Shown here: positions 1 through 54,484 of the stretch, in pieces
Layout: each line of letters starts with the position of its first letter
How positions within the stretch are numbered: the stretch's first letter is position 1
NCBI GenBank assembly: GCA_017402995.1
Contig: JAFQOV010000004.1
Location: 1 to 54,484 of the forward strand
From: Candidatus Gastranaerophilales bacterium
GTDB taxonomy: Bacteria; Cyanobacteriota; Vampirovibrionia; Gastranaerophilales; Gastranaerophilaceae
Direction: 5' to 3'
Length of the DNA stretch: 54,484 bases
Notes under the pieces: model-generated
What the model was told of the DNA's origin: nothing
Database searches by the model: none
Seen by the model: only the letters and a program-made list of their open reading frames with translations
Position numbers and translations under genes: made by a program

Positions 1-62
1 CATCAAATATATATATATATATAGTAGCCTTTTACATGGAACTATCCAAAAAAGGAAAAACC

Positions 63-935
63 ATGAAAAAGTCGAAAAACCGCGCGTTTACCTTAGCTGA
101 AGTTATGATTGTTTTAACAGTTATTGGTGTTTTAAGTGCCATTTTATTACCTGTTGCTTTTCATTCAACTCCAGATAAGAATATTTTGAAATTTAAAAAA
201 GCTAATAATACTTTTCATAGTGCAATTCGAGAACTAGTTTCAAGCGGAAAATATTATATGCCCGGATATCTTGGAATTATGCCTGACGGTACTCTTCCTA
301 TTGGAATTACAATGGAACAAAACGGTGGATATTTTTTAGATAATTATTATGCTAGAAAGCTTGCTAGTTGGGGAACACATGCTTCTAATGATGGCATACA
401 ATATTTTTGCAATTCTTTTGCTGATTTAGTATCTGCTAAAGAAAATAATTGCACTTTTACCGCGCTTGATAGTAACCATACTGTTTTAGCTGCACAAATT
501 CCTGTTTTTTATTACGACGAAATGGAAGTAACATCTGACACTCATTGTCTTTCGACGAGTACAATATTTACAAAAGGATATAATTCTTTTAAAACAAATG
601 ATGATATAACATTTTACGATTATGGTAATGTTTTTGGGAGGGCTTCCAAAACTGCAAGTTGCACCTATTCAAAAACAGATGAATTTGGTTATGAAATGTG
701 CACTGATAAAAATGGTTTTGATGTTTCATATCAAATAGTTTGTATGGATATTGATGGAGTTGATGGTCCTATTAAACCTTTTGGATACGGAGTGCGCTCA
801 GATGGCAAAATCGTATCTGGATTGAGAGCGCGTTGGTGGCTTAAAAGAGATATAACAAAAAAAGAAACCGATTGCTGTCCTGCAAATTTAAACACTAATG
901 GACTTTGCGACACTACAGATACTGTTTGCCCATAA
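63..935 (+). CDS. Type IV pilin-like (pseudopilin) protein
   Basis: The N-terminus is a basic leader followed by AFTLAEVMIVLTVIGVLSA, the classic class III prepilin signal. Cleavage would fall between A and F, Glu is at mature position 5, and a hydrophobic helix follows. The usual Gly at -1 is Ala here. The rest is a Cys-containing globular domain with no family I recognise. I choose the ATG at 63 over the one at 36 because AAAGGA lies just upstream of it and prepilin leaders are short, giving 290 aa. It is probably an envelope pseudopilin of a type II secretion or type IV pilus machine. The pilin class is known; the specific role is inferred. Confidence 0.8.
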   Translation: MKKSKNRAFTLAEVMIVLTVIGVLSAILLPVAFHSTPDKNILKFKKANNTFHSAIRELVSSGKYYMPGYLGIMPDGTLPIGITMEQNGGYFLDNYYARKLASWGTHASNDGIQYFCNSFADLVSAKENNCTFTALDSNHTVLAAQIPVFYYDEMEVTSDTHCLSTSTIFTKGYNSFKTNDDITFYDYGNVFGRASKTASCTYSKTDEFGYEMCTDKNGFDVSYQIVCMDIDGVDGPIKPFGYGVRSDGKIVSGLRARWWLKRDITKKETDCCPANLNTNGLCDTTDTVCP

Positions 936-944
936 GGAGATAAA

Positions 945-1088
945 ATGACAAAAGAAAAACTTGCAATGATTTTAGCAACAATTGCGATAGTATTGCTTAT
1001 GATTTCAGTGGTTGTTGTTGCATTTTTAAATAAGCCTGATGGTTATAGCTTTAATATTGAAAATTTTATCTATCGATTTATAAAATAA
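945..1088 (+). CDS. Small single-pass membrane protein (47 aa)
   Basis: This short gene begins 9 bp after the pilin-like stop with a near-perfect ribosome site (AAGGAG, 5 nt before ATG). It encodes MTKEKLAMIL, then a hydrophobic helix at about residues 7-29, then a short polar tail ending FIYRFIK. The spacing implies cotranscription with the pilin-like gene. No family is recognised. A membrane helper of the pilin is possible but is inference only. Confidence 0.6.
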   Translation: MTKEKLAMILATIAIVLLMISVVVVAFLNKPDGYSFNIENFIYRFIK

Positions 1089-1205
1089 ATTACAAAAATT
1101 GTAAAACCTTACAACTTTTGGCGTTTTTTGGTACGTTTTTTGAGAAAATATGGTAATCTAAAAAAGTACCCATTAAAACCAAAAGGAGTGATGGTCTAGA
1201 AAAAA

Positions 1206-1886
1206 CTAACTTAGCAAATCAGGACGTCTTGTTTTTGTTCTTTTTAAACTTTCTTCTTTTCTAAAATTTTCAATTTCTTTATGATTGCCGTTTAACAAAA
1301 CCTCTGGAACCGCCATTCCTCTATATTCGCGCGGTTTAGTATAGTGCGGGTATTCTAATAAGCCATTTAAACCTTCAGAAAAGCTGTCATTGTGTGCAGA
1401 TAAATCTTTTCCAAGGTAATTTTCAAGATTTCTTGAAATGCTATCAATTAAAACCAAAGCGCCTAATTCGCCACCTGTTAAAACGTAATCTCCAATTGAG
1501 ATTTCTCTTGGTTTTAAGCCTAATCTAATTCTTTCATCAAAACCCTCGTAATGTCCGCAAAGAAGGATAATTTGTTCTTTTTTTGATAGTTCAACAGCTA
1601 GTTTTTGATTAAATTTTTCACCCTGCGGAGTGAGCATTATAAATTCATGATTTTCTTTTTTTTCGATATTTTCAAAACAGTCAAAAATCGGTTGGCAAGC
1701 TAAAACCATACCTTCCCCGCCACCATATGGCGTGTCATCAACACGTTTGTGTTTATCCAGAGAAAATTCTCTTGGGTTATGCGTATTAATTTCAATTACC
1801 CCTTTTTGCGCGCCACGCTTGGTTATTGACTGAGAGCAATAGCCTTCTATTATTTCAGGAAATAATGTTATGACATCATATCTCAA
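1206..1886 (-). CDS. trmD: tRNA (guanine-N1-)-methyltransferase TrmD
   Basis: TrmD methylates G37 at N1 in tRNAs with G36, using S-adenosylmethionine, and so prevents +1 frameshifting. Family marks are the start MRYDVITLFPEI, DDTPYGGGEGMV, LCGHYEGFDERI and the SPOUT knot segment GDYVLTGGE. At 226 aa it is close to the usual size. The start ATG overlaps the rimM stop by 4 nt, the standard trmD-rimM coupling. It is the last gene of the minus-strand set beginning at fliL. Confidence 0.97.
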   Translation of the reverse strand: MRYDVITLFPEIIEGYCSQSITKRGAQKGVIEINTHNPREFSLDKHKRVDDTPYGGGEGMVLACQPIFDCFENIEKKENHEFIMLTPQGEKFNQKLAVELSKKEQIILLCGHYEGFDERIRLGLKPREISIGDYVLTGGELGALVLIDSISRNLENYLGKDLSAHNDSFSEGLNGLLEYPHYTKPREYRGMAVPEVLLNGNHKEIENFRKEESLKRTKTRRPDLLS

Positions 1887-2389
1887 GAGATTAATCCTTC
1901 AATTGGTTTGATTGTGATTTTTTTGTTTTTAATATCAACTTTAGGGAAAAACTCTTTTACAAAAGGAACCAAAAACTCTTGTCCGATAAGGTTTTTGATA
2001 TTTAAAAGGTCTTGAGAATTATTTGTTGAAATGTTTGCTACTGTGCCGATTTTTTCATTTTTATCGTCATATACTTCGCAACCAATCAAATCTTGGATTA
2101 AAAATTCATCTTCTTCTAATTTTTTAGAAGCTTCTTCTTTTAAAACAAAAATTCTCTGTCCTTTAAATTCCATTAAATCGTTGATATCATTGATTTCTTT
2201 AAATTTTACTATTGCAAAATTTTTATGAAAACGAACGGAGGAAATGTTTAATTCGGTTTTTTCTATGTTATCAAGCATGATAACTTTTTTTGCTGATTTA
2301 ATTTGGTTTTCGTTTGTATATCCGACCTTGGCTTCACCTTTGATACCGTGGAAATTTAAAATTTTACCGATTGAAACGTATTTTTCCAT
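1883..2389 (-). CDS. rimM: Ribosome maturation factor RimM
   Basis: RimM assists 30S subunit head assembly around protein S19. The N-terminal half (YVSIGKILNFHGIKGEAKV) is the RimM beta-barrel, and the C-terminal half with EFLVPFVKEFFPKVD is the PRC barrel. At 168 aa it is normal length. It lies 9 bp downstream of hisS and overlaps trmD by 4 nt. Confidence 0.95.
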   Translation of the reverse strand: MEKYVSIGKILNFHGIKGEAKVGYTNENQIKSAKKVIMLDNIEKTELNISSVRFHKNFAIVKFKEINDINDLMEFKGQRIFVLKEEASKKLEEDEFLIQDLIGCEVYDDKNEKIGTVANISTNNSQDLLNIKNLIGQEFLVPFVKEFFPKVDIKNKKITIKPIEGLIS

Positions 2390-2398
2390 TGTTTTTCC

Positions 2399-3634
2399 TT
2401 AAATTAAATCATCAAAATTTGAAATGGTTTTTTGTTCGCCATTTTCAAGATTTTTAACGCTGTAAAAACCTTTTTCGATTTCATCTTCGCCTAAAATAAT
2501 CGCATATTTAGCAGATTTTGAGGCTTTTTCTAGTTGTTTTGCAAATTTACGAGATTGATAATCAAATTCAACTTTTTTATTTTCATTTCTCAATTTGCTC
2601 GCTAGTTTAATAGCTTCTTTTGTATTGTTTGAAACGATAAAATAGTCAAGTTTTGGCGCTTCAAGATTGTCTATTAATGCACACAATCTTTCAACACCCA
2701 TTGCAAAACCAATTGCTGGAGTGCTTGGTCCGCCAAGCATTTCGACAAGTCCGTCGTATCTTCCGCCGCCACAAACTGCGCTTTGAGAGCCCAATTTTTC
2801 GGATTTTATTTCAAAAACGGTTCTGTTATAGTAATCTAAGCCTCTGACAAGAAGTTTATTAATTGAATATTTGATATTTAATTCATCTAGATATTCAATT
2901 AGCTCGTCGAAGTGGGTTTTGCAATCTTCACAGATATAGTCTTTCAAAATTATTTCTTTAATTTCGTCTTTTTCTAAGATTTTTTGACAATCTTCGTTTT
3001 TGCAATCTAAAATTCTTAATGGATTTTTTTCATAGCGCATTTTGCAATCGTCGCACATATCTGCGATATATGGCGCAAGAACTTTTTTAATGTTTTCTCT
3101 GTAATCGTTTTTACATTTTTTGCAACCAAGAGAATTTAATTCAACTGAGAGATTATCAAGCCCTAATGATTTTAAAAATTCAACTGCAGACAAAATCACT
3201 TCGGCGTCTGCGCTTGCTTTTTCAACTCCAAACATCTCAACGCCGACTTGGTTAAATTGTCTTTGTCTGCCTGCTTGAGGGCGTTCATAGCGAAACATTG
3301 GACCAAAATACCAAAATTTTTGTGGTGGGCTTTGGCGCGAAATGTTATGTTCAATATAGGCTCTGACAACGCCTGCTGTGTTTTCTGGGCGCAAAGTGAT
3401 TGATGAAGCAGATTTATCGGCTCCGCCAATTGAAAAAGTATACATTTCTTTGTTCACGATATCTGTCGAATCGCCAACACCTCTTGCAAAAAGCTCTGTT
3501 GCTTCAAAAATTGGGGTTTTGATTTCACCAAAACCTGCGTTTTGAAAAACAGTTTGAGCGTTTGACAAAATATGTTGCCACAAAAAACTTTCTTCGCCAA
3601 ATATATCCTTAGTTCCGCGTTGTGCTTTAATCAT
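2399..3634 (-). CDS. hisS: Histidyl-tRNA synthetase
   Basis: Class II aminoacyl-tRNA synthetase charging tRNA-His. Visible marks are the start IKAQRGTKDIFGEES, the motif 2 region (FRYERPQAGRQRQFNQ), the HisRS signature LVRGLDYYNRTVFEI, motif 3 (GFAMGVERL) and a C-terminal anticodon-binding domain. A Cys-rich insert (CKKCKNDY, CDDCKMRY, CEDCKTH) lies in the middle; HisRS often carries such Cys pairs there. At 411 aa it is slightly short but complete. It sits 59 bp after ribBA, so it may have its own promoter. Confidence 0.97.
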   Translation of the reverse strand: MIKAQRGTKDIFGEESFLWQHILSNAQTVFQNAGFGEIKTPIFEATELFARGVGDSTDIVNKEMYTFSIGGADKSASSITLRPENTAGVVRAYIEHNISRQSPPQKFWYFGPMFRYERPQAGRQRQFNQVGVEMFGVEKASADAEVILSAVEFLKSLGLDNLSVELNSLGCKKCKNDYRENIKKVLAPYIADMCDDCKMRYEKNPLRILDCKNEDCQKILEKDEIKEIILKDYICEDCKTHFDELIEYLDELNIKYSINKLLVRGLDYYNRTVFEIKSEKLGSQSAVCGGGRYDGLVEMLGGPSTPAIGFAMGVERLCALIDNLEAPKLDYFIVSNNTKEAIKLASKLRNENKKVEFDYQSRKFAKQLEKASKSAKYAIILGEDEIEKGFYSVKNLENGEQKTISNFDDLI

Positions 3635-3693
3635 TATTCTTTCCTTGTAAAATATAAAATCAGTTTACTATAAAAATAGGTTTTAATTAAGCA

Positions 3694-4896
3694 CTATCTT
3701 TTAATTAAATGGTTCATTTTTTCGATTTTGGTTGAAATATATCTTTCATTAAATTCATCTATAACAGGCTCAATTGCAACTCTTTCATTGATTTCTAAAC
3801 CATAACCATTTAAACCGATAATTTTTGTTGGGTTGTTTGTTAAAAGGTTAAATTTTGAATAGCCAAGGTCTTTGATTATTTGTGCGCCAATGCCATAGTC
3901 TCTTAAGTCGGGAGCAAAGCCCAAAGAAACGTTCGCTTGGACTGTATCTTGACCTTCGTCTTGAAGGGCATATGCCTTGATTTTGTTAATTAAACCAATG
4001 CCTCTACCTTCATGACCAATCATGTAGACCAACGCGCCTTTGCCATATTTGCTTATCATAGTCATTGCTCTATGTAATTGTTGATTGCAATCGCAACGTA
4101 GAGAGTGGAAAATATCGCCTGTTAAACATTCTGAATGCACGCGAATTAGAGGGATTTTATCTTCTCCGTCATCTGTTTTTAAAGCGACATATTCACAACC
4201 ATTTAAAATATTTCTATATCCATAAATTGTAAAATCGCCAAATTGCGTTGGAAGATGGGCTGATGCTTCCATTTTAACAATCATTTCTTTTTTAAGACGA
4301 TATTTAACTAAATCTGCAACTGTAATGACTTTTAAATCATTTTCTTTTGCAAAGTTTAAAATGTAGTCGCGACGAGCCATGTGGCCATCTGGGGTCATAA
4401 TTTCGCACATTGCGCCAGCTAAAGGTAAACCTGTCAATTTTGCCAAGTCGACAACAGCTTCTGTGTGTCCAATTCTTTGTAAAACTCCGCCTTGGCGCGC
4501 AACGCAAGGGAAAAGGTGCCCTGGGCGTCTTAAGTCAGACGGTTTTGAATTTGGGTTAATTAAAACCTCGATTGTTTTTGCTCTATCAAAAGCCGAGATA
4601 CCTGTTGTGACGCCATATTTTTCATCTGCATCAATTGAAACGGTGAAAGCAGTTTTCATACTTTCTGTGTTTTGTTCAACCATTTGATTAAGTTGCATTT
4701 TTTGTGCGATTTGGTTATCTATCGCAACGCAAATTAATCCGCGCGCATTTTGTGCCATATAGTTTAAGTTTTCAGGTGTTGAATGAAGCGCATTACATAT
4801 CATATCGCCTTCGTTTTCGCGATTTTCATCATCAACAACGATAACTATTTTGCCATTTTTATAATCTAATAATGCTTCTTCGATTGTGTTAAACAT
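3694..4896 (-). CDS. ribBA: RibBA: 3,4-dihydroxy-2-butanone-4-phosphate synthase / GTP cyclohydrolase II
   Basis: Bifunctional riboflavin enzyme. Residues about 1-200 are the DHBP synthase ([17 protein letters not shown], with the acidic metal-binding residues). Residues about 200-400 are GTP cyclohydrolase II, with the zinc cluster in [18 protein letters not shown] and GHEGRGIGL. The two halves supply both riboflavin precursors, from ribulose-5-phosphate and from GTP. At 400 aa it is standard length. It lies 9 bp downstream of ribE. Confidence 0.97.
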
Positions 4897-4905
4897 ATTT
4901 CACCC

Positions 4906-5523
4906 TTAAAAACCATTTTCTTTTAAAAATTCTAGTGTAATTTTAGATTCTTTTTTTGTTGTAAATTTATGGATATATTTTCCAATAACATCATACTCTA
5001 TATTGACGCTATCGCCAATTTTTAAAGCGCTTAAGTTTGTTTTTTCTAACGTTTGAGGAATTAAAGACACTTCAAAACCATTATCAAACAAGTTTGAAAC
5101 TGTCAGACTAACTCCATTTATGGCAATTGAGCCTTTTTCAATAATTAAATCAGAATTGCATTCGAATTGAATTTTTTTTGAAAAGCCGTCTTGAATAATT
5201 GATTTGACTTTAGCTGTGCAATCAATGTGACCAGAGACAAAATGTCCATCAAAACGAGATGTTGCGCTCATTGCACGTTCTAGGTTTACAAAGTCACCTT
5301 TTTTTAAACTACCAAGGTTTGAATTATTTAAAGTTTGCTTCATGATATCAAAAGCTAAAATATCGCCTTTGATTTCGCAAACCGTTAAGCAAACACCGTT
5401 TGTTGCAATTGAATCGCCAATTTTAGTATCTGAAAAATTGGCTTTGACAAATAATTTTGCACCAAGCGAATTTATGGATAAATTTTCAACAATAGCAATC
5501 TTTTCAATTAAACCTGTGAACAT
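4906..5523 (-). CDS. ribE: Riboflavin synthase alpha subunit
   Basis: Riboflavin synthase dismutates two 6,7-dimethyl-8-ribityllumazine molecules to riboflavin. The start MFTGLIE and two tandem lumazine-binding repeats are visible; each has a GDSIATNGVCLTV-like or KGSIAINGVSLTV segment, and SRFDGHFVSGHID links them. At 205 aa it is normal. The short upstream region (23 bp from fliN) has no FMN riboswitch. Coexpression with flagellar genes is unusual, but linkage to ribBA is not. Confidence 0.95.
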   Translation of the reverse strand: MFTGLIEKIAIVENLSINSLGAKLFVKANFSDTKIGDSIATNGVCLTVCEIKGDILAFDIMKQTLNNSNLGSLKKGDFVNLERAMSATSRFDGHFVSGHIDCTAKVKSIIQDGFSKKIQFECNSDLIIEKGSIAINGVSLTVSNLFDNGFEVSLIPQTLEKTNLSALKIGDSVNIEYDVIGKYIHKFTTKKESKITLEFLKENGF

Positions 5524-5546
5524 ATAAAAAGATTACCACAAAAAAA

Positions 5547-6113
5547 CTAAATTGTCGGCTTTGGTAAATTTGTGCTAACGACTCTCACGCCGAATTTATC
5601 TTCGATTACGATAACTTCGCCTCGAGCAACAAGTTTTTTGTTGACATAAATTTCAACTTGTTCACCAGCAATCTTGTCAAGTTCAACAATAGAGCCTTTT
5701 TCCATCTCCATTACATCTTTGATAGATAGTTTTGATTTGCCAAGTTCAACACTGACGTGCATTTGAATATCTTGTAAAATATCAAGATTTTTCTTTATCG
5801 CGCGGTTTGGTTCGCTTGGTTGAAACTCTTGAAATTTAACAGGTCTGACCGTGATTAAATCATTATTTTCTTTGGTATTTTCAAAATCTTCTATTATTGG
5901 CGTTTGGATAGTTGCTTCTTGTTGAAGAATTGGTTGCTCGATTTGTTCAAAATGTTCAATTTCTTCAATTTCTTCAATTTCTTCAGATTGCACAGCTTCG
6001 TTTGCGTTTTCTTCATCTAAAAAAGCAAACTCGTCTTCAATTTGAAGGGGGTTATTTTTGTTTTCGCCTTCAAAATTTTCTAAATTATCAAAATTTTCTA
6101 AATCTCTATCCAC
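5547..6113 (-). CDS. fliN: Flagellar motor switch protein FliN
   Basis: FliN is part of the flagellar C-ring that receives CheY-P and helps export. The C-terminal ~80 residues (LDILQDIQMHVSVELGKSKL ... GEQVEIYVNKKLVARGEVIV ... FGVRVVS) form the SpoA fold typical of FliN. The N-terminal ~100 residues are acidic and low-complexity, including repeated EEI units. The domain is therefore longer at its N-terminus than E. coli FliN (137 aa). It lies 8 bp after fliL on the same strand. Confidence 0.9.
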   Translation of the reverse strand: MDRDLENFDNLENFEGENKNNPLQIEDEFAFLDEENANEAVQSEEIEEIEEIEHFEQIEQPILQQEATIQTPIIEDFENTKENNDLITVRPVKFQEFQPSEPNRAIKKNLDILQDIQMHVSVELGKSKLSIKDVMEMEKGSIVELDKIAGEQVEIYVNKKLVARGEVIVIEDKFGVRVVSTNLPKPTI

Positions 6114-6121
6114 AAAAATAC

Positions 6122-6745
6122 CTATTGAATAATGAATTGACCAAAGCTGACGCGCATGACTTCTCTTTGACCTTCAAAGATGTTGTTAACCATTTCAAGA
6201 ATTTCTTCTTTGGCAATTTCTTTTCCTGTTGGAGTTGCAAGTTCGTCTGATGTTTTGTTAGACAAAACTGAAATAACAGCGTCGCGAATTGCAGGTTTGT
6301 ATCTTTCCATTTCTGCAATGATTAAAGCTGTTGGGTCAGCTGGTTCTGCGGCACCGTGACCGTGGCCACCAGAAGGCTTGGCACTAGCTGCATTTGCAGC
6401 GGCTAGAATTTCTTCTTCTGTTTTAGATAATTCCATTGCGATACCAACTTTTAAATATCTTCTGTGTGCAGTATCTGCAAGGTTTAAAATGAATTCGCCT
6501 AAATCTAGCAAAATGCCCTCTTGGCGAGCTTCGTCATCTTCTGGAGAGATTTCAGTCTCTTGTTGAGGTGCAATTTGTTCGATTTTTTTAGTAAATGAAT
6601 GGTCTAATAATACGTACATAACAATCATTGAAACAACAATAACAACAATCATTACAGCATTATTAAGCATTAACATTGTGTTTGAATTTAATTCGAGTTT
6701 TTTATCTAAATTTTTATCTTCTTTATCTTCCGTAGGTTTTGCCAT
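6122..6745 (-). CDS. fliL: Flagellar basal body-associated protein FliL
   Basis: FliL is a single-pass inner-membrane protein around the stator that supports motor torque. There is a cytoplasmic N-terminus, one transmembrane helix (about residues 27-47, NNAVMIVVIVVSMIVMYVLL), and a periplasmic domain with LDLGEFILNLADTAHRRYLK, matching the FliL core. The ending ...NIFEGQREVMRVSFGQFIIQ matches the family tail. A His/Gly/Ala-rich insert (SGGHGHGAAEPAD) is a local peculiarity. It is followed by fliN. Confidence 0.92.
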   Translation of the reverse strand: MAKPTEDKEDKNLDKKLELNSNTMLMLNNAVMIVVIVVSMIVMYVLLDHSFTKKIEQIAPQQETEISPEDDEARQEGILLDLGEFILNLADTAHRRYLKVGIAMELSKTEEEILAAANAASAKPSGGHGHGAAEPADPTALIIAEMERYKPAIRDAVISVLSNKTSDELATPTGKEIAKEEILEMVNNIFEGQREVMRVSFGQFIIQ

Positions 6746-6788
6746 ATTTCTATCTCCTTGAAATAATTATACTTTATTTTTCAATTTT

Positions 6789-7757
6789 TTAATAGAGCCA
6801 TTCTTCATTTTCTTCTTTGAAAAATTTATTTTTTAAATTTAAAAATCCACCTTTGGTTTTGTTTGAAACGTTTACAAAACCTTCTTTTGTTTTTTCTGTT
6901 GCGTTTTGAATATTTGCCTTGGTGTTATTAGTAAATTCCACAACATTTGCTTTTGCGTCATCTCTTAATTTATCTGTATCCCATTTTTGTCTTGAAATTT
7001 CAGATAATTCTTTTTTAGAGCCAATGTTGTGTCTATCTTTGACATATTTTTTCAAGTTTTCACGAGTGATGTAGGTTGCTGGTTCAACAAAATTTGGGTC
7101 AATCATTTTCATATTAACATTGAAAGCAATGTCGGGGCTGATATATTTTGAATATTCTTTTAAACGGAGCATTCCTTCATAGTTGTTTGATATTGTTGTA
7201 TCAAGGTTTTTCATTTTATTGTTTCTGATATTTTTAGCATAAATTGTTTCCCACAAAACAACTTCTTGATTCAAATCTACAAATCCAACATAGACGCTGA
7301 CTCTGTGCGTTGGGTTCACAACGTCCATTCCAGAAACATTAAACACGTTCCAAACTGTGTTTTTCAAAAAATCGCGTTGAATATCCATACCCATTGTCAC
7401 AACAATCATTTTTTGGACATCAATTTTATTTGCAATTTTTTTCAATAATGGATATTCAAGATTATATCCTTGTTGCAAGCCTTGAAGTGATTCAAGGTCA
7501 TATTGAGTAATTCCTGATTTTTTAAGGGCTTTTTGTGTTTCATCAAGCGCAACGACATCTATTCCGCGTTTAATTAAAGCGGCTCTGATATCTTGAGCAA
7601 AAAACTCTGGAGTTCTGAAATATGCGTTATAGTAATTAACTGGCGTTAAAAGTGTATCTGTAATAATTCCAACTTTTTCGTTTGCAAAAGTAATATTTGC
7701 AAAAGCAAAAATGATACACAAAGCCAAAAATAACTTATTTACTAATCCCCTCATCAT
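6789..7757 (-). CDS. Secreted protein of unknown function upstream of fliL-fliN
   Basis: It has a Sec signal peptide (MRGLVNKLFLALCIIFAFANITFA) and a mature ~300-residue domain with no family I can name. The last ~60 residues are Lys/Glu/Thr/Asn-rich repeats of the type NTKANIQNATEKTKEGF, NVSNKTKGGF and NLKNKF, probably helical. It lies 43 bp upstream of fliL on the same strand, preceded by a sigma-28-like sequence, so a periplasmic role linked to flagella or surface is plausible but inferred. The start could be either of two adjacent ATG codons. Confidence 0.7.
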   Translation of the reverse strand: MMRGLVNKLFLALCIIFAFANITFANEKVGIITDTLLTPVNYYNAYFRTPEFFAQDIRAALIKRGIDVVALDETQKALKKSGITQYDLESLQGLQQGYNLEYPLLKKIANKIDVQKMIVVTMGMDIQRDFLKNTVWNVFNVSGMDVVNPTHRVSVYVGFVDLNQEVVLWETIYAKNIRNNKMKNLDTTISNNYEGMLRLKEYSKYISPDIAFNVNMKMIDPNFVEPATYITRENLKKYVKDRHNIGSKKELSEISRQKWDTDKLRDDAKANVVEFTNNTKANIQNATEKTKEGFVNVSNKTKGGFLNLKNKFFKEENEEWLY

Positions 7758-7767
7758 AACAATAAAA

Positions 7768-7794
7768 TTATCGGCTATCTTTATGACATTTCAA
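7768..7794 (-). promoter_or_regulatory. Sigma-28-like (FliA) promoter candidate
   Basis: On the minus strand TTGA, 15 nt, then GCCGATAA lies about 11 bp upstream of the secreted-protein start at 7757. The -10 box is a perfect match to the known flagellar sigma-28 consensus TAAA-N15-GCCGATAA, but the -35 matches only partly. The position next to flagellar genes supports it. Confidence 0.5.
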
Positions 7795-7897
7795 ATCATA
7801 TATTCGTATGATTTTTTTGACTTTAATAATTTTTTCATTAAACATACAAAACGATAAATCCGAAAACGATAGTAGGATACTATGTCTAAGAGTAAAA

Positions 7898-8374
7898 ATG
7901 CCTTTTCGTTACAGATTACAAAAAATCCTTGAGATTAGGATTAGAAAAAAAGAAGAGCAACTTCAAGTTGTGATAAAAGCGCAAGAAGAAGTTAATCGAA
8001 TTGAACTTTTGATAATTGAAAACTTAAAACAAATTGAAACGCTTAACCAGCAAAGAAAAACAGCTGAGCCTATGATGTTTGAATATTACGATAATTTTGT
8101 CAAACATTTATGGAAAGAAGATGAAAGGCTTCAACAAGAAAAGCAAGAAGCAATCGACAATTTGAACAAAGAAAAAGACATCTTAAAAATTAAAGAACAA
8201 GAGGTAAACGTCTTAGAAAAACATAAAGAAAACCAAAGAGAAATCTATATTAAAGAAGAAAAAGCTCGAGAGCTTAAAGAGCTAAATGAAATCGGTTCTC
8301 AAAAATTTTTCATCAGAAAAAGAGAACAACAAGAAGAACAAGAACTTTTAGAATTATTGGAAAAACAAGAATAA
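7898..8374 (+). CDS. fliJ: Flagellar export chaperone FliJ
   Basis: FliJ is a coiled-coil stalk protein of the flagellar type III export ATPase (with FliI/FliH). The protein MPFRYRLQKILEIRIRKKEE and the long Lys/Glu/Gln-rich heptad pattern to the end fit FliJ in sequence style and in length (158 aa). I choose the ATG at 7898 because FliJ starts F-x-(Y/F)-R-L-Q; an upstream extension from 7808 would add a hydrophobic stretch not expected in FliJ. The next gene starts immediately after the stop. Confidence 0.75.
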   Translation: MPFRYRLQKILEIRIRKKEEQLQVVIKAQEEVNRIELLIIENLKQIETLNQQRKTAEPMMFEYYDNFVKHLWKEDERLQQEKQEAIDNLNKEKDILKIKEQEVNVLEKHKENQREIYIKEEKARELKELNEIGSQKFFIRKREQQEEQELLELLEKQE

Positions 8375-9004
8375 ATGCAAAACCTAATTCAAAACTTCAC
8401 CCCAAATCAAACTCTTCCTTTTGAACAAGAAGGAGGCTATATTGCAACAAGAAATCAAAACCAATTTTTTGATATTAAATTAAAGTTGCAAGAAATTATT
8501 GAAAATATTATTTCGCCAAAAGAATTGACTTTTGATGAGCAAATGAATAGCAAATTTTTAGAGCTTGATTTTGGTTCGATTTTTGACATAAATGCTGAGA
8601 AAATCGGGGTTAATGACGCAATATTTTTCATTAATTTATTAAATCAAAATGAATTAATTAATTACAGCGTTGAAAGTGATAATTTGAAAATTTCCGATAG
8701 TTCAAATAAAGAATTTCAAGTGACTTCAGCTTTGCTTGAAATGTTGAAAACTTCACTTGATACCAAAAAACCAATTCGTTTGGATTTTGATAAAGATGTT
8801 ACTGTCATTTTGAAATTAGACAAAGAAGGCAAAATCCAAGCCCATTTTATCCCTGGAACGTCAGAAGCAGAAAGCTATTTGAAACAAAATCTTGTATGTT
8901 TAAAACAAAGATTTGATGACGAAGAAATTAATTATTCTTATTTAGGATATTCAAAAAATCAACAAAACTCTAAAAAACAAAAAAGGAGCAAACATGAGAG
9001 ATAG
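8375..9004 (+). CDS. Probable flagellar hook-length control (FliK C-terminal-like) protein
   Basis: It begins at the base after the fliJ stop and overlaps the hook/rod gene by 11 nt, so it belongs to the flagellar operon. Residues about 110-195 (KPIRLDFDKDVTVILKLDKE, then GKIQAHFIPGT, ending LKQRFDDEEINYSYLGY) resemble the FliK/Flg_hook C-terminal pattern in which strands alternate with a final helix. At 209 aa it would be a short FliK lacking the long ruler region. The family call is inferred from pattern and position only; a FliH-like or other export component is the alternative. Confidence 0.45.
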   Translation: MQNLIQNFTPNQTLPFEQEGGYIATRNQNQFFDIKLKLQEIIENIISPKELTFDEQMNSKFLELDFGSIFDINAEKIGVNDAIFFINLLNQNELINYSVESDNLKISDSSNKEFQVTSALLEMLKTSLDTKKPIRLDFDKDVTVILKLDKEGKIQAHFIPGTSEAESYLKQNLVCLKQRFDDEEINYSYLGYSKNQQNSKKQKRSKHER

Positions 9005-9827
9005 TTATATTAATGCAATGAACACCCAAAAATCTACTGTTCATTGGATGAATGCGATATCTGAAAACTTGACAAATCTCTACACCCCTGGGTATAGAGA
9101 AAATCAAATGACTTTTAAAACATATCTTGATGCTGCTGTTCCAGATAGAATTTTGAAAAATCCAGGACAAGGTAAAGCTATCCCAGGTACATCAGCGGAA
9201 AATGTATTTTTAGAAGGCAACGGCTATTTTGTTTTAAGAAACGAAGAAGGCAGAATTGCCTATACGCGTCTTGGTGAATTTAAATTTGACGGCGAAGGCG
9301 TATATAAAGCTGCTGATGGTTCAAAAGTCCAAGGCTACATTTTAAATGATAAAGGCGAAATCATGTCTGGGACAAAATCTTTAACAAATGAAGCTTTTGA
9401 AAATACTATCGCTCAAGGTGGCGCGTTGTCTATTCCGACAACTGAAATCAAGCTTTGGATTGACCCAGATAACGGTAAATATTTAGGTAAATATGACGAG
9501 TTTGAAATCAAAGAGGATGGAATTTTGTACGGAAAAGCAAACAATGGAAAAGATACAACTCCATTATATAAACTCGCTTTAATGAATTTCCATAATCCTC
9601 AAGAGCTTTTTGAATATAAACAAGGTCAATATCTTGAAACTGCTTATTCTGGAAAGCCCGTAATTGGTAAAGGCGAAGTTAGAAGTGGTTTGATTGAGTT
9701 ATCAAATATCGATTTCAAAGCTAACGCGACCTATTGGCAACAAGCCCAAACTCAACTTGATTTGTCAGGAAAAATTATGACAACATATAAGCAACTTTTG
9801 GAATCCGCAATGGAATTATTAAGCTAA
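8994..9827 (+). CDS. Flagellar hook-basal body protein (FlgE/FlgF/FlgG family)
   Basis: It has the signature of axial flagellar proteins. The N-terminal helix is MRDSYINAMNTQKSTVHWM followed by AISENLTNLYTPGYRENQ. The middle contains NVFLEGNGYFVLRNEEGRIAYTRLGEF. The C-terminal helix carries SNIDFKANATYWQQAQTQLD and LESAMELL. At 277 aa it is closest in size to FlgF/FlgG rod proteins; the usual first-helix motif SGL.A is absent, so the paralog is not assigned. The ribosome site is AAAAGGAG, 6 nt from the ATG. Confidence 0.85.
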   Translation: MRDSYINAMNTQKSTVHWMNAISENLTNLYTPGYRENQMTFKTYLDAAVPDRILKNPGQGKAIPGTSAENVFLEGNGYFVLRNEEGRIAYTRLGEFKFDGEGVYKAADGSKVQGYILNDKGEIMSGTKSLTNEAFENTIAQGGALSIPTTEIKLWIDPDNGKYLGKYDEFEIKEDGILYGKANNGKDTTPLYKLALMNFHNPQELFEYKQGQYLETAYSGKPVIGKGEVRSGLIELSNIDFKANATYWQQAQTQLDLSGKIMTTYKQLLESAMELLS

Positions 9828-9830
9828 TTT

Positions 9831-10658
9831 ATGAAAAAGTTTTATATCTCTCTCAACTCAATAATATTAACTTTCTTCAGCGCCACTTGTTTAAGTTGTT
9901 GCGCTGAAGATTTTTTCATTGACACACAATTTAGAGAGCTTAAAAACAATCAACCAAAAATAATTCAAAAGATTTCTGAGACAAAAGAAGTCGCAAAAGA
10001 AAAAATTAAAGAAAAAAAGAGCTGGTTTTCCAAAAAGGAAAAGAAAAAAAAGATAACCGGTTTTGAAACAAAAAAAAGATTTAACCCAGAAACAAACGAA
10101 ACCGAAGAAATTCCAAGAGGATATTATGGCACATTGCCTAATATTCAAGAAGATTTTAAATATAAACAACAAACATCATCCTCCCCAAAACAAATTGATG
10201 CGCTACCGCTTGACGAAGTAGATAAAGAAACTTTTAAGCCTGCACCGTTTGATGACAGTTTGTTTTTAGATGTAATCATCAAAAAACAAGAAGACTCAAC
10301 ATATTTAAAAGATTTGCACAAGATTAAATTCACTTTAAACAATTTAAAAGATTGCCTTGAAAACTCATGCGATATTCAAAAATATAATGCAACTGTGAAT
10401 TTGTTAGATTTACAGTGTAGAAATTTAAAAACAAAATATGAAAATAAAATTGAAGAAACAAAAGAGAGCTATCTTGAGCTTTTAAATACAAATTATTACG
10501 CAAAAACGTTGGGTAATTTGAAGTTTGACGCAAATTACTATGCAAGATATATTCCAACAAACGAAGGGCAATATTCAAAAGACAATATTACCCTTGAAGA
10601 AGAAAAGCTTTTAATCAGAATTAACAGGACAATTTTTTTAATTAATCAAGAAAATTAA
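9831..10658 (+). CDS. Secreted or membrane-anchored hypothetical protein
   Basis: It starts 3 bp after the hook/rod gene and ends before a plus-strand terminator, so it closes the flagellar operon. A hydrophobic export signal (residues 6-26) contains CLSCC, which could be a weak lipobox. A Lys-rich segment (KEKIKEKKSWFSKKEKKKK) follows, then a mostly helical C-terminal half. No family is recognised. A role in the flagellar envelope is suggested only by position. Confidence 0.65.
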   Translation: MKKFYISLNSIILTFFSATCLSCCAEDFFIDTQFRELKNNQPKIIQKISETKEVAKEKIKEKKSWFSKKEKKKKITGFETKKRFNPETNETEEIPRGYYGTLPNIQEDFKYKQQTSSSPKQIDALPLDEVDKETFKPAPFDDSLFLDVIIKKQEDSTYLKDLHKIKFTLNNLKDCLENSCDIQKYNATVNLLDLQCRNLKTKYENKIEETKESYLELLNTNYYAKTLGNLKFDANYYARYIPTNEGQYSKDNITLEEEKLLIRINRTIFLINQEN

Positions 10659-10660
10659 AA

Positions 10661-10686
10661 AAGGTTGCAAAATTAATTGCAACCTT
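10661..10686 (-). terminator. Rho-independent terminator of the SLH gene
   Basis: Perfect 10-bp hairpin AAGGTTGCAA / TTGCAACCTT with a 6-nt loop. Read on the minus strand it is followed by a T run, and it lies downstream of the SLH gene. Confidence 0.8.
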
Positions 10687-10687
10687 G

Positions 10688-10706
10688 AAAACCAACACTG
10701 GTTTTT
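10688..10706 (+). terminator. Rho-independent terminator of the flagellar operon
   Basis: Hairpin AAAACCA-ACAC-TGGTTTT followed by TTCTTTTATT on the plus strand, 30 bp after the last gene of the operon. It sits next to the minus-strand terminator, as expected between convergent units. Confidence 0.7.
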
Positions 10707-10709
10707 CTT

Positions 10710-12617
10710 TTATTGTCCAAAAGCAATTGTGATTTTTTCTTTTGGATTAACTTTTGCGATTGGTTGACCAGAAGCGTCAACTAAATATGCAATTTCGTCA
10801 CCTGTTGTTTGGAACAAGCCCATTGTGCCTGAAACGGCTGTTCTTGTTAAATCAACTGGGGCCTTAAGGGTTGTTTTGATAGCGTCTTGATAGCTTCTTC
10901 CTGCTGCTTTAAATTTTGCAGATAACAATTCAGAAGTACCAACACCAACTTGGTCAAACAAGCCTTCTGTTGCATTTGCAAGACCAATTGCAGCGCCGCC
11001 GATTGTTCTACCTGCTGTACCTAAGACTGAACCAGTCCAAGTGAAAGGAAGTTGAACAAGTCTTAAAATTGGGTTGATGTCTTTTTGTCTTTCAACTTGT
11101 GCAGTTAAGATTTGTTTTGGTAACATTGCTTTACAGCCGTCGCAATTGATGATTTCATTAAATGAAAGTCTGATGGAACCATCACAACCTTTGCTTGGTC
11201 TTGTAACTTCAACAACTTTACCTCTTACGGTTGAACCACATGGGAAAGTTTGACCGTTGATTGTAATTTCGCTCAAGGTTGTTGCAGCAAATTGCTCGCC
11301 AACATTAACGTGTTTTGCATTTACAATGTCGTTCATTGTTAATTGTAGGGTTGGAATTGAAACTTTTGTTTCTCTTTCCATATATAATTTTCCGCCCATA
11401 TCTTGAGAGGCTGTTTTTGTAGATTTATCGTATCCGCCAGCAACTCTAATGCCTTGAAGCATTGAGCTTGCTTCTGCGCGAGTTGTAATATCGTTTGGAC
11501 GGATATAATCTTGGTTTCTTTCGTTTTTCAATGCGCCATTCTCAATAGCTTTAGCTACACATTCACGAGCCCAGCATGGAACTTTCGCACCGTCTTTGTA
11601 ATTTGCCAAAATTGAATCTGCTTTTGCTGAATCCATTGGACAATCCAAGCCTTTTGAAACAATTGTCAGAGCTTCTGTTCTTGTTATGTTTTTGTTTGGA
11701 TAAAATTTACCATCACCCATACCTTCAATCATATTTTCTGAGGCACCTTTTGAGATGTAATTAAATGCCCAGTGGCTTCTTGGTACATCTTTAAATGTTA
11801 AACTATCGCAACCGCAAGACATATCAAGATTATAGCCTTTTACAACCATAGTTGCCATTTCAGCTCTTGAAACTTTGCGATTTGGTTTAAACATTCCATC
11901 AGGATAGCCCTCTAAAACACATTGTTCTGTTAGGCGGTTAATGTCTGAGCTTGCCCAATAGCTGTCAAATACGTCTGGATATTGTTGACCTGTCACATCA
12001 GCAGCAGCGCCTGTGAAGCCAAGGTGTGAGTATGGTTCTTTTGAAACTTTAATAATATCCATATGAGTTGTAGAACTTACGTTTGGTGGAGCGTCGCAAT
12101 TATATTTTGGTAAATCGTTTTCATTGATAACTGGAGCAGCCCCGCCAGTTGGACAACCGCATTCAACCGGAACACCGGTATAAACAGGTAAAGCAGCGCC
12201 TGTGCAACAATTTGGAGATAATAAAGAGTCGTTAATTGTTGCATTGTTTAATTTTTCGCCAACTTGAGCAGAGTGTGAATTTGAATAAACTGAATTTGGA
12301 TAAGAATATGTTTGTTGATTTAATGGTTTTGTTTCAATACAAGGAGCAGCAGCGCCTGTTTGACAACCACAGTCAGATTTCATCCAACCGAACATATCGA
12401 ATTTTTGTTTTTCACATGGGTCACAAGATTTTTTGCAATTACATGGATCGCTTTTACATTTTGAACATGTTGCATTGTTTGGTGTGACAATGTTTGAATT
12501 TTTATTGCAGCCGCAATTATCTTCAACAGGGCATGAAGCAAATGCCATAGGAACTGTTAATGCCATTGCGCATATACCAATTGTGGCGCCTTGTAGCAAT
12601 TTTCTTTTGATAGTCAT
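10710..12617 (-). CDS. SLH-domain surface protein
   Basis: It has a signal peptide (MTIKRKLLQG...VPMAFA) and a Cys-rich region at residues 29-75 (NCGCNKN, CSKCKSDPCNCKKSCDPC). Three spaced TGAAAP/TGAALP/TGGAAP segments follow. SLH repeats are at about residues 215-400: DSYWASSDINRLTEQCVLEG, then YPDGMFKPNRKVSRAEMATM, then SHWAFNYISKG with GDGKFYPNKNITRTEALTI. The C-terminal half has a beta-rich domain (GEQFAATTLSEITINGQTF) and Gly/Ala-rich segments. SLH domains bind secondary cell-wall polymer or peptidoglycan, so this is probably an outer-envelope anchor. The ribosome site AAAAGGAGG is strong. Confidence 0.88.
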   Translation of the reverse strand: MTIKRKLLQGATIGICAMALTVPMAFASCPVEDNCGCNKNSNIVTPNNATCSKCKSDPCNCKKSCDPCEKQKFDMFGWMKSDCGCQTGAAAPCIETKPLNQQTYSYPNSVYSNSHSAQVGEKLNNATINDSLLSPNCCTGAALPVYTGVPVECGCPTGGAAPVINENDLPKYNCDAPPNVSSTTHMDIIKVSKEPYSHLGFTGAAADVTGQQYPDVFDSYWASSDINRLTEQCVLEGYPDGMFKPNRKVSRAEMATMVVKGYNLDMSCGCDSLTFKDVPRSHWAFNYISKGASENMIEGMGDGKFYPNKNITRTEALTIVSKGLDCPMDSAKADSILANYKDGAKVPCWARECVAKAIENGALKNERNQDYIRPNDITTRAEASSMLQGIRVAGGYDKSTKTASQDMGGKLYMERETKVSIPTLQLTMNDIVNAKHVNVGEQFAATTLSEITINGQTFPCGSTVRGKVVEVTRPSKGCDGSIRLSFNEIINCDGCKAMLPKQILTAQVERQKDINPILRLVQLPFTWTGSVLGTAGRTIGGAAIGLANATEGLFDQVGVGTSELLSAKFKAAGRSYQDAIKTTLKAPVDLTRTAVSGTMGLFQTTGDEIAYLVDASGQPIAKVNPKEKITIAFGQ

Positions 12618-12651
12618 TTTTCCTCCTTTTATGTAAATTTAACTTTTAGCA

Positions 12652-12694
12652 AAATAAAACGCACAATTTTATGTTAGAATTATGCGTTTTATTT
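12652..12694 (-). terminator. Hairpin, probable terminator of the 94-aa gene
   Basis: A perfect 12-bp inverted repeat AAATAAAACGCA / TGCGTTTTATTT with a 19-nt loop lies between the minus-strand 94-aa gene and the SLH gene. Its A/T-rich arms give a TTTTATTT tail when transcribed on the minus strand. A leader structure for the SLH transcript is the alternative. Confidence 0.5.
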
Positions 12695-12757
12695 GGTTTG
12701 TATTCATTACCATAAAAGGTTATCTAAAATGCTAATTATTTTTATAGAATAATTTTT

Positions 12758-13042
12758 TTATATTCTATTGTGCCATACACCGCCTTGACGGTCGATTAAT
12801 GCGTCATAGAATGACCAAAAACGAAAGACGCCTGTTAAACCAAGTACAGCATGTGTCACATTTTTTTCTGTTGTTTCGCCGTTGATTGCTTGTCCAATGC
12901 CTGGCCAAACTAATAACGAACAAACTGCTGCGCCAACGCTTCTTCCAGAAATTTTGCCATCTTTTCCGTGTGTTCCAGCAAAAGTTGGAGTAAACAAGCT
13001 GATAACACTAAATAATACTAAAGTTAAAACTATCTTTTTCAT
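12758..13042 (-). CDS. Small exported or membrane protein (94 aa)
   Basis: It has a signal peptide (MKKIVLTLVLFSVISLFTPTFA) and then a short mature part with one or two hydrophobic stretches (VGAAVCSLLVWPGIGQAING, THAVLGLTGVFRFWSFYDAL). The pattern of a small P-G-x-G-Q hairpin membrane protein recalls TM2-like proteins, but I cannot assign a family. The ribosome site AGGAGGG is strong. Nothing indicates function. Confidence 0.65.
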   Translation of the reverse strand: MKKIVLTLVLFSVISLFTPTFAGTHGKDGKISGRSVGAAVCSLLVWPGIGQAINGETTEKNVTHAVLGLTGVFRFWSFYDALIDRQGGVWHNRI

Positions 13043-13165
13043 AAACCCTCCTTTTTTTTAAAATTATATAAATTGTTTTTCGATTGCACAATAAAAAATG
13101 GCTAATCTTTACAAAAATATGAAAAAATATAATATAATTAAATAAATATTTTAGAGGGAAAGTTG

Positions 13166-16100
13166 ATGATAGAAACCAAAAAAGAAATCAAGCCAAACAA
13201 AGCACAACAAGAATGTATTGAAAATTACGAAGGAAGATTTTTGGTGCTTGCAGGTCCTGGGACTGGCAAAACTTTTACGTTAATTAACCGCATTGCACAT
13301 ATGATTAAAAATGGGGTTAATCCCGAAAAAATCCTGTGTTTAACTTTTTCAGATGCTGCCGCAAATGAGATGAAAACAAGATTGGCAAAAGAATTAAATG
13401 TGTTAGATACTAAGGTTGGCGTTTTTACTTTCCATGGTTTTTGTTATCAAATAATTCAAGATTTTTCAGAATTTTTTGAATTGCCCCAAGATATTAAAAT
13501 CATCAACAAAGCAACGACTTTGCGCTTAATTAAAGAAATAATTGAAGAAATTAACCCTCAATATTATCGTTCAAATAAAAATGATCCATATACAGTCATT
13601 AAAACAGTTAACAGGGATATTGACGAAATTCAAAGATATCGTTTAGAAAAAAATGATTATTTTGAAAATCTTGAAAAAAATCCAAATTATAAACCTTTGA
13701 TTTTTGAATATTTAGAAAAAATTGAAACCTTGAAACAAAAGGGAAAAGATATTTCAAAAGTTGAAAAAAAGATTGAAGATGTAAAGACAAAAATTGAAAA
13801 AGCGAAAGAGCTTTGGCAGTTTTATGAACTTTATAAACAAAAAATGCAAGAAGAAAAATATATCGATTTTACAGATATGATTTCTCTTGTGCTAGACAAA
13901 TTTGCGCTTAATTCAACATTTTTAGACAAAGTAGCAAATAAATATGAATATATTTTGGTTGATGAATATCAAGACACGAATAAATCTCAAAATGAGATAA
14001 TTTTTCAAATTGTAGACGCGCTGAAATCGCAAAATGTTTTTGTTGTGGGTGATGATGATCAAATAATTTTCACTTTTCAAGGCGCAAGACTAGATACAAT
14101 TGAGCAATTTTTGAAAAAATATCCTGATACAAAGGTTATTTGCCTAAAAGAAAACATGCGCTCAACTCAAAATATTTTAGACGTTGCTTATGCGCTAGCG
14201 CAAATTGACGATAGGCGTCTTGAAGCAAATATTGAATTTAAAAATTATAATATCGATAAAAAATTAATTGCAAAAAATGAAAATTTGTTTGATAAAAACA
14301 TTTCAGTTAGATGTAATAAATATTTTGATATTGCACAAGAATATCAATCAATTGTAGATGAGATTGAAGAACTGGTTAATTCAAACAATTGTCCAAAAGA
14401 TGACGAGGGAGGGAAAAAACTATCTGAAATTGCAATTTTGTGCAGAACAAATGACGAACTAAACACTTTTGCACAAAAATTAAAATCAAAAAATATCCCA
14501 TTTGATGTTAAAAACGGAAAGAGCATTTTTGAAATTAATTCATCAATTGTTTTATATTATTACCTTCAAATGCTTGTTAATCCAGAATTAAATTCAGATA
14601 AAATATTTAAATTGCTTTTGATGGAGCCATTTAAAATTAATCCAAATGATTATTTAAAACTTTGTGAAAAGGTTTCTTTCAACAAGTCGTTTTTAACTTC
14701 CATTAAGGAAATTACCGATTTTTGTGAACCTCAAAAAATGAATGATTTTATTCAAACTTTTGAATATTTATCTACTTATTGTGCAAATGAAAACTTAAAA
14801 GATGTCATATTGGAAATTGGCGCAAAAACTAAAATATTTGACTATTATTTAAATTCTGAAATTAATAGGTCTGAAAACATTGAAGGGCTTAAAAAATTAG
14901 TTGATGAAGCTGTTGATTATGCACAAACAAATAAAAAAATATTATTGGCAGATTTTGTTGAATATTTAAATATTTCATATTCTGAAAATCTTGAAATTTT
15001 AACAAATAAACCACCTGTCGATATTAATGGAATTCAGCTTCTGACATATCATAATTCAAAAGGGCGCGAGTTTGAATATGTTTATATGCCAACATTAATG
15101 CACTCTAAGTGGGAAGCAGATAGACATACTTTTAAAATAAATGTACCTGTTGGTTTAGATGAATATAAAAATGAAGATGAACTTGCGGCAATGAAAAAAT
15201 CCGACAGGATTAAAAATATGTATGTCGGAATGACGCGCGCGAAGCATTGTTTGAGGCTTTCATATGTTTTAAATTTAAATGATAAAACAGCGCCTTTGAG
15301 TGAACTTTTGGCGGGAGTTTTGCCAAAAACTGAGAAAAACGACCTATCAAATTATACAAATGAACAATATAGCACCGATTGTATTAACCAGTTAATCAAA
15401 CGCGAATATGACTATAAGCGCGATTTTAAAGCATTGATTGATGGGTATTTAAATAATCGTGCATATTCGCCTTCTGCAATAAATACATATCTAAAATGTC
15501 CAAGACAGTATATGTATAACAATATTTTAAAACTTCCTTCTAAAACAACGAGTGCAGATGCAATGTGTTATGGAAGTGCTGTACATAAGGCTTTAGAAGA
15601 GGCCGTTTTATACGCAAAAAACAACGGATATTATCCAACAAAAGAACAATTGATTAAAACTTTTAAAGATGAATTAAATTCATTAGCTCTATCTTCAATA
15701 CAAAAACGTGAGGTATTACTCGGACGGGGCGAAAAGGCATTGGGTGAATATTATAATCATCTTTTAAATTCGCCAATAAATTCAATTGAAAATGTTGAAT
15801 ATTCATTGTCCTCAAACATTGATGATTATAAATTTTATGGAATTGTCGATAGAATTGATAAAAATTCAGATGGAACATATACGATATATGATTACAAAAC
15901 AGGTAGCGCCAAAGGTAAAACTATGGTTTCATTTGATGGTTCAAAACAAGATTATTATAATCAAATGGCTTTATATAAATATTTTTATGAAAAAGAAAAT
16001 AATGTTTTGGTTAAAGAAACTTGTTTTATTTTTCCAGAAGAACCAACCAAAAATTTATATTTACAATTAACTAGTGAAGATTGCGAAAATGTTTTAGAGC

Positions 16101-16213
16101 GCTTTAAAGGCGCAATTGATGACATACGCGCTTGTAAATTTGAGCCAAGTTATAATAAAGACGCATGTCAGTTTTGTGAATATAAAGACTTTTGCAAAAT
16201 AGATATTGTATAA
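13166..16213 (+). CDS. UvrD/PcrA-like helicase fused to a PD-(D/E)XK nuclease
   Basis: The N-terminal two-thirds is a superfamily 1A helicase: Walker A GPGTGKT (about residues 31-37), Walker B VDEYQDTN, VVGDDDQIIFTFQGA, ENMRSTQNIL and GMTRAKHCL. The C-terminal ~270 residues are a RecB/Cas4/AddB-type nuclease (SAINTYLKCPRQYMY; GIVDRIDKNSDGTYTIYDYK with the catalytic D and D-x-K; YKDFC). One Cys before the nuclease core and three at the end (CQFCEYKDFC) are the four ligands of the AddB-type Fe-S cluster. It probably acts in recombinational repair like AddA/AddB in one chain. ATG 13166 has better GAGGG spacing than TTG 13163. Confidence 0.9.
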   Translation: MIETKKEIKPNKAQQECIENYEGRFLVLAGPGTGKTFTLINRIAHMIKNGVNPEKILCLTFSDAAANEMKTRLAKELNVLDTKVGVFTFHGFCYQIIQDFSEFFELPQDIKIINKATTLRLIKEIIEEINPQYYRSNKNDPYTVIKTVNRDIDEIQRYRLEKNDYFENLEKNPNYKPLIFEYLEKIETLKQKGKDISKVEKKIEDVKTKIEKAKELWQFYELYKQKMQEEKYIDFTDMISLVLDKFALNSTFLDKVANKYEYILVDEYQDTNKSQNEIIFQIVDALKSQNVFVVGDDDQIIFTFQGARLDTIEQFLKKYPDTKVICLKENMRSTQNILDVAYALAQIDDRRLEANIEFKNYNIDKKLIAKNENLFDKNISVRCNKYFDIAQEYQSIVDEIEELVNSNNCPKDDEGGKKLSEIAILCRTNDELNTFAQKLKSKNIPFDVKNGKSIFEINSSIVLYYYLQMLVNPELNSDKIFKLLLMEPFKINPNDYLKLCEKVSFNKSFLTSIKEITDFCEPQKMNDFIQTFEYLSTYCANENLKDVILEIGAKTKIFDYYLNSEINRSENIEGLKKLVDEAVDYAQTNKKILLADFVEYLNISYSENLEILTNKPPVDINGIQLLTYHNSKGREFEYVYMPTLMHSKWEADRHTFKINVPVGLDEYKNEDELAAMKKSDRIKNMYVGMTRAKHCLRLSYVLNLNDKTAPLSELLAGVLPKTEKNDLSNYTNEQYSTDCINQLIKREYDYKRDFKALIDGYLNNRAYSPSAINTYLKCPRQYMYNNILKLPSKTTSADAMCYGSAVHKALEEAVLYAKNNGYYPTKEQLIKTFKDELNSLALSSIQKREVLLGRGEKALGEYYNHLLNSPINSIENVEYSLSSNIDDYKFYGIVDRIDKNSDGTYTIYDYKTGSAKGKTMVSFDGSKQDYYNQMALYKYFYEKENNVLVKETCFIFPEEPTKNLYLQLTSEDCENVLERFKGAIDDIRACKFEPSYNKDACQFCEYKDFCKIDIV

Positions 16214-16215
16214 TA

Positions 16216-16241
16216 AAAAACCACCTTTATAGGTGGTTTTT
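16216..16241 (+). terminator. Rho-independent terminator of the helicase-nuclease gene
   Basis: Stem AAAACCACC / GGTGGTTTT with a 6-nt loop followed by TT, directly after the stop codon. The A run on the other side means it could also work for minus-strand transcripts from 16358. Confidence 0.85.
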
Positions 16242-16357
16242 TATGGTGTTATCATAACAAGGCAACCACCCAAACCTTGCAATTAATAACCAAAAAATTC
16301 AGCACACATAAGCACATCTATCCCAAATGTGCAAATAATGACTTTAATTCCACCTTC

Positions 16358-16960
16358 TTATTTTGTAGTATATGCAACGACGTTTTTCAAGTCCATATTA
16401 TAGCTCTCAGCAAAAGACTGTAACAAACGGCGGGTTTTTCGGTCAAAAGTTACATTGCCATTTTTGTCTTTGTGCACTCTGCCATTTTCTTTTGTTTCTT
16501 TTTGAGGATTTAGCGGGTTGAAAAATCTTGACACTGCGCCTAATTCATCTTTATGTGAAAGAACGATTTCGCGCTTTTTATTTCTAGCAGCATTTAAAAA
16601 ATTCTCGTCTTGTGCGCTTTTTCCATTTTCATTTCTTTGCGTAGCAAGATAAAACCAAGGTCCACTTTTTGTCTCAACTCTACTACCAGGTTTCATAATA
16701 ATCACAAGTTTTTCATATCTCTCATCTATTGGATTTAACAAAAATCTTGAATATTGACCTTTTCTTGTGCGGTTTTCAATTTTAAAAGGGTTGCTTGAAG
16801 GTCTATACATAACAAGATCAAACATATATCCTTGAAGCCAAGGTCTTTGCTCGCCAGAACCACAAGAGGTTAAATCGCCAAAGCTGACTTTTGATGATGT
16901 ATTTTTTAATTTTGAAATATTATTTACGTTGTTATACGGTCTAATTGCGCTAATGTTCAT
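16358..16960 (-). CDS. Hypothetical protein with N-terminal KVSFG motif
   Basis: 200 aa without signal peptide. It begins MNISAIRPYNNVNNIS and has KVSFGD at about residues 24-29, a short motif shared with other proteins in this window. The remainder (RPWLQGYMFDLV, IIMKPGSRVETKSGPW, ending NMDLKNVVAYTTK) is soluble and basic and belongs to no family I recognise. It is monocistronic, between the helicase terminator and a divergent nucleotidyltransferase gene. Confidence 0.6.
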   Translation of the reverse strand: MNISAIRPYNNVNNISKLKNTSSKVSFGDLTSCGSGEQRPWLQGYMFDLVMYRPSSNPFKIENRTRKGQYSRFLLNPIDERYEKLVIIMKPGSRVETKSGPWFYLATQRNENGKSAQDENFLNAARNKKREIVLSHKDELGAVSRFFNPLNPQKETKENGRVHKDKNGNVTFDRKTRRLLQSFAESYNMDLKNVVAYTTK

Positions 16961-17134
16961 GAACTTTTCCTTCTATCTGATTGGTTTTAAAAAACACGAA
17001 AAAAATTTTTTTTGCCAAAACCCGCATAAAATTAAAAAAAATTAATAATTTTTCAAAAAATAGAGCACATGTGATAAACTTTAAAAAAGATATTGTTTAT
17101 ATAAATCAAACTAACTAAGCGTTAAGGAGAAAAA

Positions 17135-18940
17135 ATGCAGGCGGTAATATTAGCAGCCGGAATGGGCAAAAGATTAAAAAGCAAAACAAAAAACCATACG
17201 AAATCTATGGTTGAAATTTTGGGCAAAACCTTTCTGGAACACTCGCTTGATAAGCTAACAAAATTTGACCTGTCAAAAATCATTATTGTTATTGGCTATT
17301 GCGGAAATGAAATCAAAGAAGTTATCGGCGATAAATATAACAATATTCCTGTTGTATATGTTGAAAACAAAGACTACGCAACAACAAACAATATCTATTC
17401 TTTTTATCTAACAAAACCATATCTTGAAAAAGAAGATACAATTTTGCTTGAAAGCGATTTGATTTATGACGCTGAAATTATTGAAAAATTAATTAAAAAT
17501 CCAACTCCAAACCTTGCAGTTGTCGACAAATTTAAGCCATATATGGATGGAACGGTTGTTAAAATCAGCGAAGATGATGAAATCACCGCTTTTGTTCCAA
17601 AAGAACACTTTGACTTCAGCGAAGTAGAAAAATATTACAAAACCGTTAATATCTATAAATTTTCAAAAGAATTTTTAAACACAACCTATATCCCATTTTT
17701 AGAAGCATATTGCAAAACAATGGGAAATAATTCATATTACGAGCAAGTTTTAAGGGTTGTTTTATCACTAGAACAACACAATCTTAAGGTTTTGAAAATC
17801 GAAAACGAAAAATGGTATGAAGTAGACGATTTGCAAGATTATGATATCGCAGAAAATATGTTTTGCGAAGAAACTAACGAAAGACTCAAAAAATATCACT
17901 CACGTTTTGGTGGATATTGGCGTTTTAGCGGAATGAAAGATTTTTGCTATCTTGTAAATCCATATTTTCCAAACAAAAGAATGGTTGAAGAATTAAAGCA
18001 CAGTTTTGTTGATTTACTAACAAATTATCCATCTGGTCAAAATGTTGAAAAATTACTTGTGGCAAATATTTGGGGGGTTAACGAAAAAAATATTCTTGTT
18101 GGAAACGGAGCTGCTGAATTAATCAACTGTTTAGTTGCCAATTTAAAAGGAAATGTTGGGATTATTCTTCCAACTTTTCAAGAATATCCTGCAAGAATAA
18201 AAGAAGCAACAGTTCATTACTTTATTCCAAATAACCCAGATTTTAGTTATACATTAAATGATTTAAAAGAATTTTCTAAAAAAATAGAAACATTAATTTT
18301 AATCAACCCCGATAATCCAAGCGGAAATTTCCTTTCAAAAAAAGAGGTTTTGGAACTTGTTGAATATTTTAAAGAAAACAACAAAACCCTAATCCTAGAT
18401 GAAAGCTTTGTAGATTTTTCAAAAGAAACCGAAGATAACACCTTATTGGAAAATGAAATTATTGAAAAATTTGATAACCTTGTCGTTATTAAATCAATTT
18501 CAAAATCTTATGGTGTCCCAGGAATTAGACTTGGAATTTTAGCAACAAGCAACAAAGAAATGCTTACAAATTGCCATAAAAACATGCCTGTTTGGAACAT
18601 CAATTCATATGGTGAATATTTCTTGCAAATTTTGAACAAACACAAAAAACACTACAACAAAGCTTGTTTGAAAATTGTTAAAAACAGGGAAGATTTTTTT
18701 GAACAACTTTCAAAATTCCCATTTTTAAGACCAATCAAATCGCAAGCAAACTATATTTTAGCTGAAGTTTTAAAACCATATACCTCAGCAGATTTATGCC
18801 AAAAATTATTAAAACATAACTTTTTAATTAAAGACTGCCAAAACAAAATGGGGTTTGAAGGCAAGCAATATATTAGAATTGCAGTTAAATCAAAAGAAGA
18901 TAATAATGAGTTGATTTTAGCTTTGAAAGAATTATTATGA
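17135..18940 (+). CDS. Bifunctional nucleotidyltransferase (LicC/PntC-like) and class I/II aminotransferase
   Basis: Two enzymes in one chain. Residues 1-~235 are a sugar-phosphate or phosphocholine-type NTP transferase (MQAVILAAGMGKRLKSKTK, with HTKSMVEILGK and the acidic EVDDLQDYD). Residues ~260-601 are a PLP aminotransferase of fold type I (VGNGAAELINCL; LINPDNPSGNF; LILDESFVDFSKE; VVIKSISKSYGVPGIRLG with the lysine that binds PLP). Such fusions are known where an amino group is installed on a CMP-activated small molecule, for example in phosphonate or choline-like decoration. The stop overlaps the next gene by 4 nt (ATGA). The ribosome site AAGGAG is clear. The substrate is unknown. Confidence 0.85.
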   Translation: MQAVILAAGMGKRLKSKTKNHTKSMVEILGKTFLEHSLDKLTKFDLSKIIIVIGYCGNEIKEVIGDKYNNIPVVYVENKDYATTNNIYSFYLTKPYLEKEDTILLESDLIYDAEIIEKLIKNPTPNLAVVDKFKPYMDGTVVKISEDDEITAFVPKEHFDFSEVEKYYKTVNIYKFSKEFLNTTYIPFLEAYCKTMGNNSYYEQVLRVVLSLEQHNLKVLKIENEKWYEVDDLQDYDIAENMFCEETNERLKKYHSRFGGYWRFSGMKDFCYLVNPYFPNKRMVEELKHSFVDLLTNYPSGQNVEKLLVANIWGVNEKNILVGNGAAELINCLVANLKGNVGIILPTFQEYPARIKEATVHYFIPNNPDFSYTLNDLKEFSKKIETLILINPDNPSGNFLSKKEVLELVEYFKENNKTLILDESFVDFSKETEDNTLLENEIIEKFDNLVVIKSISKSYGVPGIRLGILATSNKEMLTNCHKNMPVWNINSYGEYFLQILNKHKKHYNKACLKIVKNREDFFEQLSKFPFLRPIKSQANYILAEVLKPYTSADLCQKLLKHNFLIKDCQNKMGFEGKQYIRIAVKSKEDNNELILALKELL

Positions 18941-20004
18941 AGATAACAATTGTTGGTGCAGGTAATATTGGCACGCAATTTGCCGTGCATTGCGCACAAA
19001 AAGGACACGAAGTTACAATTTATACTAGTAACTGTGAAAAAATTCAAAACAAATTATTTATAGTTGATGAAAATAATCAAATTGTTAAACAAGGCGAAAT
19101 TCGAAGAGCAACAAACGATTTAAAATTGGCTTTTGATGAAGCTGAATTAATTTTTATAACAATCCCGTCTTTTGCAATGGAAACTTTGGCGCAAAAGATT
19201 TTTCCATATGTTAAAAATGCCTATATTGGCTTAATCCCTGGAACTGGCGGAGGGGAATGTTGTTTTGCAAAATTTATTGAAAAAAATTGTACGATTTTCG
19301 GTTTACAAAGAGTACCTTCTGTTGCAAGATTGGTTGAATATGGAAAAAGTGTTAAAGCAATTGGATACAGAGACTGTTTGAAAATTGCGACAATACCAAA
19401 AACACAAAAAATAGATAAAATTATTGAAGAGATTTTTGATATACCTTGTGACATTTTGTCAAATTACTTAAATATCACTTTAACTCCTTCAAACCCAATT
19501 TTGCACACAACAAGGCTATATTCCTTATTTAAAAACTACAACCAATCTCCATATGATTATGTTCCTTTGTTTTATGAAGAATGGAGTGATGAAACATCTG
19601 AAATATTATTTAAATGTGATGATGAACATCAAAATATTTGCCAAAAATTATCTATGTTTGATTTATCTGGGGTTAAATCGTTAAAAATACATTACGAAAG
19701 CGACACACCACAAAAATTAACTCAAAAAATTCGCTCAATTCAAGGCTTTAAGGGCTTAAAAAGTCCAACAATTGAACAAGATGGAAAATATATCCCAGAT
19801 TTTAATTCAAGATATTTTACGGCAGATTTTCCATATGGATTATCTATCATTAAACAAATTGCAAACTTTGTTGATGTTGAAACAAAAAACATAGACATTG
19901 TTTTAAATTGGTATAAAACTAAACAGCCAACAATTAAAGAATTTAACTATTCTAATTACAACATAAACAATCTGAAAGAATTTATCGAATTTTACAACAA
20001 CTAA
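18937..20004 (+). CDS. NAD/NADP octopine/nopaline dehydrogenase-family protein
   Basis: The N-terminal Rossmann fold is clear (MKITIVGAGNIGTQFAVHCA, G-x-G-x-x-G). The alternative fold partner, an opine-dehydrogenase C-terminal domain, shows LTPSNPILHTTRLYSLF with the catalytic His. At 355 aa it is typical. Opine dehydrogenases reductively condense an amino acid with a keto acid. The 4-nt overlap with the cytidylyltransferase-aminotransferase means the two are translated together and very likely act in one pathway, which I infer makes an activated amino-acid-like head group. Confidence 0.8.
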   Translation: MKITIVGAGNIGTQFAVHCAQKGHEVTIYTSNCEKIQNKLFIVDENNQIVKQGEIRRATNDLKLAFDEAELIFITIPSFAMETLAQKIFPYVKNAYIGLIPGTGGGECCFAKFIEKNCTIFGLQRVPSVARLVEYGKSVKAIGYRDCLKIATIPKTQKIDKIIEEIFDIPCDILSNYLNITLTPSNPILHTTRLYSLFKNYNQSPYDYVPLFYEEWSDETSEILFKCDDEHQNICQKLSMFDLSGVKSLKIHYESDTPQKLTQKIRSIQGFKGLKSPTIEQDGKYIPDFNSRYFTADFPYGLSIIKQIANFVDVETKNIDIVLNWYKTKQPTIKEFNYSNYNINNLKEFIEFYNN

Positions 20005-20057
20005 CCAGCAAAATTTTTCTTTCAAGTGTTTTATAGTAAAAAAACGAGGATAAAACA

Positions 20058-21953
20058 TTGAAAATCACCAAAATTCAACCATCACACAACTTTAATGCTA
20101 TTCAAAATATTAAAAAGAAATTGCCAAAAAACAATACAAATAGCTCTGCTAAAAACTCTTTTTCGCTTGAAGCCTTAGCTTTTCTTGGTAAAAGCAATAT
20201 CAAAAAACCAAACTATGAGCTTAATTTATCACATGACGAGCTTATAATGCGCACAAGCAAAGACTATTTAATTACAAAAAGATATCTTGATTTATATAGC
20301 GAAGAATATCAAAATTTAGATGAAGGTGACAAAAAAGCACTGTTTCACCTTGTCAGAGCAGGTAATGCTTTAAATAACATTTACATGCAGCTTGATAACC
20401 CGAATAACCTGCCATTTGGCGAATTTTTAGATAATGAAATTAAAAAGAACAATACAGACGCGCAATTAACAAAATTTTTGTTTGACGCGCAAAAGGGTGT
20501 GTGTTCAATTGACAATAACGCAAATCATATCGAACTTGCAAAAGGAGTTCACGAACTTCAAGGCAAAGGGTTTTATCCTGAAGATTTAACAAAAGAAGAA
20601 TTTCAAAATATTTTAATTCAAATGCTTGAAAATGGCGAAAATGAAGAAGTTTCTAAAATTTTGAACCAAAGAAGCGTGGTTGAAAGAAACGGAAAAAACC
20701 TAAAAGCAATTGATTATGTTGAAAAATTTAAAGATGAATTTAATTTTATCGCAGATGAGCTAGAAGCTGCGGCAAAAACTTCAACAAACGAAGATTTTAA
20801 TGAATATTTAACTTTGCAAGCACGTGCTCTTCGCGAAGCAGACCCTGTTTTAGATGGCTATGCAGATAAAAAATGGGCAACTTTACAAAATACTCCACTA
20901 GAATTTACTATTTCAAGAGAAAACTATGATGATGAAATGACAGGGGTTGTTTTTGAAAATGAAAAATTAAAAGATTTAATTTCAAAAAACAATATCATTG
21001 TAACTCCAAAAGATTCTCTTGGCGGAAGAGTTGGGATTGTGAATCAAAAAGGCACACAAGACATTTTAAAAATTAAAAAATATTTGCCTTTGATGGCTGA
21101 AAATATGCCGCTAAAGGAACGATACGAACAAACTTTTTCAACCGAACAAGACCCAAAACAAACAATGGTTGATGTGGATATCGTTTCGCTATCTGGCATG
21201 GCAAGCGCTTATCGCGCAGGATTTTTTGTCGCGCAAAACCTTCCAAATAGCGATAAATATTCAATTCAACATCTTGATGGAGGCAGAAGAAACGTATATC
21301 ACAGACAAATCCGTACTTCAACAAGCCCAGAGGCGCTAATTAAACAGCAAGAAAAACTTGATTCTCTATTAAATCCAAAATTACACAAATTTTATAACCC
21401 AGAAGCGCACCACTGGTTTGTTGTGGGACATGAAAATGCACATTCTTTAGGTCCAAAAGATGGTAAAGAAGCTTTAGGAAAATATAAATCAATTATTGAA
21501 GAAAACAAAGCAGATATGGTATCTATTGCAATGCTTGACGTGTTAGTTAAAGCAGGATTATATACACAACAACAAAAAAATGAAATCCTTGTAACTTTTG
21601 CGCTTGATAACATTTTAAAAGCAAAACCAACGCTATCACAAGCGCACAGGGTTAGAAGCGTAATGCAATGTAATTATTTCCAAAAAGAAGGCGCAATTAA
21701 AATTTCAAAAGATGGAATTTTAGACGTTGATTTAGATAAAATGATACCAACAGCGAAAAAAATGCTTAAAGAGGTCATTGACGTTCAATTAAGCAGAGAT
21801 TTTAATAAAGCCCAAGATTTTGTTTTGAATAATTTCAAATGGGGAGATGAGCTTGAAAAAGCTGCGCAAAACCTTTCAAAAACTTTTAGGGAGTTAAATG
21901 GCTGTGCGCAATCACCATTAGCAAATTATTTGTTAGGTTTAAATGAAATATAA
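20058..21953 (+). CDS. Probable zinc metallohydrolase, M49/DPP III-like core
   Basis: 631 aa starting at TTG with GAGG 10 nt upstream. Near residue 457 it has VVGHENAHSLGP, a HExxH zinc site, followed ~30 residues later by IIEENKADM, where the Glu would be the third ligand. H-E-x-x-H-x-L-G-P followed by E-E-x-K-A-D resembles the dipeptidyl-peptidase III (M49) group more than other zincins. The N-terminus has no signal peptide but carries LEALAFLGKSN, close in position to the KVSFG motif of neighbours. It may therefore be cytoplasmic or exported by a non-Sec route. Substrate unknown. Confidence 0.6.
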   Translation: MKITKIQPSHNFNAIQNIKKKLPKNNTNSSAKNSFSLEALAFLGKSNIKKPNYELNLSHDELIMRTSKDYLITKRYLDLYSEEYQNLDEGDKKALFHLVRAGNALNNIYMQLDNPNNLPFGEFLDNEIKKNNTDAQLTKFLFDAQKGVCSIDNNANHIELAKGVHELQGKGFYPEDLTKEEFQNILIQMLENGENEEVSKILNQRSVVERNGKNLKAIDYVEKFKDEFNFIADELEAAAKTSTNEDFNEYLTLQARALREADPVLDGYADKKWATLQNTPLEFTISRENYDDEMTGVVFENEKLKDLISKNNIIVTPKDSLGGRVGIVNQKGTQDILKIKKYLPLMAENMPLKERYEQTFSTEQDPKQTMVDVDIVSLSGMASAYRAGFFVAQNLPNSDKYSIQHLDGGRRNVYHRQIRTSTSPEALIKQQEKLDSLLNPKLHKFYNPEAHHWFVVGHENAHSLGPKDGKEALGKYKSIIEENKADMVSIAMLDVLVKAGLYTQQQKNEILVTFALDNILKAKPTLSQAHRVRSVMQCNYFQKEGAIKISKDGILDVDLDKMIPTAKKMLKEVIDVQLSRDFNKAQDFVLNNFKWGDELEKAAQNLSKTFRELNGCAQSPLANYLLGLNEI

Positions 21954-22000
21954 TTTATTTTAATTTTTGTAACAAATTTTAAAAGTAGCCAAAAATTCCA

Positions 22001-22027
22001 TAAAGCTTTAAGAAATTTTGCCGATAC
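22001..22027 (+). promoter_or_regulatory. Sigma-28 (FliA) promoter
   Basis: TAAA at 22001-22004, exactly 15 nt, then GCCGATAC at 22020-22027. This matches the flagellar sigma-28 consensus TAAA-N15-GCCGATAA at all but the last base. Transcription should start near 22034, giving a ~30-nt leader to the ATG at 22064. Confidence 0.8.
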
Positions 22028-22063
22028 ACTCTATAACTGACAGTAAGGTGAAGGTGTGTAAAA

Positions 22064-23539
22064 ATGGCAAACAATGTTAATTCTATGGGTGTAAATCAAC
22101 AATGGCTTCAAAAAAACGGCTATGATGTTGATAAAATTAAACAAAGTGGTTTACTTGATGATGAATTTTTAACCCTAGAAGAACTTGCTGCAAGCGATAC
22201 TGATTTTGAAGGTGTTTCAAAGCAAGACATTTATAATGCAATTGAAGAATATACGCAAAATCAAGATATTCTTGATTATATGCAAACAGAATCTGAACAA
22301 GATATGTCATTAGACGAAATAGAAGCGCAATATTCTACTTCGGATGAGAGCCAAAGTGTCGAAGAAAGCTATTGGTCAGATGGAAAAACAATAAAAGAAA
22401 AAACTTTTGTAGATAGCGAAGACAATATCACCACAGAAAAATACACAAGAGGCGGACAACTACAAGAAACAGCAAATTATGATGAAACAGGTTTCCAAAC
22501 TTCATATACTTGGTACGAAAATGGACAAGAAGCATATACTTGGGAATATAACCCAAATAATACAAAAATGAAAAAAGTGCCAGATGGAAATGGCAACTAT
22601 ACTACAACATATTTCAACGCAAAAGGCGAAGAAATTTCTCAAACAGAATATTTTGTCTTAAACAACGAAGAAGCTCAAATGGTTTCACAAGACGAGTGGG
22701 AATTAGCATATGCAAATAATATAGATATTACAGAAACCATGGAAGACGGTTCGCCAAGATATGTTATTGCACAAGGTGATAGCGACGGAAAATATCACGT
22801 ATATGATGTTGAGAAAAATGAGTCTTTAGCACGTATATATGGTCAAGATGGCGGTTATGACATTGTAGAAAATGGTAATGGTAGATTTACAAGCTTCAGT
22901 TTTGCAGACGAAGCATCACCATTCGGAAAAGATGTATATTCTATTGGCAAAGAAGGTGAAACAGTCACATCAAAAGCAAACTATGGCACTCAATCTCCTT
23001 TGAGTTTTGACATCAACGGTGACGGCATTCAAACCACAGATGAAACAATCGAATATGATATTGACGGTGACGGCGAAAAAGATACTATCAACAATACATC
23101 AGACGCGGTATTGGTTTTTGATGGCGATAAAGATGGTATCGCAGGCGAAGACGGTTCTGAATGTTTTGGTAACAATACAGACCTAGATGGCGACGGTATT
23201 AAAGACGGTTATAGTGATGGTTTTGAAGCACTTAGAGAGCTCGCTTTACGCGAAGGTTTAATTGATGAAAATGACACAACTTTAGATGCTCAAGAACTAA
23301 AATATCTAGAACAACAATATGGTTTACAAATCAAATTAAGTGGCTATGAATCTGAAGCGACATCATTAGAAGATGCTGGAATTACAGAAATTAACTTGTC
23401 AGAAGCTGAAACTGTTACAGAAGAAAACTTTGACGGCAAAGGAAATGATTTGCAAACTCAAGAAGGCGCAACATTTACCGTTAATGGTGAAGAACGAGAA
23501 TATGCAGACTTATGGCATACTAAACACGAAGAAGAATAA
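22064..23539 (+). CDS. Acidic repeat protein with calcium-binding (EF-hand/dockerin-like) loops
   Basis: 491 aa, very acidic, no signal peptide. The middle has short Tyr/Thr repeats of the YENGQEAYTWEYN type (residues ~125-200), recalling MORN-like or toxin-type repeats. The C-terminal third has Ca-binding loops: DINGDGIQTTDE, DIDGDGEKD, DGDKDGIAGEDG, DLDGDGIKDGYSDG. The sigma-28 promoter upstream implies expression with late flagellar genes, so an extracellular, possibly flagellum-exported or surface protein is a reasonable inference. A strong terminator follows. Confidence 0.75.
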   Translation: MANNVNSMGVNQQWLQKNGYDVDKIKQSGLLDDEFLTLEELAASDTDFEGVSKQDIYNAIEEYTQNQDILDYMQTESEQDMSLDEIEAQYSTSDESQSVEESYWSDGKTIKEKTFVDSEDNITTEKYTRGGQLQETANYDETGFQTSYTWYENGQEAYTWEYNPNNTKMKKVPDGNGNYTTTYFNAKGEEISQTEYFVLNNEEAQMVSQDEWELAYANNIDITETMEDGSPRYVIAQGDSDGKYHVYDVEKNESLARIYGQDGGYDIVENGNGRFTSFSFADEASPFGKDVYSIGKEGETVTSKANYGTQSPLSFDINGDGIQTTDETIEYDIDGDGEKDTINNTSDAVLVFDGDKDGIAGEDGSECFGNNTDLDGDGIKDGYSDGFEALRELALREGLIDENDTTLDAQELKYLEQQYGLQIKLSGYESEATSLEDAGITEINLSEAETVTEENFDGKGNDLQTQEGATFTVNGEEREYADLWHTKHEEE

Positions 23540-23543
23540 CTTT

Positions 23544-23569
23544 AAAAAACCGCCAAAAGCGGTTTTTTT
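23544..23569 (+). terminator. Bidirectional terminator between convergent genes
   Basis: Stem AAAACCGC / GCGGTTTT with 5-nt loop CAAAA followed by TTT. It ends the calcium-binding protein gene and overlaps the stop codon of the convergent minus-strand gene at 23568. Confidence 0.85.
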
Positions 23570-24896
23570 AATATCCAAGCGCATATGCAAAAATTTCGGC
23601 AACTTGGTGGTTATATTTTCTGCCATCTTCTTTTGCAAACAAATTTTCCCAATGGCTTTTTGGCGTTCCATCAAGCGAATATGACGGATTTGTCATCATT
23701 AAATGATGAGTATTTGTATCGTATCTTAATGGAAATAAATCTTCCATTTGCATAAAACTTGGCAATTTATCAGATGGATAAGTAAAAGCAAAAAAGCAAT
23801 TTTTCAGCCTGTGCAAACGCTCTTCATAGCTCCTTCCTCCTGTGTCGTTATCGTTTGAAACTTCAACCCCAGGAGCATATGTTCGATTATATTTTAATTT
23901 TTCTGACCAATGTTTTACCGTTTCAAAATCATCAACATTTACAAAAGCTGTACCCGCATTCAACCCCATTAAACGATATCTTTCAAAATCTTCAGAGCTT
24001 TTTTCGCCAACAAAACTCAAATCTGTTTTTTGGGTTCTTGCGCGGATTTCATTTAAAATATATTGCATTTGATGATATTGCGGCAATGCCCCAACACCTG
24101 TATAATTAATGCAATCATAGCCCCCAATATGTTTTGCTGAATCAAAAAATATTGCTTCGAAACCAAGATTAATTAATTTTACACATTCTTGAATAAAAAT
24201 TTCTTCATGTTCTTTTTTGTGCCATCTAAAATTTTCATCTTCTTTATAAGGATTTGAAATTTTGATTTGGTCTTCTGATATCATCATTCGAAAACCTGTT
24301 TTTAAACCTCTAAAGTGCGCTAAATCGTTAAACGCACGAAACTGATTTTCAGGAGACATTTTCAAAGTTTTATCTATAACATTTTCGCTATATCCATTGT
24401 TTAATTTCAAACCATAGACGGAATTTTCCTCCCAAGGTGCTTTGTTATAGCCATCTCCATAAATATTTGGAAAAATTTGAGACAAAATAACACAATTTGC
24501 CCAACTTTTTGCGCTCGGTGGAATTGCACATAAAAGTTTAATCGCGCTCAAAATCCCCGCCGAACACCTGTCATTTTCCATTTTTGCAATCGCACGATTA
24601 TTTAGCTCAATATAATTTGCAAATCTGCCCCAATTATCGCCATAATTTGGCGATTGAATACAGCAAGGAAAATGAGAATAGAAAATTTCGGCTTCTGATA
24701 AAGTCACAATTGAAGCAACAGCGCGCTTTAAAGACCTATTCAAAAGTTCGGAAGGCAAAATATTTGCAATCCATTTTTTTCTTTTCGCTTCGCCAATTCC
24801 ATAATAAGCACGCTCAAGCGACCATTTATCAAAATGCAGAAGGTCATTTTGCGAAATTTCAATTAATAATTCATTTACTGGGTTCAATTTTTCCAT
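23568..24896 (-). CDS. Glycoside-hydrolase-like (GH13/alpha-amylase-type TIM barrel) protein
   Basis: 442 aa without signal peptide. GLKTGFRMMI is followed by INLGFEAIFFDSAKHIGGYD and later FVGEKSS. These correspond in order to GH13 conserved regions: region II (G-F-R-x-D-x-x-x-H in amylases, nucleophile Asp) and region III (the acid-base Glu). The Arg normally two residues before the nucleophile is Phe here, which is odd for an active GH13. Function is therefore likely sugar-related but unproven; a divergent or non-hydrolytic member is possible. No Shine-Dalgarno sequence is visible. Confidence 0.5.
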   Translation of the reverse strand: MEKLNPVNELLIEISQNDLLHFDKWSLERAYYGIGEAKRKKWIANILPSELLNRSLKRAVASIVTLSEAEIFYSHFPCCIQSPNYGDNWGRFANYIELNNRAIAKMENDRCSAGILSAIKLLCAIPPSAKSWANCVILSQIFPNIYGDGYNKAPWEENSVYGLKLNNGYSENVIDKTLKMSPENQFRAFNDLAHFRGLKTGFRMMISEDQIKISNPYKEDENFRWHKKEHEEIFIQECVKLINLGFEAIFFDSAKHIGGYDCINYTGVGALPQYHQMQYILNEIRARTQKTDLSFVGEKSSEDFERYRLMGLNAGTAFVNVDDFETVKHWSEKLKYNRTYAPGVEVSNDNDTGGRSYEERLHRLKNCFFAFTYPSDKLPSFMQMEDLFPLRYDTNTHHLMMTNPSYSLDGTPKSHWENLFAKEDGRKYNHQVAEIFAYALGY

Positions 24897-24947
24897 AAAA
24901 TTAATTTATGAAAAAATATTTTCTTTTACATTGATAATTTGACTAAA

Positions 24948-26249
24948 CTATATTAAACCAACGATTAAAACCCCAAACAAAACAATTGGAATTACATATC
25001 TTAAACCAATATCAAAAAGCTTTGCAACGATTTTATTTTCAAGAAACATCTCACCTTTAATTTTAAGTCCAAAACTTGCAACCAAACACAACACAAGTGC
25101 ATTTATCGGCATTAAAATATTTGCAGTTAAGAAATCTAGAAAATCAAAAATTGATTTTTTAAAAATTAAAATATCTGCTAAAAGTCCAAAAGATAGCGTT
25201 GCTAAAATTGAAATTATTGCAACGATAACAAAAATAACAAAACAAGCTTTTGCTCTTGAATATTTCATTCTTTCGATTAAAGATGCAACAGGAACTTCTA
25301 AAATGCTTATGCCAGAAGTTAAAGCGGCAAAGAAAAGCAACAAGAAAAATAATGCAAAAATGACATTTCCAAAAGAAATTTGAGAGAAGATATAAGGCAA
25401 GGTAATGAAAACCAAACCTGCGCCAGAGCTAGGTTCCAACCCAAAAGAAAAAATAGCAGGAAATATCATAATGCCAGCCATTAAAGCAAACATTGTATCA
25501 AAAAAGATGATTGTATAAGCAGATTTTGCAATGCTTTTATCTTCTTTAATATAACTTCCATAGGTTAAAAGCGCGCCCATACCAATACTCAAAGTGAAAA
25601 GCGCTTGTCCTAGTGCGCAAAGAAACATTTGAGTATTAATTTTTGAAAAATCAGGCTTAAACATATATTCAAGCCCAGCTTGCGCGTTAGGCAAACTCAA
25701 GGAAAAAACAATCAAACCTAATAAAATTAATGCAAATAATGGCATCATTATTTTATTTGCACATTCAATCCCTTTTTTAACTCCTCTTAGGGTAAAATAC
25801 ATACATGCAATTAAAAACAACAAACTTAAAATGCAAGTAGGGAGAGTATTTTGAGTAAAAGTTGAAAAATATTGCGCGTGATTTTCAATTTTAAAATTTG
25901 TCAAACCAAGATAAATATAGTTAATTATCCAACCGCCAACAACAAAATAGAAAGATGCAACTAAAACCCCTGTTATTGGGTTCATTAAGCCGAAAAATTT
26001 CAACTTTGGATTAACTGTTTCAAATGCTCCAATACATTCTTTTTGAGTTATTTTCCCAATAGCAAGTTCTGCTAAAAGTGGGATAAAGCATATTGTTGTG
26101 ATTAAAATTAAATATGTAATTAAAAAAACGGCACCACCATGTTGCCCCATGATATAAGGAAAACGCCAGATATTGCCCAAGCCAACAGCGGAACCGATTG
26201 CCGCCAAAATAAATGAATATCTAGAACTCCAGCTTGGTCTGTTTTCCAT
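24948..26249 (-). CDS. Neurotransmitter:sodium symporter (NSS) family transporter
   Basis: Multi-span inner-membrane transporter for amino acids or amines driven by sodium. The N-terminal signature (WSSRYSFILAAIGSAVGLGN, then IWRFPYIMGQHGGAVFLITY) is the TM1 unwound substrate/Na site of the LeuT family. About 11 hydrophobic segments follow, and 433 aa fits bacterial members such as TnaT or MhsT. It has a GAGGG ribosome site. It is monocistronic, so the substrate cannot be read from context. Confidence 0.93.
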   Translation of the reverse strand: MENRPSWSSRYSFILAAIGSAVGLGNIWRFPYIMGQHGGAVFLITYLILITTICFIPLLAELAIGKITQKECIGAFETVNPKLKFFGLMNPITGVLVASFYFVVGGWIINYIYLGLTNFKIENHAQYFSTFTQNTLPTCILSLLFLIACMYFTLRGVKKGIECANKIMMPLFALILLGLIVFSLSLPNAQAGLEYMFKPDFSKINTQMFLCALGQALFTLSIGMGALLTYGSYIKEDKSIAKSAYTIIFFDTMFALMAGIMIFPAIFSFGLEPSSGAGLVFITLPYIFSQISFGNVIFALFFLLLFFAALTSGISILEVPVASLIERMKYSRAKACFVIFVIVAIISILATLSFGLLADILIFKKSIFDFLDFLTANILMPINALVLCLVASFGLKIKGEMFLENKIVAKLFDIGLRYVIPIVLFGVLIVGLI

Positions 26250-26362
26250 CTTAATCCCTCTATTATATTTGTAACAGAGTAATTATAATACATTTTTAGG
26301 TTTTGTACATCATTTTGTTAGGGTTGACGCACAAAAGAGCAAAGTTTTTATTCAAATTAATA

Positions 26363-27487
26363 TTACTCTTGCATTTGTGCGCACTTTTCAACGTCAAGTT
26401 TTTCTAAAATATTTGCAACTTTATTATATGTCATAGGGATTAAATCGTTTAAAGTTGGAGCATCAAAAGAAAGACCCGCACGGTGCTTGTTGATTTGTGA
26501 ATTTTTCTGGTACGCAATCGCTTCGTCTCTTAAAAGAGCCGTAGCATAGCTTTGAATTAGCTTATATGTATCATTATTTTTATATTTTTCTGGAATATCT
26601 GATTCTTTGAAATAATATAGAGTTTGTGAAAAATAATCGGCAACCAAGCTTTCAAAATCTTCCTCATTATTGCAAGAAAATGCGTTTATAATCGTTTTTT
26701 CGTCTATTTTAACGCTGCTTTCAGGGAAAATTGTGCTGTATTTGTAAATATCTGGATTAAAAGTCAACAATTCAGATACATCTATTCCGATTTTTCTAAA
26801 ATTATCTACTGCATATTGTAATGGCTTAACTTGCATCATATCTCTGATTACAGATTCCCTTTTCACGCGTTCGATAAAGCTTCTTATTACTTTTGGCAAA
26901 TCGTCTGATTTTTTCAAACCTGCATTTGTAAACATTTCCAGCCCATTTTTATTTTTGTGTTGATAAGCATGTGACAGTTCGTGCGTAATTGCACCAGCTA
27001 TTTTTGCATTTGCTTTAGAATCGTTTGAAGGAGAATAATTTTCAAGAAATAATGTCCCACCATCATAGCTCATATCTTTTGAGAAATTTGCTCTAAACCC
27101 GCCAAGCAATCTTTCTGATTGATATTTTATTTCATCCAAATCTGCAATATCAATATCTTCCAAATCATTTTGTTTTAAGAAATTTTTTGTTTCTTGAACT
27201 AAATCAAAATCTTTATTAGATTGTAATTTATCAAATAGTGAAATGCCGAAATCTAAAACAGGATCTGCTTTTTGTTCATTGTTTGCACCAAAACTAACTT
27301 TTGATACAGGATTTATTGCAAAATATCCACTAAAATGTTGCGGTTGCAATTTTTCATAGTTTTTTGAACTGCTATTTTGTAAAACAAAATCATTATTTAT
27401 TGCATTATTTTGTTTAGAACAATTTGATAATTTATCAAAATTACTTTTTCTTGAATAGTTGTTTTTATCAATACCTAATATTTTCAT
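26363..27487 (-). CDS. HExxH metallopeptidase-like protein with KVSFG motif
   Basis: The start at 27487 (MKILGIDKNNYSRK) is preferred: AAGGAG lies 9 nt upstream, and a longer version adds a poor leader. It gives 374 aa. NPVSKVSFGANNEQK near residue 80 carries the lineage motif. AGAITHELSHAYQHKNKNG is a clear HExxH zinc site, and ESLVADYFSQTLYYF downstream may supply the third ligand. There is no signal peptide. It is a probable zinc peptidase acting on unknown targets. The short motif and the metallopeptidase centre together resemble the gene at 20058. Confidence 0.6.
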   Translation of the reverse strand: MKILGIDKNNYSRKSNFDKLSNCSKQNNAINNDFVLQNSSSKNYEKLQPQHFSGYFAINPVSKVSFGANNEQKADPVLDFGISLFDKLQSNKDFDLVQETKNFLKQNDLEDIDIADLDEIKYQSERLLGGFRANFSKDMSYDGGTLFLENYSPSNDSKANAKIAGAITHELSHAYQHKNKNGLEMFTNAGLKKSDDLPKVIRSFIERVKRESVIRDMMQVKPLQYAVDNFRKIGIDVSELLTFNPDIYKYSTIFPESSVKIDEKTIINAFSCNNEEDFESLVADYFSQTLYYFKESDIPEKYKNNDTYKLIQSYATALLRDEAIAYQKNSQINKHRAGLSFDAPTLNDLIPMTYNKVANILEKLDVEKCAQMQE

Positions 27488-27613
27488 ATACTCTCTCCTT
27501 AAGTTTACAAAACAGCAAATAAAAAAATTTTGCCAACAAGGCAAAATATTGTTTAAGCAAAATTTTTATGCTAAGATTTCTTTGTTTAGTCAAGTACGAC
27601 GGGAAAAATAGCA

Positions 27614-28546
27614 ATGGATAAAATTAATGTATGCGTAGCTTGCGACGATAATTATTCAAAACATGCAGGCGTTTTAATTGCTTCAATATTAACTAATTCA
27701 AACCCAGACGACAACTTGGCTTTTTATATTTTAGATGGTGGAATTTCCGACATTAAAAAGGAAGAAATATTAACACTTAAAAAAATAAAAGACTGCGAAA
27801 TCAATTTCATTTCGGTTGATGAAAATAATTTTTCAGAATATAAAAAAATTAAAACGCTCAGCCATATCAGCTTTGTAACATTTTATAGGCTTAAATTGCC
27901 TTCTATGTTTCCTAATTTAAAAAAGATTATATATTTTGATTGCGATATGGTTGCTTGTCATAGCTTAAAAGAGTTGTTTGAAACCGATATTTCAAATTAT
28001 TGCATTGCCGGTTGTCTAGATATCGGCGTCAAAAGACCTTTCTTTAAAGACAAAAACAGCTATGTAAATGCTGGCATGTTGGTGTTTAACCTTGAAAAAA
28101 TGAGAGAGTTAGATATCGAAGGCAAGTTTTTGAAATATTTACAAACAACAACCGATAAGCTTAAATATGCCGATCAAGACATAATCAATAATACTTGCAA
28201 AGGTTTAATTTATATTTTAGAAGACGAGTGGAATGTTCAATCAAGTAATTTTACAAATCGCTCAAGTTACACAGATAAACCAAAAATAATACATTTTATC
28301 GCAAAAAGAAAACCATGGACATATATTTCATATAGCTATCACCGCAACATCTATTTTGAAAATTTGCAAAAAACGCCTTGGAAACTAACCGAGGAAGAAT
28401 ATAAACATTGGACAATTGATAACCAAAGAGATTCTTTAATTGCATATTTTAAATATCGCCCATTGTTTGCACTAAGACCAAGATTTTACGTTGCGCTATA
28501 TTCAACATATGTAAAGCCCGTTTTAAAAAAATTGGTGAAAATTTAA
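27614..28546 (+). CDS. Glycosyltransferase family 8 protein
   Basis: GT8 enzymes transfer glucose or galactose from UDP-sugars with retention. The start INVCVACDDNYSKHAGVLIA is typical of the group. The metal-binding D-x-D is in IIYFDCDMVACHS, and SYVNAGMLVFNLEKMRE and KYADQDIINNTCKG are the next family blocks. The W-x-H near the end (IHFIAKRKPW) also fits. At 310 aa it is complete. It is probably involved in LPS, capsule or glycoprotein assembly. Confidence 0.92.
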   Translation: MDKINVCVACDDNYSKHAGVLIASILTNSNPDDNLAFYILDGGISDIKKEEILTLKKIKDCEINFISVDENNFSEYKKIKTLSHISFVTFYRLKLPSMFPNLKKIIYFDCDMVACHSLKELFETDISNYCIAGCLDIGVKRPFFKDKNSYVNAGMLVFNLEKMRELDIEGKFLKYLQTTTDKLKYADQDIINNTCKGLIYILEDEWNVQSSNFTNRSSYTDKPKIIHFIAKRKPWTYISYSYHRNIYFENLQKTPWKLTEEEYKHWTIDNQRDSLIAYFKYRPLFALRPRFYVALYSTYVKPVLKKLVKI

Positions 28547-28653
28547 GTTGTTTTTACTTTTCTAAGTTCATTTCAATTTTATAGACTTAATTTTTTTCAA
28601 CAAAACATGATATACTTTGAATGAAATTGTTTAATATCAAACGGGAGTTAAAA

Positions 28654-29346
28654 ATGAAAAAGGCTATTCTTTTGTTGACGTCACTTTTTGTATTGTGTTC
28701 AAATGTTTTTGCGGCAACGTCAGAACTTCTTGAAGGAGATTTTATCCAAAAAGCACAAAAACGCATTAATGAAATTGGATTTAAAATTTTAAATTACAAC
28801 GGAATAGAAAAAAGAACAGTTTTTGAATTTAACCCTCGCAATGTTAAAAACGCATATTCTAACAGTAACAACAGACAAATTGTTCTTTTTAGGGGTTTAT
28901 ATTACAGCTTGGAATCTGATGATGAAGTTGCGGCAATTTTGGCACATGAAATCTCGCACAGCGTAGATAGCTATAATGGCATATTCAGAGGAGCGTTCTC
29001 TTATTGGTCATATGCCTTTGCGCCAAAAAAATATGAATATAAAGCAGACAAAAAAGCTGTTGATTACTTGGTTAATGCTGGCTATAACCCTGTTTCTTTA
29101 ATTGTTGTAATGAACAAAGCCTTCCCTCAAGGCAGATACGATTGGTATTCAACACACCCTTTGACTTCAAGAAGAATGATGGAAATTTATGAATATATTT
29201 ATAAAAAATATCCTGAATATTTAGCAAATAATGCGTATAAAGATAATGTTTATTACCAAAACTTTTTACTCACCTCAAAGGAAAATAGAGCAAAATTTCA
29301 AAAAAAGATTGAAACAAACTCAAAACACTCTGTGAACTACTTATAG
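28654..29346 (+). CDS. M48-family zinc metallopeptidase, exported
   Basis: The start at 28654 gives a proper signal peptide (MKKAILLLTSLFVLCSNVFA) and has GGGAG 7 nt upstream; a longer start at 28621 would hide the signal. LAHEISHSVDSYNG is the HExxH active site of the M48 (HtpX/BepA-like) group, and YEYKADKKAVDYL supplies the third zinc ligand. WYSTHPLTSRRMMEIYEY is the family's conserved tail. At 230 aa it lacks TPR repeats. It probably works in periplasmic quality control. The next gene follows 7 bp later. Confidence 0.85.
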   Translation: MKKAILLLTSLFVLCSNVFAATSELLEGDFIQKAQKRINEIGFKILNYNGIEKRTVFEFNPRNVKNAYSNSNNRQIVLFRGLYYSLESDDEVAAILAHEISHSVDSYNGIFRGAFSYWSYAFAPKKYEYKADKKAVDYLVNAGYNPVSLIVVMNKAFPQGRYDWYSTHPLTSRRMMEIYEYIYKKYPEYLANNAYKDNVYYQNFLLTSKENRAKFQKKIETNSKHSVNYL

Positions 29347-29353
29347 GTGTGTT

Positions 29354-30085
29354 ATGTTTAAAAAATATTTAAGTATTTTGCTATGTTTTAATATATTGGT
29401 TTTGCCCGCATATTGTACTATTAGTGATGATTTTGTTGAAAAAACTCTTTCTAAAAAACAAAAAATCACCCCAGTGCAACAACCAATCATCAAAGACGCT
29501 TTTGTTGAACAAACTATTGGCACAAATTTAAAACCTAAGCCTGTTAAAAAAGTTATTATCACAGATAGTTTTGCGCAAAATAACAAAAATAAAAATCAAT
29601 ATACAAAACCAAAAGTAGATTTTAGCGAACAAAAAGTTGCAAATACCAAACAAATTGCGCAACCGAAAATCGCAATTGTTAACAGCGAAAATTCAACACC
29701 CATCAAAATCCGTGTTAAAAAATATATTTCTACAAAACAAAAAATCGACGAAGGTGATTTTATAGAATTTGAAACTTTATCTGATGTGAAAATTAAAAAT
29801 AAGATATATAAGGCTGGAACCACCATTAAAGCAAGGGTTGAAACGATATCTTATAACAAAATTTGGGGTGTTCCATCAGATTTAATTATCGGAAATTTTT
29901 CATTAGATGGTAAAAAATTAATAGGCGAAATCAATAAAACTGGGGCAAATCGCTCGCTTTGGCTATACCCCACCGTATATGTGACCACTCTTTTCTTTGG
30001 TCTTGGAGTATTTTTAATCCCGATAAGAGGTGGACATGCCAAAATCAAGCCACAACAAACATATAGCGTTTACTATCAGGATTAA
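29354..30085 (+). CDS. Secreted hypothetical protein with short repeats
   Basis: It has a signal peptide (FKKYLSILLCFNILVLPAYC) and then low-complexity segments in which a short unit recurs (DDFVEKTLSKKQK, DAFVEQTIGTNLK, DSFAQNNKNK). A C-terminal beta-rich domain follows (GDFIEFETLSDVKIKNKIYK), then a hydrophobic stretch near residue 210. That domain resembles one in the SLH protein at 10710. Probably cotranscribed with the M48 gene. No known family. Confidence 0.6.
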   Translation: MFKKYLSILLCFNILVLPAYCTISDDFVEKTLSKKQKITPVQQPIIKDAFVEQTIGTNLKPKPVKKVIITDSFAQNNKNKNQYTKPKVDFSEQKVANTKQIAQPKIAIVNSENSTPIKIRVKKYISTKQKIDEGDFIEFETLSDVKIKNKIYKAGTTIKARVETISYNKIWGVPSDLIIGNFSLDGKKLIGEINKTGANRSLWLYPTVYVTTLFFGLGVFLIPIRGGHAKIKPQQTYSVYYQD

Positions 30086-30110
30086 TTTTTACATGAAATA
30101 GGGGGTAAAT

Positions 30111-30143
30111 ATGAAAAAACTTGCCAGTCGTCCTGGATTTTGA
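30111..30143 (+). other. Ten-codon remnant with good ribosome site; candidate left boundary of the accessory island
   Basis: AGGGGG sits 5 nt before an ATG that opens MKKLASRPGF and then meets TGA. A full translation signal in front of a ten-residue frame suggests a chromosomal gene cut off here. Immediately after it, gene content changes to defence-type genes. No direct repeat matching the tRNA-side ends was found here, so the junction is inferred. Confidence 0.25.
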
Positions 30144-30264
30144 CAACTCGTAGATTTAGTATTTCGTTTCAGAAAATCAAAGATTTTTAACACATGATTT
30201 TATTATGATGTATTTTTATCAACTTTTGACAATTTTTCCGAAGAAAAATTTTGTATGTCTTCCC

Positions 30265-30302
30265 CTATGTCCATATTTGACATAGACATTGGTTATTATA
30301 AT
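30265..30302 (+). promoter_or_regulatory. Promoter with palindromic operator for the CoiA-like gene
   Basis: TTGACA (30277-30282) and TATAAT (30297-30302) precede the gene, though the 14-nt spacing is short. A 7-bp inverted repeat CTATGTC / GACATAG (30265-30285) overlaps the -35 box, as an operator would. The gene starts 27 nt beyond the -10 box. Confidence 0.4.
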
Positions 30303-30328
30303 AGTGTAAATATTATAAGGAATTAATA

Positions 30329-31129
30329 ATGAAATATGCATTGGTAAATAACGAAAAAGTTGAAGCTGTAAAAGGACAAGTTGGTATTTGCTCAGTGTGC
30401 GGTAGTACTGTTATAGCAAAATGTGGAAACTATAAAATTAATCATTGGGCACATAAAACAAAACAAAACTGTGATGCTTGGTGGGAAAATGAGACTATTT
30501 GGCATCGAAATTGGAAAAATTATTTTGCGGTAGAATGGCAAGAAAAAATATTTACTGATGATGCAACCGGAGAAAAACATATTGCGGATATATGTACAGA
30601 TAGCAATCTAGTTATAGAATTTCAACATTCTGCAATAAAACCTGAAGAAAAAATTTCTAGAGAAAATTTTTATAAAAACATGTTATGGGTTGTTGACGGA
30701 ACTAGATTAAAAAATGATTATCCAAAATTTCAAAATGGAACTTTTGAACTTATAGGCAAACCCGCAGAACCTACTCTATTTTTGTGTCATAATCCACAAA
30801 GTGCAATACCGAAAATGTGGCGTAATTCAAATGTTCCAATTTTGTTTGACTTTTTAGGGCTTGAAGAAAATATACCACAAAATGATATTCGACAGTTTTT
30901 ATTTTGTGTGTTACCCGTTATTGTTGATAATAAAGCAATTATTGTGAGAATGACGCGTAGCACATTCATATATAATGTACAAAATGATGCAATTTTAAAT
31001 TATTTAAATAATTTAACCCGTGAAATTCCTGAACTATATAGGAAACTGAAAAATATGCAAACTCAAAGACTTGTACAGCATCAATTAAGACTAAGATATA
31101 CAAGAAGACGATTTTCTAGACGTTTTTAA
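30329..31129 (+). CDS. CoiA-like family nuclease-domain protein
   Basis: 266 aa. A Cys/His zinc-ribbon-like start (CSVCGSTVIAKCG, with NHWAHKTKQNCDAWW) and then HIADICTDSNLVIEFQHS match the competence protein CoiA-like family, whose D...E-x-Q core is a PD-(D/E)XK-type nuclease centre. The C-terminal end is very basic (RLRYTRRRFSRRF), suiting nucleic-acid binding. CoiA works in DNA uptake and recombination in Gram-positives; distant relatives are common in accessory DNA. The exact role here is unknown. Confidence 0.7.
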   Translation: MKYALVNNEKVEAVKGQVGICSVCGSTVIAKCGNYKINHWAHKTKQNCDAWWENETIWHRNWKNYFAVEWQEKIFTDDATGEKHIADICTDSNLVIEFQHSAIKPEEKISRENFYKNMLWVVDGTRLKNDYPKFQNGTFELIGKPAEPTLFLCHNPQSAIPKMWRNSNVPILFDFLGLEENIPQNDIRQFLFCVLPVIVDNKAIIVRMTRSTFIYNVQNDAILNYLNNLTREIPELYRKLKNMQTQRLVQHQLRLRYTRRRFSRRF

Positions 31130-31140
31130 ATTAGGTATAA

Positions 31141-31503
31141 ATAATAACGGATATTTTAAATAAATTAGCAAAATCAAAATTTAGAAGCAGACTTAAGCTT
31201 CGGGCAAAAGAACTTGAATATATCAATGATAAAGGACTTGATAAAGTCAAAAGCCACGCAGAAGATTTTATTCGGGATAGAGTTGCTCCGGCAGAACCTG
31301 CAAACGACGGCAAACAAACCCCAATGCGAGGGCATCCTGTTTTTATCGCTCAACACGCAACCGCAACCTGTTGCCGTGACTGCATCGAAAAATGGCACAA
31401 ATTCCCCCAACACAGAGAACTAACCAAAAGCGAGCAAGAATATCTTGTTTCAGTAATTATGGAATGGATAAATAGACAAATTAATTCAAACCCCGTTTTA
31501 TAA
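31141..31503 (+). pseudogene. DUF4186 family gene without a canonical start codon
   Basis: The frame is open from 31141 to the TAA at 31501 (120 codons) and holds the conserved DUF4186 core (TPMRGHPVFIAQHATATCC, then RDCIEKWHKF and LTKSEQEYLVSVIMEWI). Upstream in frame are only ATA, ATA, ACG, GAT, ATT after a stop; the first ATG is at 31324, inside the core. Either the start was lost, making a pseudogene, or a rare ATA/ATT start is used. The function of DUF4186 is unknown. It lies directly before the 39-bp repeat. Confidence 0.6.
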
Positions 31504-31542
31504 CGGTTCAAAATATGTTCAAAACCATGTTTGTGATACCCT
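31504..31542 (+). repeat. 39-bp upstream element, copy 1 (reverse transcriptase)
   Basis: Begins CGGTTCAAAATATG and ends CATGTTTGTGATACCCT. It differs from copy 2 at 33103 in only two of 39 positions. It holds GTTCAAA twice at an 11-bp period (31506-31512 and 31517-31523) and an extended -10-like TGTGATACC. It ends 16 nt before the ATG of the reverse transcriptase. Confidence 0.75.
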
Positions 31543-31558
31543 AAAAAGAAAATGGAGT

Positions 31559-33085
31559 ATGATTTTGGCTACAAAAAATGTTTTAAGTTTATCACCAAGT
31601 AAGGCAAAAGAATTTTTTCTTAAAGAAGAAATGTATTCAAATATAACATTGCCAACATATTTTAGTTTTCAGAAATTATTGGATAAATTAGACAAAAGAT
31701 TACAAAATAAAAATTTAAAAAATTATTTCACTGCAAATGACAAACCCTATAATTATGATGATGTAAATTATATAATTTATAACAACAAAGATGGTTGTTA
31801 TGCATGGAGACCATTACAATTATTAAATCCTATAATTTATGTAGCTTTGGTAAATTATATAACTCAAGATCATGTTTGGAAGTTAATCAAAAAACAATTC
31901 AAGAAATTTCAAAAAAACAAAAAAATTTCTAGTAAAGGTATTCCGGTATTAAAATCTCCAAAGAAAAAACAACAAGCGAGTCAAGTTGCCAATTGGTGGA
32001 ATGAAGTTGAACAATTGTCTTTAGAACAAGCTCTAGAATATTCATTTTTATTTTCTACTGATATTTCAGATTGCTATGGTTCTATATATACGCACTCTAT
32101 TTCATGGGCTCTACATGGAAAATCAACTGCTAAACAGGCAATAAAAAATTCGTCTATCAATCTTGAAGGAGATGAAATCGACACTTTAATTAGATATATG
32201 ACAAATAACCAAACTAATGGTATTCCTCAAGGTTCTGTTTTGATGGATTTTATTGCTGAAATTGTATTAGGTTATGCGGATTTACTTTTAACACAAAAAT
32301 TAAATAATAATGGTATAGAAGATTATAAAATAATTCGATACAGAGATGATTATCGCATTTTTGTACGTAACACTCAAACTGGTAATCAAATAATAAAATA
32401 CTTAACAGAAGTAATGATTGAATTAGGATTTAAATTAAATGCAACAAAAACACAAAAAACAGAAGATGTAATCGAGGGTTCTTTAAAGAAAGATAAGTTA
32501 TATAGAATTTCCCATTTAGAAGATTTAAATAAGTTCTGCTTAAATAAAGGTAATTTACAAAAGCAACTTATTAGGATTTATGATTTTGCTAAAAGATTTC
32601 CAAATTCTGGTAGCTTGCAAGCTTTATTAATGGAATACAATAAAAATTTAAAATTTAAAAAAGATGATAAAAATATAGTTCCTATAATAAGTATCGCATT
32701 TTCTATTGCATATAATAATCCAAGAGTATATCCTACAATAGCGGCGATTATAGGGAAATCCCTGTCATATTTATCCGATTTCAGTAAAAGATATGATATT
32801 ATACTCAAGATAGAGAAAAAACTTGAAGAAAAACCGAATACTGAATATATGGAAATCTGGTTACAGAGAATAATATATAATGATGACTACTTTCAAGAAT
32901 ATAATTCTGATATTTGTAAACTTGTAATGGATAAGACAAAACCTCCTTTATGGAATATTGATTGGGTAAGTAATGGTTTGAAAAATATAGTTAATAATAC
33001 TCCGATCATCAATTATGAAGAATTAAATAACCTTGATTCCGATATTAGAGATGATGAAATTGATATATTCTACTATGATGATTAG
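31559..33085 (+). CDS. Defence-type reverse transcriptase (UG/DRT/Abi-like), YRDD active site
   Basis: 508 aa single-protein reverse transcriptase with no intron or retron parts visible. Motif A is STDISDCYGSIYTH (Asp168), GIPQGSVLMDFIAE is motif B, and IIRYRDDYRIF carries the catalytic pair in YRDD (261-264). Residues ~300-500 are a helical C-terminal region. Such stand-alone RTs belong to the unknown-group/Abi clade that gives phage resistance; I cannot fix the class (DRT4/UG15-like is a guess). The GGAG site lies only 1 nt before ATG 31559 but 6 nt before TTG 31565, and by comparison with the genes after copies 2 and 3 the TTG is the more likely start. Confidence 0.8.
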   Translation: MILATKNVLSLSPSKAKEFFLKEEMYSNITLPTYFSFQKLLDKLDKRLQNKNLKNYFTANDKPYNYDDVNYIIYNNKDGCYAWRPLQLLNPIIYVALVNYITQDHVWKLIKKQFKKFQKNKKISSKGIPVLKSPKKKQQASQVANWWNEVEQLSLEQALEYSFLFSTDISDCYGSIYTHSISWALHGKSTAKQAIKNSSINLEGDEIDTLIRYMTNNQTNGIPQGSVLMDFIAEIVLGYADLLLTQKLNNNGIEDYKIIRYRDDYRIFVRNTQTGNQIIKYLTEVMIELGFKLNATKTQKTEDVIEGSLKKDKLYRISHLEDLNKFCLNKGNLQKQLIRIYDFAKRFPNSGSLQALLMEYNKNLKFKKDDKNIVPIISIAFSIAYNNPRVYPTIAAIIGKSLSYLSDFSKRYDIILKIEKKLEEKPNTEYMEIWLQRIIYNDDYFQEYNSDICKLVMDKTKPPLWNIDWVSNGLKNIVNNTPIINYEELNNLDSDIRDDEIDIFYYDD

Positions 33086-33102
33086 TAGCCAGTAAGTTAA
33101 AG

Positions 33103-33141
33103 CGGTTCAAAATATGTTCAAATCCATGTTTGTGCTACCCT
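33103..33141 (+). repeat. 39-bp upstream element, copy 2 (AIPR gene)
   Basis: Identical to copy 1 except A to T after the second GTTCAAA and A to C in the TGTG(A/C)TACCC core. It ends 20 nt before the AIPR ATG, with AGGAG between. It lies after the RT stop (33085), so the element is intergenic in both cases. Confidence 0.75.
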
Positions 33142-33161
33142 TTAATAAAAAGGAGTAAAGT

Positions 33162-34985
33162 ATGGCTAAAAAAGAACAGAAGAATGATATTTTCAAAAAT
33201 AACATGTTAGAAGAAATGCTAAAAATTGCTAACAGCGATGACATGGGCTATGCTTTGAAAAACCCCGGTGACATAAATTCTCTGCCTACAAAGACAAAAG
33301 GAACATTGTTTCTTAAATTTTATTTAAATGAAATCTTCCAAAAATTATATAATATAGATAGTGATGCGATAGAACAAGGAATTGTAGATAATGCAAATGA
33401 TAAAGGAATTGATTTTATAACCATTGATGACGATAAGGTTTATATAATACAAGCAAAATATAATTCAAAACCATTAAAAGAAATTCAAGATTTTATCAAT
33501 TTACCAGAAAGCATAAAAACGGACCTTTATAAAAATACATGTAATGCCGAATTAAAAGCATATTTTGCTGAAATCAAAAATAAAAAAAATTTAGAATATA
33601 ATTTATTCTTTGTTACAAATGAAAAAGTAACAACCGAAGAAGAAGAATATTATACTTCACTTGCCAAAAATGAAAATGTTCAATTTTCAATTATCGATTC
33701 GACAAAATTAAGAACAGACTATGAGAGTATAAAAACAATGGGGGATAATCCACCGGATAGGATAATATTAAATTTAGGTAATGAAGATGTAATGGAATTA
33801 GATACAATATCTCCAAATGAAACTATTTTAATAACACAAAAGGGCAGCAAATTAAGAAGTTTATACCAAAATAGAGAATATCGCGAAAGATTGTTTAATT
33901 TGAATATTAGACAATGGTTGGGCAAAAATACTGTTAATAAAGGAATGATTGAAACAATAGAAAAAACACCGGATAAATTTTTCTATTACAATAATGGAAT
34001 AACAGCTATTTGTGAAGATTATTACTGGAACAAAGAAAAACAAGAACTCTCGTGTACAAAATTTCAAGTCGTCAATGGTGCACAAACATTAACGACAATC
34101 GCAAAAGAATCCGAAAGTATTGATTTAAGTGATGTAAAAGTACTAATAAAAATAGTAAAAGCTGACAAATATACCAGTGGTGATAAAGAAAGCAGTTTAG
34201 CTTTTAACATTGTTAAAAATAACAATAGTCAGACTGTTATTAAATCAATCGATTTCAGAAGTAATGATGAAATTCAAATCGCTATAGAAAACAAGGTAAA
34301 AGATTATAAATTAAAATATCCACTAGAATATCCTATGTCCAAGGATATTGCATATAAGCGAAAACGAAGATTGAATGAACTAAAAAAGAAAACTATTTCA
34401 ATGGAAAATATTGCGAAAACATATTACAGCATGTTTTTGAATCCTCCTGATATTTATTTAAGTTCTAAAAAGATGTGGGATATAACCGAAAATGGTTTTT
34501 ATTATAAAATTTTCGGTGTAAATGGACAAAAAACAAATACTATAACAGATGAAAAATTTTATAAACTCTTTGCAAGTTACTATATTTATTCGTATATAGA
34601 CATAAAAATTAAAGACAAACTAAAAACATTAAGCAAAGATGAATATCCTCCATACTACTTCAAATATCATATTTTATGGGGTATTAATGAGCTTCTAAAT
34701 ATCAAATATACTGATGAACAAATAATTAGAATATTTAAACAAATAGTTAGCAAAGGCTATTATGTGAATGCACAAATACATGAAACAAAAGAACATAATT
34801 TTAGCATCTATTTTGATAAAGTTCAACGATTTATTATCAGTAAAGTTGATGAAGCTAAAGAAGATGTTGAAAATGTTGCTTTCAGAAGTCTTTTAACAGG
34901 TGATAAATTTTTGAAAGCATTAAGAAGGAGAATTTTAGAAGAACGAGCAGAAGACCTGCCAGAACTCATTCCCGATGGTGAATAA
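33162..34985 (+). CDS. AIPR (abortive infection phage resistance) family protein with nuclease-like N-terminus
   Basis: 607 aa. The AIPR core is visible at about residues 220-330: LRSLYQNREYRERLFNLNIR, then FFYYNNGITAICEDY and QVVNGAQTLTTIAKE. The N-terminus has GIDFITIDDDKVYIIQAKYN, in which Asp84 and Q97-x-Lys99 form a PD-(D/E)XK-like centre. AIPR proteins were first linked to lactococcal phage abortive infection. The strong AGGAG site lies 6 nt from the ATG. It follows the second 39-bp element, so it is probably transcribed apart from the RT. The next gene starts 152 bp later. Confidence 0.85.
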   Translation: MAKKEQKNDIFKNNMLEEMLKIANSDDMGYALKNPGDINSLPTKTKGTLFLKFYLNEIFQKLYNIDSDAIEQGIVDNANDKGIDFITIDDDKVYIIQAKYNSKPLKEIQDFINLPESIKTDLYKNTCNAELKAYFAEIKNKKNLEYNLFFVTNEKVTTEEEEYYTSLAKNENVQFSIIDSTKLRTDYESIKTMGDNPPDRIILNLGNEDVMELDTISPNETILITQKGSKLRSLYQNREYRERLFNLNIRQWLGKNTVNKGMIETIEKTPDKFFYYNNGITAICEDYYWNKEKQELSCTKFQVVNGAQTLTTIAKESESIDLSDVKVLIKIVKADKYTSGDKESSLAFNIVKNNNSQTVIKSIDFRSNDEIQIAIENKVKDYKLKYPLEYPMSKDIAYKRKRRLNELKKKTISMENIAKTYYSMFLNPPDIYLSSKKMWDITENGFYYKIFGVNGQKTNTITDEKFYKLFASYYIYSYIDIKIKDKLKTLSKDEYPPYYFKYHILWGINELLNIKYTDEQIIRIFKQIVSKGYYVNAQIHETKEHNFSIYFDKVQRFIISKVDEAKEDVENVAFRSLLTGDKFLKALRRRILEERAEDLPELIPDGE

Positions 34986-35137
34986 ATCTACCTTATAATG
35001 TGAATATAGGTTTAGTACATTAAATAAAAAATAAAATTGAATATATATTTAATTTTATGTAGAACTGTATTTTGTAGTAAAAATTACCATAAAAATATCA
35101 TTGACAAATATAACGAACTAAAAAAGAGAAAATACGA

Positions 35138-35920
35138 GTGTTAGTTAAATTTCAGATTATTCACAAGCTTGATGAAAAAAGTTTTATAAGTGTTATCGAA
35201 AATGCGATAAAAATTGTAACTGTCAAAATAACAGAAGAGCATCCACCATATTATGAAAATGAAGAATTGCCTGTTGCGTATAAAATTGCATACAATAAGG
35301 AACGCGCTGATCTATATTTAACGGGGATTATTTTAGATTTTTCTAAATACACAGAAGCTTATTATGAAGATTATGATTCTACAATTTCTATGGGTTTTGA
35401 ATGGGGGGCAGGTTCCGCAATTGATGAATTTATCACATATTTGGATTTATTTGTAGAAACAATAAAATCAAACAGTAATATAGTGCAAATTATAAAATAC
35501 GAAGATGCAAATATTAAAAACGTATACTGGCTATTAACAAAAGAAATATATGAATTAGAAATGCAGCTAAGGGAGTTAATTAATTTTTTATTATTTGTAA
35601 AATCGAATAATGGTAGTATTTGTTCATTGTTAAAGAATAAAATAAAAATTAGACATTCAATTAAAAATACGCTTTTTGATGAAAATTTAGAAAATGAAAT
35701 TTTTTTACTAGATTTTACACATTATCAACAAATATTTGAAACTTATCCAGAAATATTTACAGAAGCTATACTCAATGATATTGATAAAATAAGAATTTTC
35801 AGGAATTCGGTTATGCATAATAAAGGATATACATATACTTATCCAAAAGATTTTTGGGAAGCAGAAGAACGACTTTTAATTTTCATAAAGGAATTCTGGA
35901 CTTCTTGCAAAAATTTATAA
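35138..35920 (+). CDS. Protein with HEPN RNase motif, no known family
   Basis: 260 aa starting at GTG. The N-terminal half is mixed and unrecognised (KFQIIHKLDEKSF, GFEWGAGSAIDEF). The C-terminal half is helical: LTKEIYELEMQLRELINFLL, then 70 residues later IDKIRIFRNSVMHNKGYTY, which has the R-N-x3-H motif (Arg222, His227) of HEPN ribonucleases. HEPN domains are the toxin part of many defence systems. It lies between AIPR and the McrB locus without its own copy of the 39-bp element, so it may be cotranscribed with AIPR. A HEPN toxin or accessory subunit is an inference from one motif. Confidence 0.65.
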   Translation: MLVKFQIIHKLDEKSFISVIENAIKIVTVKITEEHPPYYENEELPVAYKIAYNKERADLYLTGIILDFSKYTEAYYEDYDSTISMGFEWGAGSAIDEFITYLDLFVETIKSNSNIVQIIKYEDANIKNVYWLLTKEIYELEMQLRELINFLLFVKSNNGSICSLLKNKIKIRHSIKNTLFDENLENEIFLLDFTHYQQIFETYPEIFTEAILNDIDKIRIFRNSVMHNKGYTYTYPKDFWEAEERLLIFIKEFWTSCKNL

Positions 35921-36057
35921 TTATTAAATTAGCGTTCAGAATGCTTGCAAAGTTTGGTTTTATCGTAATTTATATATACATTTTTATTATGGGTAACGAA
36001 AAATACGAATAATCTGAAGATTGGTGTTTAGATAATGTAGGGACTGTTATTGAATCG

Positions 36058-36074
36058 CATGTTTGTGATACCCT
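36058..36074 (+). repeat. Core of the 39-bp upstream element, copy 3 (McrB locus)
   Basis: CATGTTTGTGATACCCT is identical to the core of copy 1 over 17 bases and continues AAAA in both. The GTTCAAA pair is not preserved upstream. It ends 20 nt before ATG 36095, the same distance as copy 2, with AAAGGA between. This marks 36095 as the ancestral translation start of the mcrB locus. Confidence 0.65.
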
Positions 36075-36094
36075 AAAAGAAAAAGGAATGGTCT

Positions 36095-36405
36095 ATGGAA
36101 GATATTAAAGTAATTCGTGAAAAATTTAGAAAATATTTGTATAAGCTGGTAGCAGATAATAAATTAAGTAAAGTTGATGCAGATACTTAATATTCTGATG
36201 CAGATTATCCACGAAAACATGCTGACGAATTAGGAATTAATTATTGGGAAGCTTTTAGAGATGATGCTAGTCTTGAAAATCTATTATCTATTTTAAAAGA
36301 ACGATTTGAAAAAGAAGGAAAAATCCTTCCGCAATTGTATCTTATAAAAGAGCTTTAAAAAGTTTTAGGAATTTTATAGAAGAACAATATGCTGGAGTTA
36401 AAAAT
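36095..36405 (+). pseudogene. Broken N-terminal segment of mcrB
   Basis: From ATG 36095 the frame gives MEDIKVIREKFRKYLYKLV and then a TAA at 36188-36190. Reading past it, sensible sequence continues (DYPRKHADELGINYWEAF) up to 36319. A one-base shift back at the AAAAA run (36319-36323) then joins it to PSAIVSYKRALKSFRNF and on, without a stop, into the McrB reading frame at 36406. The ancestor thus had about 100 more N-terminal residues, resembling the helical recognition region often found on McrB-type proteins. Two lesions make this a real decay, or a sequencing problem, rather than one slip. Confidence 0.65.
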
Positions 36406-38199
36406 ATGCGCAATGGTTCACAAAAAAAATATTACTGGGTATGTCAAGGACAACAAAAAGAAGACAAAAAATATATATTAGCACCGGTGGATAACTTTCA
36501 TCATCATAAACGTGTAAACGAATTAAAAGTCGGCGATGTTGTAATTAGTTATTTTAATCAACAAGTTAATGCTATTTCTACAGTAATAAAAAAACCTGAA
36601 ATAATAAAAAATGGAAATGATGATTGGTATAAAGCTGTTTTAGACTATAAAGAATTAGATAAACCTATTCCAAAATCAGTTATAAAAAATATTATGAAAA
36701 ATAATAATATTAAATCATTTATATATGGTCCTTTTGATGTTAATTATGATTATAATCAAGGTTATTTATTTAATTTCTCTAAAGAATTGTTAGATTTAAT
36801 ATTAGAAAATGATCAGGAGGTAAAAATTATGAAATCATCTAGGAAAGAAGAAAAGCAACCTTTAAATCAGATTTTATATGGACCTCCTGGAACCGGTAAA
36901 ACATATAATACAGTTATAAAAGCAATGGAGATAATTAATCCAAAATGTCTTGAATATGATGAAAAAGGAAAGGTTAGTAACTATTTTGATGTAAAAAAAG
37001 AATTTGATAAAGCAAAAGATAACCATCAAATTGAATTTGTAACATTTCATCAATCCTATTCTTATGAAGAATTTGTTGAAGGTATAAAACCAAACTTAGA
37101 AAAGGATGGTTTAAATTATTACAAGCCAGACGGAATATTTAAGAAAATTTGTAAAAATGCTTCTAAAAATTTGTACAAACTAAATAATAATCAAAAAATG
37201 CAACAGGTTTCGTTTGATGAGGTTATGGATAGTTTTAAGGAAAAACATCCAGAAGGCTCAGATTTTGAGAATTTATTGGATATCTCATACGAAGAAAACA
37301 ATTTAATATATCATTTTGGGATGCAAGAACAAGATAGAAAAATTGACCTGTTAAAAATGGAGCAACTGTTTAATTTAAATAAACAATATAGAACATCCAT
37401 AGATTTTAATAATGAATATGGCGGGAATGTATCATTAAAAGGATATTACCATACTTTTTATAAAGAATTACTTAATATAAAAAATGCGTTAGAAGATGAA
37501 AATCAAGTAGCGATTGAAAACAATAAAGAATACATTGTTGATGAAAATGCTCCAAAATATGTTTTAATTATAGATGAAATTAATAGAGGTAATATTTCCA
37601 AAATTTTTGGAGAATTAATTACTCTAATAGAACCAGACAAGAGAAAAGGCTCTCAATATGAATTAAAGGTATCCTTACCATATTCTCCAAATGATGAATT
37701 GTTTGGGGTCCCAAAAAATTTATATATCATAGGTACAATGAACACGTCTGACCGTTCTATTGCTTCAATAGATATAGCTTTAAGACGTCGTTTTAAATTT
37801 CAAGAAATGATGCCAAATAGTAGTTTAGTTGCAGATTTTGGTATTGGATTTAATACAATATTTGATAACTTGAATAATAAAATTAAACTTTTGTTAGATA
37901 GAGATCATCAAATTGGGCATAGTTATTTTATAAATACAAAATACAATAATAGTAATGGAAACAATAATGTTGAAACCTTAAAAGATATATGGTTCAGTGA
38001 AATATTGCCATTATTAAATGAGTATTTTTATTGCGATTGGGAGAAATTAAAGCTTATTATTCCTGGATTTATCAAAAAACTTGATGTTCCAGAAGTCCTA
38101 AAGAATGAGTGTGACGATTCTATATACGAATTCAAAACATTTGATGAAGTTACAGATTTTGAAAAAGCATTAAATCAAGAAAAATTTGAACAGGTATAA
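36406..38199 (+). CDS. mcrB: McrB-type AAA+ GTPase with N-terminal EVE/PUA-like domain
   Basis: 597 aa. Residues 1-~140 (KKYYWVCQGQQ; HHHKRVNELKVGDVVISYF; FIYGPFDV) look like an EVE/PUA-like modified-base reader. Then comes the McrB motor: Walker A GPPGTGKT (159-166), VEFVTFHQSYSYEEFVEGIK, Walker B VLIIDEINRGNISKIFGE (Asp390, Glu391), and TMNTSDRSIASIDIALRRRF. McrB binds modified DNA and drives the McrC nuclease by GTP hydrolysis. GGAG lies 8 nt before this ATG, so translation can start here, like the natural short McrB form of E. coli, despite the broken upstream segment. mcrC follows 2 bp later. Confidence 0.88.
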   Translation: MRNGSQKKYYWVCQGQQKEDKKYILAPVDNFHHHKRVNELKVGDVVISYFNQQVNAISTVIKKPEIIKNGNDDWYKAVLDYKELDKPIPKSVIKNIMKNNNIKSFIYGPFDVNYDYNQGYLFNFSKELLDLILENDQEVKIMKSSRKEEKQPLNQILYGPPGTGKTYNTVIKAMEIINPKCLEYDEKGKVSNYFDVKKEFDKAKDNHQIEFVTFHQSYSYEEFVEGIKPNLEKDGLNYYKPDGIFKKICKNASKNLYKLNNNQKMQQVSFDEVMDSFKEKHPEGSDFENLLDISYEENNLIYHFGMQEQDRKIDLLKMEQLFNLNKQYRTSIDFNNEYGGNVSLKGYYHTFYKELLNIKNALEDENQVAIENNKEYIVDENAPKYVLIIDEINRGNISKIFGELITLIEPDKRKGSQYELKVSLPYSPNDELFGVPKNLYIIGTMNTSDRSIASIDIALRRRFKFQEMMPNSSLVADFGIGFNTIFDNLNNKIKLLLDRDHQIGHSYFINTKYNNSNGNNNVETLKDIWFSEILPLLNEYFYCDWEKLKLIIPGFIKKLDVPEVLKNECDDSIYEFKTFDEVTDFEKALNQEKFEQV

Positions 38200-38201
38200 C
38201 A

Positions 38202-39434
38202 ATGGCAGAACCTATTGTTGTTAAAGAGTATTCTAAAAATATTAAAATTAAAGATTGCGATTTGGGCAAGTTGCATCATTATTTGGAGTGCCAACACTTA
38301 GATTCTGCGTTGAAAGTTACTCCTAGTGGCATAGAAACAACTTTTTGGGTTGGGGTTATAAAGTATAAAAATACGCACTTTCAAATTCTACCAAAATTAA
38401 TATGTAATAATGGAGACAAAGAGAATATTTTAAAAAATCTAATTTATATGCTTTCATATACAAAAAAGTTAGACATAAAAACGAGTAATGAATCAAGATT
38501 ATCTACCGCAAAAAATCCATTTATTGAAATACTAATAAGAGAATATGCAAAATCACTTTTTGAATGTTTGAAACGCTTAACGCCGAAAAAATATGTAAGA
38601 GAAGAAGATAACATAAACTATTTAAAAGGAAAAATAAAATTTACTGAAAATATCCGGTATAACAGCTCAAACCAGGCAAAATTCTATTGCGAATATGATG
38701 AATTTTCAGAAAACAATATTTTGAATCAGTTGTTTTTATTTGTTTCGACCTGTTTATACAATATTTCAAACGACAGTTACAATAAAAAAACTCTAAAATT
38801 TATAATGAATTACTATACGGATATCAAATTGGTTCGCTTTGATAGATTCAAGGCAGAAAAAATAAAGTTATCCCGTAACCAAGAATTATTTAAGAAACCA
38901 TTTAATTTAGCAAAAATGTTTGTTGAAAAAACGAGTGTAGATTTATCTAAAAACAAGTTTGAAAATATTACTCTAATTTGGGATATGAATAAATTATTTG
39001 AAGAATTTATTTTTGAAATAATGAAAAAGAATGAAACTGAGTTTGGATGGACATTTACAGCGCAAAAAGGCAAACGTTTATTAGCCGGTGATGATAATAA
39101 AAAGAGAAATACCTATGTGGATATTTATGCAGAGAATGACAAGGATAAAATTATTTTGGATACCAAATATAAAATATTTACAGGAACAGATGATTTTTCA
39201 AATGCAGATGTTTTCCAAGTTTCAACATATTGTTTATTGCATAATGCAGACAAAGCAGTTCTTATATATCCAAGATGGAATAAAGAAGTTCCAAATGTAC
39301 CAAGTTTTAAATTAAATACTGATGAAAAAGATATAAAAATTAATTTTAAAACTATAGATTTATGTTATACGAATTTAAAACAACATTTAGAAGAAATCAG
39401 GGATGATATCAAAGAAATTTTAAAAGTTGCTTAA
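38202..39434 (+). CDS. mcrC: McrC nuclease subunit
   Basis: 410 aa. The N-terminal half is the McrC interaction region (VVKEYSKNIKIKDCDLGKLH ... FWVGVIKYKNTHFQILPKLI). The C-terminal PD-(D/E)XK nuclease has YVDIYAENDKDKIILDTKYK with Asp307, Asp320 and Lys322. McrC cuts DNA when translocated by McrB rings, as a modification-dependent restriction system. It starts 2 bp after mcrB, consistent with an operon. All catalytic residues are present. The end overlaps a decayed minus-strand gene. Confidence 0.88.
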   Translation: MAEPIVVKEYSKNIKIKDCDLGKLHHYLECQHLDSALKVTPSGIETTFWVGVIKYKNTHFQILPKLICNNGDKENILKNLIYMLSYTKKLDIKTSNESRLSTAKNPFIEILIREYAKSLFECLKRLTPKKYVREEDNINYLKGKIKFTENIRYNSSNQAKFYCEYDEFSENNILNQLFLFVSTCLYNISNDSYNKKTLKFIMNYYTDIKLVRFDRFKAEKIKLSRNQELFKKPFNLAKMFVEKTSVDLSKNKFENITLIWDMNKLFEEFIFEIMKKNETEFGWTFTAQKGKRLLAGDDNKKRNTYVDIYAENDKDKIILDTKYKIFTGTDDFSNADVFQVSTYCLLHNADKAVLIYPRWNKEVPNVPSFKLNTDEKDIKINFKTIDLCYTNLKQHLEEIRDDIKEILKVA

Positions 39435-39697
39435 AGTCGTTCGATATACCAATTAGAAATTCCAAAATGATTAAAATTCCATTGAAGTTCAAAATAAAAA
39501 TTAAACTCCAAAGAATTGCCATCTTTGAAGTTCCAGGAATACTTATTAATTGTGTTTTGCGGTAACTTTCAAACGCATCCTGAATTTCTTTTGCAAACTT
39601 TTTTCTGAATTCGGAATACGGAATTTCTAATGTCTCTTTGGTTAATTTATTTTTTCAAAATCTTTGTCCCATATAGCTTGTAATCTTTTTCAACCAT
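39431..39697 (-). pseudogene. Decayed small gene with two compensating frameshifts
   Basis: AAAGGAG lies 6 nt before ATG 39697. The frame gives MVEKDYKLYGTKILKK and a stop after an A6 run. Removing one A from that run restores TLEIPYSEFRKKFAKEIQDA, and a second shift returns to the first frame for NFKDGNSLEFNFYFELQWNF, ending SNWYIERL at 39431. The net length is exactly 89 codons, so the two indels cancel. The original ~88-aa protein matches no family I know. It overlaps the mcrC stop. Confidence 0.5.
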
Positions 39698-39815
39698 AAT
39701 TTGCTCCTTTCAAGCTACACCATTCATCACTCTTTCGGGGAAAAACATCAAGTATATGTGTCCAAAACGTATCATTCCAATACAAAAAGTCATGAATGTC
39801 CAATTTTAGATGTGC

Positions 39816-39821
39816 TATAAT
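39816..39821 (+). promoter_or_regulatory. Extended -10 promoter for the 102-aa gene
   Basis: TGCTATAAT, an extended -10 with perfect TATAAT, lies 32 nt before ATG 39854. No good -35 box is visible, as is common for extended -10 promoters. Confidence 0.45.
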
Positions 39822-39853
39822 ATTCAAATGCAACAACATATAAGGAATACAGC

Positions 39854-40162
39854 ATGTTTAACGAATTAATAAAAGATATTTTAAAAGAAGCTTTTTTCAA
39901 AAATTTAGATATCAGCACAGATATTGAGTTTCAAAAACGTCTAAATTTGATAAAAAACAGTACTCAAATTTCAGAAGAAGATAAAAAGGCATTAATTGAT
40001 AGGCTAAATGCAAGTTATCTAAATTGCAAAGGCAATATACATAATATAAAAATGCTATCAGATGCATCAAAATTTATTCATCAATATAATCCGGTTAATA
40101 ATAACCGATTTATTACTCAGCATGAATTGCAGGAAATGTTTGCTCTCAATGCAAGACATTAA
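39854..40162 (+). CDS. Hypothetical small helical protein (102 aa)
   Basis: Begins MFNELIKDILKEAFFKNLDI and appears soluble and helical throughout; the end is FITQHELQEMFALNARH. The ribosome site AAGGAA lies 8 nt before the ATG, and an extended -10 precedes it. I recognise no domain. It lies between mcrBC and the restriction-modification pair, convergent with a 73-aa gene. An antitoxin, anti-defence or regulatory role is possible, but nothing in the sequence shows it. Confidence 0.5.
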   Translation: MFNELIKDILKEAFFKNLDISTDIEFQKRLNLIKNSTQISEEDKKALIDRLNASYLNCKGNIHNIKMLSDASKFIHQYNPVNNNRFITQHELQEMFALNARH

Positions 40163-40202
40163 AATATTTTTGAACACCGATTAAACACCCTTTGAACGGC
40201 AT

Positions 40203-40424
40203 TTAAATTTTGACATCTTTTTCGTGGTCTATAAAGAATGCATTCAAAATATCAGCATCATTTCTTAAGTGTTTAATTATCAGCGCAAGATTATAGCATT
40301 CTTCAATCTCCGGCTGATTTGCGACAAAGTAATCAATAACAACTGCAGTGTTATAAATATTTTTTGACCACTTGCTTAATTGCTTAAACTCCTTTGGAGT
40401 GATATTCAATCCGACTTTTTCCAT
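40203..40424 (-). CDS. Hypothetical small protein (73 aa)
   Basis: MEKVGLNITPKEFKQLSKWS and onward, helical, with no known domain. A very good ribosome site (GAGGAGG, 5 nt before ATG) supports translation. Its upstream region shares GAGTGATGAAT and ACTTGA with that of the decayed gene at 39697 on the same strand, suggesting a related promoter. Function unknown. Confidence 0.55.
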   Translation of the reverse strand: MEKVGLNITPKEFKQLSKWSKNIYNTAVVIDYFVANQPEIEECYNLALIIKHLRNDADILNAFFIDHEKDVKI

Positions 40425-40627
40425 ACGACCTCCTCAATGTATCGTATTCATCACTCAAGAGTAATACAGAGTCAAGTATTTAAATTATGTTCTATTGATA
40501 CAATTATTTACCCATGTATTGAAAGTTTTGCGGCTAAGAGTAAAGATTATTCATAAATATTAAATTATGTAATTTTATTTACAACAGGGAACCATGGTGT
40601 TAATATAAAAACATAACAGAGGGAATT

Positions 40628-41857
40628 ATGACAGTAGCAAATAAAGAACGTGTAAAAAAGGCAATGAGAAGTGTTGGAATAAACACTATGACTGAGTTAG
40701 CAAATGAAGTTGGTATTACCAAAAACCAGCTTTCATTAATTTTATCTGATAGGTATAACCCCATAAAATCTACATTTTTTGAATTAAGTGAAGTATTGAG
40801 AGTTACTCCCGATAAAATTATAGATTTTCAAGAGAAAAATAAGAAAAAAAGTAAAAAAATAACTAAAACTTCTAAATATTCGGCAATAGAATTATTTGCT
40901 GGCGGAGGTGGACTTGCACTCGGGCTAGAACAAGCTGGGATTGAAACAATTTTACATGTCGATAATGATAAATACTGCTGTGATACTCTATCTAAAAATA
41001 GACCAAATTGGAATGTGATCTGTTCAGATGTATCTAAAGTAGATTTTAAACCATACAAAGGCAAAATAAATATCGTTACGGGTGGCTTTCCTTGTCAAGC
41101 ATTCAGTTATGCTGGTAAAAAATTAGGATTCGAAGATACTAGAGGAACATTATTTTATGAATTTGCACGCTGTGTGAAGGAAACTGAACCTATAATCTTT
41201 GTCGCAGAAAATGTTAGAGGCTTGATTTCTCATGACAATGGACGAACTCTTAAAACAATAATTGATATATTTGAAAGTTTAGGTTACAACATCCAAACAA
41301 AACTTTTAAATGCGGTAAATTACAATGTGCCTCAAAAAAGAGAACGGATTGTAATTGTTGGCACTAAAAAAGGTACAAATATAAAATTTGAATACCCAAA
41401 AGAATCTAAAAAGATTAAAACATTGCGTGATGCACTAAAAAATGTACCAAAATCTGAAGGGCAAGCCTATAGTGCTGCTAAAAAAGCAGTATTTAAACTC
41501 GTCCCCCCTGGAGGTTGTTGGAGAGATTTGCCATTAAATGTTCAAAAATCATATATGGGAAAAAGTTTTACTAGTGGTGGTGGTAGAACAGGAATGGCAA
41601 GAAGAATTTCTTGGGATGAACCTTGTTTGACATTGACATGTTCTCCAAGTCAAAAACAAACGGATCGATGCCATCCCGATGAAGTAAGACCTTTTACTGT
41701 TAGAGAATATGCTCGCATACAAACTTTTCCTGATGATTGGGAATTTACCGGAGGCATTGGACAAAAATATAAACAAATAGGCAATGCCGTTCCAGTTGAA
41801 TTAGCAAGGCAAATTGGAGTACAAATTATAAAGGCTATAGATACATATACAAAATAA
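40628..41857 (+). CDS. DNA (cytosine-5-)-methyltransferase with N-terminal HTH
   Basis: 409 aa. Residues ~10-68 are an XRE-type helix-turn-helix (LANEVGITKNQLSLILSDRY). The catalytic part follows: motif I LFAGGGGLALGLEQAG (SAM binding), motif IV GGFPCQAFSYAG with catalytic Cys156, motif VI VAENVRGL, motif VIII PQKRERIVIVG, then a short target-recognition region, and motif IX-X VRPFTVREYARIQTFPDDW. The HTH fusion is known in type II methyltransferases that repress their own operon (SsoII/EcoRII type). It pairs with the convergent nuclease gene 2 bp away. Target site not readable. Confidence 0.92.
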   Translation: MTVANKERVKKAMRSVGINTMTELANEVGITKNQLSLILSDRYNPIKSTFFELSEVLRVTPDKIIDFQEKNKKKSKKITKTSKYSAIELFAGGGGLALGLEQAGIETILHVDNDKYCCDTLSKNRPNWNVICSDVSKVDFKPYKGKINIVTGGFPCQAFSYAGKKLGFEDTRGTLFYEFARCVKETEPIIFVAENVRGLISHDNGRTLKTIIDIFESLGYNIQTKLLNAVNYNVPQKRERIVIVGTKKGTNIKFEYPKESKKIKTLRDALKNVPKSEGQAYSAAKKAVFKLVPPGGCWRDLPLNVQKSYMGKSFTSGGGRTGMARRISWDEPCLTLTCSPSQKQTDRCHPDEVRPFTVREYARIQTFPDDWEFTGGIGQKYKQIGNAVPVELARQIGVQIIKAIDTYTK

Positions 41858-41859
41858 AG

Positions 41860-42555
41860 CTATAATTGCTCAGATAGTTCATGAATTACTTCCTTTATCA
41901 AATCTGTGCTATCAACTTCATCTGCAATAGATACGAATGAGTGGATCAATTCATTATAGAAATTCTCATCTCCAGTTAATCTGTGCCAGAATTCTTGACC
42001 AATAATAACGGGATATTCTTCATTGATTGTTTTATAAAATTGTGATAAATTATCGGGTTCACCATATAAAACTCCAACAATACAATCAATATTTGGATTA
42101 AAGTTTGGCAAATGATTCACTCTTGCTAGATTTTTTATAGCTTTAAAATCATCTTTTATTGAAGTTATATCGGCATAATTTATTGTATTTGGACCAGATT
42201 TAATTTGGCAATACTTTTTTCTACCATCGAGTGCATCCACAAATTCAATATCAATACCTGAAGTCGTAGATGCAAGTCCTGAAAGAACTTCACAACAGAA
42301 TGTCTGTATTTGTGCTCCAAAAGAAGTATTAATTGATGTTCCCAAAATTCTAGGATATACAAGAGCTTTTGCAATACTTTCTTTTGAAGTATCGCCAAAT
42401 GCAAAATTCGCTAAATAATTAATCAGAAAAGGATTAATGATAAATTCTTTTTTCTTTTTCAACTTTTTAGTATTTTTAATATGGTTTTCTACGATATTAT
42501 CTTTGAAGAAAGCTTTGGCTTTAGATAAGATCTCTCGTTTCTCTTGTTCGTTCAT
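41860..42555 (-). CDS. Type II restriction endonuclease, PmeII-like
   Basis: 231 aa. NPFLINYLANFAFGDTSKES, then YPRILGTSINTSFGAQIQTF and TTSGIDIEFVDALDGRKKY with CQIKSGPNTINYADI match what I recall of the PmeII family. Asp102/Glu104 and Lys119 (Q-I-K) would form the PD-(D/E)XK centre. It faces the m5C methyltransferase tail to tail with 2 bp between stops, the usual arrangement of a type II pair. AAGAGG lies upstream of the ATG. Family name from memory of motifs; restriction role well supported by context. Confidence 0.75.
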   Translation of the reverse strand: MNEQEKREILSKAKAFFKDNIVENHIKNTKKLKKKKEFIINPFLINYLANFAFGDTSKESIAKALVYPRILGTSINTSFGAQIQTFCCEVLSGLASTTSGIDIEFVDALDGRKKYCQIKSGPNTINYADITSIKDDFKAIKNLARVNHLPNFNPNIDCIVGVLYGEPDNLSQFYKTINEEYPVIIGQEFWHRLTGDENFYNELIHSFVSIADEVDSTDLIKEVIHELSEQL

Positions 42556-42599
42556 TATAATACCTCTTTTTATGAAAATTGTATCATAAATCTGTAATT

Positions 42600-44909
42600 C
42601 TATTCATTTTGTAACAAAGATTCTACCTTATCATAAATATAGTTTTCATAGTTATCAAAACTATATTTAGTTATATCGGCATCACTGACTTTATCATCTT
42701 CAAGCGCTTCATAATAATCTAAAACTTTTAACGGAACACCATAATCGCTTATTTGACGGCCTTTTTGACTAATTGCATTATATTCAAGTTTTGTGAGTAA
42801 TTTATCTATTCCCGTAACATCATCTATTTTTGAAATATTGTCATTTGTTTTAATATATTTATACATTAAATTAAAAACCCCAAGATATTTAACAACGTGG
42901 TATTTTAAAATATTGTATACAAAATTAGCGGTATCTCTCATTGCCGTATCTATATTTACTTTTTTATTTAATTTATTATCTACAGCACCTCTAAAACCAT
43001 CTTTTAAGTAAAAATATAACAAATAGCATAAAATAGAATATTCTTTGCCACTATAGGAACTTTTAGATTTATTTGATATAAGATGATATAATTCTGTTTC
43101 TGGTTTTACGATTGGAAGAATGGTATTTAAAACAACTTGAAAACCATCCAAATCAATATTCATACCACGTATATTAGTTTTGGATATTAGAGTTGATATG
43201 CTTTTATTTTCATAATTATTTAATTTCTTAATTTTATCGTATATAAAAATTTTATCATTCCGGCTAACAGCTTTAAATTGTTGGAATAGTTCATTAGGAA
43301 GCTTTCGTTCGCGTTGTTTTTTTATTATTGCATTTTTTTCTTGGATATTTTGTTCATTTAAGTATTTTTCTTGTGTACAAAAATAATCAATATCGTCTTT
43401 AGGAATATCTTTATCATAATTTTTATGTTTAATAGATTCTTCCGGGGTATTTAAAGTATCTTCGAAGTCTTTTATAAAAGCAAATACCCTTCCGCTATAA
43501 TGTTCCAGAAAACGTCCCGCTCTTCCTGCAATATTTTTCGCATCGAATGGTTTTAAGGGCTTTGAACCTTTTGAATTATGCATTACTATTAGGTTTTTTG
43601 CAGTAGTATTTACACCTTCTGTAATTGTTGTAGTAGATAATAGAAATTTAATTTTGCCATCATTAAATAAATTTATGATTTCTTTTTGAATATATTTTGG
43701 GACAAGACCATGATGAAGGCCGATTCTATGTTCGAGTGCTTTGCAGACTATCCAATCAGAATAAAATCTCCGTTTTATATGTTCAATAAAGTCGGTATAT
43801 TCTAATGTATTAACATCTATATCTATGTTATCCATTATTTTTTGTGCATATCGCTCCGCTAAATACGGTTTACAACAATATATAATAGAATTTTCTTGAT
43901 TATCATAAATATTTGTAAGTAAATCAATTAACTGTTTATTCTTATCTTTGGGCTTTGAAAAATTTATAATACGATTTTCATTTATAGCTACAAAATCTGT
44001 ATCTTTATTTACTAAAAAATGATTTTTATTGACAATCTCTATATTATTAAAATTTATGGTATCTATTTTATTTTCATCTAAAAAGATTTTAAAAGAATTG
44101 TTCGCGGATGTATCATATTCAATGTATGGTCCAGCCAATAGTACATCTTTTACATTTTGAAGTATCTCAAATGAAGCTAATCTGTAAGCAACATCACGTT
44201 CATTTTCTTTTGTTGTGTTATCAATAATATAATCATTATCCAACTTATATATTTCATCAATAAAAACGAAATCAAAATCAATTTTATTTTTATCTGTAAA
44301 TGATAAAAATCGTTCAGGAGTATATATGAATATATTTTTATCTTCTATTCCATCTGTTTCACTTAAAGTATGAATTTTATAATTCGCTTTTATATATTTA
44401 TAATTATTTTCAGTTAAAATTCGCTCTAAATTCTCAGATAATAAAGCAACTGTTGGAAATATTAAAACAATATTTTTATATTCCATTTTTTCTATAATGT
44501 CATAAACTAAATGTGTTTTCCCGAAAGAAGTACTTGCGGATAAAAAATAACGATTTTGTTTATTTTTTTCAAATTTATCCAATATTTCTTTTTGATATCT
44601 GTGGAGTTTATAACTTTCCGATAGGTGCAATGAACTTTCATTTAACAAAGAAGCCATTGTTGTCATATCGCAGGCATTGATAGTCGTATTCTGTCCAAAA
44701 TTTTTATTTAAAATATCATAATAATGTGGAATACCAATAACATTTGAAATATATTTCATAAATTTTAATTCAGCTTGAGTTATTGATTGATTTTTTAGCT
44801 TGTCAAAATAATGACAAACAGCCTTTATTAACTCGGCATCCTCTATTTTATTATCTTGATATTCATTTATCTTTTTTACAACAATACTTGCTTCTTCTCT
44901 TCTATCCAT
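42600..44909 (-). CDS. hamB: Hachiman defence helicase HamB
   Basis: 769 aa superfamily 2 helicase. Walker A is ASTSFGKT (125-132), Walker B FVFIDEIYKLDN (Asp218, Glu219), then LLSTTTITEGVNTTAKN (motif V region, ~424-439) and AGRAGRFLEH (motif VI, 461-470). Helicases of this form with a DUF1837 partner make the Hachiman system, in which HamB senses phage DNA and releases HamA nuclease. The gene overlaps the 3' end of hamA by 34 nt, implying translational coupling. All ATPase motifs are present. Confidence 0.82.
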   Translation of the reverse strand: MDRREEASIVVKKINEYQDNKIEDAELIKAVCHYFDKLKNQSITQAELKFMKYISNVIGIPHYYDILNKNFGQNTTINACDMTTMASLLNESSLHLSESYKLHRYQKEILDKFEKNKQNRYFLSASTSFGKTHLVYDIIEKMEYKNIVLIFPTVALLSENLERILTENNYKYIKANYKIHTLSETDGIEDKNIFIYTPERFLSFTDKNKIDFDFVFIDEIYKLDNDYIIDNTTKENERDVAYRLASFEILQNVKDVLLAGPYIEYDTSANNSFKIFLDENKIDTINFNNIEIVNKNHFLVNKDTDFVAINENRIINFSKPKDKNKQLIDLLTNIYDNQENSIIYCCKPYLAERYAQKIMDNIDIDVNTLEYTDFIEHIKRRFYSDWIVCKALEHRIGLHHGLVPKYIQKEIINLFNDGKIKFLLSTTTITEGVNTTAKNLIVMHNSKGSKPLKPFDAKNIAGRAGRFLEHYSGRVFAFIKDFEDTLNTPEESIKHKNYDKDIPKDDIDYFCTQEKYLNEQNIQEKNAIIKKQRERKLPNELFQQFKAVSRNDKIFIYDKIKKLNNYENKSISTLISKTNIRGMNIDLDGFQVVLNTILPIVKPETELYHLISNKSKSSYSGKEYSILCYLLYFYLKDGFRGAVDNKLNKKVNIDTAMRDTANFVYNILKYHVVKYLGVFNLMYKYIKTNDNISKIDDVTGIDKLLTKLEYNAISQKGRQISDYGVPLKVLDYYEALEDDKVSDADITKYSFDNYENYIYDKVESLLQNE

Positions 44910-45778
44910 TTAAGAATCTCTTTTTTAATTTCTTTAACTTCATGCACAGGAAGAAGTATAAAAAATATTGAATACGGGATATCTAAACCGCATTTATAAT
45001 CACTATAATTGCTTTTTATGTAATTCACAACCTTAGTAATGTTAGATTCATACGTTAATGTATTTGCACCATATACTAGTAGAATTGGATAAACTAATTT
45101 TAAATTGTATTTTTTTATTTGTTCAATAAGGTTTATGTCGTTGTATTTCCAATTTTCTAAAATTTGTTTTACACTTTCTGCATTTGGTTTTGCTGCTTCA
45201 ATTTTATTATCAATAGAATAGAAAGTTTGCTCCAAGTACTCCATTGATAATGCTTTATCAATATTCTCCATAACACTTTTAATGGCACTATTATGACTTT
45301 CGTGAAATTTTACTTCGCCAAACCACAATTCTATTTGCCCACCATTGTTAAAAATATGGTAGCTGTCATAACCTTTTGTTTCAGAATTTTCTAACGGATC
45401 AAAAAATCTGCCACGTGATATGAAGGAATCTTTTCCGTACAATGCTTTTAATATTGTACAAAGTAACACTTCACCAAAGAATCCGGCTTTAGCATTTGCA
45501 TCATTGTCAATTTCATCTTTAATATATTTTATTTTGTTAGATAATGCTGCAGAATGCATATTTTGTAATTTATTGTAATCATTCTTTGGAAATGTTTCAT
45601 AAGAATATTCAATAATAGAATTATATATTATTTTAACCAAATTATCAGTATTTATACAGTTATAACAGTCGTCATTTTGCGTTGAAAAACATACTCTTTC
45701 AATTCCGTGCTCTTTACAAGGAAGAGCGTATTGATAAATTATGGTTTTTTCTATTAACTCTTTTAACTTATCCCTCAT
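44876..45778 (-). CDS. hamA: Hachiman nuclease HamA (DUF1837)
   Basis: 300 aa. The DUF1837 core is visible: KAGFFGEVLLCTILKALYG (Gly-Glu at 102-103), KGYDSYHIFNNGG (Asp138), and IELWFGEVKFHES, where Glu155 and Lys157 form the PD-(D/E)XK pair. A Cys cluster in the N-terminus (CKEHGIERVC, CYNC) may bind zinc; I do not recall it as a general HamA feature. The order hamA then hamB, same strand and overlapping, is the Hachiman layout. GGGGAA lies upstream of the ATG. Confidence 0.82.
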   Translation of the reverse strand: MRDKLKELIEKTIIYQYALPCKEHGIERVCFSTQNDDCYNCINTDNLVKIIYNSIIEYSYETFPKNDYNKLQNMHSAALSNKIKYIKDEIDNDANAKAGFFGEVLLCTILKALYGKDSFISRGRFFDPLENSETKGYDSYHIFNNGGQIELWFGEVKFHESHNSAIKSVMENIDKALSMEYLEQTFYSIDNKIEAAKPNAESVKQILENWKYNDINLIEQIKKYNLKLVYPILLVYGANTLTYESNITKVVNYIKSNYSDYKCGLDIPYSIFFILLPVHEVKEIKKEILKWIEEKKQVLL

Positions 45779-45917
45779 TCTTAATTCCCCAATTGGTATT
45801 TGACAATTTTAAAAAAGTTTAAAATTTAAGTAACAAAGTTATTCTGTATTATATATGAAATTTCCATTATAACCTAAAAAATAAACAAAAAATTAATGTT
45901 TAAACTATTCTAAAGTT

Positions 45918-46456
45918 TTACAAATAAAAATTCATATAACTCTCATCTATGATATCCTGTTTGATGCCGATGTAGTGGAGGGTGATGGCGGAATATGAAT
46001 GGTTGAAAATCTTCTGCAGAAGTTCAATATTATCAAACTGTTTGTAATGATGGTAACCGAAAGTTTTGCGCAGAGAGTGTGTGCCGATTTTATCCTGAAG
46101 ATTTAATGTTTTTGCAGCCTTATTTAAAATCCTGTATGTCTGGTTGCGATCAAGTCTGTTGCCTTGTTGTGTAATAAATAATGGCTCGTCTTCCGGGCGG
46201 TTTTTTACAAAATCTTCAAGCACAACCTTTAACTCTGGATTTAACGGAAATCGCTTGTTTTTCTTCGTCTTTTTCTTTTTGATTTCGACATAATCCCTGC
46301 CCTTAACATTTCCTACATCAAGTTTCAAAATATCAGAAATCCTCAAGCCACAATTTATCCCGAAAATAAAAAGCACAAGGTCGCGTTTTTGCGTTTCAGC
46401 ACCGCCTTCTTTTTCTCAATATCCTCTCTATTCCTTATCGGTTGAACAATATTCAT
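45918..46456 (-). pseudogene. Frameshifted short tyrosine recombinase/integrase
   Basis: ATG 46456 has AGGAGG just upstream and opens MNIVQPIRNREDIEKKKAVL. Around 46377-46400 the frame must shift to reach the rest: FIFGINCGLRISD (catalytic Arg), RNQTYRILNKAA, GTHSLRKTFGYH (H-x-x-R) and HYIGI with the nucleophile Tyr. Full length would be ~178 aa, a minimal catalytic-domain recombinase like those of small mobile elements. The catalytic part stays open from GTG 46376. The HTH gene upstream is also frameshifted. This is a remnant of island mobility. Confidence 0.75.
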
Positions 46457-46464
46457 ACTTCCTC

Positions 46465-46732
46465 CTATATCCCATAATAGTCTACCCCCAAGTTATATCT
46501 CACGAAAAACTCAAAATCCTTGCTATATCTTTCGCCCGTAATGAGTTTAGAAACATAGCTTTCGGTCATTTTGAATCTTTTTGCAAGTTTCTTTTGCGTA
46601 AATTCTTTTTGCCGCAAAGCAAACCGTATCGCAAGTTCCCGCCTATATAAAAACACACTCTTTGTCTTTGCCAAATTTTCATCAGTACGTTGCTTAATAT
46701 AATCAATGCTTTGTAGCTCTTTTTTTCTTCAT
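46465..46732 (-). pseudogene. Frameshifted small HTH regulator
   Basis: GGAGG lies 5 nt before ATG 46732. The frame opens MKKK and is broken in an A7 run (plus-strand T run 46720-46726). With one A fewer it reads ELQSIDYIKQRTDENLAK and then the open part, containing the HTH FTQKKLAKRFKMTESYVSKL. Restored length is 89 residues. It lies 8 bp upstream of the integrase start, so the two form a regulator-recombinase unit. The part from ATG 46674 may still be translated (69 aa). Confidence 0.6.
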
Positions 46733-46771
46733 AAAAACCTCCGAAATACTCTGGGGAAACACATCTTAACT

Positions 46772-46882
46772 CTGTTTCCGAGAAACATCAAGTCCCAATT
46801 TATACTCGCTCGCATTAAACGGGTGCCTCACTCTCTGCTTGCTCAATTTGTGTCGAAATGATACAAACCAACTCGGAAACAG
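46772..46882. promoter_or_regulatory. Inverted pair of 11-bp sites in a divergent promoter region
   Basis: CTGTTTCCGAG (46772-46782) and its exact reverse complement CTCGGAAACAG (46872-46882) are spaced 100 bp apart between the HTH gene (leftward) and the 100-aa gene (rightward). Paired operators for the HTH protein are the simplest reading; recombinase sites are another. Confidence 0.45.
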
Positions 46883-46912
46883 TTCTAATTTGAGGTCGGA
46901 AGAGTGATTGAT

Positions 46913-47206
46913 ATGAGTACGATGAACAAAGATAAATACATATCAATTCAAGAATTAGTAAACAAATATGTTACCCGCGAAATTATTGTCAGAGGCGGAA
47001 AAAGTTTTGAAATTCTGTTATCAAGTATTGAGTTGGATTTACAGGAAAAGTATTTTGAACAAAAGCCGAAAATTGCTAAGATGCGAAGGTTTTACGATAT
47101 ACCGGTCTATTTTTATCTTTATGATAACGAGCTTTTCGTAGTCGATAAGCCGCTAAAAACAAAACAGAAAAAATTCCGCACACAAAAGAAGAATCTTTAC
47201 GGATAA
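46913..47206 (+). CDS. Hypothetical small protein (97 aa)
   Basis: MSTMNKDKYISIQELVNKYV and onward, with RFYDIPVYFYLYDNELFVV and a basic tail (KTKQKKFRTQKKNL). GTG 46904 and ATG 46913 are both possible; GGAAGAG spacing suits ATG 46913. It is divergent from the HTH-integrase pair and shares a control region holding the inverted 11-bp sites, so it may belong to the same mobile unit. No family recognised. Confidence 0.5.
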   Translation: MSTMNKDKYISIQELVNKYVTREIIVRGGKSFEILLSSIELDLQEKYFEQKPKIAKMRRFYDIPVYFYLYDNELFVVDKPLKTKQKKFRTQKKNLYG

Positions 47207-47326
47207 AAGTTCTATACTTCCGCCTCCGCCGCTCAATAAATCACTCCCAAATGAAACAAAACCTCGCACAGCATGTGGCAGAGCATATTTGGAGGTATGG
47301 GAAAACATATGAGGAATTATTACAAG

Positions 47327-47575
47327 TTACTTAACTTTAAATCCTGCTTTCTTAAATATTTTTTTAACTTCATTGCATACATCATCTTGTATAGTAGCAA
47401 CAGTTTTACTAATAGCGGTTCTTCTTATTGATGTATAATCATTAGAATTCCCGCAATTTGCGCACCTTATCATATCCCCAGAAATTGGCTGATAACCTTC
47501 ATATGGAAGTTCAAATATTTTCGCTCTACAAAAAACACATTTTAATTCAACTTTATAATTAGTTTTAAGTGACAT
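47327..47575 (-). CDS. Small zinc-ribbon-like protein (82 aa)
   Basis: CVFCRAK and CANCGN, about 25 residues apart, form a two-knuckle (CxxC) zinc ribbon. The rest (RRTAISKTVATIQDDVCNEV) is helical. Its ATG overlaps the previous stop by one base (TAATG), so it is translationally coupled to the 205-aa gene. Last gene of a three-gene operon. Small zinc ribbons of this kind often bind nucleic acid or a partner protein; function here unknown. Confidence 0.6.
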   Translation of the reverse strand: MSLKTNYKVELKCVFCRAKIFELPYEGYQPISGDMIRCANCGNSNDYTSIRRTAISKTVATIQDDVCNEVKKIFKKAGFKVK

Positions 47576-48192
47576 TATATTCCCATTCCAGTTAAAAATT
47601 TGATTATTTCAACCGCACATTCTGAAGTAATACCGCTCACGATAGGAGTGCTGATGAATTCTTTTAGTTTGCTTAATACTGTTTTCTTTTCTTCGTCAGT
47701 AGCATCTGATTTTTTGATTTCATCAATTATATAATAGAATGTGTTACTTAAATTTTGGATATTATGATTACCTGCTTGTAAATTTGTTGCTGTTACTGGA
47801 CCATTAAAAGTTATATTTGTTGTATCAGAAACTGCTGGTTTATATGTAGCTCGTTCTATTGACAATGCTCTATCCATCCCCTCATCAGTAATATACATCT
47901 GCCCATAACCTCTATATAGACTTGCTATAAATTTGTGTGTTATTCCAAAATTCAAAACAAGATCAAAATCATCTTTTGGAATTTTATTCTCAGATACAAG
48001 CAGTTTTCTATCTTCACCGTCTTTAGTATTTTCATCTTCAATATTTATTTTATTGAAATTAAATGTTACTTGCTTGTAGTTAGAAGCTCCATATTTTTCT
48101 ATTTCATTTTTCATATAGATAAGAAGCACATTTAAGTAATCATCTTTCTGTTTTGGAGTTAATTCTCGCTCTTTAATTTTTGTTGATATCAT
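47575..48192 (-). CDS. Unknown protein with Asn/Gln/Gly motif (possible amyloid-signalling type) and wHTH-like region
   Basis: 205 aa. Residues ~75-115 (FGITHKFIASLYRGYGQMY followed by ITDEGMDRAL) look like a winged-helix end. Residues ~126-148 (ITFNGPVTATNLQAGNHNIQ) have alternating Gly/Asn/Gln and beta-formers, resembling the short prion/RHIM-like amyloid motifs of some bacterial defence or signalling proteins. A helical tail follows (VLSKLKEFIST ... IIKFLTGMGI). No family known. It is the middle gene of the operon 48526-47327. The amyloid reading is inference from composition. Confidence 0.55.
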   Translation of the reverse strand: MISTKIKERELTPKQKDDYLNVLLIYMKNEIEKYGASNYKQVTFNFNKINIEDENTKDGEDRKLLVSENKIPKDDFDLVLNFGITHKFIASLYRGYGQMYITDEGMDRALSIERATYKPAVSDTTNITFNGPVTATNLQAGNHNIQNLSNTFYYIIDEIKKSDATDEEKKTVLSKLKEFISTPIVSGITSECAVEIIKFLTGMGI

Positions 48193-48208
48193 TATATATT
48201 ATTCCTTT

Positions 48209-48526
48209 CTATTCGTCGTTAGAGATTAGTGCATTTTTGCCGTCAATTTCAATTATCAATAATCTTGTCAATACTTCTGTATCTCTTACTTTATTAAAAG
48301 CTTTAAGAAATTCTTGTTCAGCTTCCTCTCGATTCAACCACCCCCATAAGGTTGTATTCGGTAAATTGTAAGATACTTTGTCAACGGACATACTGTTATA
48401 TAAAGACCCATCACTTGCCTTTGATATTGTTGCCGCAGAAATATTCCCATATTTTGACAGATCATAATTAATAACACTGACTTTTTTGTCTTTTCGAAAT
48501 TCAAATTTTTTAGAATTTTTGCTCAT
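48209..48526 (-). CDS. Hypothetical protein, first gene of a three-gene operon (105 aa)
   Basis: MSKNSKKFEFRKDKKVSVIN with LPNTTLWGWLNREEAEQEFL and RDTEVLTRLLIIEIDGKNAL. Mixed alpha/beta, no signal peptide, no known family. AAAGGAAG lies upstream of the ATG. It is followed 16 bp later by the 205-aa gene. Facing the divergent fic gene, which starts 210 bp away. Confidence 0.55.
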   Translation of the reverse strand: MSKNSKKFEFRKDKKVSVINYDLSKYGNISAATISKASDGSLYNSMSVDKVSYNLPNTTLWGWLNREEAEQEFLKAFNKVRDTEVLTRLLIIEIDGKNALISNDE

Positions 48527-48735
48527 AAATACTTCCTTTCAAATTCATCTTAGGTTAACAATTAAAATTAAACAGATAAATCGTAAAATTGTCAATCGCT
48601 TATTAAACAAATTTTAATAATTTGTTACATTAATAAACTTTTTTATACTTTTTATTTATTAAAACGAAACGCTTGAAAAATTTATGTATATAATGTATAT
48701 TATACCATGTGTATTAAATAATTTTAGGAATCATT

Positions 48736-49869
48736 GTGAAAAGCTTAAAAAAACAAGAAGAATATAATCCATTTATACCTCCGCTGTTGACGGACAATAA
48801 ATTTGATTTTAAAGATAAACGAATATATATGCTATTAGAACGTGCAGCTTCTGTTTTAGGTAAATTAAACATGCTATCAAAAAATTCAGATTTTGCAAAT
48901 CTTTTTACAGATATGCATGTATATGTTGAGGCTTTTGAATCAAGTGAAATTGAAGGCACCCATGCCGATAAAGCAGAAGTTGTCAAAAAAGACGAATCAG
49001 ATAAAACAAATAGGGATTTGACCATAACAAGAAATTTATACAATCTATATTTGAAAATGAATAACAAATTAGCTACTAGCAAAAATTTTTCATTAAATAT
49101 ATCCTGTATTGAAAAAATGCACAGCGATTTATTCAAAAATATGCCAAAAACAAGTAATGAAGTTGGAAAAATAAGAACAAAACAAAATTTTGTTGGAGGA
49201 ACCAACATATTAGATGCTCTATATATACCTCCACCACCCGATAAAGTTTCAAATCTATTAGAAGATTTAAATAAATTTTGGCAAAATAGGCAGGATTTTA
49301 TTCCATACTTAATAAAAATTGCAATATATCACTATCAGTTCGAAACGATACACCCTTTTGGTGATGGAAATGGGAGAATTGGTCGATTAATAACAAATTT
49401 ACAGTTAAAAGAGTGTGACTTGCTGGATTTGCCTGTTTTATGTCTTTCTAATTATTGGAAAAAAAACAAGGGTAATTACTATAATGCAATATCAAATGCT
49501 AGATATTCAAATGACATTGAATATTGGATAAGGTTCTTTTTATCCTCAATATATTCAACTTCTATAGAGAGAATTGAAACCATTATAAAAATTAATGAAA
49601 CATTGAGTAAACATAAGAAAATACTGGAAAAAGATGAACAAGATAATTCAAATATTATATTAACACATTTAATAAAAGTATCTCCATTTATTACAGCAAA
49701 AGAAGCTCAAGAATTAACGGGTTCTACATATCAAGGGGCAAATAAAATCATAGAAAAATTTGTTAATTTAGGAATATTAAAGGAGTATTCACAAAATAAA
49801 AGAAACCGAATTTTTGTTTTTGATGAATATGATAAATTAATATTTAATTTAATTGATGAACTTGATTAA
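48736..49869 (+). CDS. Fic family protein (class II, N-terminal inhibitory helix, C-terminal wHTH)
   Basis: Fic proteins AMPylate target proteins. The active site is HPFGDGNGRIGR (206-217), matching H-x-F-x-(D/E)-G-N-G-R-x-x-R. SSEIEG (69-74) fits the inhibitory motif S-x3-E-G, so activity is probably self-blocked in cis. IPPPPDKVSNLLEDL is also typical. The C-terminal ~80 residues (ITAKEAQELTGSTYQGANKI and so on) form a winged helix. 377 aa with GTG start. It may act as a regulator or toxin-like module in the island; the target is unknown. Confidence 0.9.
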   Translation: MKSLKKQEEYNPFIPPLLTDNKFDFKDKRIYMLLERAASVLGKLNMLSKNSDFANLFTDMHVYVEAFESSEIEGTHADKAEVVKKDESDKTNRDLTITRNLYNLYLKMNNKLATSKNFSLNISCIEKMHSDLFKNMPKTSNEVGKIRTKQNFVGGTNILDALYIPPPPDKVSNLLEDLNKFWQNRQDFIPYLIKIAIYHYQFETIHPFGDGNGRIGRLITNLQLKECDLLDLPVLCLSNYWKKNKGNYYNAISNARYSNDIEYWIRFFLSSIYSTSIERIETIIKINETLSKHKKILEKDEQDNSNIILTHLIKVSPFITAKEAQELTGSTYQGANKIIEKFVNLGILKEYSQNKRNRIFVFDEYDKLIFNLIDELD

Positions 49870-50271
49870 GAAATAATTGTAAATTCATAAAATAAATATT
49901 GTTTAACTTTCCGACTAGCTTCCGAGTTCGGAGGGTGCAGTTTCAAAATGGACTTTTTGTCCGAAAAGTGTCATCGGGGGAATGTGGCGATATATTTAGG
50001 TTTTAGCGATTTGGGTGGATTTATTGTGGAAAGTTGCCGCCAAATAAGTGACAATAAAGTGACTTTCTGAGTAGTTTCAGTCAACCACTTGGAAGAGGGT
50101 GTACTTCAAACATAAAGCCGAATTTCGGCAGAAAAACAATTTTTTAAATGTCCCATTAAAACCCAATTTCCCCCGAAACTTAAAAAGTTTGAGAATTCTC
50201 TCAAACTTCTGGGGGTACTTTTCTCAATCTCTCTGATAATCTACATTCCGCCCTAATCAAAATCCGCTGGA
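49870..50271. other. Gene-free stretch of different composition with repeats and a hairpin
   Basis: No gene with start and stop is visible. About 49910-50170 looks richer in G+C than its surroundings. It contains AAGTGAC twice at an 11-bp period (near 50048-50065), a short hairpin GCCGAATTTCGGC, and a larger one: AAGTTTGAGA / TCTCAAACTT (50185-50208, loop ATTC) inside CCCCC (50170-50174) and GGGGG (50211-50215). One minus-strand frame is open for ~30 codons and then stops. It may be the worn end of a mobile element or hold an RNA. Confidence 0.3.
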
Positions 50272-50275
50272 CTTC

Positions 50276-50305
50276 GAACCAAGAAGGCTTTCGCCTTGTT
50301 GGTTC
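50276..50305. repeat. Strong hairpin near the tRNA region
   Basis: GAACCAA-G-AAGGC, loop TTTC, GCCTT-G-TTGGTTC: 12 pairs with one mismatch. There is no T run, so it is not a standard terminator. The arms contain TTCGAACC-like T-arm sequence on the left, so it may derive from a broken tRNA. Confidence 0.4.
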
Positions 50306-50368
50306 TCAAACAATGGTAATTAAAGATGAAGAAAAAGTCGGGACAAGCCCGACATATTTCTTTGCAAT

Positions 50369-50387
50369 AAAAAACTCCCCAGGTTGG
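50369..50387 (-). repeat. Truncated copy of the tRNA-Asn 3' end (att-like direct repeat)
   Basis: Nineteen bases identical to 50565-50583, covering the last 12 nt of tRNA-Asn and 7 nt beyond. A terminator-like GTCGGG/CCCGAC hairpin lies just left of it, as one lies left of the intact tRNA. Either an attachment-site duplication left by an integrating element or the rest of a lost tRNA gene. Confidence 0.55.
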
Positions 50388-50523
50388 CAAGTAAATTGTT
50401 TGAGTAATTCGCTTTGCTCAAACTCAAACTAATTTTTTGCACTCGTCAAATCACAAAATCAAAGATTTTGGATTTGTCGCGAACTCGAACCAAGGTTCAA
50501 ATCCTAACTCTAAAAATCTTCAA

Positions 50524-50563
50524 ATATTTAAAAAGGACAGGCAAGCCTGTCCTTTTTAAATAT
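50524..50563 (-). terminator. Rho-independent terminator after tRNA-Asn
   Basis: A perfect 19-bp hairpin with loop AA, core AAAAAGGACAGGC / GCCTGTCCTTTTT, starting 8 nt from the tRNA 3' end. The T run after the GC-rich part in both directions means it can work both ways. Confidence 0.85.
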
Positions 50564-50571
50564 GAAAAAAC

Positions 50572-50642
50572 TCCCCAGGTTGGACTCGAACCAACAACCT
50601 ACCGGTTAACAGCCGGTTGCTCCGCCATTGAGCTACTGAGGA
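50572..50642 (-). tRNA. tRNA-Asn (anticodon GTT)
   Basis: On the minus strand the acceptor arms TCCTCAG / CTGGGGA pair in full (one G-T). The D arm GCTC..GAGC, the anticodon stem around CTGTTAA (GTT, plus-strand 50608-50610) and the T arm with GTTCGAGTC are all present. It is 71 nt long without encoded CCA. The defence island lies on its 3' side, the usual side for integration into tRNA genes. Confidence 0.95.
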
Positions 50643-50731
50643 TTAGCGTTTTTAATTATTTAATTGTTACTACCGCTCAATAGCTTCGCAATTGCTCCGA
50701 TTTTCTTATCGTTTCGCCTTCGGCTCACTGG

Positions 50732-50768
50732 GAGCTACTGAGGATTAGCGTTTTTTAATTATTTAATT
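50732..50768 (-). repeat. Truncated copy of the tRNA-Asn 5' end and upstream sequence
   Basis: Repeats 50630-50665 (the first 13 nt of tRNA-Asn plus ~23 nt upstream) with one added T. Before it, GCTCCG and a GCCTTCGGC hairpin replace the rest of the tRNA. Together with the 3' fragment at 50369 it shows that the tRNA is flanked by partial copies of both ends. Confidence 0.6.
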
Positions 50769-50854
50769 TTTCCGCACCACAAAGGTACTTTTTAATAATA
50801 CCAAAAAAATTTTTTAGCGCAAGTATTTTTTAAAAATATAAACTTTTTAGCACT

Positions 50855-50882
50855 TTCAAGTTAAGAAAAAAAATGTTATAAT
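50855..50882 (+). promoter_or_regulatory. Sigma-70-type promoter of the YtxH operon
   Basis: TTCAAG, 16 nt, TATAAT, ending 26 nt before ATG 50909, with AAAGGAG between. The -10 box is perfect and the -35 box is moderate. Confidence 0.55.
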
Positions 50883-50908
50883 CAAAAAAAATTACAAAAG
50901 GAGTCAAA

Positions 50909-51220
50909 ATGAGCAAAAAAGAAGACAGTTCTTTTAACTTTGCACTTGGTATTTTAGCTGGTGTCGTGGGCGGAATTATCGCAGGCGTTTTACTAGCACC
51001 AAAACCAGGCAGCGAAACAAGAGAAGAACTCAAAGAAGCGTTTGACGATTTCAAAGAAAAATATTCCCCTGAAATCATTCAAGCAAAAGAACAAGCAATC
51101 ACTGCAATAAAAGATACAAAAGGCAAAATAGAAAACGCATATACAAAATTTAACGACTATTTAAAAGCAAAACAGTTAGCAAAAGCTAAAAATAACGAAA
51201 CAAATGTTGATGAAATGTAG
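50909..51220 (+). CDS. YtxH domain protein
   Basis: 103 aa. The YtxH signature is at residues 11-45: LGILAGVVGGIIAGVLLAPK followed by PGSETREELKE, a glycine-rich membrane helix then a charged helix. The remainder is a helical tail. YtxH proteins are small membrane or envelope-stress proteins of uncertain role. It is the first gene of a three-gene operon, with the next start 6 bp later. The AAAGGAG site is strong. Confidence 0.85.
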   Translation: MSKKEDSSFNFALGILAGVVGGIIAGVLLAPKPGSETREELKEAFDDFKEKYSPEIIQAKEQAITAIKDTKGKIENAYTKFNDYLKAKQLAKAKNNETNVDEM

Positions 51221-51226
51221 GTAGAG

Positions 51227-51580
51227 ATGTTAAATGCAAGTACAAGTTTTTCAATTTTAATGTTAACAAGCGTTGTTTGCGTTGTTGTTTTGACGATTTT
51301 TATTTGCAAATTAATCGTTAGTGTAATTAAATTAACAAACAATGCGAATATAATAGCTAATAGTGTACAACAAGAAATTGAACCAACCCTAAAAGAACTT
51401 AAAGAGGCTGCAAAATCAATCAACTCAATTGCAAACAGCGCAGATTTGAAATTTCAAAATACAAAATTGGGGCTATCTTCCCTAATTGGTGCGACTGCTT
51501 GCTTGGGTGGAAAGCTAAAAAGCTTCTCTGAAGGCATAATGAAAGGAATTTCATTTGGCTTAGGGTTATTTAAAAAATAA
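51227..51580 (+). CDS. DUF948-like membrane protein
   Basis: 117 aa with one N-terminal membrane helix (FSILMLTSVVCVVVLTIFIC), then a coiled segment with EIEPTLKELKEAAKSINSIA, the pattern of DUF948 proteins that commonly sit next to YtxH genes. The end is GLSSLIGATACLGG and a second weak hydrophobic part. Start GTA-GAG ATG with AGG upstream. Likely partner of the two YtxH proteins at the membrane. Confidence 0.65.
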   Translation: MLNASTSFSILMLTSVVCVVVLTIFICKLIVSVIKLTNNANIIANSVQQEIEPTLKELKEAAKSINSIANSADLKFQNTKLGLSSLIGATACLGGKLKSFSEGIMKGISFGLGLFKK

Positions 51581-51594
51581 GAAAGGAAATTTAT

Positions 51595-51858
51595 ATGTCA
51601 GCAGGTAAATTTATAGCAGGTTTTGTTGTGGGCGGTATTGTTGGCGCTATTACAGGCGTTTTGTTAGCTCCTCGCTCTGGCGAAGAAACTCGCGAAATGA
51701 TAAAAGAATCTTCTAAAAAAGCGTATGATAAAGCGCATCAAGCCGTTAAAGAAATTCAAGACAAAGCCGAATCAATCAGCAATGATATGACGCAAAAAGG
51801 CGAAGAATTAATCAATAAAATTCAAGGCATGATTGATAAACAAAAGCAAGAAAATTAA
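51595..51858 (+). CDS. YtxH domain protein
   Basis: 87 aa. KFIAGFVVGGIVGAITGVLL followed by APRSGEETREMIKESS is a clear YtxH motif, with a helical tail (AHQAVKEIQDKAESISNDM). It is a paralog of the protein at 50909 in the same operon, 14 bp after the DUF948-like gene, with AAAGGAAA upstream. A terminator follows the stop. Confidence 0.88.
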   Translation: MSAGKFIAGFVVGGIVGAITGVLLAPRSGEETREMIKESSKKAYDKAHQAVKEIQDKAESISNDMTQKGEELINKIQGMIDKQKQEN

Positions 51859-51871
51859 ATATAAAAACTGA

Positions 51872-51896
51872 ATGCGGGTCTCGGACCCGCATTTTT
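51872..51896 (+). terminator. Rho-independent terminator of the YtxH operon
   Basis: ATGCGGGTC / GACCCGCAT, a 9-bp stem with a 3-nt loop, then TTTTT. It also lies close to the convergent XRE gene stop at 51901. Confidence 0.9.
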
Positions 51897-51900
51897 GTGT

Positions 51901-52137
51901 TTAAAATTTAAAATCAAAAAGCTCTCTTAATTCAACTCCAAGAGCATTTGCCAAAAGTTTCATTGTCTTGATTGTGACGTTTGCCTCGCCACGTTCTATT
52001 TGTCCGATATAATTAAAATTCATGTTGACTATTTCAGCCAATTTAATCTGAGAAAATTTTTTAGATTTTCTAATATATGCTAGTTTTGCGCCAAATTTTT
52101 TCTCTATGTCTTTATTAATATCCATATTAATAAGCAT
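51901..52137 (-). CDS. XRE-family HTH regulator
   Basis: 78 aa. A helix-turn-helix of the Cro/CI type fills the protein: FGAKLAYIRKSKKFSQIKLA followed by IVNMNFNYIGQIERGEANVT and LLANALGVELRELF. Either ATG 52137 or the ATG four codons later could start it; no clear ribosome site is seen. It is divergent from the gene at 52292, so it may control that gene or itself. Confidence 0.85.
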   Translation of the reverse strand: MLINMDINKDIEKKFGAKLAYIRKSKKFSQIKLAEIVNMNFNYIGQIERGEANVTIKTMKLLANALGVELRELFDFKF

Positions 52138-52291
52138 TATATTTGTTTATGTAATTATTTTCTAACAGTCATTGGTATATAATTCATAGTTAATAACTAT
52201 TAATTTTTGTAACATTGCATTAAAATTTTATTAATATTTTGGATTTCAAAGTTTTAATATTATTACAAACAACAGCAAGCAAGGAGGAAAA

Positions 52292-52621
52292 ATGGAAATT
52301 TCAACACAAAAAGGATATGGTTTAACGCAAAACGGAAACCAATACAAAAAATGCAAAACTGCAAAAATTGCAGGTGCAGTTACGGGCACCGCTGCAGCCG
52401 TAGCTGTGGGTTTACAGGGCATAAATTCACTAAAAAAAGGGCAGCTTCCAAAATCCATGCGCAATATAGACGTAATTCATACTACAGCAATTTTAGCGAG
52501 CATTTGGGGCGCTATTGGTACCGGTGCTGGTGCGATTATTGACCATTTCATTAACAATAACAGAAAACAAGAAGCTGATGGCGCAGCAATTCAAAAACAA
52601 AAGCTAAATACGCAAGTTTAA
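52292..52621 (+). CDS. Small protein with two hydrophobic segments
   Basis: 109 aa. Hydrophobic Ala/Gly-rich segments at ~25-46 (AKIAGAVTGTAAAVAVGLQG) and ~64-86 (TTAILASIWGAIGTGAGAII) probably form a membrane hairpin. The tail is polar. AAGGAGG lies 5 nt from the ATG. No family known. The next gene starts 15 bp later and is probably cotranscribed. Confidence 0.6.
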   Translation: MEISTQKGYGLTQNGNQYKKCKTAKIAGAVTGTAAAVAVGLQGINSLKKGQLPKSMRNIDVIHTTAILASIWGAIGTGAGAIIDHFINNNRKQEADGAAIQKQKLNTQV

Positions 52622-52636
52622 ATTACAGGAGGAAGT

Positions 52637-53095
52637 ATGTGTATAGGTGTTAGTAATATCGGTAATTATAGACAAAATTATGATTATAATTTTAAACAAG
52701 AAAATAAAACTCAAGCAAGCAACCCCATAAAAACAACTGTGCAAGCAAATAAGAGTAATTCTCTTGATGAATATGATAATTATATGTCTTTTCAAGGGGC
52801 TATTGGACAAGCGCAAGTGAACATGGATAAAAATAATTTTGCAAATAAGACATCAGCAAATAACGAAAAAGAAGATAAACATATAATAGATACATTTGTA
52901 AAATATATGGAAGCCGCAAAAAATCTTTTAGACGTTGCAGATGCGACAGCTGAAGATTGCCAAGCTTTTGCAGATATTGCTGAAAATATCGCTAATATAT
53001 ATGAAGATAGCAATTTAACAATGAAAGAAAAAGCAGATGCAATTCTTGGTTTTAAAGAACAAGTAAGCGAAATAACAGACAAATATGGAAATTAA
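52637..53095 (+). CDS. Hypothetical protein with SFQGA motif
   Basis: 152 aa, soluble. The N-terminal ~45 residues are Asn/Gln/Lys-rich and end at YMSFQGAIGQA, close to the KVSFG motif of other proteins in this window. The C-terminal half is helical and acidic (DTFVKYMEAAKNLLDVADAT, EDCQAFADIAENIANIYED). CAGGAGG lies upstream of the ATG. The gene ends overlapping by 4 nt the convergent glycosyltransferase stop. Function unknown. Confidence 0.6.
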   Translation: MCIGVSNIGNYRQNYDYNFKQENKTQASNPIKTTVQANKSNSLDEYDNYMSFQGAIGQAQVNMDKNNFANKTSANNEKEDKHIIDTFVKYMEAAKNLLDVADATAEDCQAFADIAENIANIYEDSNLTMKEKADAILGFKEQVSEITDKYGN

Positions 53096-54018
53096 TTAAT
53101 CTTAGATATTAGATTAAGCATATTCAAAACACATTTAGCTGAGTCGTGGTTTAGTTCAATAAATTCACGACTCTTTTTTGTTATTTTTTCATATTCTTCA
53201 TCATTTCCTAAGTAATATTTAATTTTTTCAATTAAATCCTCTGTTGTTTGATAAACTGGCAAAATATTTTCAAATAAATCTAATTCCGCGCGCTCATCTG
53301 TAATTAAAAGCCTTTGTGACGCCATTGTTTGAATTGTTCGATAATTCAAAGAGCTCTTCCCTTGTGCGTTAATATTATAAACTATTTTTGTATTATTTAT
53401 AGCACTCGCCATATCATTTTCGTTATCAATAAAACCTTGATATGTATTTTTTAAAATGTCTTTTTCTTCTTCATTTTCCGTGCGCGATAAAGCGTCAAGA
53501 TAATGTTTTTCAATTGCATGCCAGCAAAATTTCAAATTTGGTAATTTTTTATTCAAATCTAAATACATTTTTAAGCGCAAAGAAGTATCTAAGCGCCCCA
53601 TAAACATTACATCATAAATCGGTTTTTTAAAATTTTTATATATTTTTGTATTCACAAAATGAGGCTGATAAAACAAATTTTCCTTCTTGGATAACTCTCT
53701 ATCCCAATAAAAAGCGAAAATATCCTTGTTTTTTAAATATTTTTGATATTTTAAATAGCCTTCCCCTGCCGTTTTTTTATCGATTTCATCAGAAAAATAG
53801 GCAATTGTTTTAATATTTAAATTGTTCTCAATTTTAAATTTAATAGGCGAAAAATCATAACCAACAATAAAAGAATAGTCGTCATTCAAAAAATTTTCAT
53901 CTTTCAATTCATCAAACAAAACAACCTTGAAACCGTTTTGCTTAAATCCATCTAAAATGCTTGAAGTTGTAAGGCGCCCGCCAATGCTATGCGGCAATAT
54001 TCCGAGAATTTTTGCCAT
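53092..54018 (-). CDS. CgeB-like glycosyltransferase
   Basis: 308 aa. MAKILGILPHSIGGRLTTSS begins a GT-B-like fold. VMFMGRLDTSLRLKMYL and NNTKIVYNINAQGKSSLNYR, then TIQTMASQRLLITDE match the CgeB/Glyco_trans_1_2 C-terminal domain, which binds a nucleotide sugar. The final ELNHDSAKCVLNML also fits. It starts 1 bp after recO on the same strand. Probably a cell-surface glycan enzyme. Confidence 0.72.
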   Translation of the reverse strand: MAKILGILPHSIGGRLTTSSILDGFKQNGFKVVLFDELKDENFLNDDYSFIVGYDFSPIKFKIENNLNIKTIAYFSDEIDKKTAGEGYLKYQKYLKNKDIFAFYWDRELSKKENLFYQPHFVNTKIYKNFKKPIYDVMFMGRLDTSLRLKMYLDLNKKLPNLKFCWHAIEKHYLDALSRTENEEEKDILKNTYQGFIDNENDMASAINNTKIVYNINAQGKSSLNYRTIQTMASQRLLITDERAELDLFENILPVYQTTEDLIEKIKYYLGNDEEYEKITKKSREFIELNHDSAKCVLNMLNLISKIN

Positions 54019-54019
54019 A

Positions 54020-54484
54020 TTAACCCACAGACACGCTATCTAAAACGTCAAAAATCTTTGTTTTTTTGTTTGAAATATTATCAATATATTTTTTCATAAA
54101 AAGAAAACACTTGTTTGCAAAATTTTCATCTATAACTTCGTCATATTTTGTTTTAGAGTCTATTTTTGCTTTTTTCATTTCAAGCATAAAAAGTCTGATT
54201 TTATTGTTTATTTTGATATTATCAAACCCTTTACTTGCACATTTCACGCAACACATTTCGCCAGTTTGCGCAGAAAAAATAACGTCATCTTCAAGCGAAC
54301 ATTGACAAACAGAGCAAGTTTCAAAATCTATCCCCCAACCTAAGATATCCATTAACTTGAGTTGAAAACGCAAAGCCAAAAGCAAAAGTTCTGTTTTTGT
54401 TTTGCAAAGTGCAATTAAATCATAAACTTTAAATAATAATTCATATATTTCTGCTGAATTTTCGTCTTTGTTATAGTCTTTTGA
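54020..54484 (-). CDS. recO: DNA repair protein RecO, 3' part
   Basis: The reading frame is open to the window edge, so the N-terminal OB-fold part lies outside. The visible 154 residues are the RecO helical domain (YELLFKVYDLIALCKTKTEL, LALRFQLKLMDILGWG) and its zinc finger, CSVCQCSL and CCVKCAS. RecO loads RecA on SSB-coated DNA with RecR. The zinc-binding form is usual in many bacteria. CgeB-like gene follows 1 bp later. Confidence 0.85.
   Translation of the reverse strand, partial: SKDYNKDENSAEIYELLFKVYDLIALCKTKTELLLLALRFQLKLMDILGWGIDFETCSVCQCSLEDDVIFSAQTGEMCCVKCASKGFDNIKINNKIRLFMLEMKKAKIDSKTKYDEVIDENFANKCFLFMKKYIDNISNKKTKIFDVLDSVSVG

Follow-up and report, generated by a model that had tools for sequence, protein, structure and literature searches.

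An EVE-McrB gene with a broken helical N-terminal module that may still encode a complete protein

Introduction

In the EVE-McrB family, modified DNA is selected by the EVE domain and cut by the ring of GTPase subunits acting with McrC. EVE-McrB is the commonest of the EVE fusions found in defence (PMC7641849). A short McrB is known from E. coli: this form, McrB-S, lacks the DNA-binding N-domain (PMC3874153). Here we analysed a McrB gene located on a DNA stretch of 54,484 nucleotides (the window), which is contig C1 of a 1.7-Mb genome present in 26 contigs. The gene is interrupted in an N-terminal module that precedes an EVE domain and a GTPase, and a gene for McrC follows directly.

Results

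The N-terminal module of the McrB gene is interrupted twice

The 5′ part of the gene contains the following features:

36058-36094, plus strand: leader before the original start, with a promoter-like core TTTGTGATACCCT (36062-36074; promoter role predicted) and a ribosome site
36095-36187, plus strand: module piece 1 (31 codons) from the original start ATG 36095; 28 of 31 residues are identical to the intact G067-type gene
36188-36190, plus strand: in-frame TAA within the module, read in the sequence; intact relatives are unbroken there
36191-36318, plus strand: module piece 2 in the frame of ATG 36095, matching intact relatives
36319-36323, plus strand: A5 run with a one-base frame change; compared with the intact G218 gene there is a one-base gap beside the run
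36324-36405, plus strand: module piece 3 in the McrB frame, matching intact relatives
36394-36408, plus strand: ribosome-site-like GGAG (36394-36397) and ATG 36406-36408, read in the sequence

ATG 36095, TAA 36188-36190, A5 36319-36323, GGAG 36394-36397 and ATG 36406-36408 are all found exactly where the preliminary description had placed them; it had proposed that a stop and a frameshift cost McrB an N-terminal domain of about 100 residues, which agrees with the unbroken state of intact homologs. The frame of ATG 36095 stops at TAA 36188 and is then open up to the A5 run, beyond which the similarity switches to the McrB frame. The open stretch of the McrB frame runs from 36310 to 38199, and the first ATG, GTG or TTG in it is ATG 36406.

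To identify relatives, we queried 386 genomes of the phylum with a 105-residue read-through of the module in which X marks each break point. The expectation that intact homologs would carry the extension of about 100 residues was borne out: unbroken relatives were found in G218, G084, G412, G067, G220 and G064 (E 2e-26 to 4e-33), and a weaker one, in a 122-residue frame, in G309. A profile including some of the module relatives recovered the same set again (E 1e-43 to 1e-50). The E-values of both searches show that the similarity upstream is not due to chance. Relatives of the module were found neither in phage or plasmid records nor in viral contigs, and searches of the relatives and of the species-genome collection did not turn up a closer full-length copy.

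The unbroken module is located in front of McrB in G067, G084, G412 and G516 (L126), the last of which carries the G067-type gene, as well as in G064 and G220; in G218 it precedes a HNH nuclease instead of McrB. In the McrB relatives the order is module, further region and GTPase, and the further region is EVE-like in G064, G220 and G042 according to sequence comparison. The module of G042, which lies before its EVE-like region and GTPase, is more distant.

The DNA from 36050 to 36405 is 75% identical to its unbroken counterpart in G218 (L067) over 357 columns, and the sole gap is one base long and lies beside the A5 run; identity to the G067-type gene is 79% over 304 columns. Since the first 31 codons differ from the G067-type gene at only three residues, the break looks young. 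The unbroken state of the module in front of McrB or the HNH nuclease in relatives likewise argues that the damage is real and recent. Thus, barring an assembly error, two recent lesions, a stop codon and a one-base frameshift, broke the module of about 100 residues.

A second broken gene was found in G449, where the McrB gene (L127, G449:C42:16000-18680) has an independent in-frame TAA at about module residue 71 and no start with a ribosome site downstream of this stop. The stops of the window gene and of G449 are located on different aligned residues; recoding of TAA was therefore rejected, since one reassigned codon cannot explain both. Programmed frameshifting alone is no route to the long protein either, because the stop lies 5′ of the A5 run.

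The lost module is all helical and probably accessory

The model of the module is all helical (pLDDT 93). Its 14 best structural matches are all tyrosine recombinases, in which the alignment covers the N-terminal domain with Z-scores of at most 7.3 (integron integrase 7.3, Xer 7.0, Cre 6.1). Foldseek with the module gave no match below E 0.001, and the phage-integrase SAM-like Pfam models (Phage_int_SAM) match it weakly, below the cut-off, so that no match of the module is strong enough to be secure. Judged from the model, the module is most likely a DNA-binding accessory part. This helical, probably accessory module is also present in the HNH nuclease of G218 and is not the known 5mC-reading domain.

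EVE domain, GTPase and McrC are retained

Downstream of the module, three parts can be distinguished:

36406-36855 (end approximate), plus strand: EVE specificity domain with which the short McrB begins, assigned by fold match of the model
36856-38199, plus strand: McrB GTPase (AAA_5) with Walker A GPPGTGKT, Walker B VLIIDEINRG and the NTSD motif
38202-39434, plus strand: McrC, intact (PF10117, E 5.5e-59)

Residues 1-150 of the product starting at ATG 36406 were modelled as an EVE domain with a mean pLDDT of 69, which is moderate, and about 82 in the core. The best solved match of this model is the EVE-HNH protein VcaM4I (Foldseek E 1.7e-6, Z 12.7), followed by 2eve (Z 10.1) and human THYN1 with 5mC DNA (Z 9.8). 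By sequence, Pfam EVE gave no match in the short product; its placement with the EVE-McrB proteins, as an EVE fused to a McrB GTPase, is by the fold of this moderate-pLDDT model. The GTPase part matches AAA_5 (E 3e-12) and solved McrB proteins (E 3e-58 and 1.5e-36). It is an AAA+ McrB-type GTPase with the Walker motifs and NxxD (motifs as defined in PMC11090510), and together with the adjoining McrC gene and its PF10117 match this makes the pair a candidate McrBC type IV system. From ATG 36406 onwards, McrB is open for about 1,790 nt and contains the family motifs, and McrC is open throughout. The genome gave no second match to McrB.

The McrC is 94% identical to that of G346 (L124) with a dN/dS of about 0.05, and for the McrB core compared with G100 dN/dS is about 0.19. 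Both values indicate purifying selection; they also cover the period preceding the break and do not show selection after it. The GTPase is 54% identical to that of G100 versus 36% to that of G346. Since McrC is so similar to that of G346 but the GTPase resembles that of G100 more, there appears to have been mixing of heads, GTPases and McrCs; identities of 94% for McrC and 36% for the GTPase with the same locus (L124) indicate that McrB and McrC are not passed on as a single unit. At L049, L107, L116 and L119, and L124, the GTPase of McrB is preceded by other N-terminal heads.

An internal start is located between module and EVE domain

The preliminary description had also noted that the McrB frame keeps its own GGAG-ATG at 36394-36408; it is present and looks like a usable internal start. 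A ribosome-site-like motif precedes 5 of 230 (2.2%) internal in-frame ATGs in the ORFs of the window, so this start is somewhat unusual. The GGAG is formed by the codons of a Gly-Val pair that is also found in G218, and the Met of ATG 36406 replaces Leu or Phe of the relatives; therefore the start is probably an opportunistic use of existing sequence.

EVE-first McrBs that have no module are encoded in G001 and G003 and begin with MDKNH(D/N)VNYFWV, and the short product of the window begins with MRNGSQKKYYWV. In all of them the motif Y[FY]WV lies 8 residues after the start. ATG 36406 is thus located at a natural domain border, between module and EVE, and the equal spacing in the natural EVE-first proteins raises the possibility that the short form is complete. 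It had been considered that close relatives might begin at the position of ATG 36406 and show no similarity upstream: some do begin at the EVE domain, but others are clearly similar upstream.

A leader is shared by unrelated defence genes

The leader preceding ATG 36095 is CATGTTTGTGATACCCTAAAAGAAAAAGGAATGGTCT. The upstream element CATGTTTGTGATACCCTAAAA occurs in the window at 31526, at 33125 (3 mismatches) and at 36058, and three matches were obtained in none of 100 shuffles, in line with the earlier observation that ATG 36095 has a shared upstream element and a ribosome site. The two other copies are:

31526-31558, plus strand: exact leader copy before the gene for an AbiP2-like reverse transcriptase (31559-33085)
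33125-33161, plus strand: near copy before an AIPR-family (AbiU-like) gene (33162-34985)

A 16-mer of the leader has 28 exact sites in 24 of 383 genomes of the family, including the three in the window (loci L080-L104). Most of them are located about 36 nt 5′ of the start of a defence-type gene. The genes behind the leader are Mrr-like (8), McrB with three different heads (8, the broken window gene being additional) and GmrSD (3), as well as the module-HNH gene, reverse transcriptase, AIPR and others; one site precedes an apparent housekeeping gene, possibly by chance. The leader is therefore a near-identical stretch of about 40 bp that ends at the start codon and precedes unrelated defence genes. 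Its core, TTTGTGnTAnnnT, resembles an extended -10 promoter, and a second, related leader, ATTTTTGTGCTATCCT, is found before other McrBs.

The same upstream gene, followed by the leader and then by differing genes, was observed for G051 versus G346 and for the reverse transcriptase of the window versus G059. Among the 20 neighbourhoods fetched, 10 have a DUF4186 gene directly before the leader and 9 contain a Mu-type transposase gene, whole or partial; many of the defence genes behind the leader are cargo of Mu-like transposons. Tentatively, the Mu-like transposons of the family may have a dedicated cargo slot, in which unrelated defence genes are exchanged behind a promoter-like leader of about 40 bp; the N-terminal modules of McrB would be swapped and lost together with the slot, and new heads would thus come under a fixed promoter. 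The leader was also considered as a site-specific recombination site and rejected, as neither a flanking pair nor a link to a recombinase was found.

Other features of the window

Two further features concern the surroundings of this cargo:

31150-31503, plus strand: DUF4186 frame, intact, without ATG, GTG or TTG where relatives have ATG
39434-39654, minus strand: remnant of a gene found 3′ of the same cargo in other genomes, in two frames with an internal stop

The DUF4186 frame matches PF13811 (E 6e-52) and is 86% identical to a relative. Two small intact marker genes are kept in the window, and the transposase of this genome is present only as a fragment on another contig. At 45918-46376 (minus strand) a tyrosine recombinase catalytic domain of 152 aa is encoded, apparently without its N-terminal part and with no tie to the leader. 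A helicase at 42600-45778 (minus strand) matches the PADLOC model for HamB over the full length (E 4e-301), and a neighbour of 300 aa may be its partner in a Hachiman-like pair. At 40628-42555 a gene for a Dcm-family 5mC methyltransferase adjoins one for an EcoO109I-like endonuclease. As the nearby McrBC could recognise modified cytosine, a self-conflict with this methyltransferase is possible.

Discussion

The ancestral gene would have encoded a three-part McrB, consisting of an all-helical module of about 100 residues, an EVE domain that reads modified bases and the McrB GTPase, in which, barring an assembly error, the module has since been broken by the stop codon and the one-base frameshift. 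Translation now most likely begins at ATG 36406, between module and EVE, and the product would be an EVE-GTPase McrB with the intact McrC as partner. Loss of the module should alter affinity or target choice rather than make a McrB-S-like regulator. We estimate a probability of about 0.52 that the gene encodes an EVE-McrB which has lost its accessory helical module and is still complete and possibly active. Several findings weigh against a complete short enzyme: the internal start lies about 330 nt from the predicted promoter, decay is also seen elsewhere in the island, and the gene of G449, which also has a stop in the module, lacks a good internal start.

Decay of this kind could mean that the gene is an early pseudogene, in which the module was the first part to break, the McrBC pair has ceased to function and the open remainder is too young to have decayed. 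The two lesions in the module would fit such a history, as would the upstream DUF4186 gene without its usual start codon, the broken downstream gene, the lack of a transposase nearby with only a fragment elsewhere in the genome, and the independent stop in the G449 module. We nevertheless consider it rather unlikely, since McrB from ATG 36406 and the whole of McrC are open with the family motifs kept, and the internal start with its ribosome site falls exactly on the natural domain border.

If the stop, the frameshift or both were sequencing or assembly errors, the full-length module-EVE-GTPase protein would be made. The frameshift is located in a homopolymer, a common type of error, and the genome was assembled in 26 contigs; however, the stop requires an independent substitution, and the neighbouring reverse transcriptase matches its G059 relative at 97.8% over all 508 residues in a gapless frame. 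The local sequence therefore looks reliable, and errors are an improbable explanation.

It had been suggested that a short-only McrB could be inactive, re-aimed or regulatory; the parallel to the E. coli short form drawn there does not hold, as the product from ATG 36406 begins with EVE and thus contains a specificity domain; the protein may be inactive or re-aimed. Barring an assembly error, this product also does not occur beside a full-length McrB, because the long frame is interrupted twice and the genome search matched no other McrB. That the short McrB is a McrB-S-like regulator or decoy, or that module loss was selected against attack on the cell's own 5mC-methylated DNA, is very improbable: E. 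coli McrB-S, made from an internal start, can interfere with McrB-L (PMC3874153), the Dcm-family methyltransferase and EcoO109I-like nuclease are encoded nearby, and there is a documented precedent elsewhere for a 5mC methyltransferase that conflicts with a methylation-dependent nuclease (PMC8989522), but the product keeps EVE, whereas McrB-S has no specificity domain, the genome offers no second McrB as a target of regulation, and with EVE kept, reading of modified bases is not obviously abolished.

For an EVE-McrB that lost its accessory module, the full EVE-GTPase-McrC layout is left, and natural homologs exist on both sides, with the module present and with it absent. Comparing these homologs would cleanly test what a type IV enzyme gains from an accessory head, and the case distinguishes the loss of a head from a short McrB as in E. 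coli. The leader common to unrelated defence genes hints at the route by which heads and genes are exchanged.

Compared with the described EVE-McrB type IV systems (PMC7641849, PMC11090510), the short product has the same layout, with EVE before the McrB GTPase and McrC adjoining; unlike these, the intact relatives found here add a helical module before EVE, which is broken in the window copy. E. coli McrBC (PMC3874153) likewise combines a GTPase with its partner McrC, and a shorter McrB can arise from an internal start. There, McrB-S has no DNA-binding domain and coexists with McrB-L, whereas the short form of the window keeps its specificity domain and the gene yields no readable long form. 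The EVE-HNH endonuclease VcaM4I (PMC7897488) is the closest solved EVE structure (Z 12.7), with a HNH nuclease in place of the McrB GTPase and McrC of the window. Tn7-like transposons also carry varied restriction genes as defence cargo (PMC8649781); the elements described here differ from them in having Mu-type transposases and cargo genes with one common short leader before the start codon.
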